Part shown: positions 1 through 51,775 of the stretch, one piece after another
Numbering within the stretch: position 1 is the first letter of the stretch
How the letters are laid out: each line of letters starts with the position of its first letter
DNA from: Acidimicrobiia bacterium
GTDB taxonomy: Bacteria; Actinomycetota; Acidimicrobiia; Spongiisociales; UBA5794
Assembly (NCBI GenBank): GCA_036396535.1
Contig: DASWKR010000011.1
Coordinates: 1-51,775, forward strand
Reading direction: 5' to 3'
DNA length: 51,775 bases
The notes under the pieces: generated by a model
Seen by the model: only the letters and a program-made list of their open reading frames with translations
What the model was told of the DNA's origin: nothing
Database searches by the model: none
Made by a program: the position numbers and the translations under genes

Positions 1-1377
1 TTCGGGAACCGGGTCGACGATGTCGACTTCGATCCGTCGTGGCACGAGCTTCTCGATGGCTCGATCGGGAGGGGAATGCACGCAGTCGCATGGACCGACC
101 CCGGGGGGTGGGTGGCCCGGGCGTCGTACAACTACCTCGAGTCCCAGGTCGAGCCGGGGCATTGGTGTCCCGTCTCGATGACGGCTTCCGCAGTCGGCGC
201 CGTGCGCATGGAGCCGGATCTGGCCGCTGAGTGGGAGCCACGTTTGCTGTCGCGGGTCTACGACCCGACGCCGCGACCTGCCGGTTCGAAGAGCGGCGTC
301 CTCGTCGGCATGGGGATGACCGAGAAGCAGGGAGGATCGGACGTACGGGCCAACACCACCACCGCGTCACCGCTCGGCGACGGCAGGTATCGCATCGAAG
401 GCCACAAGTGGTTCACGTCGGCGCCCACCAGCGACGCCTTCCTGGTGCTCGCGCAGGCGCCGGGAGGCCTGACGTGCTTCTTCGTGCCGCGCTTCGACGA
501 GGACGGGGGCCGCAACGCCATCCGCATCCAGCGGCTCAAGGACAAGCTGGGCAATCGTTCCAACGCCTCGTCCGAGGTCGAGTTCGAGGGCGCGACCGCG
601 CACCGGGTCGGCGAGGAGGGCAGAGGCGTCGTGACGATCATCGAGATGGTGAACGGCACCCGCCTCGACTGCATCGCCGGATCGGCAGGCATCATGCGCC
701 AAGCGGTGTCACAGGCGATCCACCACGCCCGGCACAGATCGGCGTTCGGCTCGAAGCTCTTCGACAAGCCGCTCATGCGCAACGTGCTGTGCGACCTCGA
801 GATCGAGGTCGAGGCTGCTGCGTGGCTCATGGGGCGCGTGGCGCACAGCTTCGACCGCGCTGGTCACGACCCGAGCGAGAGACAGCTACGACGCATCCTC
901 ACGCCGATCGCCAAGTACTGGGTGACGAAGCGGTGCACGGAGGTCGTGCGCGAATCCTTGGAGTGCCTGGGCGGCAACGGCTACGTCGAGGAGTCGCTCC
1001 TGCCGATGCTCTATCGCGAGTCGCCGCTCAACGCCATCTGGGAAGGCTCCGGGAACGTCATCGCTCTCGACGTCCTGCGGGTCGTCCGTCGCGAGCCCGA
1101 AGCGGTCGAAGCCCTCGTCGGCCTCCTCAGGCGAGGGTCCGATGAAGCGGGATACGACGCAGAGTCCACGATCGCCGACATCGCCGGCACGCCGGAGGCC
1201 GGTGCCCGCAGTCTCGTGGAGCGGCTCGCGGTGCTGGCCCAAGCTGCCCTGCTGACCGAGAACGCACGGCCGGCCGTCGCCGAGGCCTTCGTGGCGTCGC
1301 GGCTCGAGGGCCGGTCTGGCCGCCTCTACGGGACCCTCACAGGAGAGTACGACGCCGATGCGATCCTCGAAGCCTGA
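1..1377 (+). CDS. AidB-like acyl-CoA dehydrogenase, 5' end outside window
   Basis: The reading frame is open from base 1, so the N-terminus lies outside the window; 458 residues are visible. Acyl-CoA dehydrogenases are FAD flavoproteins that oxidise acyl-CoA thioesters at C2-C3; the AidB branch is linked to alkylation damage and binds DNA in E. coli. The opening residues (GNRVDDVDFDPSWHELL) and the segment GMGMTEKQGGSDVRANTT are typical of the AidB/isovaleryl-CoA dehydrogenase-like group, as is LGGNGYVEES near the C-terminus, where the ACAD fold contacts flavin. The internal ATG at 76 is not the real start because homology extends upstream of it. Substrate cannot be deduced. The next gene starts 60 bp downstream on the same strand with its own signal peptide and looks independent. 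Confidence 0.9.
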   Translation, partial: FGNRVDDVDFDPSWHELLDGSIGRGMHAVAWTDPGGWVARASYNYLESQVEPGHWCPVSMTASAVGAVRMEPDLAAEWEPRLLSRVYDPTPRPAGSKSGVLVGMGMTEKQGGSDVRANTTTASPLGDGRYRIEGHKWFTSAPTSDAFLVLAQAPGGLTCFFVPRFDEDGGRNAIRIQRLKDKLGNRSNASSEVEFEGATAHRVGEEGRGVVTIIEMVNGTRLDCIAGSAGIMRQAVSQAIHHARHRSAFGSKLFDKPLMRNVLCDLEIEVEAAAWLMGRVAHSFDRAGHDPSERQLRRILTPIAKYWVTKRCTEVVRESLECLGGNGYVEESLLPMLYRESPLNAIWEGSGNVIALDVLRVVRREPEAVEALVGLLRRGSDEAGYDAESTIADIAGTPEAGARSLVERLAVLAQAALLTENARPAVAEAFVASRLEGRSGRLYGTLTGEYDADAILEA

Positions 1378-1437
1378 CCGCTCACATCCATCCGATAGGC
1401 CCTACCGTTGCGCCGTCGCGGCTGATGGCATGTCGAT

Positions 1438-2121
1438 ATGAGAACCCGAATCGCCCTCATCTCCGTCGTCCTGCTCGCCGTTGCGGCGTGCGGAGGCGAG
1501 CCATCGGCGACGTCGACGTCTCCGCTAGATGGTTCGACGACCGTCACGGCGGCGCCTCCGACGACGGCGGCGCCGACGACCGCGGTGCCGATGACGACCC
1601 TCGCCCCAGGTACGACCATCCCGCCCTCGACGTCGCAGGTGACGTCGACCACGGGGCCTCCATACGTGGTGCCGGGCACACCGGATCTGACACCTCCCGA
1701 TCCGCTCAACGGGAGTGAGGGTGCGTCGGGATCCGGGTGCGCTCCCGGCACCGACGACCTACCGAGTGGGATCTGGTTCGGCTTTCTCGTCGAGAGGTCG
1801 GACTCGGCTGTGGAATTGGACCTGGCGTGCTTCTACTTCGGCGACATCGCCTGGGAGAAGGCTGCCGAGGTGGGCCAGGAAGCCAACAACGACTACTGGA
1901 TCGTGAACGAGAACCCGCTGGTGCGCACGGTTCCGGTTGCGGGCGACGCCGCGGTGTGGGCGATCACGGGCGACGCCACCCTCGGCCACGAGCGGCTCGC
2001 CTACGCCGATTGGACCGGAGCCGAGTCCACGTACACCCCGTGCCCCGGTGAGGGTTGCACGGTGTGGCTGTACGTGAACGACGGAGTCGTCGACGAGATC
2101 GTCGAGCAGTACCTGCCCTGA
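1438..2121 (+). CDS. Putative lipoprotein with Thr/Pro-rich linker, unknown function
   Basis: A 227-residue secreted protein. The N-terminus is a short signal peptide with a lipobox (LLAVAAC, Cys18), so it should be diacylated and anchored outside the cytoplasmic membrane. Residues about 25-75 are a low-complexity Ser/Thr/Pro/Ala linker (PPTTAAPTTAVP and similar), common in actinobacterial lipoproteins as a spacer through the cell wall. The C-terminal 120 residues form a compact domain containing FGFLVERSDSAVELDLACFYFGD and a paired CPGEGC near the end. I do not recognise the domain. It is convergent with hypC, whose stop lies 12 bp away, so it is unrelated to the hydrogenase operon. Confidence 0.8.
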   Translation: MRTRIALISVVLLAVAACGGEPSATSTSPLDGSTTVTAAPPTTAAPTTAVPMTTLAPGTTIPPSTSQVTSTTGPPYVVPGTPDLTPPDPLNGSEGASGSGCAPGTDDLPSGIWFGFLVERSDSAVELDLACFYFGDIAWEKAAEVGQEANNDYWIVNENPLVRTVPVAGDAAVWAITGDATLGHERLAYADWTGAESTYTPCPGEGCTVWLYVNDGVVDEIVEQYLP

Positions 2122-2133
2122 CTGTTTCCCTGG

Positions 2134-2364
2134 TCAGTCGCCGCCGCCTCCCGGCCCCAGCCAGAAGGGATCGTCGGGTCGGACTTCCCTGGCCCGCCTG
2201 ACGGCGTAGCCGGCGTGCACGATGACGTGGTCTCCAACTTCGGCATCCGGAACCATGACGAGGTCGACCTCGCGCAGCACGCCTGCTGCGTCCACCCTCC
2301 CCGGTATAGAGGCGGGCGACGGATCGCCGATCCACACGATCCTCCCTGGTACGGCGAGGCACAT
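2134..2364 (-). CDS. hypC: Hydrogenase maturation chaperone HypC/HupF family
   Basis: A 76-residue protein starting MCLAVPGRIVWIGD, the family hallmark in which Cys2 becomes the N-terminal thiol used to carry the Fe(CN)2CO precursor between HypD and the large subunit. The ATG at 2364 sets the conserved MCLAVPG at the N-terminus; longer upstream reading is only the overlapping frame of hypA. It is the last gene of the hydrogenase operon, 2 bp after the hypA stop. HypB, HypD, HypE and HypF are not in the window and must be encoded elsewhere if this hydrogenase is active. The residues RVDAAGVLREVDLVMVPDAEVGDHVIVHAG match the rest of the OB-like fold. Confidence 0.95.
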   Translation of the reverse strand: MCLAVPGRIVWIGDPSPASIPGRVDAAGVLREVDLVMVPDAEVGDHVIVHAGYAVRRAREVRPDDPFWLGPGGGGD

Positions 2365-2366
2365 CG

Positions 2367-2633
2367 TCAGTCGCGCACCGTGAGGGAGACGAGGACGACG
2401 CCGAGCGCTCCGGGGCCGTCGTCGGACATCTCGAGGTCGCCGGCCATCTCGATGGAGACCCTCGGGGCGTAGCCCCATCGGTGGCGCGCCATGCGGTCTA
2501 CGGCGCTCCCGAGAGACTCCGCGGTGAAGCCGGAGAGGGCGCCGACACGAAGCCGGATGGCTTCGATGCGACGGTTCGGCTCTTCGGCCTCGGCGCGGGC
2601 CAGGAGGTCCCTGACGATCCCCGTCTCATGCAT
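2367..2633 (-). CDS. hypA: HypA-like nickel chaperone lacking the zinc ribbon
   Basis: An 88-residue protein starting MHE, the nickel-binding N-terminal motif of HypA (His2), followed by a recognisable alpha/beta core: a helix, then IEAIRLRVGALSGFTAESLGSAVD, as in HypA. Standard HypA has about 115 residues and a zinc ribbon of two CxxC pairs; here the region between the beta strands (VSIEMAGDLEM...GVVLVSLTV) contains no cysteine at all, so the ribbon is missing while the final strand remains. The stop is followed 2 bp later by hypC, so this is not a truncation at a contig end. It overlaps the protease gene by 8 bp. It may still deliver nickel to HyhL through the MHE motif, without zinc-dependent control. 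Confidence 0.8.
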   Translation of the reverse strand: MHETGIVRDLLARAEAEEPNRRIEAIRLRVGALSGFTAESLGSAVDRMARHRWGYAPRVSIEMAGDLEMSDDGPGALGVVLVSLTVRD

Positions 2634-3054
2634 CGTCGATCTCCCGCGTGACCGTGGCGACGGCTTCCTCGACTTCGGGAGACAGCGCCGTTCCCGAGGT
2701 CAGGTCTCCGGCTTCGATCCCGTACACGACAAGGCTGGCGGGGAGGCGCCGCAGCGCTCTGGCGAGCTCGATCGTCTCGGCGACACCGACGGCATGGGTG
2801 GACGTGAACGTCCCAAGAGGCAGAGGGGCGCGCAATGGATCGAACTGACGGACGGTCCCGGGCGGAGAGCCCGTGCGGGTGGCGTCCACGATGATGACCT
2901 CGTCGGCTTCCTCCCAGAGATCGATGAGCTCGTACGACCCGAACATGACACGGTGCGCCTCGATCGTGCGCACCCGGTCGGCGACCTCGAGGCCAGCGGC
3001 GTCGTCACTCCTGAACGGGTTGCCGAGGCCGATGAGCATGCGCTTCACGGTCAC
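2626..3054 (-). CDS. [NiFe]-hydrogenase maturation endopeptidase (HyaD/HycI family)
   Basis: A 142-residue protease that removes the C-terminal extension of the hydrogenase large subunit after nickel insertion. The start is taken as GTG at 3054, overlapping the hyhL stop in a GTGA junction; this puts the family N-terminus ([16 protein letters not shown]) close to the start, whereas the ATG at 3105 lies in hyhL coding sequence. Visible family features are [11 protein letters not shown] with its acidic nickel ligand, IIVDAT in the middle strand, and THAVG with the metal-binding histidine. HyhL ends in DPCISCATH plus ten residues, the expected substrate. It lies between hyhL and hypA in the operon. 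Confidence 0.93.
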
Positions 3055-4346
3055 GGCTCCCTGTCGACGGTGAGGTCGAGGAAGTGGGTGGCGCACGAGA
3101 TGCACGGGTCGTAGTTGCGGATCGCCTGCTCGAGCTGCCAGCGGAGCTCGTCGTCCCCGAGGGCGGCGTGCCCCGAGGCGTACACCTTGAGGTCATCCTC
3201 GATGCTCAACTGGTTCTGCGAGGTCGGCGGGACGATGTGGGCGTCCGTGATGGCGCCTGCGTCGTCGACCAGGTAGCGGTGGTAGAGCAGGCCCCGGGGC
3301 GCTTCCGTGGCGCCATGACCGACAGCGCCACGAGGGTCGACCGCGATCGACGGTGAAGGGGGCTGCTCGTACTCGGCGATGAGGCGCAGGGCTTCCTCCA
3401 CCGCCAGCACCGTCTCGACGGCTCGAACGACGATGCTCCTGAACGGGTTCCTGCAGACCGGTCCGAGGCCGGCCGTCTCCGCCGCCATCTTGGCGACGGG
3501 CGTGAGCTGCTCCGAGTTCAGGCTGTACCTCGCCATCGGTCCAACGTGAAAGGCGCCCCTCTCCTTGATGTGGGCGTGGAGTGCGTTCGACCATGCGACG
3601 TGGGTCTCCTCGAAGTGCTCGGGCCACTCGTCGACGGCGATGTCGAGACCGCGGTTCGAGACGACGCGGCCTTCGTGTATGGCGTACTCGTCCTCGTGGC
3701 GGAGTGCGACGAACTCGTAGTCCCGCTCGAACTCGGGGAACGAGAAGGCGGAGACCCACTCGGCGGTTGCCAAGGCGGCCTCGAGAGCCCACTCGAGCTC
3801 GGGAACCATGGCGGCCAGCTCCCGGCGGGTCGGTGTCCGATAGAAGCCGCCGACCTTGACGTTGATCGGGTGGATCTCCCTGCCACCGAGGAGCGTCATG
3901 ATCCGGTTCCCGAGCCGCTTCAGGCGAAGGCCTCGCTCGACGATCGCCTGGTGGTCGTGCGCCATCGCCACCGCGCTCTCGTACCCGAGGAAGTCCGGGG
4001 CATGCAGGAAGTAGAGGTGGAGGACGTGGCTCTCGATCCATTCCCCGCAATAGAGCAGCCGTCGCAGGGCGCGGATCGGGCCATCGACCCGGACCCCCGC
4101 CGCGTCCTCCATGGCGGCGCACGAGCTCATCTGGTAGGCGACGGGGCAGATGCCGCAGATGCGGGCCGTGATGTCGGGCACCTCCTTGAACGACCGGCCT
4201 CTGAGGAAGGCTTCGAAGAACCGAGGCGGCTCGAAGATCTTGAACTTCAGGTCGAGCACCTCGTCGCCCCGAAGTTTGAGATACATGGCGCCTTCACCCT
4301 CGACTCGCGCGAGGTAGTCGACCGCGATCTCGCGCTCAGTGCTCAT
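3051..4346 (-). CDS. hyhL: Group 3b-type [NiFe]-hydrogenase large (catalytic) subunit
   Basis: A 431-residue subunit carrying the NiFe active site. The proximal motif is RICGIC (Cys64, Cys67) and the distal motif is DPCISCATH (Cys415, Cys418, His421), giving four cysteine nickel ligands. Ten residues ([10 protein letters not shown]) follow His421 and should be cleaved by the protease encoded immediately downstream. The start at 4346 ([19 protein letters not shown]) overlaps the hyhS stop by 11 bp and matches the family N-terminus; a longer upstream frame is only the shadow of hyhS. With the HyhB/HyhG flavin and FeS subunits this matches the cytosolic, bidirectional NAD(P)-linked group 3b enzymes (sulfhydrogenase type), also found in aerobic actinobacteria such as Mycobacterium smegmatis. 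Confidence 0.96.
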
Positions 4347-5109
4347 GCGCCTCGCTCGCTTCCTTGAACTCCGGGGCGTAGGCATTGAACGTCCGGAGGG
4401 CGAGCACGAGGTCGTGCTCGATGACCCCGAGCTCGGTCCACCGGTCGGTGAGCGATGGCACGTTCGGGGACGTGGCCGGTCCGAAGCATCCGTAGCATCC
4501 GCGGTCATAGGCCGGGCAGATGGCGCCGCAGCCTGCGTGGGTGATCGGGCCGAGACACGGTGTGCCCCTCGTCACCATCACGCACGGCGTCCCTCGCATC
4601 TTGCACTCGACGCACACGCTGTGGCCCGGGGTGGCGGGCTGCCGGCCGGCGACGAAGGCGTCGATGACTTCGACGAGCTGGTGCTTCGAGATCGGACAGC
4701 CTCGCAGCTCGAAGTCGACGTCGATGTGGTCGGCGATCGGGGTCGACGTCTCCAGGGTGTCGATGTATTCGGGGCTGGCGTACACGATGCTGAGGAACTC
4801 GTCGACGTTGCCCCAGTTCTTCAGGGCCTGGATGCCACCCGCTGTGGCGCAGGCCCCGATGGTGACCACCGTGCGAGACACCTCGCGCACTTGGCGGATG
4901 CGTGAGGCGTCGTGTGCGGTGGTGATCGACCCTTCGACGAGGGACAGGTCGTACGGTCCCGCCACCACCCCGCGCGTCGCCTCGGGGAAGTAGGCGATGT
5001 CGATCGCACCCGCGATCGACAGCAGCTCGTCCTCGCAGTTGAGCAGGGTGAGCTGGCAGCCGTCGCACGAGGCGAACTTCCAGACGGCGAGCTTGGGGCG
5101 CCTCGTCAC
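4336..5109 (-). CDS. hyhS: Group 3b-type [NiFe]-hydrogenase small subunit
   Basis: A 257-residue FeS subunit that relays electrons from the NiFe centre. The N-terminus [18 protein letters not shown] carries the proximal-cluster CxxC (Cys15, Cys18) with no twin-arginine signal, so the complex is cytosolic. Further cysteines include the GACATAGG segment, RGCPISKHQ, and a Cys-rich region ([29 protein letters not shown]) for the medial and distal clusters. The start is GTG at 5109, overlapping the hyhG stop as GTGA; this removes an upstream extension that is only the hyhG shadow. It overlaps hyhL by 11 bp, so production of the two subunits is likely coupled. Confidence 0.96.
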
Positions 5110-5966
5110 AGCTCGACCACCCGCATCCGCTCCATCACGCGCCTGTACGGGACCACGGGACCCTGCCGGCAGGCGAAGTCGGGTCCGTACTGGCAGTGGC
5201 CGCAGAACCCGACGGCGCACTTCATGTTCCGTTCGAGGCTGATGAACACGTCCTCAGGGCGCACCCCGGTCGCCTTGAGCTCCCGGGCGATGACCTTCAT
5301 CATGATCTCCGGCCCGCACACCATGGCAAGGGTGTTCGCCGGGTCGAAGGCGATCCTCGGAAGCAGGCCGGTCACGACGCCGACGTCGCCGAACCATCCT
5401 TCGTCGGACCGATCGACGGTCACCTCGATCTCTGCGTCGAAGCGGCTCCTCCACTCCTGGAGCTCGGAGCCGAACAGGAGGTCGCGGGGCGATCTGGCGC
5501 CATAGATCAGGGAGACGGTTCCATAGCGGCTGCGGTCGGTCAGGAGGCGGCGCACCACGGGCCGCAGGGGGGCGAGGCCTATGCCTCCGGCTGCGACGAC
5601 GACGTCTTTGTCGTGGGCCTCGGCGAGCGGCCATGGGGTCCCGTACGGTCCGCGTATGCCGACCTCATCGCCGGCCTCGAGGCCGCAGATCGCCCTGGTC
5701 ACCGCCCCGACCGCTCGGACTGTGTGTGACAGCGACTCCCCGGCGCCGCCGCCGCCCGACACCGATATCGGTACCTCGCCCACTCCGAAGACGTAGACCA
5801 TTGCGAACTGACCCGGTGCGAACGCCGCCCCTCGATCTCCTACCGGCTCGAGGTCGATCGTCACCGTGTCCGCCGTCTCGTGGCGGGAGGCGACGACTCG
5901 ATACGGGCTCGGGAGCATCGCCTCGGCGGGGAGTGGTGGGGTCGTCGATTGCGCACTGTGCGTCAT
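5106..5966 (-). CDS. hyhG: Hydrogenase gamma subunit, FAD/NAD(P)- and [2Fe-2S]-binding
   Basis: A 286-residue flavoprotein of the ferredoxin-NADP reductase type that links the hydrogenase to NAD(P)H. It has an N-terminal FAD-binding beta barrel ([11 protein letters not shown], then VPISVSG), a nucleotide-binding half ([26 protein letters not shown]), and a C-terminal [2Fe-2S] segment with cysteines in [13 protein letters not shown] and FACRQG, as in PyrK/HydG proteins. The start ATG at 5966 overlaps the preceding stop in an ATGA junction. Its place between the cyclic-nucleotide-binding gene and hyhS matches the B-G-S-L order of group 3b operons. Confidence 0.94.
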
Positions 5967-6421
5967 CTCGACTCCCCGTAGAGGTCCAGGAGTTGCAGCC
6001 TCGTGCTCTGGAGGCGGCCGACGGCCTCCCTGGCGATCACCTCGAGAACCTGCCGCGCAAGGGCGCTGTCGCGATCGCAAGCGAGCCGAACGGCGGCCGC
6101 GTCGAACGACGTCGCGGTCGTGTCGGTCAGCGCCTTGGCGCGCCAGTTCCACCGCTGTGGCGGGAACAGCCAGCTGATCCCGACCAGGTCGCCGTCGCCC
6201 AGGGTCTGGATGACGATGGGCGGCCTACCGGGGCTCGTCAGCTCCAACCCGACCTTGCCCTGGTCGATGACGTAGAACGTCTCGGCGTCTGCCGCCTCTT
6301 CGAACAGCACGTCGCCGACTCTGAAGCGGACTCGGCGGCTCACCGACTCCATGAACGCAGCATCGTTCGCCCCGAGTCGGGACAGGAGGTCGGCTCCCGC
6401 TCGCCTTCGTCCTTCGCTCAT
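5963..6421 (-). CDS. Cyclic-nucleotide-binding domain protein inside the hydrogenase operon
   Basis: A 152-residue protein that is essentially one Crp-type cyclic-nucleotide-binding domain: RFRVGDVLFEEAADAETFYVIDQG is the beta-roll signature, followed by GDGDLVGISWLFPPQRWNWRAKAL where the phosphate-binding cassette lies. The cassette is unusual for its tryptophans and lacks the classical GE...RxA spacing, although an Arg-Ala pair is kept. There is no helix-turn-helix after the C-helix, so it is not a DNA-binding regulator by itself. Both ends overlap neighbours by ATGA junctions, which suggests a stoichiometric partner, perhaps a ligand-sensing accessory subunit of the hydrogenase. The ligand is unknown. 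Confidence 0.85.
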   Translation of the reverse strand: MSEGRRRAGADLLSRLGANDAAFMESVSRRVRFRVGDVLFEEAADAETFYVIDQGKVGLELTSPGRPPIVIQTLGDGDLVGISWLFPPQRWNWRAKALTDTTATSFDAAAVRLACDRDSALARQVLEVIAREAVGRLQSTRLQLLDLYGESR

Positions 6422-7533
6422 CCGGCCCCCGCGGAGTCGGCCCGGATGGCGGCGACCTCTTCGGTGATGTCGATCCCGACGGGGCACCACGTGATGCACC
6501 TCCCGCAGCCGACACAACCAGAAGACCCGAACTGGTCGTACCAGCTGGCGAGCTTGTGAGTCATCCACTGCCTGTACCTCGACCTCGTGGACGAGCGGAC
6601 GGGGACGTCGTGCAGCTTCGAGAAGTCGAGCGTGAAGCACGAGTCCCATCTGCGGCTGCGAGCCGCGGCAGCGCCGTCGAGTGCCGACGTGTCCTCGGTG
6701 GTCGAGCAGAAGCAGGTCGGGCACACGAGGGTGCAGTTCGTACAAGCCAGGCACCGTTCTGCTACGTCGTCCCAACGAGGGTGATCGCTGTTCTCGTACA
6801 GCAGCTCCTTGATCCCAGCCGTGTCCATGGCCCTTCCCATGCTCTCGGCGGTGTGCGCCACGATCTCGCCGATCGCCGTCTCGTCGGCCCGGTCCGCAAG
6901 GCGGCCGGGGAGCCGGTCCAGGACCTGTTCGCCGCGCTCCGTGCCCGCCTCGATCACGAACTCGTGACGCCTCGAGTCGATGACCTCTGTCATCACGAGG
7001 TCGTAGCCCGACGTGCAGCGCGGGCCCGTCTCCATCGACACGCAAAAGCACGTCCCGCCGGCGACGGCACAATTGACGCCGACTGTGAACGCTTCCCGGC
7101 GGACGTTCGCATAGGTCCGATCGACCATCGCCCCCATGAAGACCCTGTCTTGGATGTCGATGGCCGCCAGCTCGCAGGCTCGGGCGCCGAGAAAGGCGTA
7201 CCTGACGGTCGGGAGGTCACTCTCCGAGAAGACGAGCGACCCGTTCGTTCGCTTGATCTGCAGGAGCTCCGTTCTCGGAGGGAACAGGTACTTCTTCCAC
7301 GAGTGAGGTCCGACGGCGTAGCCGAACAGTGCCTCGTCGTGGCGACGGCGCAGCCGGTATGTGCCGCCATCCTGGGTGTCCGTCCAGCCGATCGGGAGGT
7401 CTTCGACCCCGGAGAGCTCGTCGTAGACGATCGCATCGTCGCGGATCGTTGGCCCCACGATCGTGTAACCCTCCTCGACGAGGACATCGAAAAGCGATCC
7501 GATGTCGCTGCGGTCGACGACGCGCCCGGCCAT
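6418..7533 (-). CDS. hyhB: Hydrogenase beta subunit with two [4Fe-4S] clusters (sulfhydrogenase/AsrA type)
   Basis: A 371-residue ferredoxin-like subunit passing electrons between HyhG and HyhS. The C-terminal third holds two four-cysteine motifs, CLACTNCTLVCP with TCFC after it, and CVGCGRCITWCPVG. The rest resembles the AsrA/HydB fold (YRLRRR, GPHSWKKYLFPPRTELL, FLGARACELAAIDIQD). I chose the ATG at 7533 (MAGRVVDRSDIG) because a strong ribosome-binding sequence AGGGAGAAG sits six bases upstream of it; ATGs at 7551 and 7569 are less well placed. It is the first gene of the operon that continues to hypC; about 100 bp separate it from the end of the upstream same-strand gene. Confidence 0.94.
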   Translation of the reverse strand: MAGRVVDRSDIGSLFDVLVEEGYTIVGPTIRDDAIVYDELSGVEDLPIGWTDTQDGGTYRLRRRHDEALFGYAVGPHSWKKYLFPPRTELLQIKRTNGSLVFSESDLPTVRYAFLGARACELAAIDIQDRVFMGAMVDRTYANVRREAFTVGVNCAVAGGTCFCVSMETGPRCTSGYDLVMTEVIDSRRHEFVIEAGTERGEQVLDRLPGRLADRADETAIGEIVAHTAESMGRAMDTAGIKELLYENSDHPRWDDVAERCLACTNCTLVCPTCFCSTTEDTSALDGAAAARSRRWDSCFTLDFSKLHDVPVRSSTRSRYRQWMTHKLASWYDQFGSSGCVGCGRCITWCPVGIDITEEVAAIRADSAGAG

Positions 7534-7639
7534 GAGGTCTTCTCCCTGCATCCCGGCAAACCTACCCATCCCGCGGCAACTTGGTCAGGGCCGTTCGGAC
7601 GTTGCGATGCGCTGCCGCCGGGGCACATGACGCCGCAGC

Positions 7640-8583
7640 TCAGGGGAGCCTCTCGGCACCGGCGAGGACTCGGAGAGCGTTGAGGGTGATCATCTCGTTC
7701 GGGGCCGAGCGGCCCCAGTCGACCACCTCGACCGTGCCAGCATCCGAGCCGGGCGGCTTCCACCAATAGGCGCCCGGGCGCCACCTGCCGTCGGTGAGGC
7801 GGCGCCGCGGCAGCGCGGGTCGCCTGCCACACCGACCCTGGAGAGCACGAGGAGAGCCTGGAGGACGTCGTAGTGCCAATAGGGTGGGTAGTGGAGCGCC
7901 AGCCAAGCCCGGTTGATCACCGCTCCGGCGTGAAGCGAGTGGTAGACACGATGCTCGAGCAAGAGCTCGGCTGTCCGCATCGCCGCCGCCTTGGCGCGCT
8001 CGTCGCCGGTTGCGAGCCAGTACTCGAACAGGCCCCACATCGCCGGGAGCGACTCGTGGAATGAAGAGCGGCGCCCGGATGCGGCGATGTCGCAATTCCA
8101 GCCGCCGTCGGGCCACTGCCAGTCGATCAGCGAGTCCGCCAGCAACCCGACTCGATCGTCCTCCGCCAGCCCGAGTCGCGAGCAGACGGCGAGGACGTTC
8201 CCTTCCTGCGAGGCACAGCGTCGCACCAGTCCGTCCACGGTGGTGATCCGGGAGCGATGTCCTTCGCTCGTCAGCCAAGCGAGCACGGTGTCTGCGGCTC
8301 TCGTCGATCTCGGCTCATGGGCGGGTACGCCGAGCTCGACGAGGGAGACGAGGCGCCAGTGGGCGCCCCTCCATTTGCTGTACGGGTGGACGCCGAAGGC
8401 TCCATCCGGGCGTTGGCCGCCGAGCAGCGCCGTCACCTTGGGCCCGGCGAGGATCCCGTCGTCCGGGTCGGCTCGTCCGCCGAGGAGGTCGCGGCGCGTA
8501 AGAGAGCGAATGGCCGGTTCCTCGGACTCGAGCAGCCAGGCGATGGCGCGGCGCGTCGCCTCGTCCCAGTCTCCATCGGCCAC
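7640..8583 (-). pseudogene. Squalene-cyclase/prenyltransferase-fold protein, frameshifted near its 3' end
   Basis: The protein resembles the terpenoid-cyclase (alpha/alpha-toroid) family: GGQRPDGAFGVHPYSKW, WQWPDGGWNCD and SSFHESLPAMWGLFEY are QW-like repeats, and YWHYDVLQALLVLSRVGV is the last conserved helix. After GDPR, near 7810-7820, the frame breaks: the original frame continues as nonsense to 7690, while the minus-one frame gives RLTDGRWRPGAYWWKPPG and ends at 7640 with ITLNALRVLAGAERL, the expected C-terminus. The join is also about seven residues shorter than usual, so a deletion of 3n+1 bases (for example 1 or 22) would explain it. The start is uncertain; GTG at 8583 is a guess. It could be a real pseudogene or a sequencing or assembly error. 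Confidence 0.65.
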
Positions 8584-8610
8584 GTCGGCGCGCCCGTGCT
8601 CGGGCCGATT

Positions 8611-8632
8611 GTGGCAGGCGGCCGCCTGCCAC
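8611..8632. repeat. Perfect 22-bp palindrome, possible operator or hairpin
   Basis: The bases GTGGCAGGCGG and CCGCCTGCCAC are exact reverse complements with no spacer. It lies in the 146-bp region between the divergent squalene-cyclase-like gene and the PRC-barrel gene, or inside the former if its start is further upstream. It could bind a dimeric regulator or fold as a cruciform; no T-run follows, so a terminator is less likely. Confidence 0.6.
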
Positions 8633-8729
8633 CGCCTCGAGGCGCCAAGGAAAACATGACTCGACGGCGGCGCAGCCGGGTACATGGGCGCTGGATGCAC
8701 AGGCCGCCTGTCTCACGGGAGGACGGAAC

Positions 8730-9077
8730 ATGACGGACATCTGGAGCTACGAGGAAGATCTCGTCGACGTCGTTCAGAGCATCTCCGGCTTCGACGTCGA
8801 AGCACGGGATGGGAGGATCGGCACGATCGATGACGCCACCCTCGACGTGGGTTCGAGCTACATCGTCGTCGACACCGGCCCGTGGATCTTCGGCAAGAAG
8901 GTCCTGCTCCCTGCCGGCCTGATCGAAGCGATCGACCTCGACGAGGAGATCGTCTACGTCGACAGGACGAAGGAGGAGATCAAGAAGGCACCCGAGCTGC
9001 CTGAGGGCTCATTCCGGGACGATGCGTACCGAGTGGACATCGCCACCTACTACGCGTCCGGACCGCTCACGTTCTGA
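8730..9077 (+). CDS. PRC-barrel domain protein
   Basis: A 115-residue acidic protein. SGFDVEARDGRIGTIDDATLDVGSSYIVVDTG followed by KKVLLPAGLIEAIDLDEEIVYVDRTKEEI is the PRC-barrel pattern, as in many short stress- or cell-division-associated proteins of high-GC bacteria. The C-terminal tail (RDDAYRVDIATYYASG) is typical of this small stand-alone form. A GGAGG ribosome-binding site sits just before the ATG. The gene is followed by a strong hairpin (9098-9128), so it is probably a single-gene transcript. The exact role is unknown. Confidence 0.88.
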   Translation: MTDIWSYEEDLVDVVQSISGFDVEARDGRIGTIDDATLDVGSSYIVVDTGPWIFGKKVLLPAGLIEAIDLDEEIVYVDRTKEEIKKAPELPEGSFRDDAYRVDIATYYASGPLTF

Positions 9078-9097
9078 CCGGACATCTGATGAGCCGA

Positions 9098-9128
9098 CGA
9101 CGGCGGTCCCTTCGTGGGGCCGCCGTCG
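9098..9128 (+). terminator. Strong GC-rich hairpin, probable intrinsic terminator
   Basis: CGACGGCGG (9098-9106) pairs perfectly with CCGCCGTCG (9120-9128), and the inner TCCC/GGGG pairs extend the stem to 13 bp around a TTCGT loop. There is no U-tract, as is common in actinobacterial terminators. It lies 21 bp after the stop of the PRC-barrel gene. Confidence 0.7.
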
Positions 9129-9165
9129 CTGTGTCACGCCTGCGACGGGAGGGTAGATAGCCGTC

Positions 9166-9483
9166 ATGGAGCGCACGACACCCATCGGACGTGACCTCGA
9201 GGCGATCACGATCCTCGCCCCGCCGGGGCGCGCCCTCGACCGCATCGATGGAGTGCGCTGGGCCGACCTCGACGAGTTCGGCCACTTCCGTGTGGCTACG
9301 TCAGACGTCGACGACAGCAGGCTGCAGTTCACCGTGGCTGCATCGGATCCCGGGCTGGACCCCGCCAGCGACACTGCCTTGTGCCGCAGCGGCTGGGTAA
9401 CGGCAACCCCGCTCTCGTCCGTGGAGCCGGCCCCGTTCCCCGGCGAACGCGTCGAAGAGCTCTTCCGGATGCGGCCTGGCTGA
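9166..9483 (+). CDS. Small hypothetical protein (105 aa)
   Basis: A 105-residue reading frame placed between a terminator-like hairpin and the saccharide cluster, with a possible ribosome-binding sequence GGGAGG 13 bases before its ATG. The product is acidic, soluble and has no membrane segment or signal peptide. Nothing in it matches a family I know. Codon use (strong G/C at third positions) agrees with the neighbours, and no competing frame here gives a better protein, which is why I keep it. Confidence 0.5.
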   Translation: MERTTPIGRDLEAITILAPPGRALDRIDGVRWADLDEFGHFRVATSDVDDSRLQFTVAASDPGLDPASDTALCRSGWVTATPLSSVEPAPFPGERVEELFRMRPG

Positions 9484-9558
9484 GGGGGGTTTTGTTTCTT
9501 CGATTCGGGGTAGACCGGGGCGTGCCGACGCCGCAATGCATGAAAGGCACCAGGGAGA

Positions 9559-10602
9559 ATGACTCGCCTCGGGCTCTCCGTCGAGAGGGCGGCCCTTCCG
9601 ACTCTCCACTTCGAGACTTCGCACCTCCGCAGGTTGTCCGGTCGTCACGGGCTGTACGAGCACGCCGAGCACGATGTGCCGAGGCGCGCCCACGGATACA
9701 CGACGGACGACAACGCGCGGGCTCTCGTTGTGCTCTCCCATGCGGCACTGCGGCACGACAACGGCGCCCGGTACCTGCTGCCTCGCTGCGCCGCCTACGT
9801 CATGCAGGCCCGGGTTCGGCGCGGCTGGCTGAACCGGAAGGCGGATTCCGGCCGCTGGGCAGGCGATCGAGGTCCCGACGACACCCACGGACGGGCATTG
9901 TGGGGACTTGGAGCCCTCGTGGCGGCCGGGGTGCTCGTCGACGAGGCAGCGGCCGTGTTCGCCAACGGCTGCGATCTCGACTCCCCTCATCCGCGGGCGA
10001 ACGCCTACGCGGCGCTCGGAGCCGTCGCGGTGCTGCCAACCGGCCTCCCGTGCGCTGAGCGGATGCTGGAGTCAGCGGTTCGGTGTATTCCTCGCTTCGG
10101 TTCGGACCGGGCGTGGCCGTGGCCGGAGCCGCACCTCACGTATGCCAACGCCAGGCTGCCGGAGGCTCTCATCGCGGCAGGATCCGCCATCGAGGACGCC
10201 GGCCTCGTCGAGCAGGGTATCGTGCTCCTCGAGTGGCTCAGCTCCGTCGAGTCGGGTGCAGCCGGCTTCAGCTTCACGCCCGTCGGCGGCCGCGGTCCCG
10301 GAGATGGCACCCCGGGTTTCGATCAACAGCCGATCGAGGCGTGGGCCATGGCAGATGCATGCTTGCGGGCATACCGTGTCACGAGATCGGCGGTGTGGCT
10401 CGACCGCGCCGAGCAGGCGGCGATGTGGTTCCTCGGACACAACGACGTCGGCGTCTCTCTCTACGACTGCGCGACCGGGGCCGGTTTCGACGGGCTCGAA
10501 GACCGAGGCGTCAACTCGAACCGAGGAGCCGAGTCGACGTTGGCCGCGCTCGGTGCGTTGTGCGTGCTCGTTGATTGCCGCCTCGAGAGGAGAGGCCTGT
10601 GA
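9559..10602 (+). CDS. (Alpha/alpha)6-barrel-like sugar-active protein next to GT4
   Basis: A 347-residue protein without a signal peptide, rich in alternating helices. HAEHDVPRRAHGYTTDDNARALVVLS, DTHGRALWGLGALVAA, WPWPEPHLTYANARLPEALIAAG and GFDQQPIEAWAMADACLRAY resemble the (alpha/alpha)n barrels of carbohydrate-active proteins that accompany GT4 and GH130 genes. The acidic and tryptophan residues fit a carbohydrate-binding cleft, but I cannot name the reaction. It overlaps the following GT4 gene by a GTGA junction, so the two are co-translated and likely act on the same glycan. Confidence 0.7.
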   Translation: MTRLGLSVERAALPTLHFETSHLRRLSGRHGLYEHAEHDVPRRAHGYTTDDNARALVVLSHAALRHDNGARYLLPRCAAYVMQARVRRGWLNRKADSGRWAGDRGPDDTHGRALWGLGALVAAGVLVDEAAAVFANGCDLDSPHPRANAYAALGAVAVLPTGLPCAERMLESAVRCIPRFGSDRAWPWPEPHLTYANARLPEALIAAGSAIEDAGLVEQGIVLLEWLSSVESGAAGFSFTPVGGRGPGDGTPGFDQQPIEAWAMADACLRAYRVTRSAVWLDRAEQAAMWFLGHNDVGVSLYDCATGAGFDGLEDRGVNSNRGAESTLAALGALCVLVDCRLERRGL

Positions 10603-11660
10603 CGATACGAATAGCCATGTTGGCGCCGATCACCCACGCCTATCCACCGAAGGGATACGGTCCATGGGAGAGGGTCACGCACGACCTCACCGAGCGCCTC
10701 GTCGCAGACGGCGCCGACGTGACGCTCTTCGCGCCCGGCGGGTCCGTCACATCCGCAGAGCTCGTCGAAACGGTCCCGATCCCACTCTCGAGCGCCGTTG
10801 GCGGGCTCGACCCGCGCCTGGCAGAGACGGAGCACATCGCCACCGCCATGGAGATGGCTTCTCGCGGCGGCTTCGATGTGATCCACTCTCATCTCCACGT
10901 CCACGCCCTCGCCTTCTCGCGGCTCGTTCCCTGCCCGGTGGTGACGACACTCCACGGAGTGGCCTGGGACGCGGCCACCCACGGCCTGCTGCGGCGCTAC
11001 GCGTGGTCGCCGTTCGTTTCGATAAGCGACTCGGAACGCAGGAGGTTGCCTGAGTTGAACTATGTCGCCACCGTCCACAACGGCATACGCGTCGACGAGA
11101 TCCCACCCGGCCCGGGGCGGGGCGGCTATCTGGCCTATGTCGGCCGGATGGCTCCGGAGAAGGCGCCAGATCTCGCCATCGACATCGCCCGGCGCGCCGG
11201 ACTTCCCCTTCTCATGGCGGGCGTCGTGGAACCGAGGCACAGTCTGTTCTTCGACGAGGCGGTTCGACCAGGGCTCACGGGACGGGGCATCGAGTACCTC
11301 GGTTCGCTCGACAGGGCCGACGTCGCCTTCCTGTTGCAGGACGCCAGCGCCTTGCTCATGCCGCTCCGGTGGGACGAGCCGTTCGGCCTCGTGGCCGTCG
11401 AGGCCCTGGCGGCAGGCACCCCGGTCATCGGTTGGAATCGCGGGGCGATCCCGGAGATTCTCCGGGACGGGGAGACGGGGTTCATCGTCGACACCGTCGA
11501 CGCAGCGATCGGTGCGATCCAGCGACTGTGGACGATCGACAGGGATGAGTGCCGACGCGACGCCGCAGAGCGCTTCAGCGATGCGGCGATGGCTGCAGGG
11601 TATGCGGACGTGTACCGCACGGTGACGAGTCAGAGTCAGGTCATCGAGTCGATCAGCTGA
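10599..11660 (+). CDS. GT4-family glycosyltransferase
   Basis: A 353-residue GT-B glycosyltransferase. The N-terminal half has MLAPITHAYPPKGYGPWERV, the glycine-rich acceptor loop of family 4; the C-terminal half has AYVGRMAPEKAPDLAIDIARRAG for the nucleotide-sugar domain and LRWDEPFGLVAVEALAAGTPV, the EX7E motif binding the donor. The start is GTG at 10599, overlapping the previous stop and preceded by GAGAGGAGAGG. Mannose is a plausible sugar because both GH130 enzymes nearby belong to a mannoside-active family, but this is inference. Confidence 0.9.
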   Translation: MTIRIAMLAPITHAYPPKGYGPWERVTHDLTERLVADGADVTLFAPGGSVTSAELVETVPIPLSSAVGGLDPRLAETEHIATAMEMASRGGFDVIHSHLHVHALAFSRLVPCPVVTTLHGVAWDAATHGLLRRYAWSPFVSISDSERRRLPELNYVATVHNGIRVDEIPPGPGRGGYLAYVGRMAPEKAPDLAIDIARRAGLPLLMAGVVEPRHSLFFDEAVRPGLTGRGIEYLGSLDRADVAFLLQDASALLMPLRWDEPFGLVAVEALAAGTPVIGWNRGAIPEILRDGETGFIVDTVDAAIGAIQRLWTIDRDECRRDAAERFSDAAMAAGYADVYRTVTSQSQVIESIS

Positions 11661-11684
11661 CGTACGGGATCTGGGCTGCCCGGG

Positions 11685-12866
11685 TCAGGCGGTGGCGCGA
11701 GCCCTCCCCGGCTCCGACAGCAGCCTGGCGTATTGCTCGGCGATCCCTCTCCAGCCCAGCCCGAGACCGCGCCGCCGAGCCTCTTCAGCGTGGAACTCGT
11801 ACAACGGGGCATCGTCGAGGATGCTGTGGATCGCCTTCGCCATCGCATCCGCATCGTGATCGACGACCAGCCCTGCTCCGTCGCTCAGCAGTTCGACGGC
11901 GTGGGGGAAACGGGTCGCCACGACCGGACGGCCTGCTGCGACGGCGTCGATGACCACTCCTGAGCACACTTGCTCGTCGTTGTCATATGGCACGATGACG
12001 ACATCGCTCGATCGGACGAGCCGATGGAGCTCGAGGTCCCCCACGTACCTGTCGACGAACTCGACGATCCCGGTTGCGTCGAGCTCCTCCACCAGGCTCT
12101 CGAGGGAGCTGCGGTATGTCGTCCCAGTGGCGCGAATCACCTCTGGATGGGTCTGGCCGACGATCCGGTAACGCAATCCGGGCGTCACGCCCCTCAGCTT
12201 CGACACTGCCCTGATGGCGCGCTCGAGGCCTTTGCCGGGGCCGAGAAGCCCCCAGCTGATCAACTCGGTTCTCGGCGTGGGGCGCACGGGGACCGGGGCC
12301 CATCGGGAGCCGTGGTCGATCACCGCGACCTTCATCGGCGACACGTCGTAGCCGGCTGCGAGGAACGTTCGCGCCGCCATCGACGGCACGACGACGCGGC
12401 TGCTCGCAGCCGCGAGCGATTCGACGATGTCTCGCTGGCGTGCCGTCGGGTGCCGGAGCACTGTATGGAGAATCGAAACGATCGGGCGCTCGATGTGCTC
12501 CGTGAGGTCGATCACGGCGACTCCGTCATCGGCGCCGTAGATGCCGTACTCATGTTGGAGGACGACGACGTCCGTTCCGTTGAGATACCTGGCCGCGGCC
12601 CTCCTGCTCACCGTGCTCTCCGGATCGAACTCCATACTGGTCGCCGTCACCGTCTCGTCGAGGACCGGCTCGACGTTGCGACGGATCCTGGCGACGTCCA
12701 CGGAGACGTTCGGGCTCTTGGCGCAGAGGCCCTGGGCGAGCGACTCTGCGAATCGGGCGATCCCGCAGCGACTGGGAGGATACGTGGACACCATCCCGGC
12801 CCGAAGGGCAGCCTTGTCGTGAATCGGTTGCTGGACCATCGGCCAGTAGTACCCCGGTTGGTTCAC
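11685..12866 (-). CDS. GT4-family glycosyltransferase, paralogue of the one at 17441
   Basis: A 393-residue GT-B protein on the opposite strand. VSTYPPSRCGIARFAESLAQGL is the N-terminal glycine-rich loop; SWGLLGPGKGLERAIRAV starts the nucleotide-sugar domain; YDNDEQVCSGVVIDAVAAGRPVVATRFP is the C-terminal donor region, where the usual first Glu of the EX7E motif is not evident. It shares several segments with the GT4 at 17441 (LLGPGKGLERAIRAV versus FLGPGAGVERVIRAL; GRPVVATRFPHAVELL versus GKPVVATRFPGAVEAL), so the two are paralogues. It is convergent with the GT4 at 10599, 24 bp apart. Confidence 0.88.
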   Translation of the reverse strand: MNQPGYYWPMVQQPIHDKAALRAGMVSTYPPSRCGIARFAESLAQGLCAKSPNVSVDVARIRRNVEPVLDETVTATSMEFDPESTVSRRAAARYLNGTDVVVLQHEYGIYGADDGVAVIDLTEHIERPIVSILHTVLRHPTARQRDIVESLAAASSRVVVPSMAARTFLAAGYDVSPMKVAVIDHGSRWAPVPVRPTPRTELISWGLLGPGKGLERAIRAVSKLRGVTPGLRYRIVGQTHPEVIRATGTTYRSSLESLVEELDATGIVEFVDRYVGDLELHRLVRSSDVVIVPYDNDEQVCSGVVIDAVAAGRPVVATRFPHAVELLSDGAGLVVDHDADAMAKAIHSILDDAPLYEFHAEEARRRGLGLGWRGIAEQYARLLSEPGRARATA

Positions 12867-12959
12867 TTCAAACGCCGAGGCTCGGGCGGCTCTTCCGCTT
12901 CGCTCGTGTGTGACCCCATGCCGTCTCGATCCGGCGTCGATGGCGAGAATCGAGGCATC

Positions 12960-12980
12960 GCGCCCGGCGACCGCCGGCGC
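12960..12980 (-). terminator. Hairpin directly after the phosphoribosyltransferase-hydrolase stop
   Basis: GCGCC-(C)-GGC and GCC-GGCGC pair as an 8-bp stem with one bulged C around a four-base loop, ending right next to the stop codon at 12981-12983. It has no U-tract. It may separate this gene from the GT4 downstream of it on the minus strand. Confidence 0.4.
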
Positions 12981-14270
12981 TCAACGTGACAGGCGAGCCA
13001 CGAACCAGTCGCGTGCCAGCTCGGCTGCCGCCGCCAGGGTTCCGGGTTCCTCGAAGAGGTGGGTGGCCCCCGGCACGATGGCAATGCGGCTCTCGCATCT
13101 CAGCCTGCGTTGGGCGGCGCGGTTGAGCTCGATGACCTGGGTGTCGAGACTCCCGACGATCAACAGCGTGGGACTGGCCACGTCCTCGAGGCGGTCGGCC
13201 GCCAGGTCCGGCCTTCCGCCGCGTGAGACGACGGCCCGAACGTCCACGCCTCCCCCGGCGGCTGCCCAGAGAGCGGCTGCCGCGCCGGTGCTGGCTCCGA
13301 AGTAGCCGATCGCAGCGCCGCCCGTCTCCGGCTGCGCCGTGACCCAGGCCGTGGCCCCGACCAGCCGCTCGGCCAGCAGCGGGATGTCGAACACGTTGGA
13401 GCGGTTCTCGGCCTCCTCCGGCGTCAGGAGATCGAAAAGCAGGGTGGCGAGCCCTGCATCGTTCAGCGTTCGAGCGACGTAGCGATTTCGTGGGCTGTGA
13501 CGGCTGCTCCCGCTCCCATGGGCGAACAAGACCACCCCCGCGGCGCCGGGCGGCCCCGCGAGCCGTCCTTCGAGGACGACCCGGCCGATCGCCAACCGGG
13601 CGTCCCTCTCGCGAGGCGCGGGCGGCGGGCCTGGGACGCCGACCGGCGTCCTGTCGAGGCATCGGACGACCTCCTCGTCGCTGGTCGGCGAGAAGTCCCG
13701 GTACCACTGCCCTATGGCATAGAACGGCTCCGGCGTCTCCAGGCTGATCGTCTCGTCCGCTTCGCCCGCGAAGCGGGTCGCCCATCCTCGAGGTGCGACG
13801 GGCGTTGCCATGATGATCCGGCGGGCTCCGTGGGCCCTCGCCACCATGCAGGCGGCGCGGGCAGTCGCCCCCGTGGCGATACCGTCGTCGATCACGACGA
13901 CCGTCTTGCCCTCCATGGGGACCGGGCTGCCGTCACCGCGATAGCGGCGGGCTCGCCGCGCCAGCTCTTCACGCTCGCGGGTCTCGACGGCCGTCACCTC
14001 CTCGGGTCGCAGTCCGGCGCGTCGAACGAGATCGCGATCCAAGACCCGGACGCCGTCCTCACCGATGGCTCCCATGGCAAGCTCCGGCTGGAACGGCACG
14101 CCGAGCTTGCGGACGAGGATCACATCGAGGGGCGCACCGATCGCTCTGGCGACCTCTGCGGCGACCGGCACTCCGCCGCGCGGCAAGCCGACGACGACGA
14201 CGTCCTGGCCGCGGAGGCCATCGAGGCGCTCCGCCAGCTTGCGCCCTGCCTCGATCCGGTTCTCGAACAT
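12981..14270 (-). CDS. Phosphoribosyltransferase-alpha/beta-hydrolase fusion protein
   Basis: A 429-residue two-domain protein. Residues about 1-215 are a type I phosphoribosyltransferase: [30 protein letters not shown], and the PRPP loop [14 protein letters not shown]. Residues about 225-429 are a dienelactone-hydrolase-like alpha/beta hydrolase: [15 protein letters not shown] oxyanion region, [13 protein letters not shown] nucleophile elbow (Ser), LLIVGSLD acid and ATHLFEE histidine. Such fusions are known in bacteria but their substrates are unclear. The start may be ATG 14270 ([14 protein letters not shown]) or 14282. It is divergent from rtcB with about 96 bp between starts. Confidence 0.9.
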
Positions 14271-14366
14271 CGTGTTCCACACTCGTCAGCGAGGGCGTCG
14301 ATGGCAAGAGTCGTTCGACCCGGGAGGGCCATCTCGGCGGGCCGCCCCCGGCGCTACCGTCGGACC

Positions 14367-15791
14367 ATGGACGATCTCACGGCCGTCGGCGACGCCATGT
14401 GGGAGGTTCCCAGAGAAGCGGGGATGCGGGTGCCTGGCATAGTCTTCGCGTCCGAAGCGCTGCTCGAGGAGGCAGAGATCGGCCGGACGCTCCAGCAGGT
14501 ACGCAACGTCGCCCACCTGCCTGGGATCGTCAAGGCGTCGATGGCGATGCCGGACATCCATTGGGGGTACGGCTTTCCCATCGGTGGAGTTGCCGCAACC
14601 GACGTCGACGCCGGCGGAGTCGTGTCGCCCGGCGGGGTGGGTTTCGACATCTGCTGCGGTGTCAGGCTGCTGGCGTCCGGGTTCGACGAGTCCGACTTCG
14701 ACGGAAACCGCGCGGCCGTGATGGACGAGCTCGACCGGCGGATCCCGCGTGGCCTCGGACAGGGCTGCCTTGCACGTATCCCCGTCGAGACGGTTCTGCG
14801 GCGGGGGGCGCGCGCCGCCGTTGAAGCCGGGTACGGCAACCGACGTGACCTGGAGCGGTGCGAGGAGCGCGGCGAGTCGGGCGGTGCAGAACCTGCCCGC
14901 GTCTCAGTGAAGGCGCGCCAGAGAGGGGCAGGACAGCTGGGTTCCCTCGGCGCCGGGAACCACTTTCTCGAGGTACAGGTCGTCGACGAGGTGGTCGATA
15001 CGCCCGCCGCCGAGGCTTTCGGCATCACACGAGGCATGGTGTGCGTGATGATCCACTGCGGGAGCCGCGGCCTCGGGCACCAGACGTGCACCGATCAGCT
15101 ACAGGTCATGGGCAAGGCCATGTCTCGGCATGGCATAGAGGTGCCCGATCGTCAACTTGCGTGTGTGCCGGTTCGGAGCGCCGAGGGGGAGGCGTACATG
15201 GGAGCGATGGCGGCGGCCGCCAACTTCGCGTGGGCCAACCGGCACATCTTGGGCCACGAGGCCCGGTCTGCCTTCGCGGCCGCATTCCACATGAGTGTCG
15301 AGAAGACCAGCATGGATCTGGTGTACGACGTCGCCCACAATCTCGCCAAGCTCGAAGTGCACGACGTCGACGGAGTCGAGCGTCTGTTGTGTGTGCACCG
15401 CAAGGGAGCCACCAGGGCTTATGGTCCAGGACATCCCGACCTCCCTGCCGATCTGAGGGCCGCAGGCCAGCCGGTACTCGTCCCGGGGAGCATGGGTACC
15501 GCCTCCTGGGTCATGAGAGGCGTCGCCGACAACCCGGCATTCGGCTCGGCGGCTCACGGCGCCGGGCGGGTCATGAGCCGGCACGCTGCTTTGCGGCGTG
15601 ACCGCGGTGCTGCCGTCGCCGATCGCCTCGAGAAGGCAGGCATCTCGGTGCGTCCCGGTTCGGTCAAGCTGCTCGCCGAGGAGGCGCCATACGCCTACAA
15701 GGACGTCGGCGAGGTCGTCGACGTCTGCGTGCGGGCGGGGCTGGCGGCGGCGGTGGCTCGGCTGCGCCCAGTTGGCGTGGTGAAAGGATGA
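14367..15791 (+). CDS. rtcB: RNA-splicing ligase RtcB
   Basis: A 474-residue GTP- and Mn2+-dependent ligase joining RNA 2',3'-cyclic phosphate (or 3'-phosphate) ends to 5'-OH ends. Conserved elements are [15 protein letters not shown] (metal cysteine), [38 protein letters not shown], and [11 protein letters not shown] with the histidine that is guanylylated in family members. The ATG at 14367 gives the usual family length; the frame is open upstream only as the shadow of the divergent fusion gene. It overlaps the archease gene by an ATGA junction, so ligase and cofactor are co-translated. Confidence 0.97.
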
Positions 15792-16231
15792 GGCCGGAGC
15801 CGGGCGAGCCGCTCGGGATGCCGCGTGGGCACGGGACGTTCGAGCACACCGCCGACTGCGGCATCGAAGCATGGGCGCCCGACCTTCCCGGGTTGCTCGA
15901 GGAGTGCGCCTCTGGGATGTTCGGGCTCATGTACCCGCTCGTCGAGAGCGTCGACGGGCGCGAGGTTCGCGTTGCCGCTTCAGGCGAGACGATCGAGGAG
16001 CTGCTCGTCTCCTGGCTGGGGGAGTTGTTGTACGTCTCGGAGGTCGAGTCGTTGGCTCTCGTGAGTTTCGCCGTCGACGAGGCGGATGGCTCCTCGGTCA
16101 GCGGGCGAGCGATCGGTCGTTCTTCTGCGACGGTCGAATTGCATGGTCCTCCGATCAAGGCGGTCACGTACCACGGGCTGAGTGTCGTCGGCAACGGCGA
16201 GTGGCGCGCTCGGATAATCTTCGACGTGTAG
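15788..16231 (+). CDS. Archease, RtcB activator
   Basis: A 147-residue protein of the archease family, which speeds guanylylation and multiple turnover of Rtc[32 protein letters not shown] is the conserved N-terminal metal-binding region, [16 protein letters not shown] the central helix, and [24 protein letters not shown] the C-terminal signature ending in an Asp near the terminus. It starts within the rtcB stop (ATGA) and has no other partner in the window. Confidence 0.95.
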
Positions 16232-16348
16232 CTCGCCCGACTGCCGTTGGTGGCTCGGCGCGCATAGGCTCGGTGCGATGCAGGGTTGGCGGCACGCCCC
16301 AGAGCCCCTCGGCAGCCCCGGTCGCAAAGTGCCGTGGGGGTGTTCGTG

Positions 16349-17332
16349 ATGCGTGATGACGATGCTCGGGAGCTGTTCGTGCGGTATCCGGGCAATCCGA
16401 TCCTGGGACCCGGCCGGTTCCCCCAAGTCGTGAACGCCGTCTTCAACCCCGGAGCCACCGTCCTCGACGATGGGCGCACCCTGCTTCTGTTGCGAGTCGA
16501 GTACAGAACCGGTGTGTCGTCTCTGATCGCCGCCACGAGCGACGACGGCCTCACCGGATGGGACATCGACCCCGTGCGCGGCCTCCACCCGAAAGCCGAG
16601 GACTTCGCGGAGCGGTGGGGCGTCGAAGACCCGCGGATCACGAGGATCGGCGACGAGTGGTACGTCATCTATGTCGGCTACTCGGGCGCCGGACCGCTCG
16701 TGTCGTTGGCGGTCACCCGGGACTTCGTCGATTGGGAGCGGCGAGGCGTGCTCATGCCGCCGGACGACAAGGACGCGGCGCTGTTCCCGACCACATTTGG
16801 CGGCCGCTGGGCGCTGGTTCACCGGCCGTCGCCCTCCATGCCAGGACTCGGTTCGCACATGTGGATCTCTTTCAGCCCCGACCTCCACCATTGGGGGGAC
16901 GCCCAGGTCCTGCTTCCCGCCCGGCGCGGCGGCCTCTGGGACGCCAACAAGGTCGGGCTCGGTCCACCGCCTCTGCTGACGAGCCGCGGGTGGCTCGTCT
17001 GCTACCACGGTGTCCGAGTCACGGCATCGGGTTCGATCTACCGCCTTGGGCTCGCCCTTCTCGACATCGCCGAACCGACCCGGGTGATCGCGAGGAGCAG
17101 CGAGTGGATCTTCGGGCCGCGGGCGCCTTACGAGCAGTCTGGCGACGTGCCGGGAGTGGTGTTTCCATGCGGGTGGGTGTTGCGCGACGATGGCGACACC
17201 GTCCACCTCTACTACGGCGCGGCGGACAGCGTCGTCGGTGTCGCCGAGGCGAGCCTCGAGCGAATGCTGCAGTTCCTCGTCGACACCCCTCCTCAAACTG
17301 CAGAGTGGGCGACTCCTGATTCACCGGTCTGA
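16349..17332 (+). CDS. GH130-family glycoside phosphorylase/hydrolase, short form
   Basis: A 327-residue five-bladed beta-propeller enzyme of family GH130, whose characterised members mostly phosphorolyse beta-mannosides. Family marks are NPGATVLDDGRTLLLLRVE, WGVEDPRIT with the catalytic Asp94, LHHWGD, DANKVGLGPPPLL, and SGDVPGVVFPCGWVL followed by HLYYGAADSVVGVAEASL. No signal peptide is present, so it acts in the cytoplasm. The ATG at 16349 fits the family N-terminus (RYPGNPILGP). Phosphorylase versus hydrolase activity cannot be decided by eye. It precedes a GT4 gene and a second, longer GH130 gene. Confidence 0.92.
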   Translation: MRDDDARELFVRYPGNPILGPGRFPQVVNAVFNPGATVLDDGRTLLLLRVEYRTGVSSLIAATSDDGLTGWDIDPVRGLHPKAEDFAERWGVEDPRITRIGDEWYVIYVGYSGAGPLVSLAVTRDFVDWERRGVLMPPDDKDAALFPTTFGGRWALVHRPSPSMPGLGSHMWISFSPDLHHWGDAQVLLPARRGGLWDANKVGLGPPPLLTSRGWLVCYHGVRVTASGSIYRLGLALLDIAEPTRVIARSSEWIFGPRAPYEQSGDVPGVVFPCGWVLRDDGDTVHLYYGAADSVVGVAEASLERMLQFLVDTPPQTAEWATPDSPV

Positions 17333-17440
17333 TCGTCTCGGCGAGAGCGGCCGTCGACGAGCATTGTGATGTCGCTCGAAGGTCCGCGATTCGGGCCAGA
17401 AGTCCCTGGCATGTCCACCCGCCCTGTGTGATGGTTCGCG

Positions 17441-18628
17441 GTGAAGGGGTGCGCCTTCGACGGGCGTGCTGACGGCGAGGAGGTCGCGTTGATCCACCTC
17501 ACGTCCGACGGCGTTGAGTCGTCGCTGCGCGTCGCCTTGATCTCGAGGTACCCCCCGAGCGTCTCAGGCGCCGCGGGTGCCGCCTCGCATCTCGTCGAGC
17601 GCCTGATCGAGCACCTCGGAGTACGGGTCGAGGTCGTGCGGATCGTCGAGTCCGGAGAGCCGTCCGCTGTCGGGCTACCCGTCGTCATGGAGGTCGATTC
17701 ACGATCGCCGGATGCCGGAGCCGTTGCGGCCTGGAGGGCGAACCGCTCCGACATCGCGGTCGCGTGGATCGACGATGGACCACCGACACCGTTCCTCGTG
17801 CACCTGCTCGAGCATGCGGCCGTTCCCGTCGTGCTCCTGATCGACGAGGTCGCGTCGAGTGGATCGCTCAGCCAGTGGGGCCCGCTCTTCGGCAAGGCTG
17901 CGGCCGTTGTGGTGCGTTCCCGTGCCGCCTCGACGTATGTGGGTGGAGCCGCCGCCGACGATCTACGCATCGAAGTGGTCCCCCACGGCTCGCCGTTCCC
18001 GGTTGTCTCGATAGATCGGACGCTGCGGCGTCGCATCCTCACATGGGGCTTCCTAGGTCCTGGGGCGGGTGTGGAGCGCGTCATTCGCGCCCTCCCGCTT
18101 CTCGCCGACATGGATCCCGTTCCGCGATACCGGCTGATCGGCGCAGGAGATCCCAGATGCTCGTCGAGCGTCGTCGCAAACTATCGGGACGAGCTCGGGG
18201 CGCTGGCGGACGATCTCGGGGTGGCGACCCAAGTCGAGTTCGTACCCGGGTACCGGACCCACGACGCGCTCGTGGGTGAGCTGGCGACGGCCGATGTCGT
18301 TGCCGTCGTCTACGACGAGGTGGATCGCACGGCCTCGCGGATACTCACCGAGACGATCGGCGCCGGCAAGCCGGTGGTCGCAACGCGATTCCCGGGGGCG
18401 GTCGAGGCGCTGCGCTCCGGCGCAGGCACGGTCGTGGCACACGAGGATGACGACGGTTTGGCGTCGGCCTTGAGGCGCTACCTGGAAGACGACTCGTCGT
18501 ACGGTGCCGCCGTGCGAGCGGCTCGCGGTTCGAGCGTCGAGCACGAGTGGGATGCGGTGGCTGGTGCCATCTTCGCCGTGCTGGCGCGTGTCGTATCCGG
18601 CGGAAAGATCACTGTCACCGGTCGATGA
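17441..18628 (+). CDS. GT4-like glycosyltransferase, paralogue of the one at 11685
   Basis: A 395-residue GT-B fold protein starting at GTG 17441; another GTG further in (before ALIHLTSDG) is possible. LISRYPPSVSGAAGAASHLVERLI is the N-terminal loop, ILTWGFLGPGAGVERVIRALPLL begins the nucleotide-sugar domain, and VVYDEVDRTASRILTETIGAGKPVVATRFP is the donor region. The order and motifs match the GT4 at 11685 on the other strand. It sits between two GH130 genes and presumably builds or extends the glycan they process. Confidence 0.85.
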   Translation: MKGCAFDGRADGEEVALIHLTSDGVESSLRVALISRYPPSVSGAAGAASHLVERLIEHLGVRVEVVRIVESGEPSAVGLPVVMEVDSRSPDAGAVAAWRANRSDIAVAWIDDGPPTPFLVHLLEHAAVPVVLLIDEVASSGSLSQWGPLFGKAAAVVVRSRAASTYVGGAAADDLRIEVVPHGSPFPVVSIDRTLRRRILTWGFLGPGAGVERVIRALPLLADMDPVPRYRLIGAGDPRCSSSVVANYRDELGALADDLGVATQVEFVPGYRTHDALVGELATADVVAVVYDEVDRTASRILTETIGAGKPVVATRFPGAVEALRSGAGTVVAHEDDDGLASALRRYLEDDSSYGAAVRAARGSSVEHEWDAVAGAIFAVLARVVSGGKITVTGR

Positions 18629-18678
18629 GTGGCAGGCTGGTGCCGACAGGGTCAGGAGCCGCGCATGGGAGACGACGA

Positions 18679-20121
18679 ATGCTGAATGTCGAACGGCGCG
18701 ACGTCGAGATCAGGCCCGATCCCACCAGGGTTGTCGCCAAGCCGTTCGTGCCGGGCGAATCGGCGTTCGCGGGGGGCCCGAGCCGCGCCGAGCTCATCGC
18801 CGATCGCGTGATGAAGCTGACCGACGACGAGGTGACGAAGCTCCTGGACGAGACCGTCGAGAGATTCGCCGGGCGGCATCGGGACCTCGTGCGCACCTGG
18901 GAGGCCAACGCCGACACGGCGCGCGGGCTCGTGCCGGGCCTCGAGGCGGTGAACGGGGCGCGGCGTCACCTGCTCGGCGCCGTCTTCACCCAGGAGTACG
19001 CACCCGGTGCGGCCGCCATATGCAACCCCTCGATCGTTCAGAGCCCGGAAGGCGGGGGTCGCTTCGTCCTCAGTGTGCGCTCCATAGGCGAAGGGCACAT
19101 ATCGTCCGTCGAGTTCAGGACAGGGCACGTCGCCCGGGACGGCTCCGTGCAACTCGACCCCCCCTCGCCGTACCTCACGACGGGAACTCGCCGGACTCCG
19201 CGCTACGAGCGGCGGGCGTTCGAGGGGCGCCTCGTCGACCTCGGTGCCGATTCGATGCTGACGGGGCGGCTCGTCGCCGACCTGGGGGAGCGGTTTGGAT
19301 ACGCGGAGCTGCAGGGAGCCCTCGAGGTGCTGCGGCGCAGCGACGTCTCCGAAGCCGCGGTCTTCGAGACAGCCCGCCTCGCTCACTGGTTCGCCTCCTC
19401 GAACTACGAACTGGTGTTCTCGGAGTCGATGCCCCTGTCGGAGCGCATCCTGATCCCGGCCGGGCCCGCGGACAGCCAGGGAATCGAGGACGCCCGTTTC
19501 GTTCGATTCGTCGACGACGACGGGACGTCCACGTACTACGCCACGTACACGGCGTTCGACGGCTTCACCATCCTCCCCCAGCTGATCGAGACCACCGACT
19601 TTGTGACGTTCCGGATCGCGACGCTCGGAGGCGCATGCGCCAGGAACAAGGGCATGGCCCTCTTCCCTCGCAAGATCGAGGGCCAGTACGTGGCCCTCGG
19701 TCGACACGACCTCGAGAACCTCCATGTCCTGCGCAGCGACGACATCCGCACGTGGAGTAATGCCGAGCTCATCTACGGTCCGGGGAGAGGTTGGGAGCTC
19801 GTGCAGATCGGCAATTGCGGCTCCCCGATCGAGACCGAGCACGGCTGGCTCGTGCTCACCCATGGTGTCGGTCCGATGCGCACCTACGCGATCGGCGCCT
19901 TGCTGCTTCACCTCGACGACCCTTCTCGCGTGATCGGCGATCTCGGGTCTCCCCTTCTGGAGCCGGCGGAGGACGAGCGCAACGGCTACGTGCCCAACGT
20001 CGTGTACTCGTGTGGCGCCATCGTGGAGGATGGGACCGTGGTCATCCCGTACGGGTTCTCCGACCAGGCGATCCACGTGGCCACCGTCGACCTCGAAGAG
20101 CTCATCGCCGCGATGACGTGA
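18679..20121 (+). CDS. GH130-family glycoside phosphorylase/hydrolase, long form
   Basis: A 480-residue GH130 protein with an extra N-terminal helical region of about 100 residues before the beta-propeller. NPSIVQSPEGGGRFVLSVRSIGEGHISSVEFRTG, QGIEDARFVRF (catalytic Asp271), and NGYVPNVVYSCGAIVEDGTVVIPYGFSDQAIHVATVDLEEL mark the family. Longer GH130 proteins of this type are often found beside a short GH130. The ATG at 18679 follows GGAGACGACGA; the open frame upstream overlaps the GT4 gene and lacks family similarity. It is convergent with the P-type ATPase gene, 8 bp away. Confidence 0.9.
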   Translation: MLNVERRDVEIRPDPTRVVAKPFVPGESAFAGGPSRAELIADRVMKLTDDEVTKLLDETVERFAGRHRDLVRTWEANADTARGLVPGLEAVNGARRHLLGAVFTQEYAPGAAAICNPSIVQSPEGGGRFVLSVRSIGEGHISSVEFRTGHVARDGSVQLDPPSPYLTTGTRRTPRYERRAFEGRLVDLGADSMLTGRLVADLGERFGYAELQGALEVLRRSDVSEAAVFETARLAHWFASSNYELVFSESMPLSERILIPAGPADSQGIEDARFVRFVDDDGTSTYYATYTAFDGFTILPQLIETTDFVTFRIATLGGACARNKGMALFPRKIEGQYVALGRHDLENLHVLRSDDIRTWSNAELIYGPGRGWELVQIGNCGSPIETEHGWLVLTHGVGPMRTYAIGALLLHLDDPSRVIGDLGSPLLEPAEDERNGYVPNVVYSCGAIVEDGTVVIPYGFSDQAIHVATVDLEELIAAMT

Positions 20122-20129
20122 CGGCCGGC

Positions 20130-22886
20130 TCACTCCGGGCGGTCGTGACCTTCGGCATCGTTGACGTCAGTGAGCTCGAGGAGGCGCGCCTCGCCTGGCG
20201 TGCACGACCGCCTCGATGACCTGCTCGTAGCGCCGTGGGCTGCGTCGCCGGCGCCCGATGGCCGCTCCGGGTACGTCATCCGACGGCTCAAGAGCCGGAC
20301 GCCGGCGAAGGACGCCAGCGCCAAGCCGGCGACCACGGCCCATTGCAGGGCGCTCATGCCGGTTGTCTTGAGGAACTCGTTGCCGAGGGGGGTGTGAACG
20401 GCGAGGACGTGGATGATCGCCGAACCGGCGGCGGCACCGATGAGCCAGGCCGTGGGCCGCCGAACCCGGTCCGATTCGACGAACGCGGCTCTCACGTTGA
20501 AAGCGTGAATGAGCTGGCTGAGGACGAGGGTGCTGAAGATCATCGTCTGCGTCGATTGCCAGGACAGATCGAGCACGAAGTGCCCCAAGAGCAGCGCAGC
20601 CATCGCAGCGGACGTGAGGATGGCGCCTTGTGACATGAGCAGTGCGATGTTGCGCCCGCTGAGGATGTCGCGGCCCGAGCCGGGCGGGTCGCGCATCAGG
20701 TCGCGGATCGGTGCGTCCATGCCGAGCGCCAGGGCAGGTAGAGAATCGGTCACGAGGTTGATCCAGAGGAGTTGGACGGCGGCAAGCGGCTCGCCGAGCC
20801 ACCCGAACAGGAGGAAGCCGAGCACCATCGTCATGACCTCCGACGCGTTCGAAGAAAGCAGGTAGTGAACGACGTTGCGGAGGTTGGCGAAGATCCGCCG
20901 TCCCTCGCGGACCGCCGCGACGATCGTCGCGAAGTTGTCGTCGGCGAGGACGAGCGCCGATGCCTCCTTGGCGACATCGGTCCCGGTGCCCATGGCGACG
21001 CCGATGTCGGCAGCCCGCAGAGCGGGGGCGTCGTTCACACCGTCGCCGGTCATGGCGACGATCGCCCCGGTACGCTGCCACGCCTTGACGATCTTCACCT
21101 TGTCGACCGGGTCGACTCGCGAGAACACCCGGTACTCGGTCACGGAGCGCGCCAGCTCGTGCTCGTCGGTGCGCTGGAGCTCGGATCCCTCCATCACCCC
21201 GGCGGCTTCGATGCCGACCGTCTCGGCCACCGCGGCCGCCGTGACCCGGTGGTCGCCGGTGACCATCACCACCGTGATGCCTGCTCGGGACGCTTCGGCG
21301 ATGGCGTCATGGACCTCGGGTCGCTCCTCGTCCCTCATGCCGACGAGCCCGACGAAGGTGAGGTCATGCTCGGCGTCTGCAACGTCCCCCGGGGCACCAT
21401 CGAGATCGCGGTAGGCGAATCCGAGGGTCCGCAGTCCTCGAGCGGCGAGCTCTGCTGCGTCGCCGTCGAGCGACGATCTCCTGGTGTCGTCGATCGGAGC
21501 CGGCCCGCCGGCATCGAGGATCGTCGTGGCGCGCTCGATGACGATCTCGGGCGCTCCCTTGACGAGCAGGCGATGGCCGGAGCCGGCCAGGTGGAGCGTG
21601 CTCATGCGCTTGCGTCGCGAATCGAAGCCGGCCTCGTCGAGGCGAGGCGATTGGCGGCGAAGCTGCTCGAGGTCCACCCCGCGTTCCTCGAGGGCGCGCA
21701 ACAGCGCGATGTCCGTCGGGTCGCCTGCGAAGCCGTCCTTCGAGGACCGGGCGTCATTGCACAGCGCCGCGATCTCGACGAGGCGTCGACCCACTGCTGT
21801 CCCCGTCGAGAACGTCACCGCTCGATCGGTGGCGGTGATCACCGCGTGCACCCGGATCTCGTTGAGGGTCAGTGTGCCGGTCTTGTCCGTGCAGATGACG
21901 TTCGTCGCTCCGAGGGCTTCGACCGCCGGCAGCCGTCGCACCACGGCGTTGCGCTTCGCCATCCTCCGCACCCCACCAGCAAGGCTGATGGTGACAACTG
22001 CAGGGAGACCCTCCGGAATCGCTGCCACCGCAAGGGCGACCGCGATGAGGAACATGGTCTCGGCGGGATAGCTGCGCAATGTCCCCGCTCCGAAGATGAG
22101 AACGGCGCTGGCTGCTGCGACAATCGCTAGGCGATGACCCACCCTCGTCAGCTCGCGCTGTAGGGGCGTCGGCGGCTCCTTCTGGGCGACGAGAGATGCG
22201 ATCTTGCCGACCTCGGTGGCGGCCCCGGTGCTCGTCACTATCGCCCGACCTCGTCCAGCGACGACCGCGGTGCCGCTCAAGACCATCGAAGTGCGGTCGG
22301 CCAACGACATCTCGACGGGGACGGGGGCGGCCGACTTGGCGACCGGGAGAGACTCGCCGGTGAGCGAACCCTCCGCCATCGTCAGCCGGACGCTGAAGAC
22401 GACTCGCCCGTCCGCCGGGACGCGATCGCCTGGTTCGAGCACGACCAGGTCGCCCGGCACGACGCCATCCGCGGGAATCTGCTGTTCGGTGCCGCCACGT
22501 ACCACTCGGGTCCACGGGGCGGTCAGCTGCCGCAGCTGAGCCATCGCTTGTTCGGCGCGCGTCTCCTGTGCGAAGCCGAGCGCCGCGTTGAGGACGACGA
22601 TCGCCAGGATCGCGATGGCGTCGATCCACTCGTCGATGACGAAGCCGCTGACTGCTGCCGCGACGAGCAAGAGCCAGATGAGGACGTTCGAGAACTGCCT
22701 CCCGAGCCGGACGAGATGATCCGGGCGGCGCCGGCCGACGAGCTCGTTGGGGCCGAACCTCTCGGCCCGACTGGTCGCCTCGGCATCGCTCAACCCGGTT
22801 TCGAGATCGGTCTCCAACCTCTCGGCCACGGCATCGACGCCGAGGCCGTGCCAGGGCGGCGTCGCTTCCAAGAGCTCGAGATCCAT
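20130..22886 (-). CDS. Cation-transporting P-type ATPase (type II, calcium-pump-like)
   Basis: A 918-residue membrane pump. The N-terminus (ETGLSDAEATSRAERFGPNEL) is the cation-ATPase N domain; TGES (176-179) is the actuator motif, PEGLP (291-295) lies in transmembrane helix 4, ICTDKTGTLT holds the phosphorylated Asp334, MTGDGVNDAPAL is the P-domain hinge, and NLVTDSLPALALGMD in helix 6 provides Asn and Asp cation ligands as in SERCA/PMR1 pumps. Ten transmembrane segments can be counted. Calcium export is the best guess; manganese or magnesium is possible. A hydrophilic tail of about 40 residues ends the protein. Confidence 0.93.
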   Translation of the reverse strand: MDLELLEATPPWHGLGVDAVAERLETDLETGLSDAEATSRAERFGPNELVGRRRPDHLVRLGRQFSNVLIWLLLVAAAVSGFVIDEWIDAIAILAIVVLNAALGFAQETRAEQAMAQLRQLTAPWTRVVRGGTEQQIPADGVVPGDLVVLEPGDRVPADGRVVFSVRLTMAEGSLTGESLPVAKSAAPVPVEMSLADRTSMVLSGTAVVAGRGRAIVTSTGAATEVGKIASLVAQKEPPTPLQRELTRVGHRLAIVAAASAVLIFGAGTLRSYPAETMFLIAVALAVAAIPEGLPAVVTISLAGGVRRMAKRNAVVRRLPAVEALGATNVICTDKTGTLTLNEIRVHAVITATDRAVTFSTGTAVGRRLVEIAALCNDARSSKDGFAGDPTDIALLRALEERGVDLEQLRRQSPRLDEAGFDSRRKRMSTLHLAGSGHRLLVKGAPEIVIERATTILDAGGPAPIDDTRRSSLDGDAAELAARGLRTLGFAYRDLDGAPGDVADAEHDLTFVGLVGMRDEERPEVHDAIAEASRAGITVVMVTGDHRVTAAAVAETVGIEAAGVMEGSELQRTDEHELARSVTEYRVFSRVDPVDKVKIVKAWQRTGAIVAMTGDGVNDAPALRAADIGVAMGTGTDVAKEASALVLADDNFATIVAAVREGRRIFANLRNVVHYLLSSNASEVMTMVLGFLLFGWLGEPLAAVQLLWINLVTDSLPALALGMDAPIRDLMRDPPGSGRDILSGRNIALLMSQGAILTSAAMAALLLGHFVLDLSWQSTQTMIFSTLVLSQLIHAFNVRAAFVESDRVRRPTAWLIGAAAGSAIIHVLAVHTPLGNEFLKTTGMSALQWAVVAGLALASFAGVRLLSRRMTYPERPSGAGDAAHGATSRSSRRSCTPGEARLLELTDVNDAEGHDRPE

Positions 22887-22986
22887 GTGTCATCGATTCT
22901 CGCATGCGCATGGAACCCACATTCGGCAGCGGCGTGCGTCGCTGTGGCGTGCATCGCCGTGACGCCCCAGGGAGGCGCGACTCGCG

Positions 22987-23334
22987 TCAGGCGTGTCCGA
23001 GAACGATGGCGGCCACGAGCACGACGACGACGGCGAAGCCGACGGCGACGAACGTCCAGTCCCGTTCGCGCCACCACAAGACGAGTAGGGCCACGACCCG
23101 GGCGACGGGCGTGAGGGCGAGCACCAGGATTCCCCCCGCCATGAGCCGGTCGGGAGCCTCGGCGTCCGCCAACAATGCGCCCAGCCCGACGGGAAGCGAG
23201 GTTTCCCTTCCGGTCGCCAGCGCCCACCCGAGCCCCGCGGTGACCATGACCGTCGCAGCTGCGAGTCCGACGCGGAGGAGCAACTGGACGATATGGGGGG
23301 CGTCGCGGCCGGGTGGCCGGTCGAGGTCACGCAT
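22987..23334 (-). CDS. DUF1634 membrane protein
   Basis: A 115-residue protein with three hydrophobic segments (QLLLRVGLAAATVMVTAGLGWAL, MAGGILVLALTPVARVVALLVLWW and FVAVGFAVVVVLVAAIVL). Small DUF1634 proteins are typically encoded next to TauE/SafE permeases, as here: it overlaps the end of the permease gene at 23327 by 8 bp. The ATG at 23334 gives the family N-terminus; the longer frame is permease shadow. It probably associates with the permease; substrate unknown. Confidence 0.85.
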   Translation of the reverse strand: MRDLDRPPGRDAPHIVQLLLRVGLAAATVMVTAGLGWALATGRETSLPVGLGALLADAEAPDRLMAGGILVLALTPVARVVALLVLWWRERDWTFVAVGFAVVVVLVAAIVLGHA

Positions 23335-24196
23335 CGAAACCGGCTCCGAGCGAGCGGAGCGCCATGAGCACCGCGACGAGCAGGAGCAGGCCGGCGAGGG
23401 CCAGTTTGAGTACCGCCGGCTGGGCTCTGCCCGACATGCGCGTACCTGCAAATGAGCCGCCGATGACCCCGATCACGAGTGGTGCCGTCAGGAGGGGTTC
23501 GACGTACCCCCGTGCGAAGTAGATGAACACGCTCGCAGCCGCGGTGACCCCGATCATGAAGTTCGACGTCGCCGCGGCGACCTTGATCGGAATGTCCATC
23601 CCGAGGTGCATGGCAGGGACCTTGAGGAAGCCGCCGCCGACCCCGAGAAGACCGGAGGCGGCCCCGGCCATGAGCGACACCGCTGCTCCTACCGGGACCC
23701 GCCTCGCCCGGTAGCGGACGATTCCACCCCTTGCCAGGTCGAGGTAGCCGCCCGCCAGTTCCCCGGGCTGCTCCCACCCGGTGCCTGTCGCTGTGGGTTC
23801 GATGATGCGCACGGCAGGGTGCGACGCACCACGCAGCATCAGGAAGGCGGTGACGAACAGCAAGGCGGCGAAGACGCCTCCGAGCACGCTCGCCGGGAGG
23901 ATCGTCGCCACCAGCCCTCCGGAGATGCCGCCGATGGTGGTCGCCACCTCGAGTGTCATCGCCAACCTCATGTTCGTGAGTCCTCGGCCGACGTAGACGC
24001 TGCCGGCCGTCGTCGACGTTGCGATTACGGCGACCAGCGAGGCGGCGACCGCAACCGGGAAGTCGACCCCGAACCCGAGCACGAGAGCCGGCACGACGAG
24101 CACCCCCCCACCGATCCCGACGAGGGCGCCGAACCAGCCGGCGGCGACTCCGAGGACGACCAGCCCGGCGAGTGCAGGCGACGACAGCTCCGTCAC
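23327..24196 (-). CDS. TauE/SafE-family permease (sulfite/organosulfonate exporter type)
   Basis: A 289-residue polytopic membrane protein. The duplicated family motif is clear: FGALVGIGGGVLVVPALVL near residue 25 and ASGLLGVGGGFLKVPAMHL in the second half. About eight transmembrane helices alternate with short loops, and a longer cytoplasmic loop lies in the middle (ATGTGWEQPGELAGGYLDLARGG). The family transports sulfite, sulfoacetate or other anions; no substrate is implied by the neighbours. It overlaps the DUF1634 gene, so the two form a unit. Confidence 0.9.
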   Translation of the reverse strand: MTELSSPALAGLVVLGVAAGWFGALVGIGGGVLVVPALVLGFGVDFPVAVAASLVAVIATSTTAGSVYVGRGLTNMRLAMTLEVATTIGGISGGLVATILPASVLGGVFAALLFVTAFLMLRGASHPAVRIIEPTATGTGWEQPGELAGGYLDLARGGIVRYRARRVPVGAAVSLMAGAASGLLGVGGGFLKVPAMHLGMDIPIKVAAATSNFMIGVTAAASVFIYFARGYVEPLLTAPLVIGVIGGSFAGTRMSGRAQPAVLKLALAGLLLLVAVLMALRSLGAGFDA

Positions 24197-24256
24197 GTAG
24201 TCGTGGATCCGATGGCGGACATCTCGCCACCCTAGGCAGTGCTCAGCAGCTCCCGC

Positions 24257-24997
24257 CTAGATCCCGAAGACACCGAAGACGAGCCGGACGCCTGCCACCG
24301 TCAGCATCGCAAGGACGATGCGCCCGAAGGTCTTGGCGTCGAGACGCGCCGCTACGCGCGTGCCGAGAGGCGTGACGATCAGCACGGGCACGACTGCCGC
24401 CGCGGCTTGGGCGAGCCGGCCGGTGGTGAACGATCCGAGTGACGCCAGGGTCCCGACCTGGAGCGTCGACAGCACGAGGAACACCGTCGTGACGGCGGCG
24501 ACGAAGTCCTCTCGCGGGAGGGCGAGGCTGTGGAAGAAGGTGCCGAACACCGCAGCGCTGTTGCCGGTGGCTCCGTGGACGAAGCCCCCGACGATCCCGA
24601 TCGGGACCGCGGCCCTGAGCCCGGCGGCGTTCCCGAGCCGCAGGTTCGGGTTGGCGAGGGCCAGCGCCACGTAGGCGAACACTGAGGCGGCGAGGACCGC
24701 CAGCAGGATCCGGTCGTCGACATTGACCAGCACGAGCGTGCCCGCCACGACTGCGATCGCTCCGGCGCCGAGGACCCGGACCAGGAACGGCCGCATGGCG
24801 CGTGCGCCCGATCGGTTCTCGATGAGGAGCAGGATGTTCGATGACAGGTTGGCGAGCGAGAGGCCCACGACGGCGTGCTCGACGCCGATCACGGGTGCCA
24901 GCAGCGGGATGGCGAGCAGCGGGCCGCCGAACCCCGTGATCGCCTTGATGAAGAACGTGCCCGAGGTCACCAGGAGGATGAGGACGAGGTCGCCCAT
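24257..24997 (-). CDS. Second TauE/SafE-family permease
   Basis: A 246-residue membrane protein with about eight hydrophobic helices. FFIKAITGFGGPLLAIPLLAPVIG and FVHGATGNSAAVFGTFFHSLAL correspond to the two glycine-rich half-repeats of the family, here more divergent than in the permease at 23327. The ATG at 24997 (MGDLVLILLVTSG) begins directly with the first helix; the upstream extension is hydrophilic and unlikely. It may serve a different anion from its neighbour. The 171 bp upstream to the next gene hold nothing I can identify. Confidence 0.85.
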   Translation of the reverse strand: MGDLVLILLVTSGTFFIKAITGFGGPLLAIPLLAPVIGVEHAVVGLSLANLSSNILLLIENRSGARAMRPFLVRVLGAGAIAVVAGTLVLVNVDDRILLAVLAASVFAYVALALANPNLRLGNAAGLRAAVPIGIVGGFVHGATGNSAAVFGTFFHSLALPREDFVAAVTTVFLVLSTLQVGTLASLGSFTTGRLAQAAAAVVPVLIVTPLGTRVAARLDAKTFGRIVLAMLTVAGVRLVFGVFGI

Positions 24998-25168
24998 CAC
25001 TCGACCCGCTGTTTGGTTGCCCGCAGGAGCATCGGCGCAGCTTGGCAGCACTCGCTTTCGACCGCGAGGACCCGACGCTGCCGCAGATGCGGGCCGCCGA
25101 TGCGGGCCGGCGTATCTCTGGTCAGAAACCGATTCGCTCCGCGAACTTCGGGCGCACCGTCCGGTACG

Positions 25169-25873
25169 TCAGGTGGCGGGGACACCGACGTCGAGCGGCA
25201 CGACCTCGAAGGCGCCGGCACATGCCTCGGCGAGCTCGGAAGGGGTGCCCGCCAGGATCGGGAACGTGCCGTAGTGGATCGGGACGACGGACTCGGCACC
25301 GATCAGCATGCCCGCTCTGGCGGCCTGCACGGCGCCCATCGTGTACCAGCCTCCGATCGGCACGATCGCGATGTCGGGGGACCAGAGCTCGCCGATCAGC
25401 TGCATGTCGCCGAATACCATCGTGTCGCCCGCGTGGTAGATGGTCGGGCCACCCGGCAGCTCGAGGACCCATCCACCCGCCTCACCACCCGGCACGATGC
25501 CCGAATCGCCTGTGATGCCGCTCGAATGCACGGCGTCCACGAGGGTCGCGCGGATTCCGGCGGGCCCCTCGACCGTGCCCCCCTTGTTGCTGCCGACGGT
25601 CTCGAGGCCTTGTGCCTCTCCCCACACGGCGATCTCGTGGATGGCGTGCACCCTGGCGCCGGAAGCCCGGGCGATGTCGACGCTGCTCCCTACGTGGTCG
25701 AAGTGCCCATGGGTGATGTAGATGGCGTCGACCCTGTCTTGTTCGTGCTCTTCCTCAGGGCAGGCAGGATTACCGGACAGCCACGGATCGACGAGCACCG
25801 TCGTGCCGTCGTCGGCGCGCAGGCGAATCGCCGCGTGCCCCAGCCACGTCATCTCCCAGCCGTTCAGGTTCAC
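25169..25873 (-). CDS. Metallo-beta-lactamase-fold hydrolase (UPF0173-like)
   Basis: A 234-residue metal-dependent hydrolase. THGHFDHVG gives the HxHxDH zinc motif (His55, His57, Asp59, His60), DAVHSSG and HAGDT provide further ligands, and PIHYGTFP the last histidine. Family members start with a short hydrophobic strand and WLGHAAIRLRADDGTTVLVDPWLSGNP, as here. No substrate is established for the family. The gene is 29 bp downstream of the Fet4-like gene on the same strand and may share its transcript. Confidence 0.9.
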   Translation of the reverse strand: MNLNGWEMTWLGHAAIRLRADDGTTVLVDPWLSGNPACPEEEHEQDRVDAIYITHGHFDHVGSSVDIARASGARVHAIHEIAVWGEAQGLETVGSNKGGTVEGPAGIRATLVDAVHSSGITGDSGIVPGGEAGGWVLELPGGPTIYHAGDTMVFGDMQLIGELWSPDIAIVPIGGWYTMGAVQAARAGMLIGAESVVPIHYGTFPILAGTPSELAEACAGAFEVVPLDVGVPAT

Positions 25874-25902
25874 GGGCGCTCCTCTCGCTCATGCGTGTGA
25901 TC

Positions 25903-26352
25903 TTATGCCGCACCACCGCCGGTCGCCCCGGCGTCGCCGCGGCGTCTCGCCAGCTCGGCGAGCTTCTCGAATGCGTCCCGCTTCTTCTCGAGGACCTTGT
26001 CGTCGAGCTCCTCCAGGTCGAGCAGCCGGTCGTCGGCGCCCTCGGTCGTCTTGATGAGCTCGTCGATCTTCAGGTGGAGTGCCACGGTGTCGCGGTTCTG
26101 ACTGTTCTGGATGAGGAAGACCATGAGGAACGTGACGATCGTCGTCCCGGTGTTGATCACGAGCTGCCACGTGTCGTTGAAGGCGAAGATCGGCCCCGTG
26201 GCCAGCCAGGCGATGATGGCGCCGATGGCGATCGCGAATGCCGCCGGCCTGCCCGCGAGCGCCGCCGCTCGCTTGGCGAACCGGTCGAAGGCCTGTCGGA
26301 CGGCCGAGGGCCTCTCGCCTTCGCCGGTCGCCTCCGGGCTGGGGACTGTCAT
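25903..26352 (-). CDS. Low-affinity iron permease (Fet4)-like small membrane protein
   Basis: A 149-residue protein. AFAIAIGAIIAWLATGPIFAFNDTWQLVINTGTT followed by VTFLMVFLIQNSQNRDTVALHLKIDELI is the characteristic pattern of the low-affinity iron permease family: two transmembrane helices, then IQNSQNRD and an amphipathic helix. The rest is a charged coiled-coil-like tail (DLEELDDKVLEKKRDAFEKLAELARR) with a Gly/Ala end. Bacterial short forms are widespread and their transport activity is unproven. It is divergent from the Rieske oxygenase gene with 104 bp between them. Confidence 0.85.
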   Translation of the reverse strand: MTVPSPEATGEGERPSAVRQAFDRFAKRAAALAGRPAAFAIAIGAIIAWLATGPIFAFNDTWQLVINTGTTIVTFLMVFLIQNSQNRDTVALHLKIDELIKTTEGADDRLLDLEELDDKVLEKKRDAFEKLAELARRRGDAGATGGGAA

Positions 26353-26456
26353 CGTTCCTCCGGGTTGGGAGACGACATCTTGCTAGCGGTGGCGGCCTAC
26401 AGAGCTGCGCGAGCGTACGATCCGCATGACGAACGACGGCCGGGCACGGAGGGCCG

Positions 26457-27605
26457 ATGACGGAGTTGCGCCATCGCATGGGCAGCGCCCCGGGGCGGAC
26501 GCTGCCGGCGTTGGCGTACGTCGATGTCGAGCATCACGAGCGTGAGATGGTCGACATCTGGTATCGGGAGTGGCTCTACGTGTGCCGGGCGGACACGCTG
26601 GGAGCCGCTCGCAGTTTTCGGACGTTCGAGGTCGGGGATCAGAGCGTGCTACTCGTCCGCGACGACGCCGGGGTCCTGCGTGGATTCCACAACACGTGCC
26701 GGCACAGGGGCTCGCTGCTGTGCGACGCCCCTTCCGGAGTTCTCGGCTCGCGCCGCATCACCTGTCCGTACCACAACTGGAGCTACTCGCTCTCCGGTGA
26801 GCTGCGCAGCACGCCCTTCAACGACGTGGACGAGATGGAGCAGCTCTCCCTGTATCCGGTGGCCGTCGCCGAGTGGCGCGGAATGGTCTTCGTCAACCTC
26901 GCCGCCGACGAGGCCGGGGAGCTCGCAGACTCGATGGACCCCGGGCCGGCGCTGCTCGACAGGTGGCCGCTGGAGACGCTCGTCACCGGGCACACCTTCG
27001 TCATCGACCTGGCATGCAACTGGAAGGTGTTCTGGGAGAACTTCCTGGAGTGCTACCACTGCCCGGGGGTCCATCCCGAGCTGTGCGACCTGGTACCGCT
27101 CTACAGGCGCGGGGTCGTGAGCGCCGACATGGCGGGCGACGGCTGGATCGGCGAGGGTCTGCGCGCCGGCGCCGCCACGTGGTCGATGGACGGCCGCCTC
27201 TGCGGCCCGCCGTTCCCCGAGCTCACCGACGACGAGATCGCGGCCGGGTATACGTTCCTGACCGTCCTACCGACGATGTTCGTCGTCGCCCACCCGGACC
27301 ACGTGAGGATCGTCTCGCTTTCCCCTCTCGGGGTTGCGGGGACCCGGCTCACGGCCGAATGGCTCTTCGCCCCCGAGACGCTCGCGCACGAGGGATTCGA
27401 CATGGGCAACGTCACTGAGTTCGGCGCCCTCGTGATGACGCAGGATGCGGCCGTGTGCGAGCTCAACCAGCGCGGGCTCCGCTCGATCCGGCACGAGCAC
27501 GGCAGGCTCATGCCGAACGAGAATGACATCGCCCTGTTCTACCGATGGCTGGACCGGCGGATCGGCCCTGGTTCGAACGTGGCATGGCCGCGGGAGGGCT
27601 CGTGA
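26457..27605 (+). CDS. Rieske-type aromatic-ring/quaternary-amine oxygenase alpha subunit
   Basis: A 382-residue mononuclear iron oxygenase. The Rieske [2Fe-2S] motif is CRH (Cys81, His83) and CPYH (Cys103, His106); the catalytic iron site is NFLECYHCPGVHPEL with His201 and His206. The spacing and the YHNWSYSLSGELR segment resemble choline/glycine-betaine and related oxygenases as much as true aromatic dioxygenases, so the substrate is open; a betaine-aldehyde-type dehydrogenase lies 12 kb away but not in the same operon. GGAGGG lies just upstream of the ATG. No reductase gene is adjacent. It overlaps the next gene in a GTGA junction. Confidence 0.9.
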   Translation: MTELRHRMGSAPGRTLPALAYVDVEHHEREMVDIWYREWLYVCRADTLGAARSFRTFEVGDQSVLLVRDDAGVLRGFHNTCRHRGSLLCDAPSGVLGSRRITCPYHNWSYSLSGELRSTPFNDVDEMEQLSLYPVAVAEWRGMVFVNLAADEAGELADSMDPGPALLDRWPLETLVTGHTFVIDLACNWKVFWENFLECYHCPGVHPELCDLVPLYRRGVVSADMAGDGWIGEGLRAGAATWSMDGRLCGPPFPELTDDEIAAGYTFLTVLPTMFVVAHPDHVRIVSLSPLGVAGTRLTAEWLFAPETLAHEGFDMGNVTEFGALVMTQDAAVCELNQRGLRSIRHEHGRLMPNENDIALFYRWLDRRIGPGSNVAWPREGS

Positions 27606-28066
27606 CGTCTCGAGCTGCGATCGGGCCTGCACGCCACGAGGACCACGATCGGTGGCGCCTGCTGTGGGACGCCTACCTCGTGTTCTACGAGAGTGAGCTC
27701 TCGCCCGGTCACGCCGATCGGCTGTGGGCCCGAATCCACGACGGTTCGGATCCGATCGAGGCGATGGTCGCCACGGTCGACAACGCCGCGGTCGGCCTGG
27801 TCCACTTCCTCCCGCACGCGGACACGTGGAGCGGCGCCATGGCCTGCTACCTCCAGGACCTCTACGTCGACGAGCACCACCGGGGCGAGGGGATCGGAGA
27901 GGATCTCATCGCTGCCGTCCAGACGCGAGCGCAGGAACGAGGGTGGGCGTACGTCTACTGGCAGACGGCCGAGGACAACGAGCGCGCCAGGAGGTTGTAC
28001 GACAAGCTCACCGGGGGGCGCACCCGCTTCGTGTTGTATCAGCTCGACGTGGAGGGCGGGCCCTGA
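27602..28066 (+). CDS. GNAT-family N-acetyltransferase
   Basis: A 154-residue acetyl-CoA-dependent transferase. LQDLYVDEHHRGEGIGEDLIAAVQ holds the acetyl-CoA pyrophosphate-binding motif A (HRGEGIG), and WAYVYWQTAEDNERARRLYDKL is motif B with the conserved Asn and Tyr. The start is GTG 27602 overlapping the oxygenase stop; the upstream part of the frame is oxygenase shadow. The substrate is unknown. Coupling to the Rieske gene and closeness to the VOC gene suggest a three-gene transcript. Confidence 0.9.
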   Translation: MTSRAAIGPARHEDHDRWRLLWDAYLVFYESELSPGHADRLWARIHDGSDPIEAMVATVDNAAVGLVHFLPHADTWSGAMACYLQDLYVDEHHRGEGIGEDLIAAVQTRAQERGWAYVYWQTAEDNERARRLYDKLTGGRTRFVLYQLDVEGGP

Positions 28067-28068
28067 GC

Positions 28069-28506
28069 GTGCGCTACCAGATCACGTTCGATTGCACGGA
28101 TCCCGACGCGATGGCGCGATTCTGGGCAGAGGCGCTCGAATACGTCCTCGAGCCACCTCCAGACGGTCACGCCGACTGGCGCGACTACTGGCGGAGCGTC
28201 GGCATACCCGAGGACGAGCTCGACGGCGGACACGACTCGATCGTCGACCCGGCAGGTGCGGGCCCCCGGATCTGGTTCCAACGGGTTCCGGAGGCCAAGA
28301 CCGTGAAGAACCGGCTCCACTTCGACGTGCGAGTCGGTGGCGGCCGATCCGTGCCGATCGAGGAGCGAAAGCAGCGCGTCGACGCCGAGGTCGATCGCCT
28401 CTCTGCAGCAGGTGCAACAGTGATCGCCCGCCACCACTCTCCGGACGTCGATCACTACTTCGTGGCGATGCGCGATCCGGAAGGCAACGAGTTCGATGTC
28501 GTGTGA
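28069..28506 (+). CDS. VOC-superfamily (glyoxalase-like) protein
   Basis: A 145-residue protein. YQITFDCTDPDAMARFWAEALEYVLEPPPDG is the first beta-alpha-beta module of a glyoxalase-like domain and NRLHFDVRVGG...RHHSPDVDHYFVAMRDPEGNEFDVV the second, including the typical DPEGNEF end. A GTG at 28069, 2 bp after the previous stop and preceded by GGAGGGCGGG, is the only reasonable start. It belongs to the glyoxalase-like group often annotated as enzymes or resistance proteins; no specific role can be given. Confidence 0.85.
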   Translation: MRYQITFDCTDPDAMARFWAEALEYVLEPPPDGHADWRDYWRSVGIPEDELDGGHDSIVDPAGAGPRIWFQRVPEAKTVKNRLHFDVRVGGGRSVPIEERKQRVDAEVDRLSAAGATVIARHHSPDVDHYFVAMRDPEGNEFDVV

Positions 28507-28515
28507 CGGAGCGGG

Positions 28516-29511
28516 CTACCGACGATCTGACTCACGCAGCGCCGGGAGCACCTGCCGCCCGAGCAGGTCGATCGACTCGAACCAGCGGTCGTAGCTGAGG
28601 CGGGTGTCGAACACGAGGTGCTCGACACCGACCTCCTCGAAGCGGCGCGTCTGCTCGACGACCTGGTCCGGCGTTCCGGCGATGAGAGAACCCTCGATGT
28701 CGGCCACCGTCTCGAACCGGCCCGAGGGCGGCTTGACCCACCACTTGCCGCGCTGGTTGGCCCACGCCAGCAAGCCTTCGACGTTCGTTCCCGTCCAGGC
28801 GAGCTCCTCGGTGGCGGCGATCGTGGTCGGTGGAACGACGGCGACCGTCGGCATCGGCCGGCCGTTGCCGGCCACCAGTCGGCGCATCTGCTCGACCCGT
28901 TTGGCGATCGTGGCCAGGGTGGTGCGACCCGGCATCCACCCGTCGCAGTACTCGGCGGCGCGGCGCGCCGACGCCGGCGTCGAGCCGCCGTACCAGAACG
29001 GGATCGGTCCGGCCGGCTTGGGGTGGAGGGTCACGTCGGCGAAGTCGAAGTGAGCGTCGTGGTAGTGGACCGCGTCGCCGTTGAACACTGCGTCGAAGAT
29101 GCGCGCCGTCGATTCGACGAGCTCCGGCCGGAAGACGCCGCCGAGGCCGACCGCCTCGAACTCGTGGTCGAAGGTCCCGGCACCCCAGCCGGTGATGATC
29201 CGCGGCCCGACGATGTGGGTCATCGTCGCCAGTGTCAGCGCGGTCACCAGCGGGTGCCGGGTAGGTATGAGCGTGGCCGTACCGAGCGTGATCCGCTCCG
29301 TCACCGCACCCACCGCGGTGAGGACCGTCAACGGCTCGAGGAAGTCCTTGCTCGCCGACTCGAACTCGCCGTGCGGCTCGAACAGCAGGTGGTCCCGCAC
29401 CCACACCGAGTCGAATCCGTGTTCTTCTGCCCGCCGGGCGCCTTCGAGGATGGCGTCCTTGGCTGCGTGCTCGCCGAAGTGGGGGAGCAGCAGGCCGAAC
29501 TTCATCGCCAT
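28516..29511 (-). CDS. LLM-class (luciferase-like, probably F420-dependent) oxidoreductase
   Basis: A 331-residue TIM-barrel flavin/F420 oxidoreductase. MKFGLLLPHFGEHAAKDAILEGARRAEEHGFDSVWVRDHL, ITLGTATLIPTRHPLVTALTLATM and ITGWGAGTFDHEFEAVG are standard for the family, as is PFWYGGSTPASARRAAEYCDGWMPG. Actinobacterial members commonly use F420, but FMN cannot be excluded. The ATG at 29511 is preceded by GAGGAG and lies 1 bp after the stop of the dihydroorotase-like gene, so the two are coupled. It is convergent with the VOC gene. Confidence 0.9.
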   Translation of the reverse strand: MAMKFGLLLPHFGEHAAKDAILEGARRAEEHGFDSVWVRDHLLFEPHGEFESASKDFLEPLTVLTAVGAVTERITLGTATLIPTRHPLVTALTLATMTHIVGPRIITGWGAGTFDHEFEAVGLGGVFRPELVESTARIFDAVFNGDAVHYHDAHFDFADVTLHPKPAGPIPFWYGGSTPASARRAAEYCDGWMPGRTTLATIAKRVEQMRRLVAGNGRPMPTVAVVPPTTIAATEELAWTGTNVEGLLAWANQRGKWWVKPPSGRFETVADIEGSLIAGTPDQVVEQTRRFEEVGVEHLVFDTRLSYDRWFESIDLLGRQVLPALRESDRR

Positions 29512-29512
29512 G

Positions 29513-30889
29513 TCACTCCTCGCCCCTCCCTGGTTGCACCAGCCTCCCGTGGCCGGGCTCCCCGACGACGCGGCCCTCCGCCCACACGTCGGCGCCGCGC
29601 ACCAGCGTCCGCTTGACCGCGCCCCTGATGCGCCGCCCGTGATACGGCGTCCACCCGATCTTCGACAGGACCGTCTCGTTCGTGATCGTCCACTCCTCGT
29701 CGAGGTCGACCAGGGTGACGTCGGCGTCTGCGCCGACACGTAGGGCACCTTTCCTGCGCAAATCGAACACCCTGGCCGGAGCGGCGCTCACCAAGTCGAC
29801 GACCCGCTCGAGAGAGAGCTTGCCGCGATGGAAGGCGTCGATCATCAGCGGGAGCTGGTACTGGACGCCCGGCGTGCCGGTGTGCGCCGCCCATGCATCT
29901 GACCACCCGACCTCCTTCTCGTCTCGGGTGTGCGGGGCGTGGTCGGAGGCGAGCATGTCGACGACACCGCCCTCGAGGGCGTCCCACAGTGCCTCCCGAT
30001 GATGGTCGGCGACGTAGTAGGACAGGACGTACGAGCCCTGCTCTTCGATGTCCTCCATCCTCCCGAGGAACAAAGCCCAATGGTTCACCTCACTGCTGAC
30101 GTCGATGCCCCTGGCTCTCGCCGCCGCCAGCATCTCGACCTGCCTGGTCGTCTGCACGTGGACGATGTGGAGCTTGCATCCCGTCGCCTCCGCCAGCCTG
30201 AGGAGCAATGCCGTGGCCGTGTCCCAGATGAGGCCGTCGTCGACAGCGAGCGTCCTTCCATATGCCTGGGGACTACGGTCGCCTGCCGCCCAGTACTCCT
30301 GTTCGACGACGTCCATGATCGACTGGTCGTGTGGGTGGACCATGAGGCGGAGCCCCGTCGCCGCCACCGCCTTCATGGCTCGGTAGAGGTCACCGTGGTC
30401 ATGCACACCGATCGCAGCAGGATGCGGATAGCTCCGCCCGGTGTCGACGACCATGTAGATCTTGAAGGCGGCGATGCCGTGCTCCGCCATCGCCGGGATC
30501 TCGCCCACGAGCTTGGCTGCCGGGTTGTGGTTGTAGTCGACGATGCTCCTGGCGGCGTACAGGTCGAGGACGGACGCCAGGTCTCCCTCCGTCATCGTCG
30601 GTGGGTCGAGGTTCGGCATGCCGAAGATGGTGGTGTATCCGCCGGCTGCGGCGGCCGACGTGCAGGTGACGAGGTCCTCCTTGTGCGTGTAGCCGGGCTC
30701 GCGGGTGTGGACGTGCACGTCGATGGCGCCCGGGATCGCCGTGAGCCCGGCGGCACCGATCGTGTCCGCCTCCCTCGGCCCTGCGCCGGGCGAGACCAGG
30801 CCGGCGATCGTCTCACCTTCGACCACGATGTCGAGGGGGCGCATCGCTCCGTCGACGAACACGTCGGCTCCTGTGATGACCCTGGTCAT
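29513..30889 (-). CDS. Dihydroorotase/allantoinase-type cyclic amidohydrolase
   Basis: A 458-residue TIM-barrel amidohydrolase. IDVHVHTREPGYTHKEDL contains the HxH metal ligands (His59, His61) and the dihydroorotase-like REPG segment; AAFKIYM carries the probable carboxylated Lys143; VHPHDQ and LHIVHVQ supply histidines and LASDHAPHT the catalytic Asp. It may open a hydantoin, allantoin or dihydropyrimidine-type ring. No other pyrimidine or allantoin genes are nearby, so I do not assign a symbol. It overlaps the alpha/beta-fold gene upstream (ATGA) and the LLM oxidoreductase follows, which suggests a small catabolic operon. Confidence 0.9.
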   Translation of the reverse strand: MTRVITGADVFVDGAMRPLDIVVEGETIAGLVSPGAGPREADTIGAAGLTAIPGAIDVHVHTREPGYTHKEDLVTCTSAAAAGGYTTIFGMPNLDPPTMTEGDLASVLDLYAARSIVDYNHNPAAKLVGEIPAMAEHGIAAFKIYMVVDTGRSYPHPAAIGVHDHGDLYRAMKAVAATGLRLMVHPHDQSIMDVVEQEYWAAGDRSPQAYGRTLAVDDGLIWDTATALLLRLAEATGCKLHIVHVQTTRQVEMLAAARARGIDVSSEVNHWALFLGRMEDIEEQGSYVLSYYVADHHREALWDALEGGVVDMLASDHAPHTRDEKEVGWSDAWAAHTGTPGVQYQLPLMIDAFHRGKLSLERVVDLVSAAPARVFDLRRKGALRVGADADVTLVDLDEEWTITNETVLSKIGWTPYHGRRIRGAVKRTLVRGADVWAEGRVVGEPGHGRLVQPGRGEE

Positions 30890-31803
30890 GCACCGACGTC
30901 CACGACTCGCGAGCCGCTCGGTGCAGCGCCGGTCGTGAGGCATGCTTCGAACCACTCCACGATGAGGGGGATCACCACGGCGCCGTACTCGGCGTAGGCG
31001 GCGTAATGGGTCGTGCGATGCTGCATGATGAGTCGCTTCGGCTCCGGTGCCGCCTCATATATCGCGACGGCGTGGTCGGTCGGCGTCACGGCGTCCGCGG
31101 CGACGGCGACGACCAAGAGGTTGCGGGCGCGGCCGGCCATCTCGATCGGACGGTAGGCGATGATCTCGTCCGCCGCCGCCAGTGGCACCCGGGACGGGAC
31201 CCGCCCGTCGACGTCGGCCTTGACGCTCGTCGCCCGGCGCTCCGCCGTCGGAACCATGATCTCCTCGCGGGGATGCACCAAAGCCCCCCGGCCTTGGAGC
31301 ACGCGAGCCGTCCGATCCTCGGCCAGCCGCTCCAGGAACGCATCCCAGTCGGCCGCCGATCGCATGCGGCGCAGCCAATCCTCGCCGTCGGCGACGGGGA
31401 CCTGGCTGACACAGCAGCGGACCCGCTCGTCGGCTGCGGCCAAGAGGACGGCGTTGCCTCCACCGGTCCCGCCGGAGCCGAAGACCCCGATGCGCTGTGG
31501 GTCGACGTCGGGCCTCGTCGTGAGGTAGGTCACCGCGTTGCGCAGGTCGTCGACCTGCATCCGCAGCGAGAGCGCGCCCCGGTCCCCTCCCGAGTCGCCG
31601 AACCCGCGGTAGTCGAACACGAGCACCGCGAACCCTGCCTCGGTGAGCGATTCGTGGTAGGGCACGTACAACCGGGCGTCCTTGAGACCCAGCCAGCCCG
31701 GGCCCTGGACGATCCCGGGCCACGGACCGTCTTGGACCGGCACACGGAGGATTCCGGAGACGCGGGTGCCCTCGGAGAAGAACTCGACGGTCGACTCTCT
31801 CAC
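30886..31803 (-). CDS. Alpha/beta-hydrolase-fold protein with an atypical nucleophile elbow
   Basis: A 305-residue protein resembling dienelactone-hydrolase/acyl-peptidase-like proteins: GPGWLGLKDARLYVPYHESLTEAGFAVLVFDYRGFGDSGG and RMQVDDLRNAVTYL are typical, and VSQVPVADGEDWL follows the elbow as in this subfamily. The elbow reads GVFGSGGTGGGN (Gly109 to Asn117), with no serine or cysteine at the G-x-S-x-G position; only Ser110 and Thr113 lie nearby. It may therefore be a non-catalytic member or use another nucleophile. Both ends are in operon context: ATGA overlap with the dihydroorotase-like gene and about 90 bp from ppdK. Confidence 0.8.
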   Translation of the reverse strand: MRESTVEFFSEGTRVSGILRVPVQDGPWPGIVQGPGWLGLKDARLYVPYHESLTEAGFAVLVFDYRGFGDSGGDRGALSLRMQVDDLRNAVTYLTTRPDVDPQRIGVFGSGGTGGGNAVLLAAADERVRCCVSQVPVADGEDWLRRMRSAADWDAFLERLAEDRTARVLQGRGALVHPREEIMVPTAERRATSVKADVDGRVPSRVPLAAADEIIAYRPIEMAGRARNLLVVAVAADAVTPTDHAVAIYEAAPEPKRLIMQHRTTHYAAYAEYGAVVIPLIVEWFEACLTTGAAPSGSRVVDVGA

Positions 31804-31893
31804 GGTTCCCTTCGAGGACGCGGCGCGGGCGTCAACCTAACGCGGTGCCACGCACTCGAACCACAGAGCAGATCCGCCGGTGGTCCTCGTCGG

Positions 31894-34602
31894 TCAGGAC
31901 ACGTCGGCCATGGCGGCATGGGCTGCCGCCAGGCGGGCAACCGGCACCCGGAGGGGAGAGCAGCTCACGTAGTCGAGCCCGTACCCGTGACAGAGGGCGA
32001 TCGACTTGGGATCACCGCCGTGCTCGCCGCATATGCCGACCTCGATCTCGGGCCTCGTCGCCCTGCCCGCCGCCACGGCGGATCGGATGAGCGTCCCGAC
32101 CCCGGCATCGTCGAGCGTCGCGAACGGGTTCTCGCCGAGGATCCCGAGCGACACGTAGTTCATCAGGAACGAGGCCTCGGCGTCGTCGCGGCTGATGGCG
32201 AACGTCGTCTGCGTCAAGTCGTTGGTGCCGAAGCTGAAGAACTCGGCGACGGTCGCCAGCGCCCCGGCGGTGAGCGCGGCCCGAGGGGTCTCGATCATCG
32301 TCCCGATCATGAACGGGATCGTGATGCCGCGCTCGTCGAAGACGGCGGCCGCCTCTTCCCGAAGGATGGCGGCGACCCATTCGAGCTCGCCCCTGTCGAT
32401 CGAGAGCGGGATCATGACCTCTGGCTTGACGACCACTCCTGCCGCGGCGGCGTCGCACGCCGCCTCGGCGATCGCTCTCATCTGCATCCTCGTCAGCTCG
32501 GGCATCACGATCGAGAGGCGGACCCCGCGCAGACCGAGCATCGGGTTCGTCTCACGGAGGCGCTCCACCGCCACCTTGAGGTGCTCGGAGTGCTCGAGCT
32601 CGGCGAGCGTCGTGTCGAGGTCCTCGAGCGAGGTCGCGATCCTGAGACGGATCTTCCTGTCTGCGACCTCGCTCACGAGCTGCTCCCACCCGGGGAGGAA
32701 CTCGTGGAGCGGCGGATCCATGAGGCGGATGACCACCGGAAGCCCGTCCATCGCCTCGAAGAGCCCCCGGAAGTCGTCGCGCTGCATGGGCAGGAGCTCG
32801 GCGAGCGCTTCGGCGCGCTCGGCAGGCGACGTCGCCATGATCATCCTCTGCACGATCGGCAGCCGGTCCGCCTCGAAGAACATGTGCTCGGTGCGGCACA
32901 GTCCGATCCCGTGGGCGCCGTACTCCCTTGCCCTCCTGGCATCGGCCGGGTAGTCGGCGTTGGCGCGAACGTCGAGGCGGCGCAGCTCGTCGGCCCACTC
33001 GAGCAGCGTCACGAGCCAGCGGTCGGCGAGATCGGGCACGTACGTCTCGAGCTGGCCGAGAAACACCTCGCCGGTGTTCCCGTCGATAGAGATCCACTCT
33101 CCCTCGCTGATCGTCTTCCCGTCGACGTGCATCACATGGTCGGAGGGCTCGATCGTGAGCTCCGCCATCCCGACCACGGCGGGCTTGCCGAACTGCCTGG
33201 CAACCAGGGCGGCGTGGCTGGTGCGGCCCCCCCGACTCGTCAGGATCCCCTCTGACGCGATCATCCCATGCACGTCGTCCGGCTTGGTCTCGGGGCGCGC
33301 CAGCAGCACGCGGCGCCCCTCGGCGTGCCAGCGCTGCGCCAGGTCGGGGTCGAACGCCACGACCCCGACTGCGGCGCCTGGTGACACGTTCAGGCCCCGG
33401 CCGAGCAGCCGTCCTTCGACGAGCGACGCCTGCCTTGCGTCGCTGCTCAGTTGCGGATGGAGGAAGAAGTCGACCTGTTCGGGGGTCACTCGTCGCACCG
33501 CCCGGTCGCGGCTGATGAGGCCCTCTTGCGCCATGTCGACCGCGATGCGGACCGCCGCCTGGGCGGTTCGCTTGCTGTCGCGGGTCTGCAGGAGCCAGAA
33601 GCGGCCCTGCTCGACGGTGAACTCCATGTCCTGCATGTCGCCGTAGTGACGCTCGAGCTTGGCCGCGATGGCGGCCAGCTCGTCGTAGACCGCAGGCATC
33701 TCCTTGCGCAGCGCACCCAAGTCCTTGGTGGCCCTGATGCCGGCAACCACGTCCTCGCCCTGGGCGTTCACCAGGTAGTCCCCCTCGAGGCGCGGCTCTC
33801 CGGTGGCGCCGTCACGCGACATGGCCACTCCGGTAGCCGAATCCTCGCCGAGGTTGCCGAACACCATCGCCTGGATGTTGACGGCGGTTCCGAGGTCGTG
33901 TGCGATGCCGGCCGCGTTCCTGTAATCCACCGCCCGCTTGCCGTTCCACGACCGGAAAACCGCCTCCACCGCCAGCCGCAACTGCTCCCTCGGCTCGTCC
34001 GGGAAGGCGGTGGCGATCCTTCTGAACCGCATCGCCGCCTCGCTCAGGTCTTCGGTGCTCAGGCCGGTGTCGGAGGTCACGCCACGGCGGGCACGCAGCT
34101 CCGCCAGCACCTGCTCGAAGAGCTCGTCCTTGTGCCCGAGCACGACGGAGCCGAACATCTGGATGAGGCGCCGGTACGAGTCGTACGCGAAGTGCTCGTC
34201 GCCGCTCTCTGCGATCAGGCCCGTGACGACTTCCTCGTTGAGCCCGATGTTGAGAACCGTGTCCATCATCCCCGGCATCGAGAACTTGGCGCCCGACCGG
34301 CAGGAGAGCAACAAGGGGCGGTCCTGGTCCCCGAAGCGCCTGCCGGTCCTCTCCTCCACGTCGGCGAGGGCAGCTGCGATCTGGTCGTCGAGGCCTTCAG
34401 GGAACTGCAGGCCGGCCTCCAAGTACGCGTTGCACGCCTCGGTCGTCACGGTGAACCCCGGCGGAACAGGAACCCCGAGCCGGGACATGTCGCCGAGGTT
34501 GGCGCCCTTGCCGCCGAGAAGGCCGCGCACCGCGTCCCACTCGCCTCCTACGGACTGCTCGGCCTCGTCGACCTCGTCGAATCGATAGACCCATCTCTTC
34601 AT
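31894..34602 (-). CDS. ppdK: Pyruvate, phosphate dikinase
   Basis: A 902-residue enzyme interconverting pyruvate, ATP and Pi with PEP, AMP and PPi. The N-terminal ATP-grasp domain begins GLLGGKGANLGDMSRLGVPVPPGFTVTTEAC; the phosphohistidine swivel carries the catalytic His in GGRTSHAA; the C-terminal PEP/pyruvate barrel has LCRTEHMF, GTNDLTQTTF and CGEHGGDP with the catalytic Cys. Length matches the family. It lies 13 bp after the dihydroorotate-dehydrogenase-like gene and downstream of nifJ, so the operon links acetyl-CoA, pyruvate and PEP. Confidence 0.97.
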   Translation of the reverse strand: MKRWVYRFDEVDEAEQSVGGEWDAVRGLLGGKGANLGDMSRLGVPVPPGFTVTTEACNAYLEAGLQFPEGLDDQIAAALADVEERTGRRFGDQDRPLLLSCRSGAKFSMPGMMDTVLNIGLNEEVVTGLIAESGDEHFAYDSYRRLIQMFGSVVLGHKDELFEQVLAELRARRGVTSDTGLSTEDLSEAAMRFRRIATAFPDEPREQLRLAVEAVFRSWNGKRAVDYRNAAGIAHDLGTAVNIQAMVFGNLGEDSATGVAMSRDGATGEPRLEGDYLVNAQGEDVVAGIRATKDLGALRKEMPAVYDELAAIAAKLERHYGDMQDMEFTVEQGRFWLLQTRDSKRTAQAAVRIAVDMAQEGLISRDRAVRRVTPEQVDFFLHPQLSSDARQASLVEGRLLGRGLNVSPGAAVGVVAFDPDLAQRWHAEGRRVLLARPETKPDDVHGMIASEGILTSRGGRTSHAALVARQFGKPAVVGMAELTIEPSDHVMHVDGKTISEGEWISIDGNTGEVFLGQLETYVPDLADRWLVTLLEWADELRRLDVRANADYPADARRAREYGAHGIGLCRTEHMFFEADRLPIVQRMIMATSPAERAEALAELLPMQRDDFRGLFEAMDGLPVVIRLMDPPLHEFLPGWEQLVSEVADRKIRLRIATSLEDLDTTLAELEHSEHLKVAVERLRETNPMLGLRGVRLSIVMPELTRMQMRAIAEAACDAAAAGVVVKPEVMIPLSIDRGELEWVAAILREEAAAVFDERGITIPFMIGTMIETPRAALTAGALATVAEFFSFGTNDLTQTTFAISRDDAEASFLMNYVSLGILGENPFATLDDAGVGTLIRSAVAAGRATRPEIEVGICGEHGGDPKSIALCHGYGLDYVSCSPLRVPVARLAAAHAAMADVS

Positions 34603-34615
34603 GTGTTGCCTCGGG

Positions 34616-35620
34616 TCATTGCGGAACGAATGTGACGAGCGCCTTCATGTAGTTTGCCCGCTCGAAGGCGCTCGGGTCGGGGCTCGCCTGCTGGCTCAGG
34701 CTTCCCTTCATCTGCTCGACGGCGTCGTAGCCGTTCGCCGAGAGCCACGCCAGGAGCTCGCGGCGCATCGTCCTGACGTGGCCTGGGCCGTGGCGGAGCA
34801 GTGCAGAGGCCGACATCGCGACGTCTCCTCCGACGAGAAGCACCTTGACGACGTCGTCTGCCGAGTGCACACCCGTGGTTGCAGCCAGGGACACGTCGAG
34901 CCGTCCGTGCAGGATCCCGATCCACGTGAGAGGCAGCCGTAGCTCCGTCGACGTCGAGAGCAAGAGGTTTGGCCTCACGTCGAGGGCACCGAGGTCGACG
35001 TCCGGCTGGTAGAAGCGATTGAACAGCACGAGCCCATCCGCACCGGCGGCGGCGAGTCGCGCCGCGAACTCGGCGAACGACGAGTAGAACGGGCCGACCT
35101 TGACGGCGAGTGGGATGGCGACGCTCTTGCGCACCGACTCGACCATGGCGAGGTGCTCGGCTTCGACCACCGACCCGCTCCTGGCGGCGTCGGCGGCGAC
35201 TTGGTAGATGTTGAGCTCGAGGGCGTCTGCGCCGGCGTGCTCGATGCGCTCGGCGTACGCAACCCATCCTCCCGGCGAGACGCCGTTCAGGCTGCCGATC
35301 ACAGGGATCCGCAACTGGCGCTTGGCGAGCCGCAGCACGTTCAGGTACGACTCCGAGCCGGTGTTGTACTGGAGCATCTCGGGAAGGTGTCCGCCGGAGA
35401 ACTCCGGGGAGAAGTCGGCTCCGAAGTCCGCAACGTCGGCCACTGCGAGGGCGTCGTGGACGATCTGCTCCTCGAACAGGGAAGGCAGCACTGCCGCAGC
35501 GATGCCTGCTTCCTCCAGCGCCAGCAGCGTCTCGATGTCTCCCGTCAGCGGCGAGGCGGAGGCCACGAGCGGACTGGCGAGCTCCAGGCCGAGGTACCGG
35601 GTCGTGAGGTCGACCGTCAT
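34616..35620 (-). CDS. Dihydroorotate-dehydrogenase-like protein linked to nifJ
   Basis: A 334-residue FMN-binding-type TIM barrel. MTVDLTTRYLGLELASPLVASASPLTG is the standard N-terminus, with PVIGSLNGVSPGGWV, IPLAVKVGPFYSSFAEFAARLAAAGADGLVLFNRFY and TTGVHSADDVVKVLLVGGDVAMSASALL in the expected places. Proteins of this group are regularly found beside pyruvate:ferredoxin oxidoreductase and are not the pyrimidine enzyme; function is unproven. The ATG at 35620 overlaps the nifJ stop (ATGA). The longer open frame upstream is the shadow of nifJ. Confidence 0.9.
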   Translation of the reverse strand: MTVDLTTRYLGLELASPLVASASPLTGDIETLLALEEAGIAAAVLPSLFEEQIVHDALAVADVADFGADFSPEFSGGHLPEMLQYNTGSESYLNVLRLAKRQLRIPVIGSLNGVSPGGWVAYAERIEHAGADALELNIYQVAADAARSGSVVEAEHLAMVESVRKSVAIPLAVKVGPFYSSFAEFAARLAAAGADGLVLFNRFYQPDVDLGALDVRPNLLLSTSTELRLPLTWIGILHGRLDVSLAATTGVHSADDVVKVLLVGGDVAMSASALLRHGPGHVRTMRRELLAWLSANGYDAVEQMKGSLSQQASPDPSAFERANYMKALVTFVPQ

Positions 35621-38600
35621 TCCTCGGCCTCCGCGTATACGGCCGTGCGGTGGATGTCGACCATCTGCTCGTAGAGCTGCCAGCGGTCGTCGATGTCCTG
35701 CTGAGCGCGCTCCATCAGATGCTCGGCATGGTGAGGGTTCGATCGGGCGAGCATCGCGAACCGGGCCTCGCTGGCGGCGTACTCGGCGAAGCGCATGGCG
35801 GACTTGCGGCTGTCGAGGCGCAGGCCCGGGTCGCCGGCGGCCTCCGCTCGCGGGTCGTAGCGGTAGAGCGGCCAGTACCCGCACTCGGCCGCCGCTTTCT
35901 GGTGCTGCATCATCGTGCTCATCTCGAGGCCATGGGCGATGCACGGGCTGAAGGCGATGATCAGCGAGGGTCCCGGGTACGACTCGGCCTCGGTGAACGC
36001 CTTCACGACTTGTGTCATGTTGGCGCCCATGGCCACCTGGGCGACGTAGACGTTCCCGTACGCCTGGGCGATCATCCCGAGGTCCTTCTTGCCGGTTGCC
36101 TTCCCGGCAGAGGCGAACTTGGCGACCGCGGCGCGCGGCGTCGCTTTCGAGGCCTGGCCGCCGGTGTTCGAGTACACCTCGGTGTCGAGCACGAGGATGT
36201 TGACGTCCCGTCCTGAGGCGAGCACGTGGTCGAGGCCTCCGAACCCGATGTCGTACGCCCACCCGTCGCCGCCCACGATCCACACGCTCGTGCTCACCAG
36301 GCTGTCGGCGATCTGCTCGAGTGTCCTGGCGCGCCCGTCATCGATGCCGGCGAGACACTCCCTGAGGGCGCCGACCCGTCGGCGCTGCTCGGCGATGCCC
36401 GCTTCGCTCGTCTGGTCGGCGTCGAGGAGCTCCGCTGCGATGTCCCCGATGCGGTCGGCGAGGGCTTCCACGAGATGCTGCGCCGCCTGGGTCCTCTCGT
36501 CGATGGCGAGCCGCATCCCGAGGCCGAACTCGGCGTTGTCCTCGAAGAGCGAGTTCGACCACGCCGGCCCGCGGCCCTCACCGTCGACCGCCCACGGGGT
36601 GGTCGGCAGGTTGCCGCCGTAGATGGATGAGCAGCCGGTGGCGTTGGCGACCACGGCTCGGTCTCCGTAGAGCTGGCTGAGGAGCTTGAGGTACGGGGTC
36701 TCCCCGCAGCCCGCGCACGCCCCCGAGAACTCGAACAGCGGCTCGAGTAGCTGAGAGCCCTTGATGCTGGCGACATCGAGCGTCGTCCTGTCGTGGGGAG
36801 CGATCTCGAGGAAGTAGTCGAAGGACCGGCGGGTGACGGCGAGGGTCGGGTCTTTGGGCGCCATGTCGATCGCCTTGTGGGCGGCCACCTCCTTGCTGCG
36901 GGCCGGGCATATGTCGACACAGACGCCGCAGCCCGTGCAGTCGTCGGGAGCCACTTGGATCGTCATCGCCATGCCTGCGAAGTCCTTGGACTTCCACAGC
37001 TTCGACTGGAACCCGTCGGGGGCGTCCTCTATCGCCGACGGGTCGTATACCTTCATGCGGATCGCAGCATGGGGGCAGACGAGGGCGCACCGCCCGCAAT
37101 CGATGCAGATCTCGGGATCCCACATCGGGATCTCGGTTGCGATCGAGCGCTTCTCGAAGCGAGACGTCGCCGTCGGGAAGGTCCCGTCGACCGGGAAGGC
37201 GCTGACCGGGAGGTCGTCGCCGCGACCGGCGAGGATGACTCCCGTGACCTTGGCGACGAAGTCCGGGACGTCCTCCGGCACGGCGGCACGGATGTGCAGC
37301 GCGGTCGTCGCCTCTGCGGGCACGGGAACCTCTTGCATGGCGTCGATCGCTGCGTCGACCGCTGCGAAGTTGCGTTCGAGCACGACGTCGCCGAATCGCC
37401 CGTATGCCTTCTCGATGGACGCCTTGATCGCGCCGGTCGCCTCCGATCCCGGGACGAGGTCGGTGAGGGCGAAGAAGCAGGTCTGCAGGACCGTGTTGAC
37501 ACGCTTGCCGAGCCCTGCCGTGGTGGCGACCTCGTCTGCATCGATGACGAAGAAGCGAAGCTTCTTGTCGACGATGTGGTGTTGGGTCTCCCGAGGGATC
37601 CTGCTCCAGACGGCGGAGGCCTCGAACGGGGAGTTCAGGAGGAACGTGGCGCCCGGGGCGGCGTGCTCGAGCACGTCGATCTTCTCGAGGATGCCGAAGT
37701 TGTGGCACGCCACGAAGTCCGCCTCGTCGACGAGGTACGTCGACGTGATCGGACGAGGCGAGAACCGCAGGTGAGAAACGGTCATCGCCCCGGATTTCTT
37801 CGAGTCGTACACGAAGTAGCCCTGGGCGTGCCCGCCCCCGCGGGCGCCGACGATCTTGGCCGTGCTCTTGTTGGCGCCGACCGTGCCGTCGCTGCCGAGC
37901 CCGAAGAACAGTCCCCGGAAGACGTCATCGGGCTCGCGCCACTCGGCCGTGACCGGAAGCGACCGTTTGGTGACGTCGTCCGTGATGCCGACGGTGGCGT
38001 GGCGGATCGGCGCAGGCTTGGCCAGCTCTTCGAGGACCGTGAGGGCGTGTGCCGGGGTGAACTCCTTCGAGGAGAGGCCGTAGCGAACCCCGATCGCCTC
38101 GACGTCTCGTCGGCCGTGCTCTGAGAGCGCCGCGACCACGTCGAGGTAGAGCGGATCACCGACCGCGCCCGGCTCTTTGGTTCGGTCGAGCACGGCGATC
38201 GAGCGGGCCGTCTCCGGCAAGGCGGCGAGGAAGGCGTCGCCCGCGAATGGCCGGTAGAGCCTCACGACGATGACGCCGACCTTCTCGTCCCGGGAGGTGA
38301 GATGGTCGACGGCTTCGGTCGCCGCTCCGGCGGCGCTCCCCATCACGACGAGCACCCTCTCGGCGTCGGCGACGCCGTGGTAGTCGAACAAGCGGTAGCG
38401 ACGCCCCGTGTGCTCGGCCAGCCGGTCCATCACCGAAGCCACGATCGCCGGAGTCGCGTCCGTGAACGAGTTGGCTGCTTCGCGGCTCTGGAAGAAGACA
38501 TCGGGGTTCTGGGCCGTGCCGCGCAGCACGGGGCGGTTCGGGTCGAGCGATCGCATGCGGTGAGCGGAGACGAGCCGGTCGTCGACCATCGCCCGGATCA

Positions 38601-39192
38601 CGTCCTCCCGGATGGCGTCGATCGTGGCCACCTCGTGCGACGTGCGGAACCCGTCGAAGAAGTGGAGGAACGGGATCCGACTCTCCAGCGTCGCGACGTG
38701 GGAGACGAGGGCGAGGTCCTGGGCTTCCTGTACCGAGCTCGAGCAGAGCAGGGCCATCCCGGTCTGGCGGGCGGCCATGACGTCGCTGTGATCTCCGAAG
38801 ATGCTGAGGGCATGCGTCGCGATGGTGCGGGCCGCCACGTGGACGACGGCCGGGGTCAGCTCGCCTGCGATCTTGTAGAGGTTCGGCAGCATGAGGAGAA
38901 GGCCCTGCGACGCCGTGAAGGTGGAGCCGAGCGCTCCCGTCTGGATGGCGCCGTGGAGCGCCCCGGCGGCACCCGCCTCGGACTGCATCTCGACGACCTC
39001 GGGGACGGCGCCCCAGATGTTCGTTTTCCCTTGATGGGCCCACGCATCGGCGAGCTCTCCCATGGCGGATGCCGGGGTGATCGGGTAGATCGCCATGACC
39101 TCGCTGAGAGCGAAGGCGATGCGCGCCGCTGCTTCGTTGCCGTCGACGACGATCTGATCTCGGGGTGTCGTTGCTGCCGCCACGGCCACCAT
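35617..39192 (-). CDS. nifJ: Pyruvate:ferredoxin (flavodoxin) oxidoreductase, single-chain
   Basis: A 1191-residue fused enzyme that oxidises pyruvate with CoA to acetyl-CoA and CO2 and reduces ferredoxin, or runs in reverse. Domains in order: pyrimidine-binding domain (DGNEAAARIAFALSEVMAIYPITPAS), transketolase-like domain, gamma domain, two [4Fe-4S] clusters (CIDCGRCALVCP and CTGCGVCVDICP), and the TPP-binding domain (CAGCGETPYLKLL, GGDGWAYDIGFGGLDH, SNTGGQASKATPRAA). The ATG at 39192 has no clear ribosome-binding site; GTG 39189 is an alternative. A long hairpin lies 18 bp upstream. Its oxygen sensitivity suggests low-oxygen life stages. Confidence 0.97.
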   Translation of the reverse strand: MVAVAAATTPRDQIVVDGNEAAARIAFALSEVMAIYPITPASAMGELADAWAHQGKTNIWGAVPEVVEMQSEAGAAGALHGAIQTGALGSTFTASQGLLLMLPNLYKIAGELTPAVVHVAARTIATHALSIFGDHSDVMAARQTGMALLCSSSVQEAQDLALVSHVATLESRIPFLHFFDGFRTSHEVATIDAIREDVIRAMVDDRLVSAHRMRSLDPNRPVLRGTAQNPDVFFQSREAANSFTDATPAIVASVMDRLAEHTGRRYRLFDYHGVADAERVLVVMGSAAGAATEAVDHLTSRDEKVGVIVVRLYRPFAGDAFLAALPETARSIAVLDRTKEPGAVGDPLYLDVVAALSEHGRRDVEAIGVRYGLSSKEFTPAHALTVLEELAKPAPIRHATVGITDDVTKRSLPVTAEWREPDDVFRGLFFGLGSDGTVGANKSTAKIVGARGGGHAQGYFVYDSKKSGAMTVSHLRFSPRPITSTYLVDEADFVACHNFGILEKIDVLEHAAPGATFLLNSPFEASAVWSRIPRETQHHIVDKKLRFFVIDADEVATTAGLGKRVNTVLQTCFFALTDLVPGSEATGAIKASIEKAYGRFGDVVLERNFAAVDAAIDAMQEVPVPAEATTALHIRAAVPEDVPDFVAKVTGVILAGRGDDLPVSAFPVDGTFPTATSRFEKRSIATEIPMWDPEICIDCGRCALVCPHAAIRMKVYDPSAIEDAPDGFQSKLWKSKDFAGMAMTIQVAPDDCTGCGVCVDICPARSKEVAAHKAIDMAPKDPTLAVTRRSFDYFLEIAPHDRTTLDVASIKGSQLLEPLFEFSGACAGCGETPYLKLLSQLYGDRAVVANATGCSSIYGGNLPTTPWAVDGEGRGPAWSNSLFEDNAEFGLGMRLAIDERTQAAQHLVEALADRIGDIAAELLDADQTSEAGIAEQRRRVGALRECLAGIDDGRARTLEQIADSLVSTSVWIVGGDGWAYDIGFGGLDHVLASGRDVNILVLDTEVYSNTGGQASKATPRAAVAKFASAGKATGKKDLGMIAQAYGNVYVAQVAMGANMTQVVKAFTEAESYPGPSLIIAFSPCIAHGLEMSTMMQHQKAAAECGYWPLYRYDPRAEAAGDPGLRLDSRKSAMRFAEYAASEARFAMLARSNPHHAEHLMERAQQDIDDRWQLYEQMVDIHRTAVYAEAEE

Positions 39193-39209
39193 CGTTCTGG
39201 ATGGGCGCA

Positions 39210-39240
39210 GAACCGGCCAGGGCCGAAAGCCCCCCGGTTC
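39210..39240 (-). promoter_or_regulatory. Hairpin just upstream of nifJ: leader structure or terminator
   Basis: GAACCGG (39210-39216) pairs with CCGGTTC (39234-39240), and inside it GGGC pairs with GCCC around a CGAAA loop. It lies 79 bp after the stop of the minus-strand lipoprotein gene and 18 bp before the nifJ start. It could terminate the former or act as a 5' leader structure of the latter; there is no U-tract. Confidence 0.45.
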
Positions 39241-39318
39241 ACGACCTACCCTCGTGCCGGCAGGCGATCCGGACGACCCGCCACTATCACCGGGCGGCGC
39301 GGTCGGCCTCGCTCGGGA

Positions 39319-39876
39319 TCAATAGTCGCGGTAGTAGTCGCCGATCGGGTCGCCGGCCTCGTCGGCCGCCTCGTCGGCCGCCTCCCCGGATGCGCCCACG
39401 ACGTACCAGACGCCGCTGACGCCCTGGCCTTTCGTGTCCCCGGGAGCGCTGTCGGCGCCGTAGTAGTACAGCGGCCATCCGTTGTACGTGACCTGGGTGC
39501 CGCCATCGCTCCGCTCCGACGCACCGAGTAGAGAGGCGTCGACGCCGTCGCCTGCGGTCGCCTCACCGAGCATCGGAGGCCAGGTGGCAGCGCAGCTGTC
39601 GATGCACGTGCTGTCGCCCGCATCGTCCGGCACGAACAGGTACAGGGTGTAACCGTCTCCGTCGACGAGGTGGTCGCCCAGGTCTCCCGAAGCCAGCGCG
39701 ACCTCGGGGCCGGCGGCAACCGTCGTGGCTGGCGCCGAGGTGGTCGGCGCTGCCGTCGGCGCATCCGTCGTCTGAGCGCCTCCTACGTCGCTCGCAACGT
39801 CACCCGACGGCGTCTCCCCACACGCCGCCGCCACGACGGCGATTCCCACGACGATGACGGCGAGGTTCCGTTTCAT
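39319..39876 (-). CDS. Lipoprotein of the secreted-repeat (YxLYLF / C-x-C-AxxWPP) family
   Basis: A 185-residue exported protein. The signal peptide ends in a lipobox (VVAAAC, Cys19), followed by a Thr/Ala/Pro-rich linker. The folded part carries GYTLYLFVPDDAGDSTCIDSCAATWPPML and NGWPLYYYGADSAPGDTKGQG, the two halves of the COG4315/Lipoprotein_15 type domain, which has unknown function and is frequent in actinobacteria. The last 20 residues are acidic with AADEAADEAG repeats. It is upstream of nifJ but separated by 126 bp and a hairpin. Confidence 0.88.
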   Translation of the reverse strand: MKRNLAVIVVGIAVVAAACGETPSGDVASDVGGAQTTDAPTAAPTTSAPATTVAAGPEVALASGDLGDHLVDGDGYTLYLFVPDDAGDSTCIDSCAATWPPMLGEATAGDGVDASLLGASERSDGGTQVTYNGWPLYYYGADSAPGDTKGQGVSGVWYVVGASGEAADEAADEAGDPIGDYYRDY

Positions 39877-39946
39877 CACCCGTTCTCTCCTCGTTGAGCT
39901 CGAGGAACGATACGTCCCGCCCGCCCGATCGGTTCGGCCGGGCCTG

Positions 39947-41407
39947 TCAATAGGGTGCCTCGACGTCTCCCATCTCGACGTAGACGCTCTTGAGCTGGGT
40001 GTAGTGCTCGATGGCGGCCGCCGAGTTCTCCCTGCCGATGCCGGATTGCTTGTAACCGCCGAACGGCATCTCGATCGGCGTGACGTTGTAGGTGTTGATC
40101 CAGATCGTGCCCGCTTCCAGGTTCGCCGCCACCCGGTGGGCGCGCTGGACGTCCTTCGTGAAGATGCCTGCCGCCAGGCCGTATGGAGTTCCATTCGCCC
40201 TCGCCACGACCTCGTCCTCACCGTTGAACGTGAGCACCGCCATCACCGGCCCGAAGATCTCCTCACGCACGATGGTCATGTCGTCCGTGCAGCCGTCGAA
40301 GACGGTCGGCTCCACGAAGTAGCCGTCGGCGCACTCCGGCCCGTCCGGCACGCCGCCTCCTGTCACGAGGCGTGCCCCTGCGTCGATTCCCGCCTGGATG
40401 TAGCCGAGCACCTTGTCGCGATGCTCGGCAGATATGAGTGCCCCGACGTGCGTCTCGAGGTTCATCGGGTCGCCGATCCGCATCTTCGCCGTCCGGATCC
40501 TGAGACGCTCGACGAACTCGTCGTGGACCGCCTCGTCGACGAAAACCCTGGTCCCGTTCGAGCAGATCTCGCCCTGCGTGTAGAAGTTGGCGAGGAGGGC
40601 GGCAGAGACGGCGTTGTCGAGATCGGCGTCTGCGAACACGATGAGAGGCGACTTGCCTCCCAGCTCGAGGGTCACGTGCTTGAGCGTCTCGGCGGCGCTC
40701 GCCATCACCTTGCGCCCGGTCGTCACCTCGCCCGTCAGCGAGACCTTGGCGATTCCGGGGTGAGCCGTCAGGAGCGCCCCGGTCGAGCCGTCTCCCTGGA
40801 CGACGTTGAACACCCCGTCCGGGACGCCCGACTCCGTGTAGATCTCGGCGAGCCGGAGGGCGGTGAGCGGCGTCAGCTCGGCCGGTTTGAAGATCATCGA
40901 GTTGCCGCACGCAAGCGCCGGGCCCGACTTCCAGCAAGCGATCTGGATGGGGTAGTTCCACGCTCCAATCCCTGCGCAGACGCCGAGCGGCTCTCGCCGG
41001 GTATACGCGAACGAGGACCCGAGGTCGTAGTGGTCGCCGTGGATGGATGCGGCCAGGCCGGCGAAGTACTCGACGGCGTCTGCTCCGGAGGAAACGTCGA
41101 CGGCGAGTGCCTCCTGAAGCGGCTTGCCGGTGTCGAGCACCTCGAGCCTGGCGAGCTCGTCGTTGCGCTCTCGCAGCAGCGCCACCGCCCTGTTGAGGAC
41201 CCTGCCGCGTTGGGCGCCGCTCATGGCGGACCACTCCTCGAAGCCGGATCGGGCGGACGTGACCGCCGCATCGACTTCGCTCCTGCCCGCCTGCTGGACG
41301 CTGCATATCGGCTGTCCGGTGGCCGGGTTGACCGCCTCGAAGCGCACGGCGTCGGGTGCGTCGTGGTACCGGCCTCCGATGTACGACTTCGCTTCTGGGA
41401 GCTGCAA
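39947..41407 (-). CDS. betB: Betaine-aldehyde dehydrogenase-type aldehyde dehydrogenase
   Basis: A 486-residue NAD(P)+-dependent aldehyde dehydrogenase. GIGAWNYPIQIACWKSGPALACGNS has the oxyanion Asn151 and the BetB-like tryptophan motif; SLTGEVTTGRKVM and VTLELGGKSPLIV hold the general base Glu248; QGEICSNGTRVFV holds the catalytic Cys282; EMPFGGYKQSGIGREN closes the active site. These segments agree better with BetB than with other branches, but gamma-amino or other aldehydes remain possible. No betA or choline transporter is nearby; the adjacent genes are sugar/alcohol dehydrogenases, so it may serve a different aldehyde here. Confidence 0.88.
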   Translation of the reverse strand: MQLPEAKSYIGGRYHDAPDAVRFEAVNPATGQPICSVQQAGRSEVDAAVTSARSGFEEWSAMSGAQRGRVLNRAVALLRERNDELARLEVLDTGKPLQEALAVDVSSGADAVEYFAGLAASIHGDHYDLGSSFAYTRREPLGVCAGIGAWNYPIQIACWKSGPALACGNSMIFKPAELTPLTALRLAEIYTESGVPDGVFNVVQGDGSTGALLTAHPGIAKVSLTGEVTTGRKVMASAAETLKHVTLELGGKSPLIVFADADLDNAVSAALLANFYTQGEICSNGTRVFVDEAVHDEFVERLRIRTAKMRIGDPMNLETHVGALISAEHRDKVLGYIQAGIDAGARLVTGGGVPDGPECADGYFVEPTVFDGCTDDMTIVREEIFGPVMAVLTFNGEDEVVARANGTPYGLAAGIFTKDVQRAHRVAANLEAGTIWINTYNVTPIEMPFGGYKQSGIGRENSAAAIEHYTQLKSVYVEMGDVEAPY

Positions 41408-41545
41408 CAGTCACCTCACTGCTGGGTCGAGGGCGGCCCGGCGTCACCGCAGCCGAGGCTACCCGCGCCGGCGCCCGCGCCGACGCCGCCTTGGATGCCC
41501 GGGGACGGATCGGGGCGTCGGATTTAGGATCACCATCCTGGACGT

Positions 41546-41581
41546 GCGTCCCGGCATCGCATATGTGCGACGCGGGGACGC
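41546..41581. promoter_or_regulatory. Nested dyad upstream of the Gfo/Idh/MocA gene, candidate operator or leader hairpin
   Basis: GCGTCCC and GGGACGC form the outer arms, TCGCA and TGCGA the inner arms around TATG, and both 4-base spacers are equal in length, so the element is symmetric about 41563.5 with 15 of 18 base pairs matched. It ends 23 bp before the start of the oxidoreductase gene. The core CATATG is also present in the gntR leader (43696-43701). Confidence 0.6.
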
Positions 41582-41604
41582 AAGAACGGGAGAGAGGGTG
41601 TCGC

Positions 41605-42591
41605 ATGGCGGTCGGTCTGGGAGTCATCGGGGTCGGATGGTGGGGAAGGACGCTCGCCAACGCGGTCAACGCGACCGGCGAGGCCAGGGTGGTCGCCGGC
41701 TACTCGAGGTCTCCGGACGCCAGAGACGCCTTCGCGGCCGAGTTCGGTTGCGCGGCGCCGGGGTCGCTCGACGAGCTCCTTGCCGATGACGACGTCGAGG
41801 GTGTCCTCATCGCAACGTCGCACTCCAGCCACCGGCCGCTCGTCGAGGCGGCCGCCGCGGCAGGCAAAGCGATCTTCGTCGAGAAGCCGCTCACCCTGCA
41901 CCTCGACGACGCCAGAGCAGCCGTCGCCGCCGCCGAGCAGGCCGGCGTGCCGCTCCAGGTGGGCCACCAGCGCAGGCGGATGCCCGGCAACCGGGCGATC
42001 AAGAGGATGATCGACGCCGGCGACCTCGGGACGATCCAAGCCGCCGAGAGCCACCAGTCGGTGCCGAACGCCCTCAGCCACGCCCCGGACGCTTGGCGGC
42101 GAGATCGAGAGGAGAGCCCTCTCGGAGGCATGACGTCGCTCGGCGTCCACAAGATCGACACGCTCCACTACCTCGTAGGGCCGATGAAGCGGGTGTTCAC
42201 GATGTCGAAAAACACCATGACGGACCCCGAGATCGACGAGGCGACCGTGGTCGCCATCGAGTTCGAGAACGGAGCCGTCGGCACGCTGGTGACCTCGTTC
42301 GTCATACCGGTGAACTCGTGCCTGAGCATCTACGGGATCGGCGGCAGCGCCCACACCGAGATGGACGCCAAGCAGCTGTTCACCCAGTCCCCCGAGACCG
42401 GCCCGCAGCGCACCGAGGTACCGCTCGGCCAGGTCGACCCCATCCACGACCAGCTCGTCGAGTTCGCCGCCGTCGTGCGCCGCGAGAAGCCGCCCGAAGT
42501 GGGCGGCCGGGAGGGCATGGCAGTCGTATCCGTGCTCGAGGCCATGGTGCGCAGCAGCGAGTCCAACCTGCCGGTCGACGTGTCCTACTGA
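41605..42591 (+). CDS. Gfo/Idh/MocA-family NAD(P)-dependent oxidoreductase
   Basis: A 328-residue dehydrogenase of the sugar/inositol type. LGVIGVGWWGRTLANAV is the Rossmann glycine motif, VLIATSHSSHRPLVEAA and GKAIFVEKPLTL the conserved EKP active-site segment, and GGMTSLGVHKIDTLHYLVG provides the catalytic HxxD-type region (His-Lys-Ile-Asp). The ATG at 41605 follows GGGAGAGAGGGTG. It is divergent from betB and convergent with the zinc alcohol dehydrogenase 18 bp away. It may oxidise a hydroxyl on the same substrate family as the operon at 43728-50397. Confidence 0.92.
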   Translation: MAVGLGVIGVGWWGRTLANAVNATGEARVVAGYSRSPDARDAFAAEFGCAAPGSLDELLADDDVEGVLIATSHSSHRPLVEAAAAAGKAIFVEKPLTLHLDDARAAVAAAEQAGVPLQVGHQRRRMPGNRAIKRMIDAGDLGTIQAAESHQSVPNALSHAPDAWRRDREESPLGGMTSLGVHKIDTLHYLVGPMKRVFTMSKNTMTDPEIDEATVVAIEFENGAVGTLVTSFVIPVNSCLSIYGIGGSAHTEMDAKQLFTQSPETGPQRTEVPLGQVDPIHDQLVEFAAVVRREKPPEVGGREGMAVVSVLEAMVRSSESNLPVDVSY

Positions 42592-42609
42592 TCCACCGCC
42601 GAGTTGCGA

Positions 42610-43608
42610 TCAGGGGCGGATGAGTACCTTCATCGAGCTCGGATCGTCGACCGCCTCGAATGCGGCGGCACCTTCGTCCAGCGAGAAGCGGTGGGTCACG
42701 AGGCGAGCGAGGTCGAGCGTCCCGTCTGCCGCGAGCGCCACGGCCCGGGCGTAGTCCGTCGCGATCGCCGCTCTCGGGTTGTGGATCGTCAGCTCCTTGA
42801 AATAGAGCTGGTAGTACGGCAACCCGGCGCCCCCACCCGTGAGCGTCCCGAACACGACCACCTGGCCGCCGACCCTCGTCAGGTCGATGACCCGGCCGAG
42901 GGTCTCCTCGGTCCCGGCCGCCTCGATCCCGTAGTCGACCCCGGCGCCGCCGGTGATCTCGGCGACGACCTCTGCGGCGCTCTCCGGAGGACACACGGCC
43001 GCCGCCCCCGCCTCCGCCGCCAGGTCGCGCTTCCACTCCGCTCGGGTGACGCCGATCACCGTCGCTCCGGAGGCGACGAGGAGCCGGACGAGAAGCTGTC
43101 CGGCGACGCCGAGCCCGACGACGACGGCCGAATCGCCCGGGAAGATCGAAACGGTCCGCAGCGCGTGGATCGTCGTCCCGCACACCTGGAGCAGCCCGGT
43201 CGCATCGTCGGCGATCGAGTCGGGCACTGCGATGAGGCGCTCCTCGGGAGCGGTCATCAGCTCGGCGAACGCCCCGTCGGCGTCCCGGCCCATGAGACCG
43301 CCGACGAGACACAGGTTGGGCCGTCCCTGGCGGCACAGGGCGCATCGACCACAGGCCACGGCGGGATCGACGAGGACACGATCGCCTACCGCGAAAGCGT
43401 CACTCGGCCCCGGGACGACGACCCTCCCGATGGCTTCGTGACCCATGATCCTCGGGTAGACCGACTTGATCTTGCCGGCGAGGATCTTCACGTCCGTGCC
43501 GCATATGCCTGCCGTCTCGAGCCGGATGAGGGCGCCACCTGACGGGGCCGGCTCGGGCGTGTCCCGGACCTCCAGCACACCCGGCTCGATGACTTGAATG
43601 GACCGCAT
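42610..43608 (-). CDS. Zinc-dependent medium-chain alcohol/polyol dehydrogenase
   Basis: A 332-residue MDR-family enzyme. ETAGICGTDV has the catalytic zinc ligand Cys36, MGHEAIG has His57 and Glu58, and CGRCALCRQGRPNLC holds the four structural zinc cysteines (86, 89, 92, 100). The Rossmann motif is VVVGLGVAGQLLV. Sugar or polyol substrates (sorbitol/threonine-dehydrogenase-like) are likely. The ATG at 43608 begins the normal family N-terminus. It is transcribed away from the GntR operon, sharing a 119-bp intergenic region, so the regulator may control both. Confidence 0.92.
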   Translation of the reverse strand: MRSIQVIEPGVLEVRDTPEPAPSGGALIRLETAGICGTDVKILAGKIKSVYPRIMGHEAIGRVVVPGPSDAFAVGDRVLVDPAVACGRCALCRQGRPNLCLVGGLMGRDADGAFAELMTAPEERLIAVPDSIADDATGLLQVCGTTIHALRTVSIFPGDSAVVVGLGVAGQLLVRLLVASGATVIGVTRAEWKRDLAAEAGAAAVCPPESAAEVVAEITGGAGVDYGIEAAGTEETLGRVIDLTRVGGQVVVFGTLTGGGAGLPYYQLYFKELTIHNPRAAIATDYARAVALAADGTLDLARLVTHRFSLDEGAAAFEAVDDPSSMKVLIRP

Positions 43609-43727
43609 CGACGAAACCCACTCTCGACCGACGTATCTTTGCGCACCCGGACGTGTGGACCGTCCCAGCCGGGAATCCTGCACTATCGGTTGTATCATAT
43701 GTCGGAGCAGTCGAGCACGAAGGGAAG
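43609..43727. promoter_or_regulatory. Divergent control region between the alcohol dehydrogenase and gntR operon
   Basis: The region holds an AT-rich island in GC-rich DNA, TTGTATCATATGTC at 43690-43703, a plausible -10 or GntR-type half-symmetric site, with CATATG at 43696-43701. From that ATG (43699) a ten-codon frame (MSEQSSTKGR) ends at 43731, its TGA overlapping the gntR ATG at 43728. Whether the short frame is translated is unknown; it has no ribosome-binding site, but the gntR start is preceded by AGGGAAG. Confidence 0.4.
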
Positions 43728-44408
43728 ATGACGATGGACCCCGGCATCGCCGGTGTCTTGGGTGGCGCAGTGCGCCCGAGGCCGACCGCCTACTCGTTCG
43801 TCTTCGAGACCCTCCGCCAGGGGATCCTCGACGGTGCGATCACGGGTGGGACCCGCCTGGTACAGGCGGAGATCGCCGAGATGCTCGACGTGAGCACGAC
43901 TCCCGTGCGCGAAGCTCTGCGCGACCTCGCCTCGGAGGGCCTCATCAGGCTCGATCCGCATCGCGGCGCCGTCGTCCACGAGCTGACGCGGGACGAGCTC
44001 CTCGAGATGTACGAGATCAGGCGCGTCCTCGAGCCCGAGGCGCTGCGGAGAGCCGTCGATCACATCGATGAGGCAGGCATCGAGGCTGCGCTCTCCATCC
44101 ACGAGAAGATGCTCGCCGATCCTGAGTCGGACGGCTTCAGCGACTTGAATCGGGCGTTCCATCTCTCGATCTACGACTCGGCAGGCTCGCCGCGGCTGGC
44201 TGCCATCCTCCGTGGCCTGTTCGACACCTCGGCGATGTATGTCCGGGCGACGATGCGCCAACAGCCGGACCTCAGGAAGATGGCCATCGGCGACCACGCC
44301 GCCATCATCGACGCCCTGCGGGCCAGGGACACCGAGGGGGCGATCACCGTCATCGAGCGCCACATGCGGATTCCCCACGAAGTGTTCGCCCGGGATCAGC
44401 GCGAGTGA
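43728..44408 (+). CDS. GntR-family transcriptional regulator, FCD subfamily
   Basis: A 226-residue repressor-type protein. The N-terminal winged helix is clear (SFVFETLRQGILDGAITGGTRLVQAEIAEMLDVSTTPVREALRDLASEGLI), and the all-helical FCD ligand domain follows with metal-ligand-type residues in DLNRAFHLSIY, GDHAAIIDAL and RHMRIPHEV. FCD regulators usually sense organic acids, sugar acids or amino acids, which fits the dehydrogenase-rich operon behind it. It probably represses its own operon and the divergent alcohol dehydrogenase. The ATG at 43728 is preceded by AGGGAAG. Confidence 0.93.
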   Translation: MTMDPGIAGVLGGAVRPRPTAYSFVFETLRQGILDGAITGGTRLVQAEIAEMLDVSTTPVREALRDLASEGLIRLDPHRGAVVHELTRDELLEMYEIRRVLEPEALRRAVDHIDEAGIEAALSIHEKMLADPESDGFSDLNRAFHLSIYDSAGSPRLAAILRGLFDTSAMYVRATMRQQPDLRKMAIGDHAAIIDALRARDTEGAITVIERHMRIPHEVFARDQRE

Positions 44409-44439
44409 ACGGGTTCGGGAACCGAGGTTCCGTGGGTTC
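44407..44439. repeat. Alternating GAAC/GTTC motifs between gntR and the amidohydrolase
   Basis: The 49-bp gap contains GAAC-GG-GTTC-GG-GAAC-CGAG-GTTC followed by another GGTTC, overlapping short palindromes at regular 2- to 4-base spacing. This may be an operator or an RNA structure separating the regulator from the catabolic genes. It is seen directly; the role is a guess. Confidence 0.4.
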
Positions 44440-44457
44440 TGGCAGTCGGCGGGGCAG

Positions 44458-45465
44458 ATGAGCGCCGGAGCGGTCACGGTCGACATCCATTGTCACCTGG
44501 CGACTCCTGCGGCCGCCGCCGCGGTCGAGGACCACAAGCGTCCCCGGTACGAGCCGTACGACTACTTCATGGGTGCCGATTCGAAGGAGCACAACCGGGA
44601 GATGTTCCCGACGATCATCGAGGCGCTCCGCAACCCGGCCGCCCGGATCGAGCACATGGACCGCATGGGCATCGACGTGCAGGGCTTGGCGACGTTCGTC
44701 TCGGAGTACGGGTATTGGGCACCGGCCAAGGTCGGCGCCGAGTCTGCCCGCCTGCAGAACGAGCGACTGGCGGCCGCGGTGGCGGACTTCCCCGACCGTT
44801 TCGTGGCGCTGGGGGCGACCGTGCCGCTCCAGGATGTCGACATGGCGATCGCCGAGATGGACCGGGCCGTCGACGACCTGGGGTTCAAGGGCCTCCAGAT
44901 AGGTGGCACGATCCACGGCCACAACCTCGACGAGCCAAGGTTCCGGCCCTTCTGGCAAGCCGTTGCCGCCAAGGGCGTTCCCGTGATCCTGCACCCGAAC
45001 GGTTACGAGGAGAGCCACCGCCTCGGTGAGTACTTCCTCGTCAACTGCGTCGGCAACCCTCTCGAGACGATGGTTGCGGCGAGTCGGCTGATCTTCTCGG
45101 GGCTCTTCGAAGAGTTGCCCGACCTCCGGCTCGTGCTCCTCCACGGTGGCGGGTACCTGCCGTTCTACAGCTCGCGGTCCGACCACACGTGGGAGGTGCG
45201 GCCCGAGACCAGGGTTGCGATCCCGGACCATCCGCCGAGCCACTACATGAGGCGGCTGTACTACGACACGATGGTGTTCCAGCCGATCTATCTGCGTCAC
45301 CTCGTCGAGATCGTCGGCGCCGATCGCGTCATGGCGGGGACCGACTTTCCGTTCGACATGGGCGAAACCGATCCGCTCGGGCTGGTCGACGCCACCGACG
45401 GCCTCGACGAGGACGAGCGAGCCGCCATCAAGGGGGGCAACGCCCTGCGGGTGTTCTCGTTGTGA
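44458..45465 (+). CDS. Amidohydrolase-2 (ACMSD-type) metal-dependent hydrolase/decarboxylase
   Basis: A 335-residue TIM-barrel enzyme. VDIHCH gives the first metal ligands (His11, His13), PVILHPNG and LVLLHGGGYLPF carry further histidines, and MAGTDFPFDMGETDP the catalytic Asp. The family includes decarboxylases of aromatic or unsaturated keto acids and lactone-type hydrolases. DYFMGADSKEHNREMFPTIIEAL is a loop typical of the family's decarboxylase-like members, but this is not decisive. It is the first catabolic gene after gntR and overlaps the selenoprotein gene by a GTGA junction. Confidence 0.88.
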   Translation: MSAGAVTVDIHCHLATPAAAAAVEDHKRPRYEPYDYFMGADSKEHNREMFPTIIEALRNPAARIEHMDRMGIDVQGLATFVSEYGYWAPAKVGAESARLQNERLAAAVADFPDRFVALGATVPLQDVDMAIAEMDRAVDDLGFKGLQIGGTIHGHNLDEPRFRPFWQAVAAKGVPVILHPNGYEESHRLGEYFLVNCVGNPLETMVAASRLIFSGLFEELPDLRLVLLHGGGYLPFYSSRSDHTWEVRPETRVAIPDHPPSHYMRRLYYDTMVFQPIYLRHLVEIVGADRVMAGTDFPFDMGETDPLGLVDATDGLDEDERAAIKGGNALRVFSL

Positions 45466-46466
45466 GCGCGCCGAAGCTCGATCCCGGCCTCGGGTTGTCC
45501 CCCGTCGACTTCGACGAGATCGGACCGCCCATCGGGCAGCGCTTCCCGGACGTCGTCCTGCCCGACCAGACGGGGCGCGCCGTCGACCTGCACGCCGACC
45601 GCGCCGGACGCCCGGCGCTCGTGGTCGTCCACCGCAGCGCAGATTGGTGACCATGGTGCAAGATGCAGCTGGTCGAGTTGCAAGAGACGGCGGCGAGCAG
45701 CAGTGACCTCGCCGTCTACGCAATCTCGTACGACCCGGTCGATGTGCTCGCCGACTTCGGGGCCCGGCACGGCATCTCGTATCGGCTGCTCTCCGACGTC
45801 GGGAGCATCGCAATGAGCGCACTGGGGGTGCTGAACCGCAGTATCGCCGCCGATCAGGCGTACTGGGGATGGGCGTACGAGGACAAGCACCACGGCCTGC
45901 CGTACCCCGGGTCGTTCGTGTTGGACCCGTCAGGCATCGTGGTCGACAAACGCTTCGAGCGATCGCACAGGAACCGTCGCACGAGCCGATCGGTCGTGGA
46001 GGACCTCGGCCTCGTGGCAGCCGGCGACGGCGCCGAGGTGAGCGCTACCGCGGCGGCGGACGGAATCACTGCCGCCGCCTACCACGCAACCGCATCCGTC
46101 TTCCCGAACCAAGTGAGCACCGTCAGGGTCGACGTGGCGCTGGATCCAGGCGTGCACGTGTTCGTCCCGCCGACGAGCGGCGGGTACACGCTGCTGGAGG
46201 CTTCCATCGAGGCGCCGGACGGCGTCTTCTGGGACGAGCCGGATCCTCCGTCGGGGGAGCCCTTCCTCATCGACGGCATCGACGATGAGCTTCAAGTGGT
46301 CGAGGGGCGGGCAGCGCTCGAGATCCCATTCCACGTTCACGAGAAGACGGGCGAAACCGTCCGCTTCACGATCGTGGTGAGATACCAGGCGTGCTCCGCC
46401 ACGATCTGTCTCCCACCGGGCGAGATCCGGCTCGAGCTGTCTCTCGTCGTCAGGCCGAAGATGTGA
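45462..46466 (+). CDS. Selenocysteine-containing redoxin (AhpC/TSA-like) fused to a DsbD-alpha-like domain
   Basis: Read through the in-frame TGA at 45648-45650, this is a 334-residue protein with Sec63. The start GTG 45462 overlaps the amidohydrolase stop and the true stop overlaps the next start. Residues about 20-165 form a thioredoxin/peroxiredoxin domain: RFPDVVLPDQTGRAVDL, then VVHRSADW-U-PWCKMQLVELQ, where Cys-containing relatives have SADWC-P-x-C, so the motif is UxxC (Sec63, Cys66), then LPYPGSFVLDPSGIVVDKR. The C-terminal 140 residues (VDVALDPGVHVFVPPTSGGYTLLEASI, then FTIVVRYQACSATICLPP with Cys311 and Cys316) resemble the DsbD alpha domain. There is no signal peptide. A conventional annotation would stop at TGA or start at ATG 45663 and lose the active site. 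Readthrough is inferred; the coding continuity and hairpin are seen. Confidence 0.88.
45648..45682 (+). other. UGA selenocysteine codon with bacterial SECIS-like hairpin
   Basis: After the TGA (45648-45650) there are 13 bases and then TGCAGCT (45664-45670), loop GGTCG (45671-45675), AGTTGCA (45676-45682): a 7-bp stem with one G-U pair. The loop begins 21 bases after the TGA and contains GGUC, the apical loop sequence of the E. coli fdhF SECIS. Bacterial SECIS elements lie within coding sequence directly after UGA, as here, and recruit SelB. Confidence 0.85.
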
Positions 46467-47371
46467 CCACGATCCGGGCGGGCGGCTACGCGCCCCGCGA
46501 CAGCACACACACGCGGGCGCTCGAGCACATCGCCCGGCGGCTCGATGCCGCCGTCGACGGAGCGGTCGCGGTCGAGATCGTGCCCAACATCATGGACCTG
46601 GGACGCCAGAGCTCCGACCTCCTCGACATGGTCGAAGGCGGTGAGCTGACGCTGTGCTATTTCTCGACGAGCTACCTCGGAGAGCGGGTACCCGAGCTGA
46701 ACGCCCTCGAGGTTCCGTTCCTGTTCGACACCCTCGACGAGGCACACTCGGCCATGGATGGGTCTTTCGGGGCGGCCCTGACGGCGGCAACGGAGCGCCG
46801 CACCGGTCTCGAGGTGCTCGGCTACTGGGACAACGGCTTCCGCCATCTCACGAACGCCCGCCATCCCGTCCATGTGCCGGAGGACGTGGCCGGCCTGCGG
46901 GTGCGCCTCCAGCCGAACCGGGTCCACGAGGCGATGGTCGAAGCGTGGGGAGGCATCCCGGTCGCCGTCGAGCTGAGCCGCGGGATCGAGCTGCTGATGG
47001 CCGGCGAGGTCGACGCCCAGGAGAACCCGCTGGCGAACACCACCGCATGCGGGGTGGACGCCATCCATCCCCACGTGACCATGACGGCCCACCTCTTCGG
47101 GGCTCGCGGCGTCTACGCAAATCCGAGATCGCTCGAGGCGCTGCCTGCCGAGGTCGCCGATGAGCTGCGGATCGCCGCTCGCGACGCCATCGCCTTCCAG
47201 CGCCCGGCGGCGGCGGCCTTCGAGAACGAGACGCGAGAGAAGATGGCCGCCGCCGGGACGGCGTTCGTCGATCCGACACCCGACGAGAGGGCCGCCTTCG
47301 TCGCGGCGACGGCGCGTGTCGCCGAATGGGCGAGGTCCGAGGTCGGCGAGGTGGTTCCGTGGCCGACGTGA
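46463..47371 (+). CDS. TRAP-type (DctP/YiaO) solute-binding protein without a signal peptide
   Basis: A 302-residue protein of the TRAP periplasmic binding family: RALEHIARRLDAAVDGAVAVEIVPN, YLGERVPELNALEVPFLFDTLDEAHSAMDG, GLEVLGYWDNGFRHLTNARHPVHVPEDVAGLRVRLQPNRVHEAMVEAWGG and AGEVDAQENPLANT are its standard segments, with the Arg in LRVRLQ positioned to bind a carboxylate. The start GTG 46463 overlaps the selenoprotein stop, and the mature fold begins at once (TTIRAGGYAP), so there is no export signal. No DctQ or DctM gene is present. It may act in the cytoplasm as a ligand carrier or sensor; another start with a signal peptide does not exist in frame. Confidence 0.88.
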   Translation: MTTIRAGGYAPRDSTHTRALEHIARRLDAAVDGAVAVEIVPNIMDLGRQSSDLLDMVEGGELTLCYFSTSYLGERVPELNALEVPFLFDTLDEAHSAMDGSFGAALTAATERRTGLEVLGYWDNGFRHLTNARHPVHVPEDVAGLRVRLQPNRVHEAMVEAWGGIPVAVELSRGIELLMAGEVDAQENPLANTTACGVDAIHPHVTMTAHLFGARGVYANPRSLEALPAEVADELRIAARDAIAFQRPAAAAFENETREKMAAAGTAFVDPTPDERAAFVAATARVAEWARSEVGEVVPWPT

Positions 47372-48111
47372 CGTGGGACTTCAGCCGGCGTGCGGTTGCC
47401 ATCACTGGTTCGGCGGCCGGGATCGGAGCCGGCGCGGTTGCCGCTTTTGGAGCTGCCGGGGCGACCGTCTACGCCCTCGACGTCGACGAGGAGGCAGGCC
47501 GGGCCGCCGTGGCGGGGGTCGATGGGGCCGAATTCCTGCGAGTCGACGTCACCGACCGCCGGTCCGTCACTGCCGCGTTCGATCATGTGGATTCCCGGGG
47601 CGGCCTCGACGTCCTCGTGAACAACGCAGGCGGCTTCTGGGAGCAGCACACGATGGAGTCGGTCGGCGACGACGAGTGGGACAGGATCGTCGACCTCAAC
47701 CTCAAGGGAGTCTTCCTCTGCTCGCAAGCGGCCATCCCCCTCCTCAGACGGAGCACCGCCGGGAGGATCATCACGATGAGCTCGCTCGCCGGCCAGACGG
47801 CGGCGTACCGCTCGTCGCCGCCCTACGCAGCCGCCAAGGCCGGAGTCCTCGCACTCACCAGGGTCATGGCACTCGAGCTGGCGGGCGAAGGGATAACCAG
47901 CAACGCCATCGCTCCGACCGCCGTGCTCACCGAGCGGATCCACACCGTGAGGTCGCCCGAAGAGCGCAGCCGGACGGCGGAGACCATCCCCCTCGGACGC
48001 TACGGCGAGATCGACGAGATCGTCGCCGTGATGATGTTCCTGGCTTCCGAAGAGGCGGGATTCATCACGGGTGAGACGGTCTCGGTGAATGGAGGGAGGT
48101 TCATGGCGTGA
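47359..48111 (+). CDS. Short-chain dehydrogenase/reductase
   Basis: A 250-residue SDR. AITGSAAGIGAG is the cofactor glycine motif, NNAGG and TMSSLAG mark the core with catalytic Ser, and YAAAK the catalytic Tyr/Lys. NAIAPTAVLT and GFITGETVSVNGGRFM are typical of the classical family (3-oxoacyl-reductase/glucose-dehydrogenase-like). The start GTG at 47359 is preceded by GAGGTGG; GTG at 47368, overlapping the previous stop, is an alternative. It likely oxidises or reduces a hydroxyl or keto group of the operon's substrate, which is unknown. Confidence 0.93.
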   Translation: MADVTWDFSRRAVAITGSAAGIGAGAVAAFGAAGATVYALDVDEEAGRAAVAGVDGAEFLRVDVTDRRSVTAAFDHVDSRGGLDVLVNNAGGFWEQHTMESVGDDEWDRIVDLNLKGVFLCSQAAIPLLRRSTAGRIITMSSLAGQTAAYRSSPPYAAAKAGVLALTRVMALELAGEGITSNAIAPTAVLTERIHTVRSPEERSRTAETIPLGRYGEIDEIVAVMMFLASEEAGFITGETVSVNGGRFMA

Positions 48112-48968
48112 TCGGGTTCGTCGGCCTCGGGAGGATGGGGCTGCCCATAGCCCGCAACATCGCCGCAGGTGGGCACGACATCCGCTGCGTCGATGTCGTC
48201 GGGTCGGCAGTCGAGCGCGCCCTCGCCTCCGGCCTCGATGCCACGACAGATCTGGGCGCGCTCGAAGGCGCCGACGTCGTGCTGACGTCTCTACCCGACA
48301 CTCCCGAGGTCGCCGGGGTGTTCCTCGAGCCGGGGAATCTCCTGGAGGCCATGGCGGATGGCGGGGTCGCAGTCGATCTGTCGACGATCTCGATCGACGG
48401 GTCACGCGCCATCGCCGAGGAAGCGGCGGCGCGGCGCCGATCGTTCCTCGACGCCCCGCTGAGCGGGAGCGTTCCCCACGCCGAGTCGAAGACCCTGGCC
48501 GTGATGGTCGGGGGTGAGGCCGGCGCACTGGCGACGGTGATGCCCGTGCTGGCGTCCATGTCGTCGTCGGTGCACCACATGGGTGGCAACGGGGCCGGCC
48601 TCGTCATGAAGCTCATCACGAACCGGCTGCTTGCCGCCTCGGTCGCCGCCCTCGCCGAGGCCGTCGTGCAGATGGAGGCGAACGACATCGATGTGGACGC
48701 CGGGCTCGGCCTCCTCGCCGCCGGGGCGGTACCGAAGCTCATCGAGTACAAAGGACCGGCGCTGCGCGACAGGGAGTACCGGGCAGCGTTCACGATCGAC
48801 CTGATGCGCAAGGACATGGGCCACGCCTCAGGGTTGGCCGGGGGTGACCGCCTCGCATCGGTCGTCGAGCAGGTGTTCGACGAGGCGTCGCGACTCGGTC
48901 ACGGGGACGGCGACATCGCTGCGATCATCGAGACGTGGCTCGTGAAGGAGGGACCGTGGCGAACCTGA
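48108..48968 (+). CDS. 3-Hydroxyisobutyrate-dehydrogenase-family NAD(P)-dependent enzyme
   Basis: A 286-residue beta-hydroxyacid dehydrogenase. GFVGLGRMGLPIARNI is the N-terminal cofactor motif, DAPLSGSVPHAESKTLAVMVGG the substrate-binding segment, and GNGAGLVMKLITNRLL contains the catalytic Lys. The family covers 3-hydroxyisobutyrate, tartronate-semialdehyde, and related hydroxyacid or hydroxy-sulfonate substrates. The start GTG 48108 overlaps the SDR stop as GTGA. Together with the SDR and Ldh it gives this operon three dehydrogenases. Confidence 0.93.
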   Translation: MIGFVGLGRMGLPIARNIAAGGHDIRCVDVVGSAVERALASGLDATTDLGALEGADVVLTSLPDTPEVAGVFLEPGNLLEAMADGGVAVDLSTISIDGSRAIAEEAAARRRSFLDAPLSGSVPHAESKTLAVMVGGEAGALATVMPVLASMSSSVHHMGGNGAGLVMKLITNRLLAASVAALAEAVVQMEANDIDVDAGLGLLAAGAVPKLIEYKGPALRDREYRAAFTIDLMRKDMGHASGLAGGDRLASVVEQVFDEASRLGHGDGDIAAIIETWLVKEGPWRT

Positions 48969-49348
48969 TCGTGTTCGACGAAGCCGACCCGGTGGAGCGC
49001 GGCGACGGCATCACGAGCGTGCGGCTCACCCCCGAGCCGCTCGAGGGGCAGGGCTTCGTGATGGGGGTCACGTCGTTCCCTCCCGGCACGAGCATCCCGC
49101 TCCACGCCCACAACACCGTGGAGCAGGTGACGGTGCTCGAAGGTGAGGGCATCGCCGTGCTCGAAGGCGCTGAGCGGCCGGCGCGGCCCTACGACACCAC
49201 CCAGATCGCGCCCGGCGAGTTCCACAGGTTCGTCAACACCGGAGGCGGGATCATGAGGATCCTGTGGGTGTACGGCGACACGTACGTGACCCGCACGTTC
49301 GCCGACACGGGCGAGACCGTGGAGCAGTTCCAGCGCGGCGCGCCATGA
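48956..49348 (+). CDS. Cupin-domain protein
   Basis: A 130-residue single cupin. GTSIPLHAHNTVEQVTVLEGEG is the first cupin motif with two histidines and a glutamate, and APGEFHRFVNTGGGIMRILWVYG the second with its histidine, so a metal site is complete. The start GTG 48956 overlaps the preceding gene by 13 bp; ATGA links it to the next. Small cupins in such operons act as isomerases, decarboxylases or sugar-binding proteins; no choice can be made here. Confidence 0.88.
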   Translation: MANLIVFDEADPVERGDGITSVRLTPEPLEGQGFVMGVTSFPPGTSIPLHAHNTVEQVTVLEGEGIAVLEGAERPARPYDTTQIAPGEFHRFVNTGGGIMRILWVYGDTYVTRTFADTGETVEQFQRGAP

Positions 49349-50397
49349 CCGCGCCGCCTTTCCCGATGGGCAGGCTCGAGGCTTTCGTCGCCGACGTGCT
49401 CGGTGCTCTCGGTGTGCTGCCCGACCACGCCGAGACGACTGCGAAGCGCTTGCTGGAAGCCGACGCCCGAGGCAGGACCGGCCATGGAATCATCCGGCTG
49501 CCTCTGTACGCCGAGCGCATCGAGGCAGGCGGCTACAACCTGCGGCCGGCAATCCGCATCGCCCGGCAGACCCCGGTTTCGGCGCTCGTCGACGGCGACA
49601 ACGGACTCGGCCAGGTCGTGATGACGCTCGCCGCCGAGACGGCGATCGAGAAGGCGCAACAATCCGGGATGGCGTGGGTGGGGACGACCCGCTCGAACCA
49701 CGCCGGCGCAGCCGGCATCTACCCGGCCATGGCAGTCGGGGAGGGGTTGATCGCCTTCTACTTCGCGGTCGCCAACGCCAACGGCATGCCGCCGTGGGGC
49801 GGTCGGGAGCCGATCCTGGGAACGAACCCGATCGCCATCGGCGTCCCGGCCGGTGACGAGCCTCCCTTCCTGCTCGACATCGCGACCACCGTCGCATCGC
49901 ACGGCACCATCAAAGTGGTGGCGCAGGCGGGGGAGCAGATGCCGATCGGCTGGGTCGTCGATGTCGAGGGCAACCCGATCACCGACCCGAACCGCGCCGA
50001 CGAGGGCTTCCTCGTCCCGATCGGCGGCTACAAGGGCGCCGGCCTCAACATCGCCATCGGGCTCCTCGCCGGGGTCCTCAACGATGCGGCCTTCGGCCGT
50101 TCGGTGGTCGATCACAGGGAGCATCCGGAAATCCCCACGAACACCGGCCAGGCGATCTTCGTGATGCGTCCCGATCTGTTCGCCGAACAGGACGAGTTCC
50201 TGGCGCGAGTCGACGCAAAGCTCCACGAGTTCCGCACCTCGGAGCCCATGGGAGGCGCCATCGTGAGGCTTCCCGGCGACCGGGCGGCGGAGGTCGAGAA
50301 GGGGAGCCGGGCAGGCGGGATCGAGATCCCCGAGATGCTCCTCGGTCGGCTTCGGGGTCTCGCCGATCGGCTCGGGGTGGGCGACAGGTTGGAGTAG
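49345..50397 (+). CDS. Ldh-family (malate/lactate/ureidoglycolate type) dehydrogenase
   Basis: A 350-residue NAD(P)-dependent dehydrogenase of the YbiC/YlbC/AllD family. RTGHGIIRLPLYAERIEAGGYN, GTTRSNHAGAAGIYPAMAVGEGLIAFYFAVANANGMPPWGG and GTNPIAIGVPAG are the nucleotide- and substrate-binding segments; IGGYKGAGLNIAIGLLAGVLN and NTGQAIFVMRPDLF follow in the usual order. Substrates in the family are 2-hydroxy acids such as malate, lactate, ureidoglycolate or diketogulonate. The ATG overlaps the cupin stop. It is the last gene of the operon, convergent with the GNAT gene 16 bp away. Confidence 0.93.
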   Translation: MTAPPFPMGRLEAFVADVLGALGVLPDHAETTAKRLLEADARGRTGHGIIRLPLYAERIEAGGYNLRPAIRIARQTPVSALVDGDNGLGQVVMTLAAETAIEKAQQSGMAWVGTTRSNHAGAAGIYPAMAVGEGLIAFYFAVANANGMPPWGGREPILGTNPIAIGVPAGDEPPFLLDIATTVASHGTIKVVAQAGEQMPIGWVVDVEGNPITDPNRADEGFLVPIGGYKGAGLNIAIGLLAGVLNDAAFGRSVVDHREHPEIPTNTGQAIFVMRPDLFAEQDEFLARVDAKLHEFRTSEPMGGAIVRLPGDRAAEVEKGSRAGGIEIPEMLLGRLRGLADRLGVGDRLE

Positions 50398-50413
50398 CGG
50401 CGCCGGCCGCAGC

Positions 50414-50977
50414 TCACTGCCCGAGGTCGTAGCGCATGATCGGGCGCGCCGCGACGTGCCGGGCGACCGTGACGAAACCTGCTCGAGCGAACGTCGTCGC
50501 GTATCCGGTGCTCGACGCGCTCGGCGTGAGGTCGGCGTCGAGCGGATATGCCTCGACCGCCGGCGCGCCGGCCTCCGCGGCCGCCTCCACGGCCGCCGCG
50601 ATCAGGGTCGTCGTCACGCCCTGCCTTCGGTAGCCCTTTCGGATGTAGAAGCACGAGATCGACCAGACGGGGGCGTCGTCGACGCGCCGCAGCCGCGGCG
50701 AGCGATCGAGCCACGGCAAGGCGTCGCGGGGGGTGAGCTGGCACCAGCCGACGGCAATCTCGCCGTCGAAGGCGAGCAGGCCGGGAGGAGGGCCGGCGGC
50801 GACGACTTCGCGAAACGCCTCCCTGTTCTCGTCGGGGTCGGTGCGGCGGTAGGCGTTGCCGGTTCGCCAGTACGTGCACCAGCACCGGCCGACCGGGCCG
50901 GTCGTGTCGAACAGATCGACGAGTGCTGGCCACAGCTCGGGGGTGAGGGCCCGGATGACGAGATCCACTCGTGGCAT
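50414..50977 (-). CDS. GNAT-family N-acetyltransferase
   Basis: A 187-residue acetyltransferase. CFYIRKGYRRQGVTTTLIAAAVEAAAEAGAPAVEAYPL contains motif A (RKGYRRQGV) for acetyl-CoA and the following strand; GPVGRCWCTYWRTGNAYRR near the N-terminus matches the GNAT subgroup with CWCxYWR, common in actinobacteria. The start is uncertain: ATG 50977 (MPRVDLVIRALTPEL) suits the fold better than ATG 51022. Substrate unknown. Confidence 0.87.
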   Translation of the reverse strand: MPRVDLVIRALTPELWPALVDLFDTTGPVGRCWCTYWRTGNAYRRTDPDENREAFREVVAAGPPPGLLAFDGEIAVGWCQLTPRDALPWLDRSPRLRRVDDAPVWSISCFYIRKGYRRQGVTTTLIAAAVEAAAEAGAPAVEAYPLDADLTPSASSTGYATTFARAGFVTVARHVAARPIMRYDLGQ

Positions 50978-51075
50978 GAAAGCACGGACGTCGGCAGCCG
51001 TTGCCTGTGCCGATTGCCACATGGCCGTAACTCGGTATGATCGCGGCTTCTTTTCGTCAGTCGGGTGTGGTATGG

Positions 51076-51091
51076 TCGAACGTATGTTCGA
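51076..51091 (+). promoter_or_regulatory. LexA/SOS box on the 13E12 gene
   Basis: TCGAAC-GTAT-GTTCGA is a perfect dyad matching the actinobacterial LexA consensus TCGAAC-N4-GTTCGA. It overlaps the presumed ATG at 51084. A -10-like TATGGT lies at 51071-51076, which would place transcription start at or next to that ATG, giving a leaderless message silenced by LexA. Mycobacterial 13E12 genes are known to have LexA sites at their 5' ends. Confidence 0.88.
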
Positions 51092-51722
51092 TATTGGTGA
51101 TGTGGTTGGGGAGCGGCTCCCGGAGGGGCTCGACTCGATGCGTCCCGGGTCGGGGTTGGCGGCCGCCTTGGAGGGGGTCGACGTGTCCCGGTTGTCGGGT
51201 TATGACCGGATCGTGGCGTTGCGGGCACACCAGCGGCTCGTGTCGCATTATCAAGCCCGCATGTGCCAAGACATGGAAGCGGTTGTTGAAGTGCTCGACG
51301 ACGGGAACTCGATGGAGGCCGCCATCTCTGGGGCGGCTGAGATCAGGGTGGCGTTGCGGTTGACGCGTCGGGCCGCCGACTCGGAGTTGTCGATGGCGCT
51401 CGATCTGCGGAGGCGTCTCCCGGTCGTGTGGACTGGCCTGCTAGACGGCGCCCTCGACGGGCGGCGGGCCCGTTGCATTGTCCACCAGACCGCCCACCTC
51501 GACGAAGCAGTCGCCCGGGACGTCGTTGCCGGCGTCATCGACGAGGCACCCGGGTTGACCACCGGACAACTGATCGCACGGCTACGGGGCATGTGCATCG
51601 AGGTGGCACCCGACGGGGGCTTGTCAAGTTCCACAGGTCTGGACCACCGTCTCGGGCCAGACCGCCTCGATGGCGTCACCGAACCCGGTCAGTCCGTCGC
51701 AGCAGGCGATCAACACGTCTGA
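51084..51722 (+). pseudogene. 13E12-repeat (DUF222/HNH) family protein, interrupted near 51620
   Basis: The first about 180 codons match the 13E12/DUF222 family: MFDIGDVVGERLPEGLDSMRPGSGLAAALEGVDVSRLSGYDRIVALRAHQRLVSHYQARM, then EIRVALRLTRRAADSELSMALDLRRRLPVVWTGLLDGALDGRRARCIVHQTAHLDEAVARDVV and TTGQLIARLRGMCIEVAPDGG. After that the frame enters sequence that, on the minus strand, encodes a transposase, and stops at 51722, so the C-terminal HNH endonuclease domain is missing here. ATG 51084 is chosen because of the leaderless arrangement; ATG 51072 is in frame. Family function is unclear, with SOS-regulated copies in mycobacteria. Confidence 0.8.
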
Positions 51723-51773
51723 GACGCCCCGGTTGCGGAGCTCGGTGAGCACTGCGAGCCAGAACTTGGCTCC
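51624..51773 (-). mobile_element. IS256-family (mutator-type) transposase fragment
   Basis: The minus strand from 51773 reads [22 protein letters not shown], then [25 protein letters not shown] and stops after GT. This is the core of IS256-type transposases (FWL...[20 protein letters not shown]), where relatives continue with VHLIR. The N-terminal part lies beyond the window; the C-terminal part is absent, so the element is broken at the junction with the 13E12 gene around 51612-51630. Confidence 0.8.
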
Positions 51774-51775
51774 CT

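Follow-up and report, generated by a model that had tools for sequence, protein, structure and literature searches.

The gene at positions 45462..46466 (forward strand) of the window, i.e., the whole stretch of 51,775 nucleotides analyzed here (contig DASWKR010000011.1, from an Acidimicrobiia bacterium), very probably encodes a genuine selenoprotein, in which an AhpC-TSA domain is joined to a DsbD_N (DsbD-alpha) domain and the UGA at 45648 is read as selenocysteine (Sec). This reading, which an earlier note on this DNA had proposed, is predicted from sequence and is very well supported, because the UGA is conserved, the hairpin that follows it is frozen at synonymous sites and fits the bacterial SECIS (bSECIS) model, and the genome holds a complete Sec machinery. 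From the GTG start at 45462 the frame is open to the TGA stop at 46464-46466, giving 334 residues with which homologues align end to end, and its sole interruption is TGA 45648-45650 (residue 63); the continuation of the frame past this codon to 46466, as described in the earlier note, was thus borne out. The expected splitting of the gene by standard gene callers was also observed, as calling with translation table 11 yielded two pieces instead of one (45189..45650 and 45663..46466). When the 263 TGA triplets in the window that are flanked on both sides by 40 or more open codons were ranked by the coding score of their weaker side, TGA 45648 came first with a score of 19.8, as compared to 11.6 for the runner-up. 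This coding scan and the conservation of the TGA support the predicted Sec63 (45648..45650, forward strand; motif RSADW-U-PWC). Among the next-best candidates in the scan, TGA 2119 (forward strand) looks like an ordinary stop. Promoters and terminators were scanned for around the gene and none were detected.

Homologues were searched for among 60 relatives first and then among 395 genomes of the class. The full architecture was found in 13 genes from 12 of these 395 genomes (source genome counted), indicating that the fused selenoprotein is rare in the class; all 13 proteins match both Pfam domains, and the 12 homologues outside the source genome (in 11 genomes) show 30-51% identity to the window protein. 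Match scores were bimodal, with E values of 1e-113 or better for the fused family and of approx. 1e-20 to 1e-26 for redoxin-only proteins. The earlier note had suggested that homologues be aligned to see whether Cys or Sec stands at residue 63; in this alignment, all 11 fusion homologues that cover the site carry TGA (12/12 with the window gene; motif RSA[DV]W-U-P[WHP]C), and the redoxin-only relative L022 carries Cys (WCPYC). The 13th gene (L053) is truncated, as its contig ends directly behind the active site, and it is outside this count. No Cys version of the fusion was present among the full-architecture homologues found in the class. Three records from a wider contig collection, all MAGs (classified as Acidimicrobiia, Acidimicrobiaceae and unclassified), have the same TGA; these may equal loci G348, G042 and G040 and were left out of the homologue count. 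Because the TGA is kept in every homologue covering the site, chance and sequencing error are ruled out as its source on the basis of this comparison. Searches of plasmid and phage collections gave either no match or partial matches confined to the redoxin part. Two redoxin-only loci from other genomes of the same family (L034 and L042) carry an in-frame TGA at this same position, in WUPYC (match region approx. 1500-1800), and are probably Prx-like selenoproteins.

A SECIS-like hairpin is located at 45665..45681 (forward strand), with the stem GCAGCU/AGUUGC and a 5-nt loop (GGUCG) that starts 20 nt past the UGA. As a scan of the window at Rfam gathering thresholds gave no match, the hairpin was assessed by sequence comparison. 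All six stem pairs are formed in 12/12 sequences (family form GCAGCU-GGUCG-AGYUGC). Stem variation is limited to two pairs and to one-sided G-U wobble; no compensatory two-sided change was observed across the 12 sequences, because the protein constrains the same bases. Codons 69-73 were found to be frozen at synonymous sites, with a mean excess codon identity of 0.43 as compared to 0.02 for 31 other invariant residues. None of 20,000 permutations of the codon excess reached 0.43; this value is a rank and not an exact probability, as the sequences share ancestry, although this holds equally for the control residues. The folding energy for 45663-45686 is -8.9 kcal/mol. The bSECIS model in the excerpted text of PMC13188914 specifies a loop of 3-9 nt, a stem of 4-16 bp, G in the first two loop positions, a distance of 16-37 nt from the UGA and an MFE of at most -7.5, and the hairpin lies within these limits (loop of 5 nt, GGUCG, 6 bp, 20 nt and -8.9 kcal/mol).

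The source genome (3.13 Mb in 94 contigs, 96% complete) was examined for selA, selB, selC and selD, as the earlier note had advised, and all four genes were found. The selB gene was identified by a profile match that scored above the curated threshold, and selA (identified by place and sequence) lies immediately upstream of selB on the same strand, in one operon. A tRNA-Sec with anticodon UCA is located on contig C35; ARAGORN found none beside selAB. The selD gene (L047, G000:C35:175508-176434) has its own in-frame TGA at the established Sec position, GAG-U-ACK. As selA, selB, the UCA tRNA-Sec and a TGA-bearing selD are all present, the organism has, judging from its gene content, the whole Sec pathway and, with selD, at least one further gene for a selenoprotein of known family. 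Of the 11 other carriers of the fusion, 9 yielded selB and 8 yielded tRNA-Sec, and all gaps fall in assemblies that are 68-77% complete. However, most non-carriers of the same order also have the machinery (selB in 15/16 and tRNA-Sec in 14/16), so that the Sec machinery is necessary for the fusion gene but non-diagnostic, i.e., co-occurrence fails to discriminate.

These data also bear on the hypothesis that the locus encodes two proteins, with a stop at 45648 and a restart at ATG 45663, or represents a decayed pseudogene. While translation table 11 reads the locus in this way and an ATG does occur five codons past the TGA, the second of two proteins would have its start within the first helix that follows the active site, which would split the domain. 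Moreover, all 12 sequences, at identities as low as 30%, have TGA at this codon, without a single TAA, TAG or random stop, and the flanks on both sides are conserved. Both the synonymous freeze of codons 69-73 and the presence of the full Sec machinery argue against two proteins as well as against decay, which makes this hypothesis extremely improbable.

The N-terminal half of the predicted selenoprotein matches PF00578 (AhpC-TSA) over residues 24-161 (45531..45944, forward strand; E = 8.6e-20), a region that includes Sec63xxCys66 and Pro149; the match is unbroken at residue 63, in agreement with the earlier proposal of one continuous redoxin domain across the TGA, and the proposed UxxC redox motif is found in this domain as Sec63-Pro-Trp-Cys66. 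AlphaFold2 modeling from the alignment gave a pLDDT of 84.8 for the whole protein, and a fold search with residues 20-186 retrieved AhpE and Bcp/PrxQ peroxiredoxins (Z approx. 20 over approx. 150 residues). On the other hand, the claim that the TGA stands exactly at the peroxidatic position was not confirmed: in the alignment to AhpE and PrxQ, Cys66 corresponds to the peroxidatic Cys, and Sec63, three residues before it, corresponds to the Thr/Ser of PxxxTxxC. Ser59 stands at the place of the peroxiredoxin (Prx) Pro and Pro149 at that of the Prx Arg, and both are invariant in the covering homologues. The protein hence has neither the PxxxTxxC motif nor the active-site Arg of catalytic peroxiredoxins, and has both the AhpC-TSA domain and the active-site UxxC of Prx-like UxxC selenoproteins. 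The combination of a CxxC-like pair and a cis-proline is the thioredoxin pattern; by alignment, Pro149 occupies the position of the cis-Pro in thioredoxins.

If the selenoprotein were a peroxidase, Cys66 or Sec63 would reduce hydroperoxides with electrons supplied by the DsbD-alpha domain, and a catabolic pathway would thereby be protected against peroxide. Such a role would be consistent with a fold that is nearest to AhpE and PrxQ peroxiredoxins, with the occupation of the peroxidatic place by Cys66, and with the FAD-dependent oxidoreductases and the LigB dioxygenase near some homologues, which fit a need for peroxide removal. We nevertheless regard it as quite unlikely, since every homologue covering these sites has Ser59, Sec63 and Pro149 in place of the Prx Pro, Thr and Arg and since the UxxC plus cis-Pro pattern belongs to thioredoxin-like oxidoreductases. 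As Sec63 is, in addition, off the peroxidatic place, we infer that a thiol:disulfide oxidoreductase, and not a peroxidase, is the best interpretation of the redoxin half.

The C-terminal DsbD-alpha-like domain described in the earlier note was recovered as a match to PF11412 (DsbD_N) over residues 211-321 (46092..46424, forward strand; 36.8 bits as compared to a cut-off of 25), which includes Cys311 and Cys316 (YQACSATIC). The AlphaFold2 model of the C-domain alone had a pLDDT of 91.0, and in a fold search with this domain the first 11 rows (11/11) were ScsB or DsbD-alpha (Z 10.1-11.4, 105-125 residues, 2.1-2.9 A), with unrelated immunoglobulin-like domains ranking below (Z <= 9.6). The motif YQAC-x4-C-x2-P (Cys311, Cys316 and Pro319) is invariant in 13/13 proteins, as would be expected for a redox pair. 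DsbD-alpha could instead be a binding or targeting module only, with Cys311 and Cys316 forming a structural disulfide or a metal site and without electron flow; the immunoglobulin-like fold of DsbD-alpha is used for docking, and the source genome has no DsbD_N domain other than this one, both of which would agree with such a role. The invariance of the YQAC, the second Cys and Pro319 argues against it, however, and a structural disulfide in the cytoplasm would be unusual, so that we consider a purely binding role unlikely.

No Pfam match to DsbD_TM was found in the fused protein, and no signal peptide, hydrophobic N-terminus or transmembrane segment was visible on reading its sequence; the protein thus carries neither the export signal nor the DsbD_TM that a DsbD membrane reductase has in the same polypeptide. 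These observations agree with the cytoplasmic location suggested in the earlier note and indicate that the fused protein is probably soluble and cytosolic. A separate DsbD_TM/CcdA-like membrane protein is encoded in the source genome, and nothing ties it to the fused protein.

If the gene is decoded as proposed, SelA, SelB, SelC and SelD would insert Sec at UGA 45648 via the SECIS hairpin 20 nt downstream, and the product would combine an N-domain with a peroxiredoxin-family fold and a thioredoxin-type site with an immunoglobulin-like DsbD-alpha C-domain. Sec63 would most likely attack a disulfide (or a sulfenic acid), and a selenenylsulfide would then form between Sec63 and Cys66. Reducing equivalents would pass between Sec63/Cys66 and Cys311/Cys316 inside one soluble polypeptide, by analogy to the thioredoxin-fold cDsbD handing electrons to nDsbD, with the direction of electron flow likewise a prediction. 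Taken alone, a thiol:disulfide relay of this type appears moderately likely.

The gene upstream encodes an amidohydrolase (PF04909; 44458..45465, forward strand) and its stop (45463-45465) overlaps the GTG start at 45462, consistent with the coupling to the preceding gene that had been proposed earlier. Downstream, a DctP solute-binding protein (PF03480) is encoded at 46463..47371 (forward strand), and its GTG overlaps the stop of the selenoprotein gene (ATGTGA); the selenoprotein gene therefore overlaps with its neighbors on both sides, as in translational coupling. This DctP begins at the mature domain with no signal peptide visible, and a location in the cytosol would be unusual for a solute-binding protein. 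Locus L067 of genome G282 has the same pair of overlapping genes, likewise with a signal-less DctP (8588-9513). The fused selenoprotein occurs twice in this genome, as divergent copies (L067 and L068) with different catabolic surroundings. Homologues of the aldehyde dehydrogenase of the window were found near six relatives, and DctP, cupin and Ldh_2 genes were found approx. 4 kb downstream at L066. Conversely, the most distant members of the family (L073-L075) have none of these neighbors, save a weak zinc-dehydrogenase match in L074, and the cluster association is for this reason a trait of one order and not of the fused family. The link to this operon made in the earlier note consequently holds for the DctP pair in one other genome and for a similar catabolic setting in the same order, and it does not extend to the distant members. 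It is possible, though somewhat doubtful, that the protein is a DsbD-like relay that operates in the cytosol without a membrane and serves a dedicated client of the same catabolic cluster, e.g., the adjacent signal-less DctP or a neighboring dehydrogenase as putative partners. Elsewhere, at 2367-5918 and 35617-39192, the window holds a nickel-dependent hydrogenase gene cluster and a pyruvate:ferredoxin oxidoreductase; a Rieske ring-hydroxylating oxygenase (26457-27605) occurs in the same window as the hydrogenase cluster.

Prx-like thiol:disulfide oxidoreductase selenoproteins (PF00578, UxxC/UxxU) have been predicted with high confidence, according to the excerpted texts of PMC13188914 and PMC9312934. 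The fused family shares with the Prx-like UxxC selenoproteins the AhpC-TSA domain, Sec as the first residue of UxxC and a bacterial SECIS; unlike the table entries in these excerpts, which have no C-terminal DsbD_N, it carries one in 13/13 proteins. TsoB, a rhodanese/DsbD fusion-like selenoprotein (NF045694) listed in the excerpted PMC13188914, is likewise a selenoprotein with a DsbD-like part, but has a rhodanese domain with UxxxxU, and the window protein does not match NF045694 up to E = 1. No NCBIfam model matched the fused protein above its cut-off. In the excerpts of open-licence literature searched, no Prx/DsbD_N selenoprotein fusion was found, nor was such a protein named for this lineage (Acidimicrobiia-like MAGs). 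Overall, the kind of selenoprotein is known (Prx-like UxxC, PF00578), and the variant in which it is fused to a soluble DsbD-alpha domain is new, within the class and the excerpted open-licence literature; it adds to the bacterial selenoproteome a two-domain subfamily that standard annotation fragments.

As compared to AhpE and PrxQ (Bcp), the fused protein has the same fold but lacks the catalytic Pro, Thr and Arg and has UxxC instead. In DsbD, electrons pass from cDsbD, which has a thioredoxin fold, to nDsbD, which has an immunoglobulin fold, and nDsbD in turn reduces the clients (PMC7347389). In both the window protein and E. coli DsbD, a single polypeptide carries a redox domain of thioredoxin fold together with a DsbD-alpha domain that has a Cys pair. 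In contrast to E. coli DsbD, the fused protein has no transmembrane domain or visible signal peptide, shows the reversed domain order, has Sec in place of Cys and a peroxiredoxin-like instead of a DsbD-gamma domain, and has four residues between Cys311 and Cys316 as compared to five between C103 and C109. DsbD-alpha, which is known to distribute reducing power in the periplasm, would thus occur here in a soluble, apparently cytosolic selenoprotein, and whether relays of the DsbD type can function in the absence of a membrane becomes directly testable on one recombinant protein.
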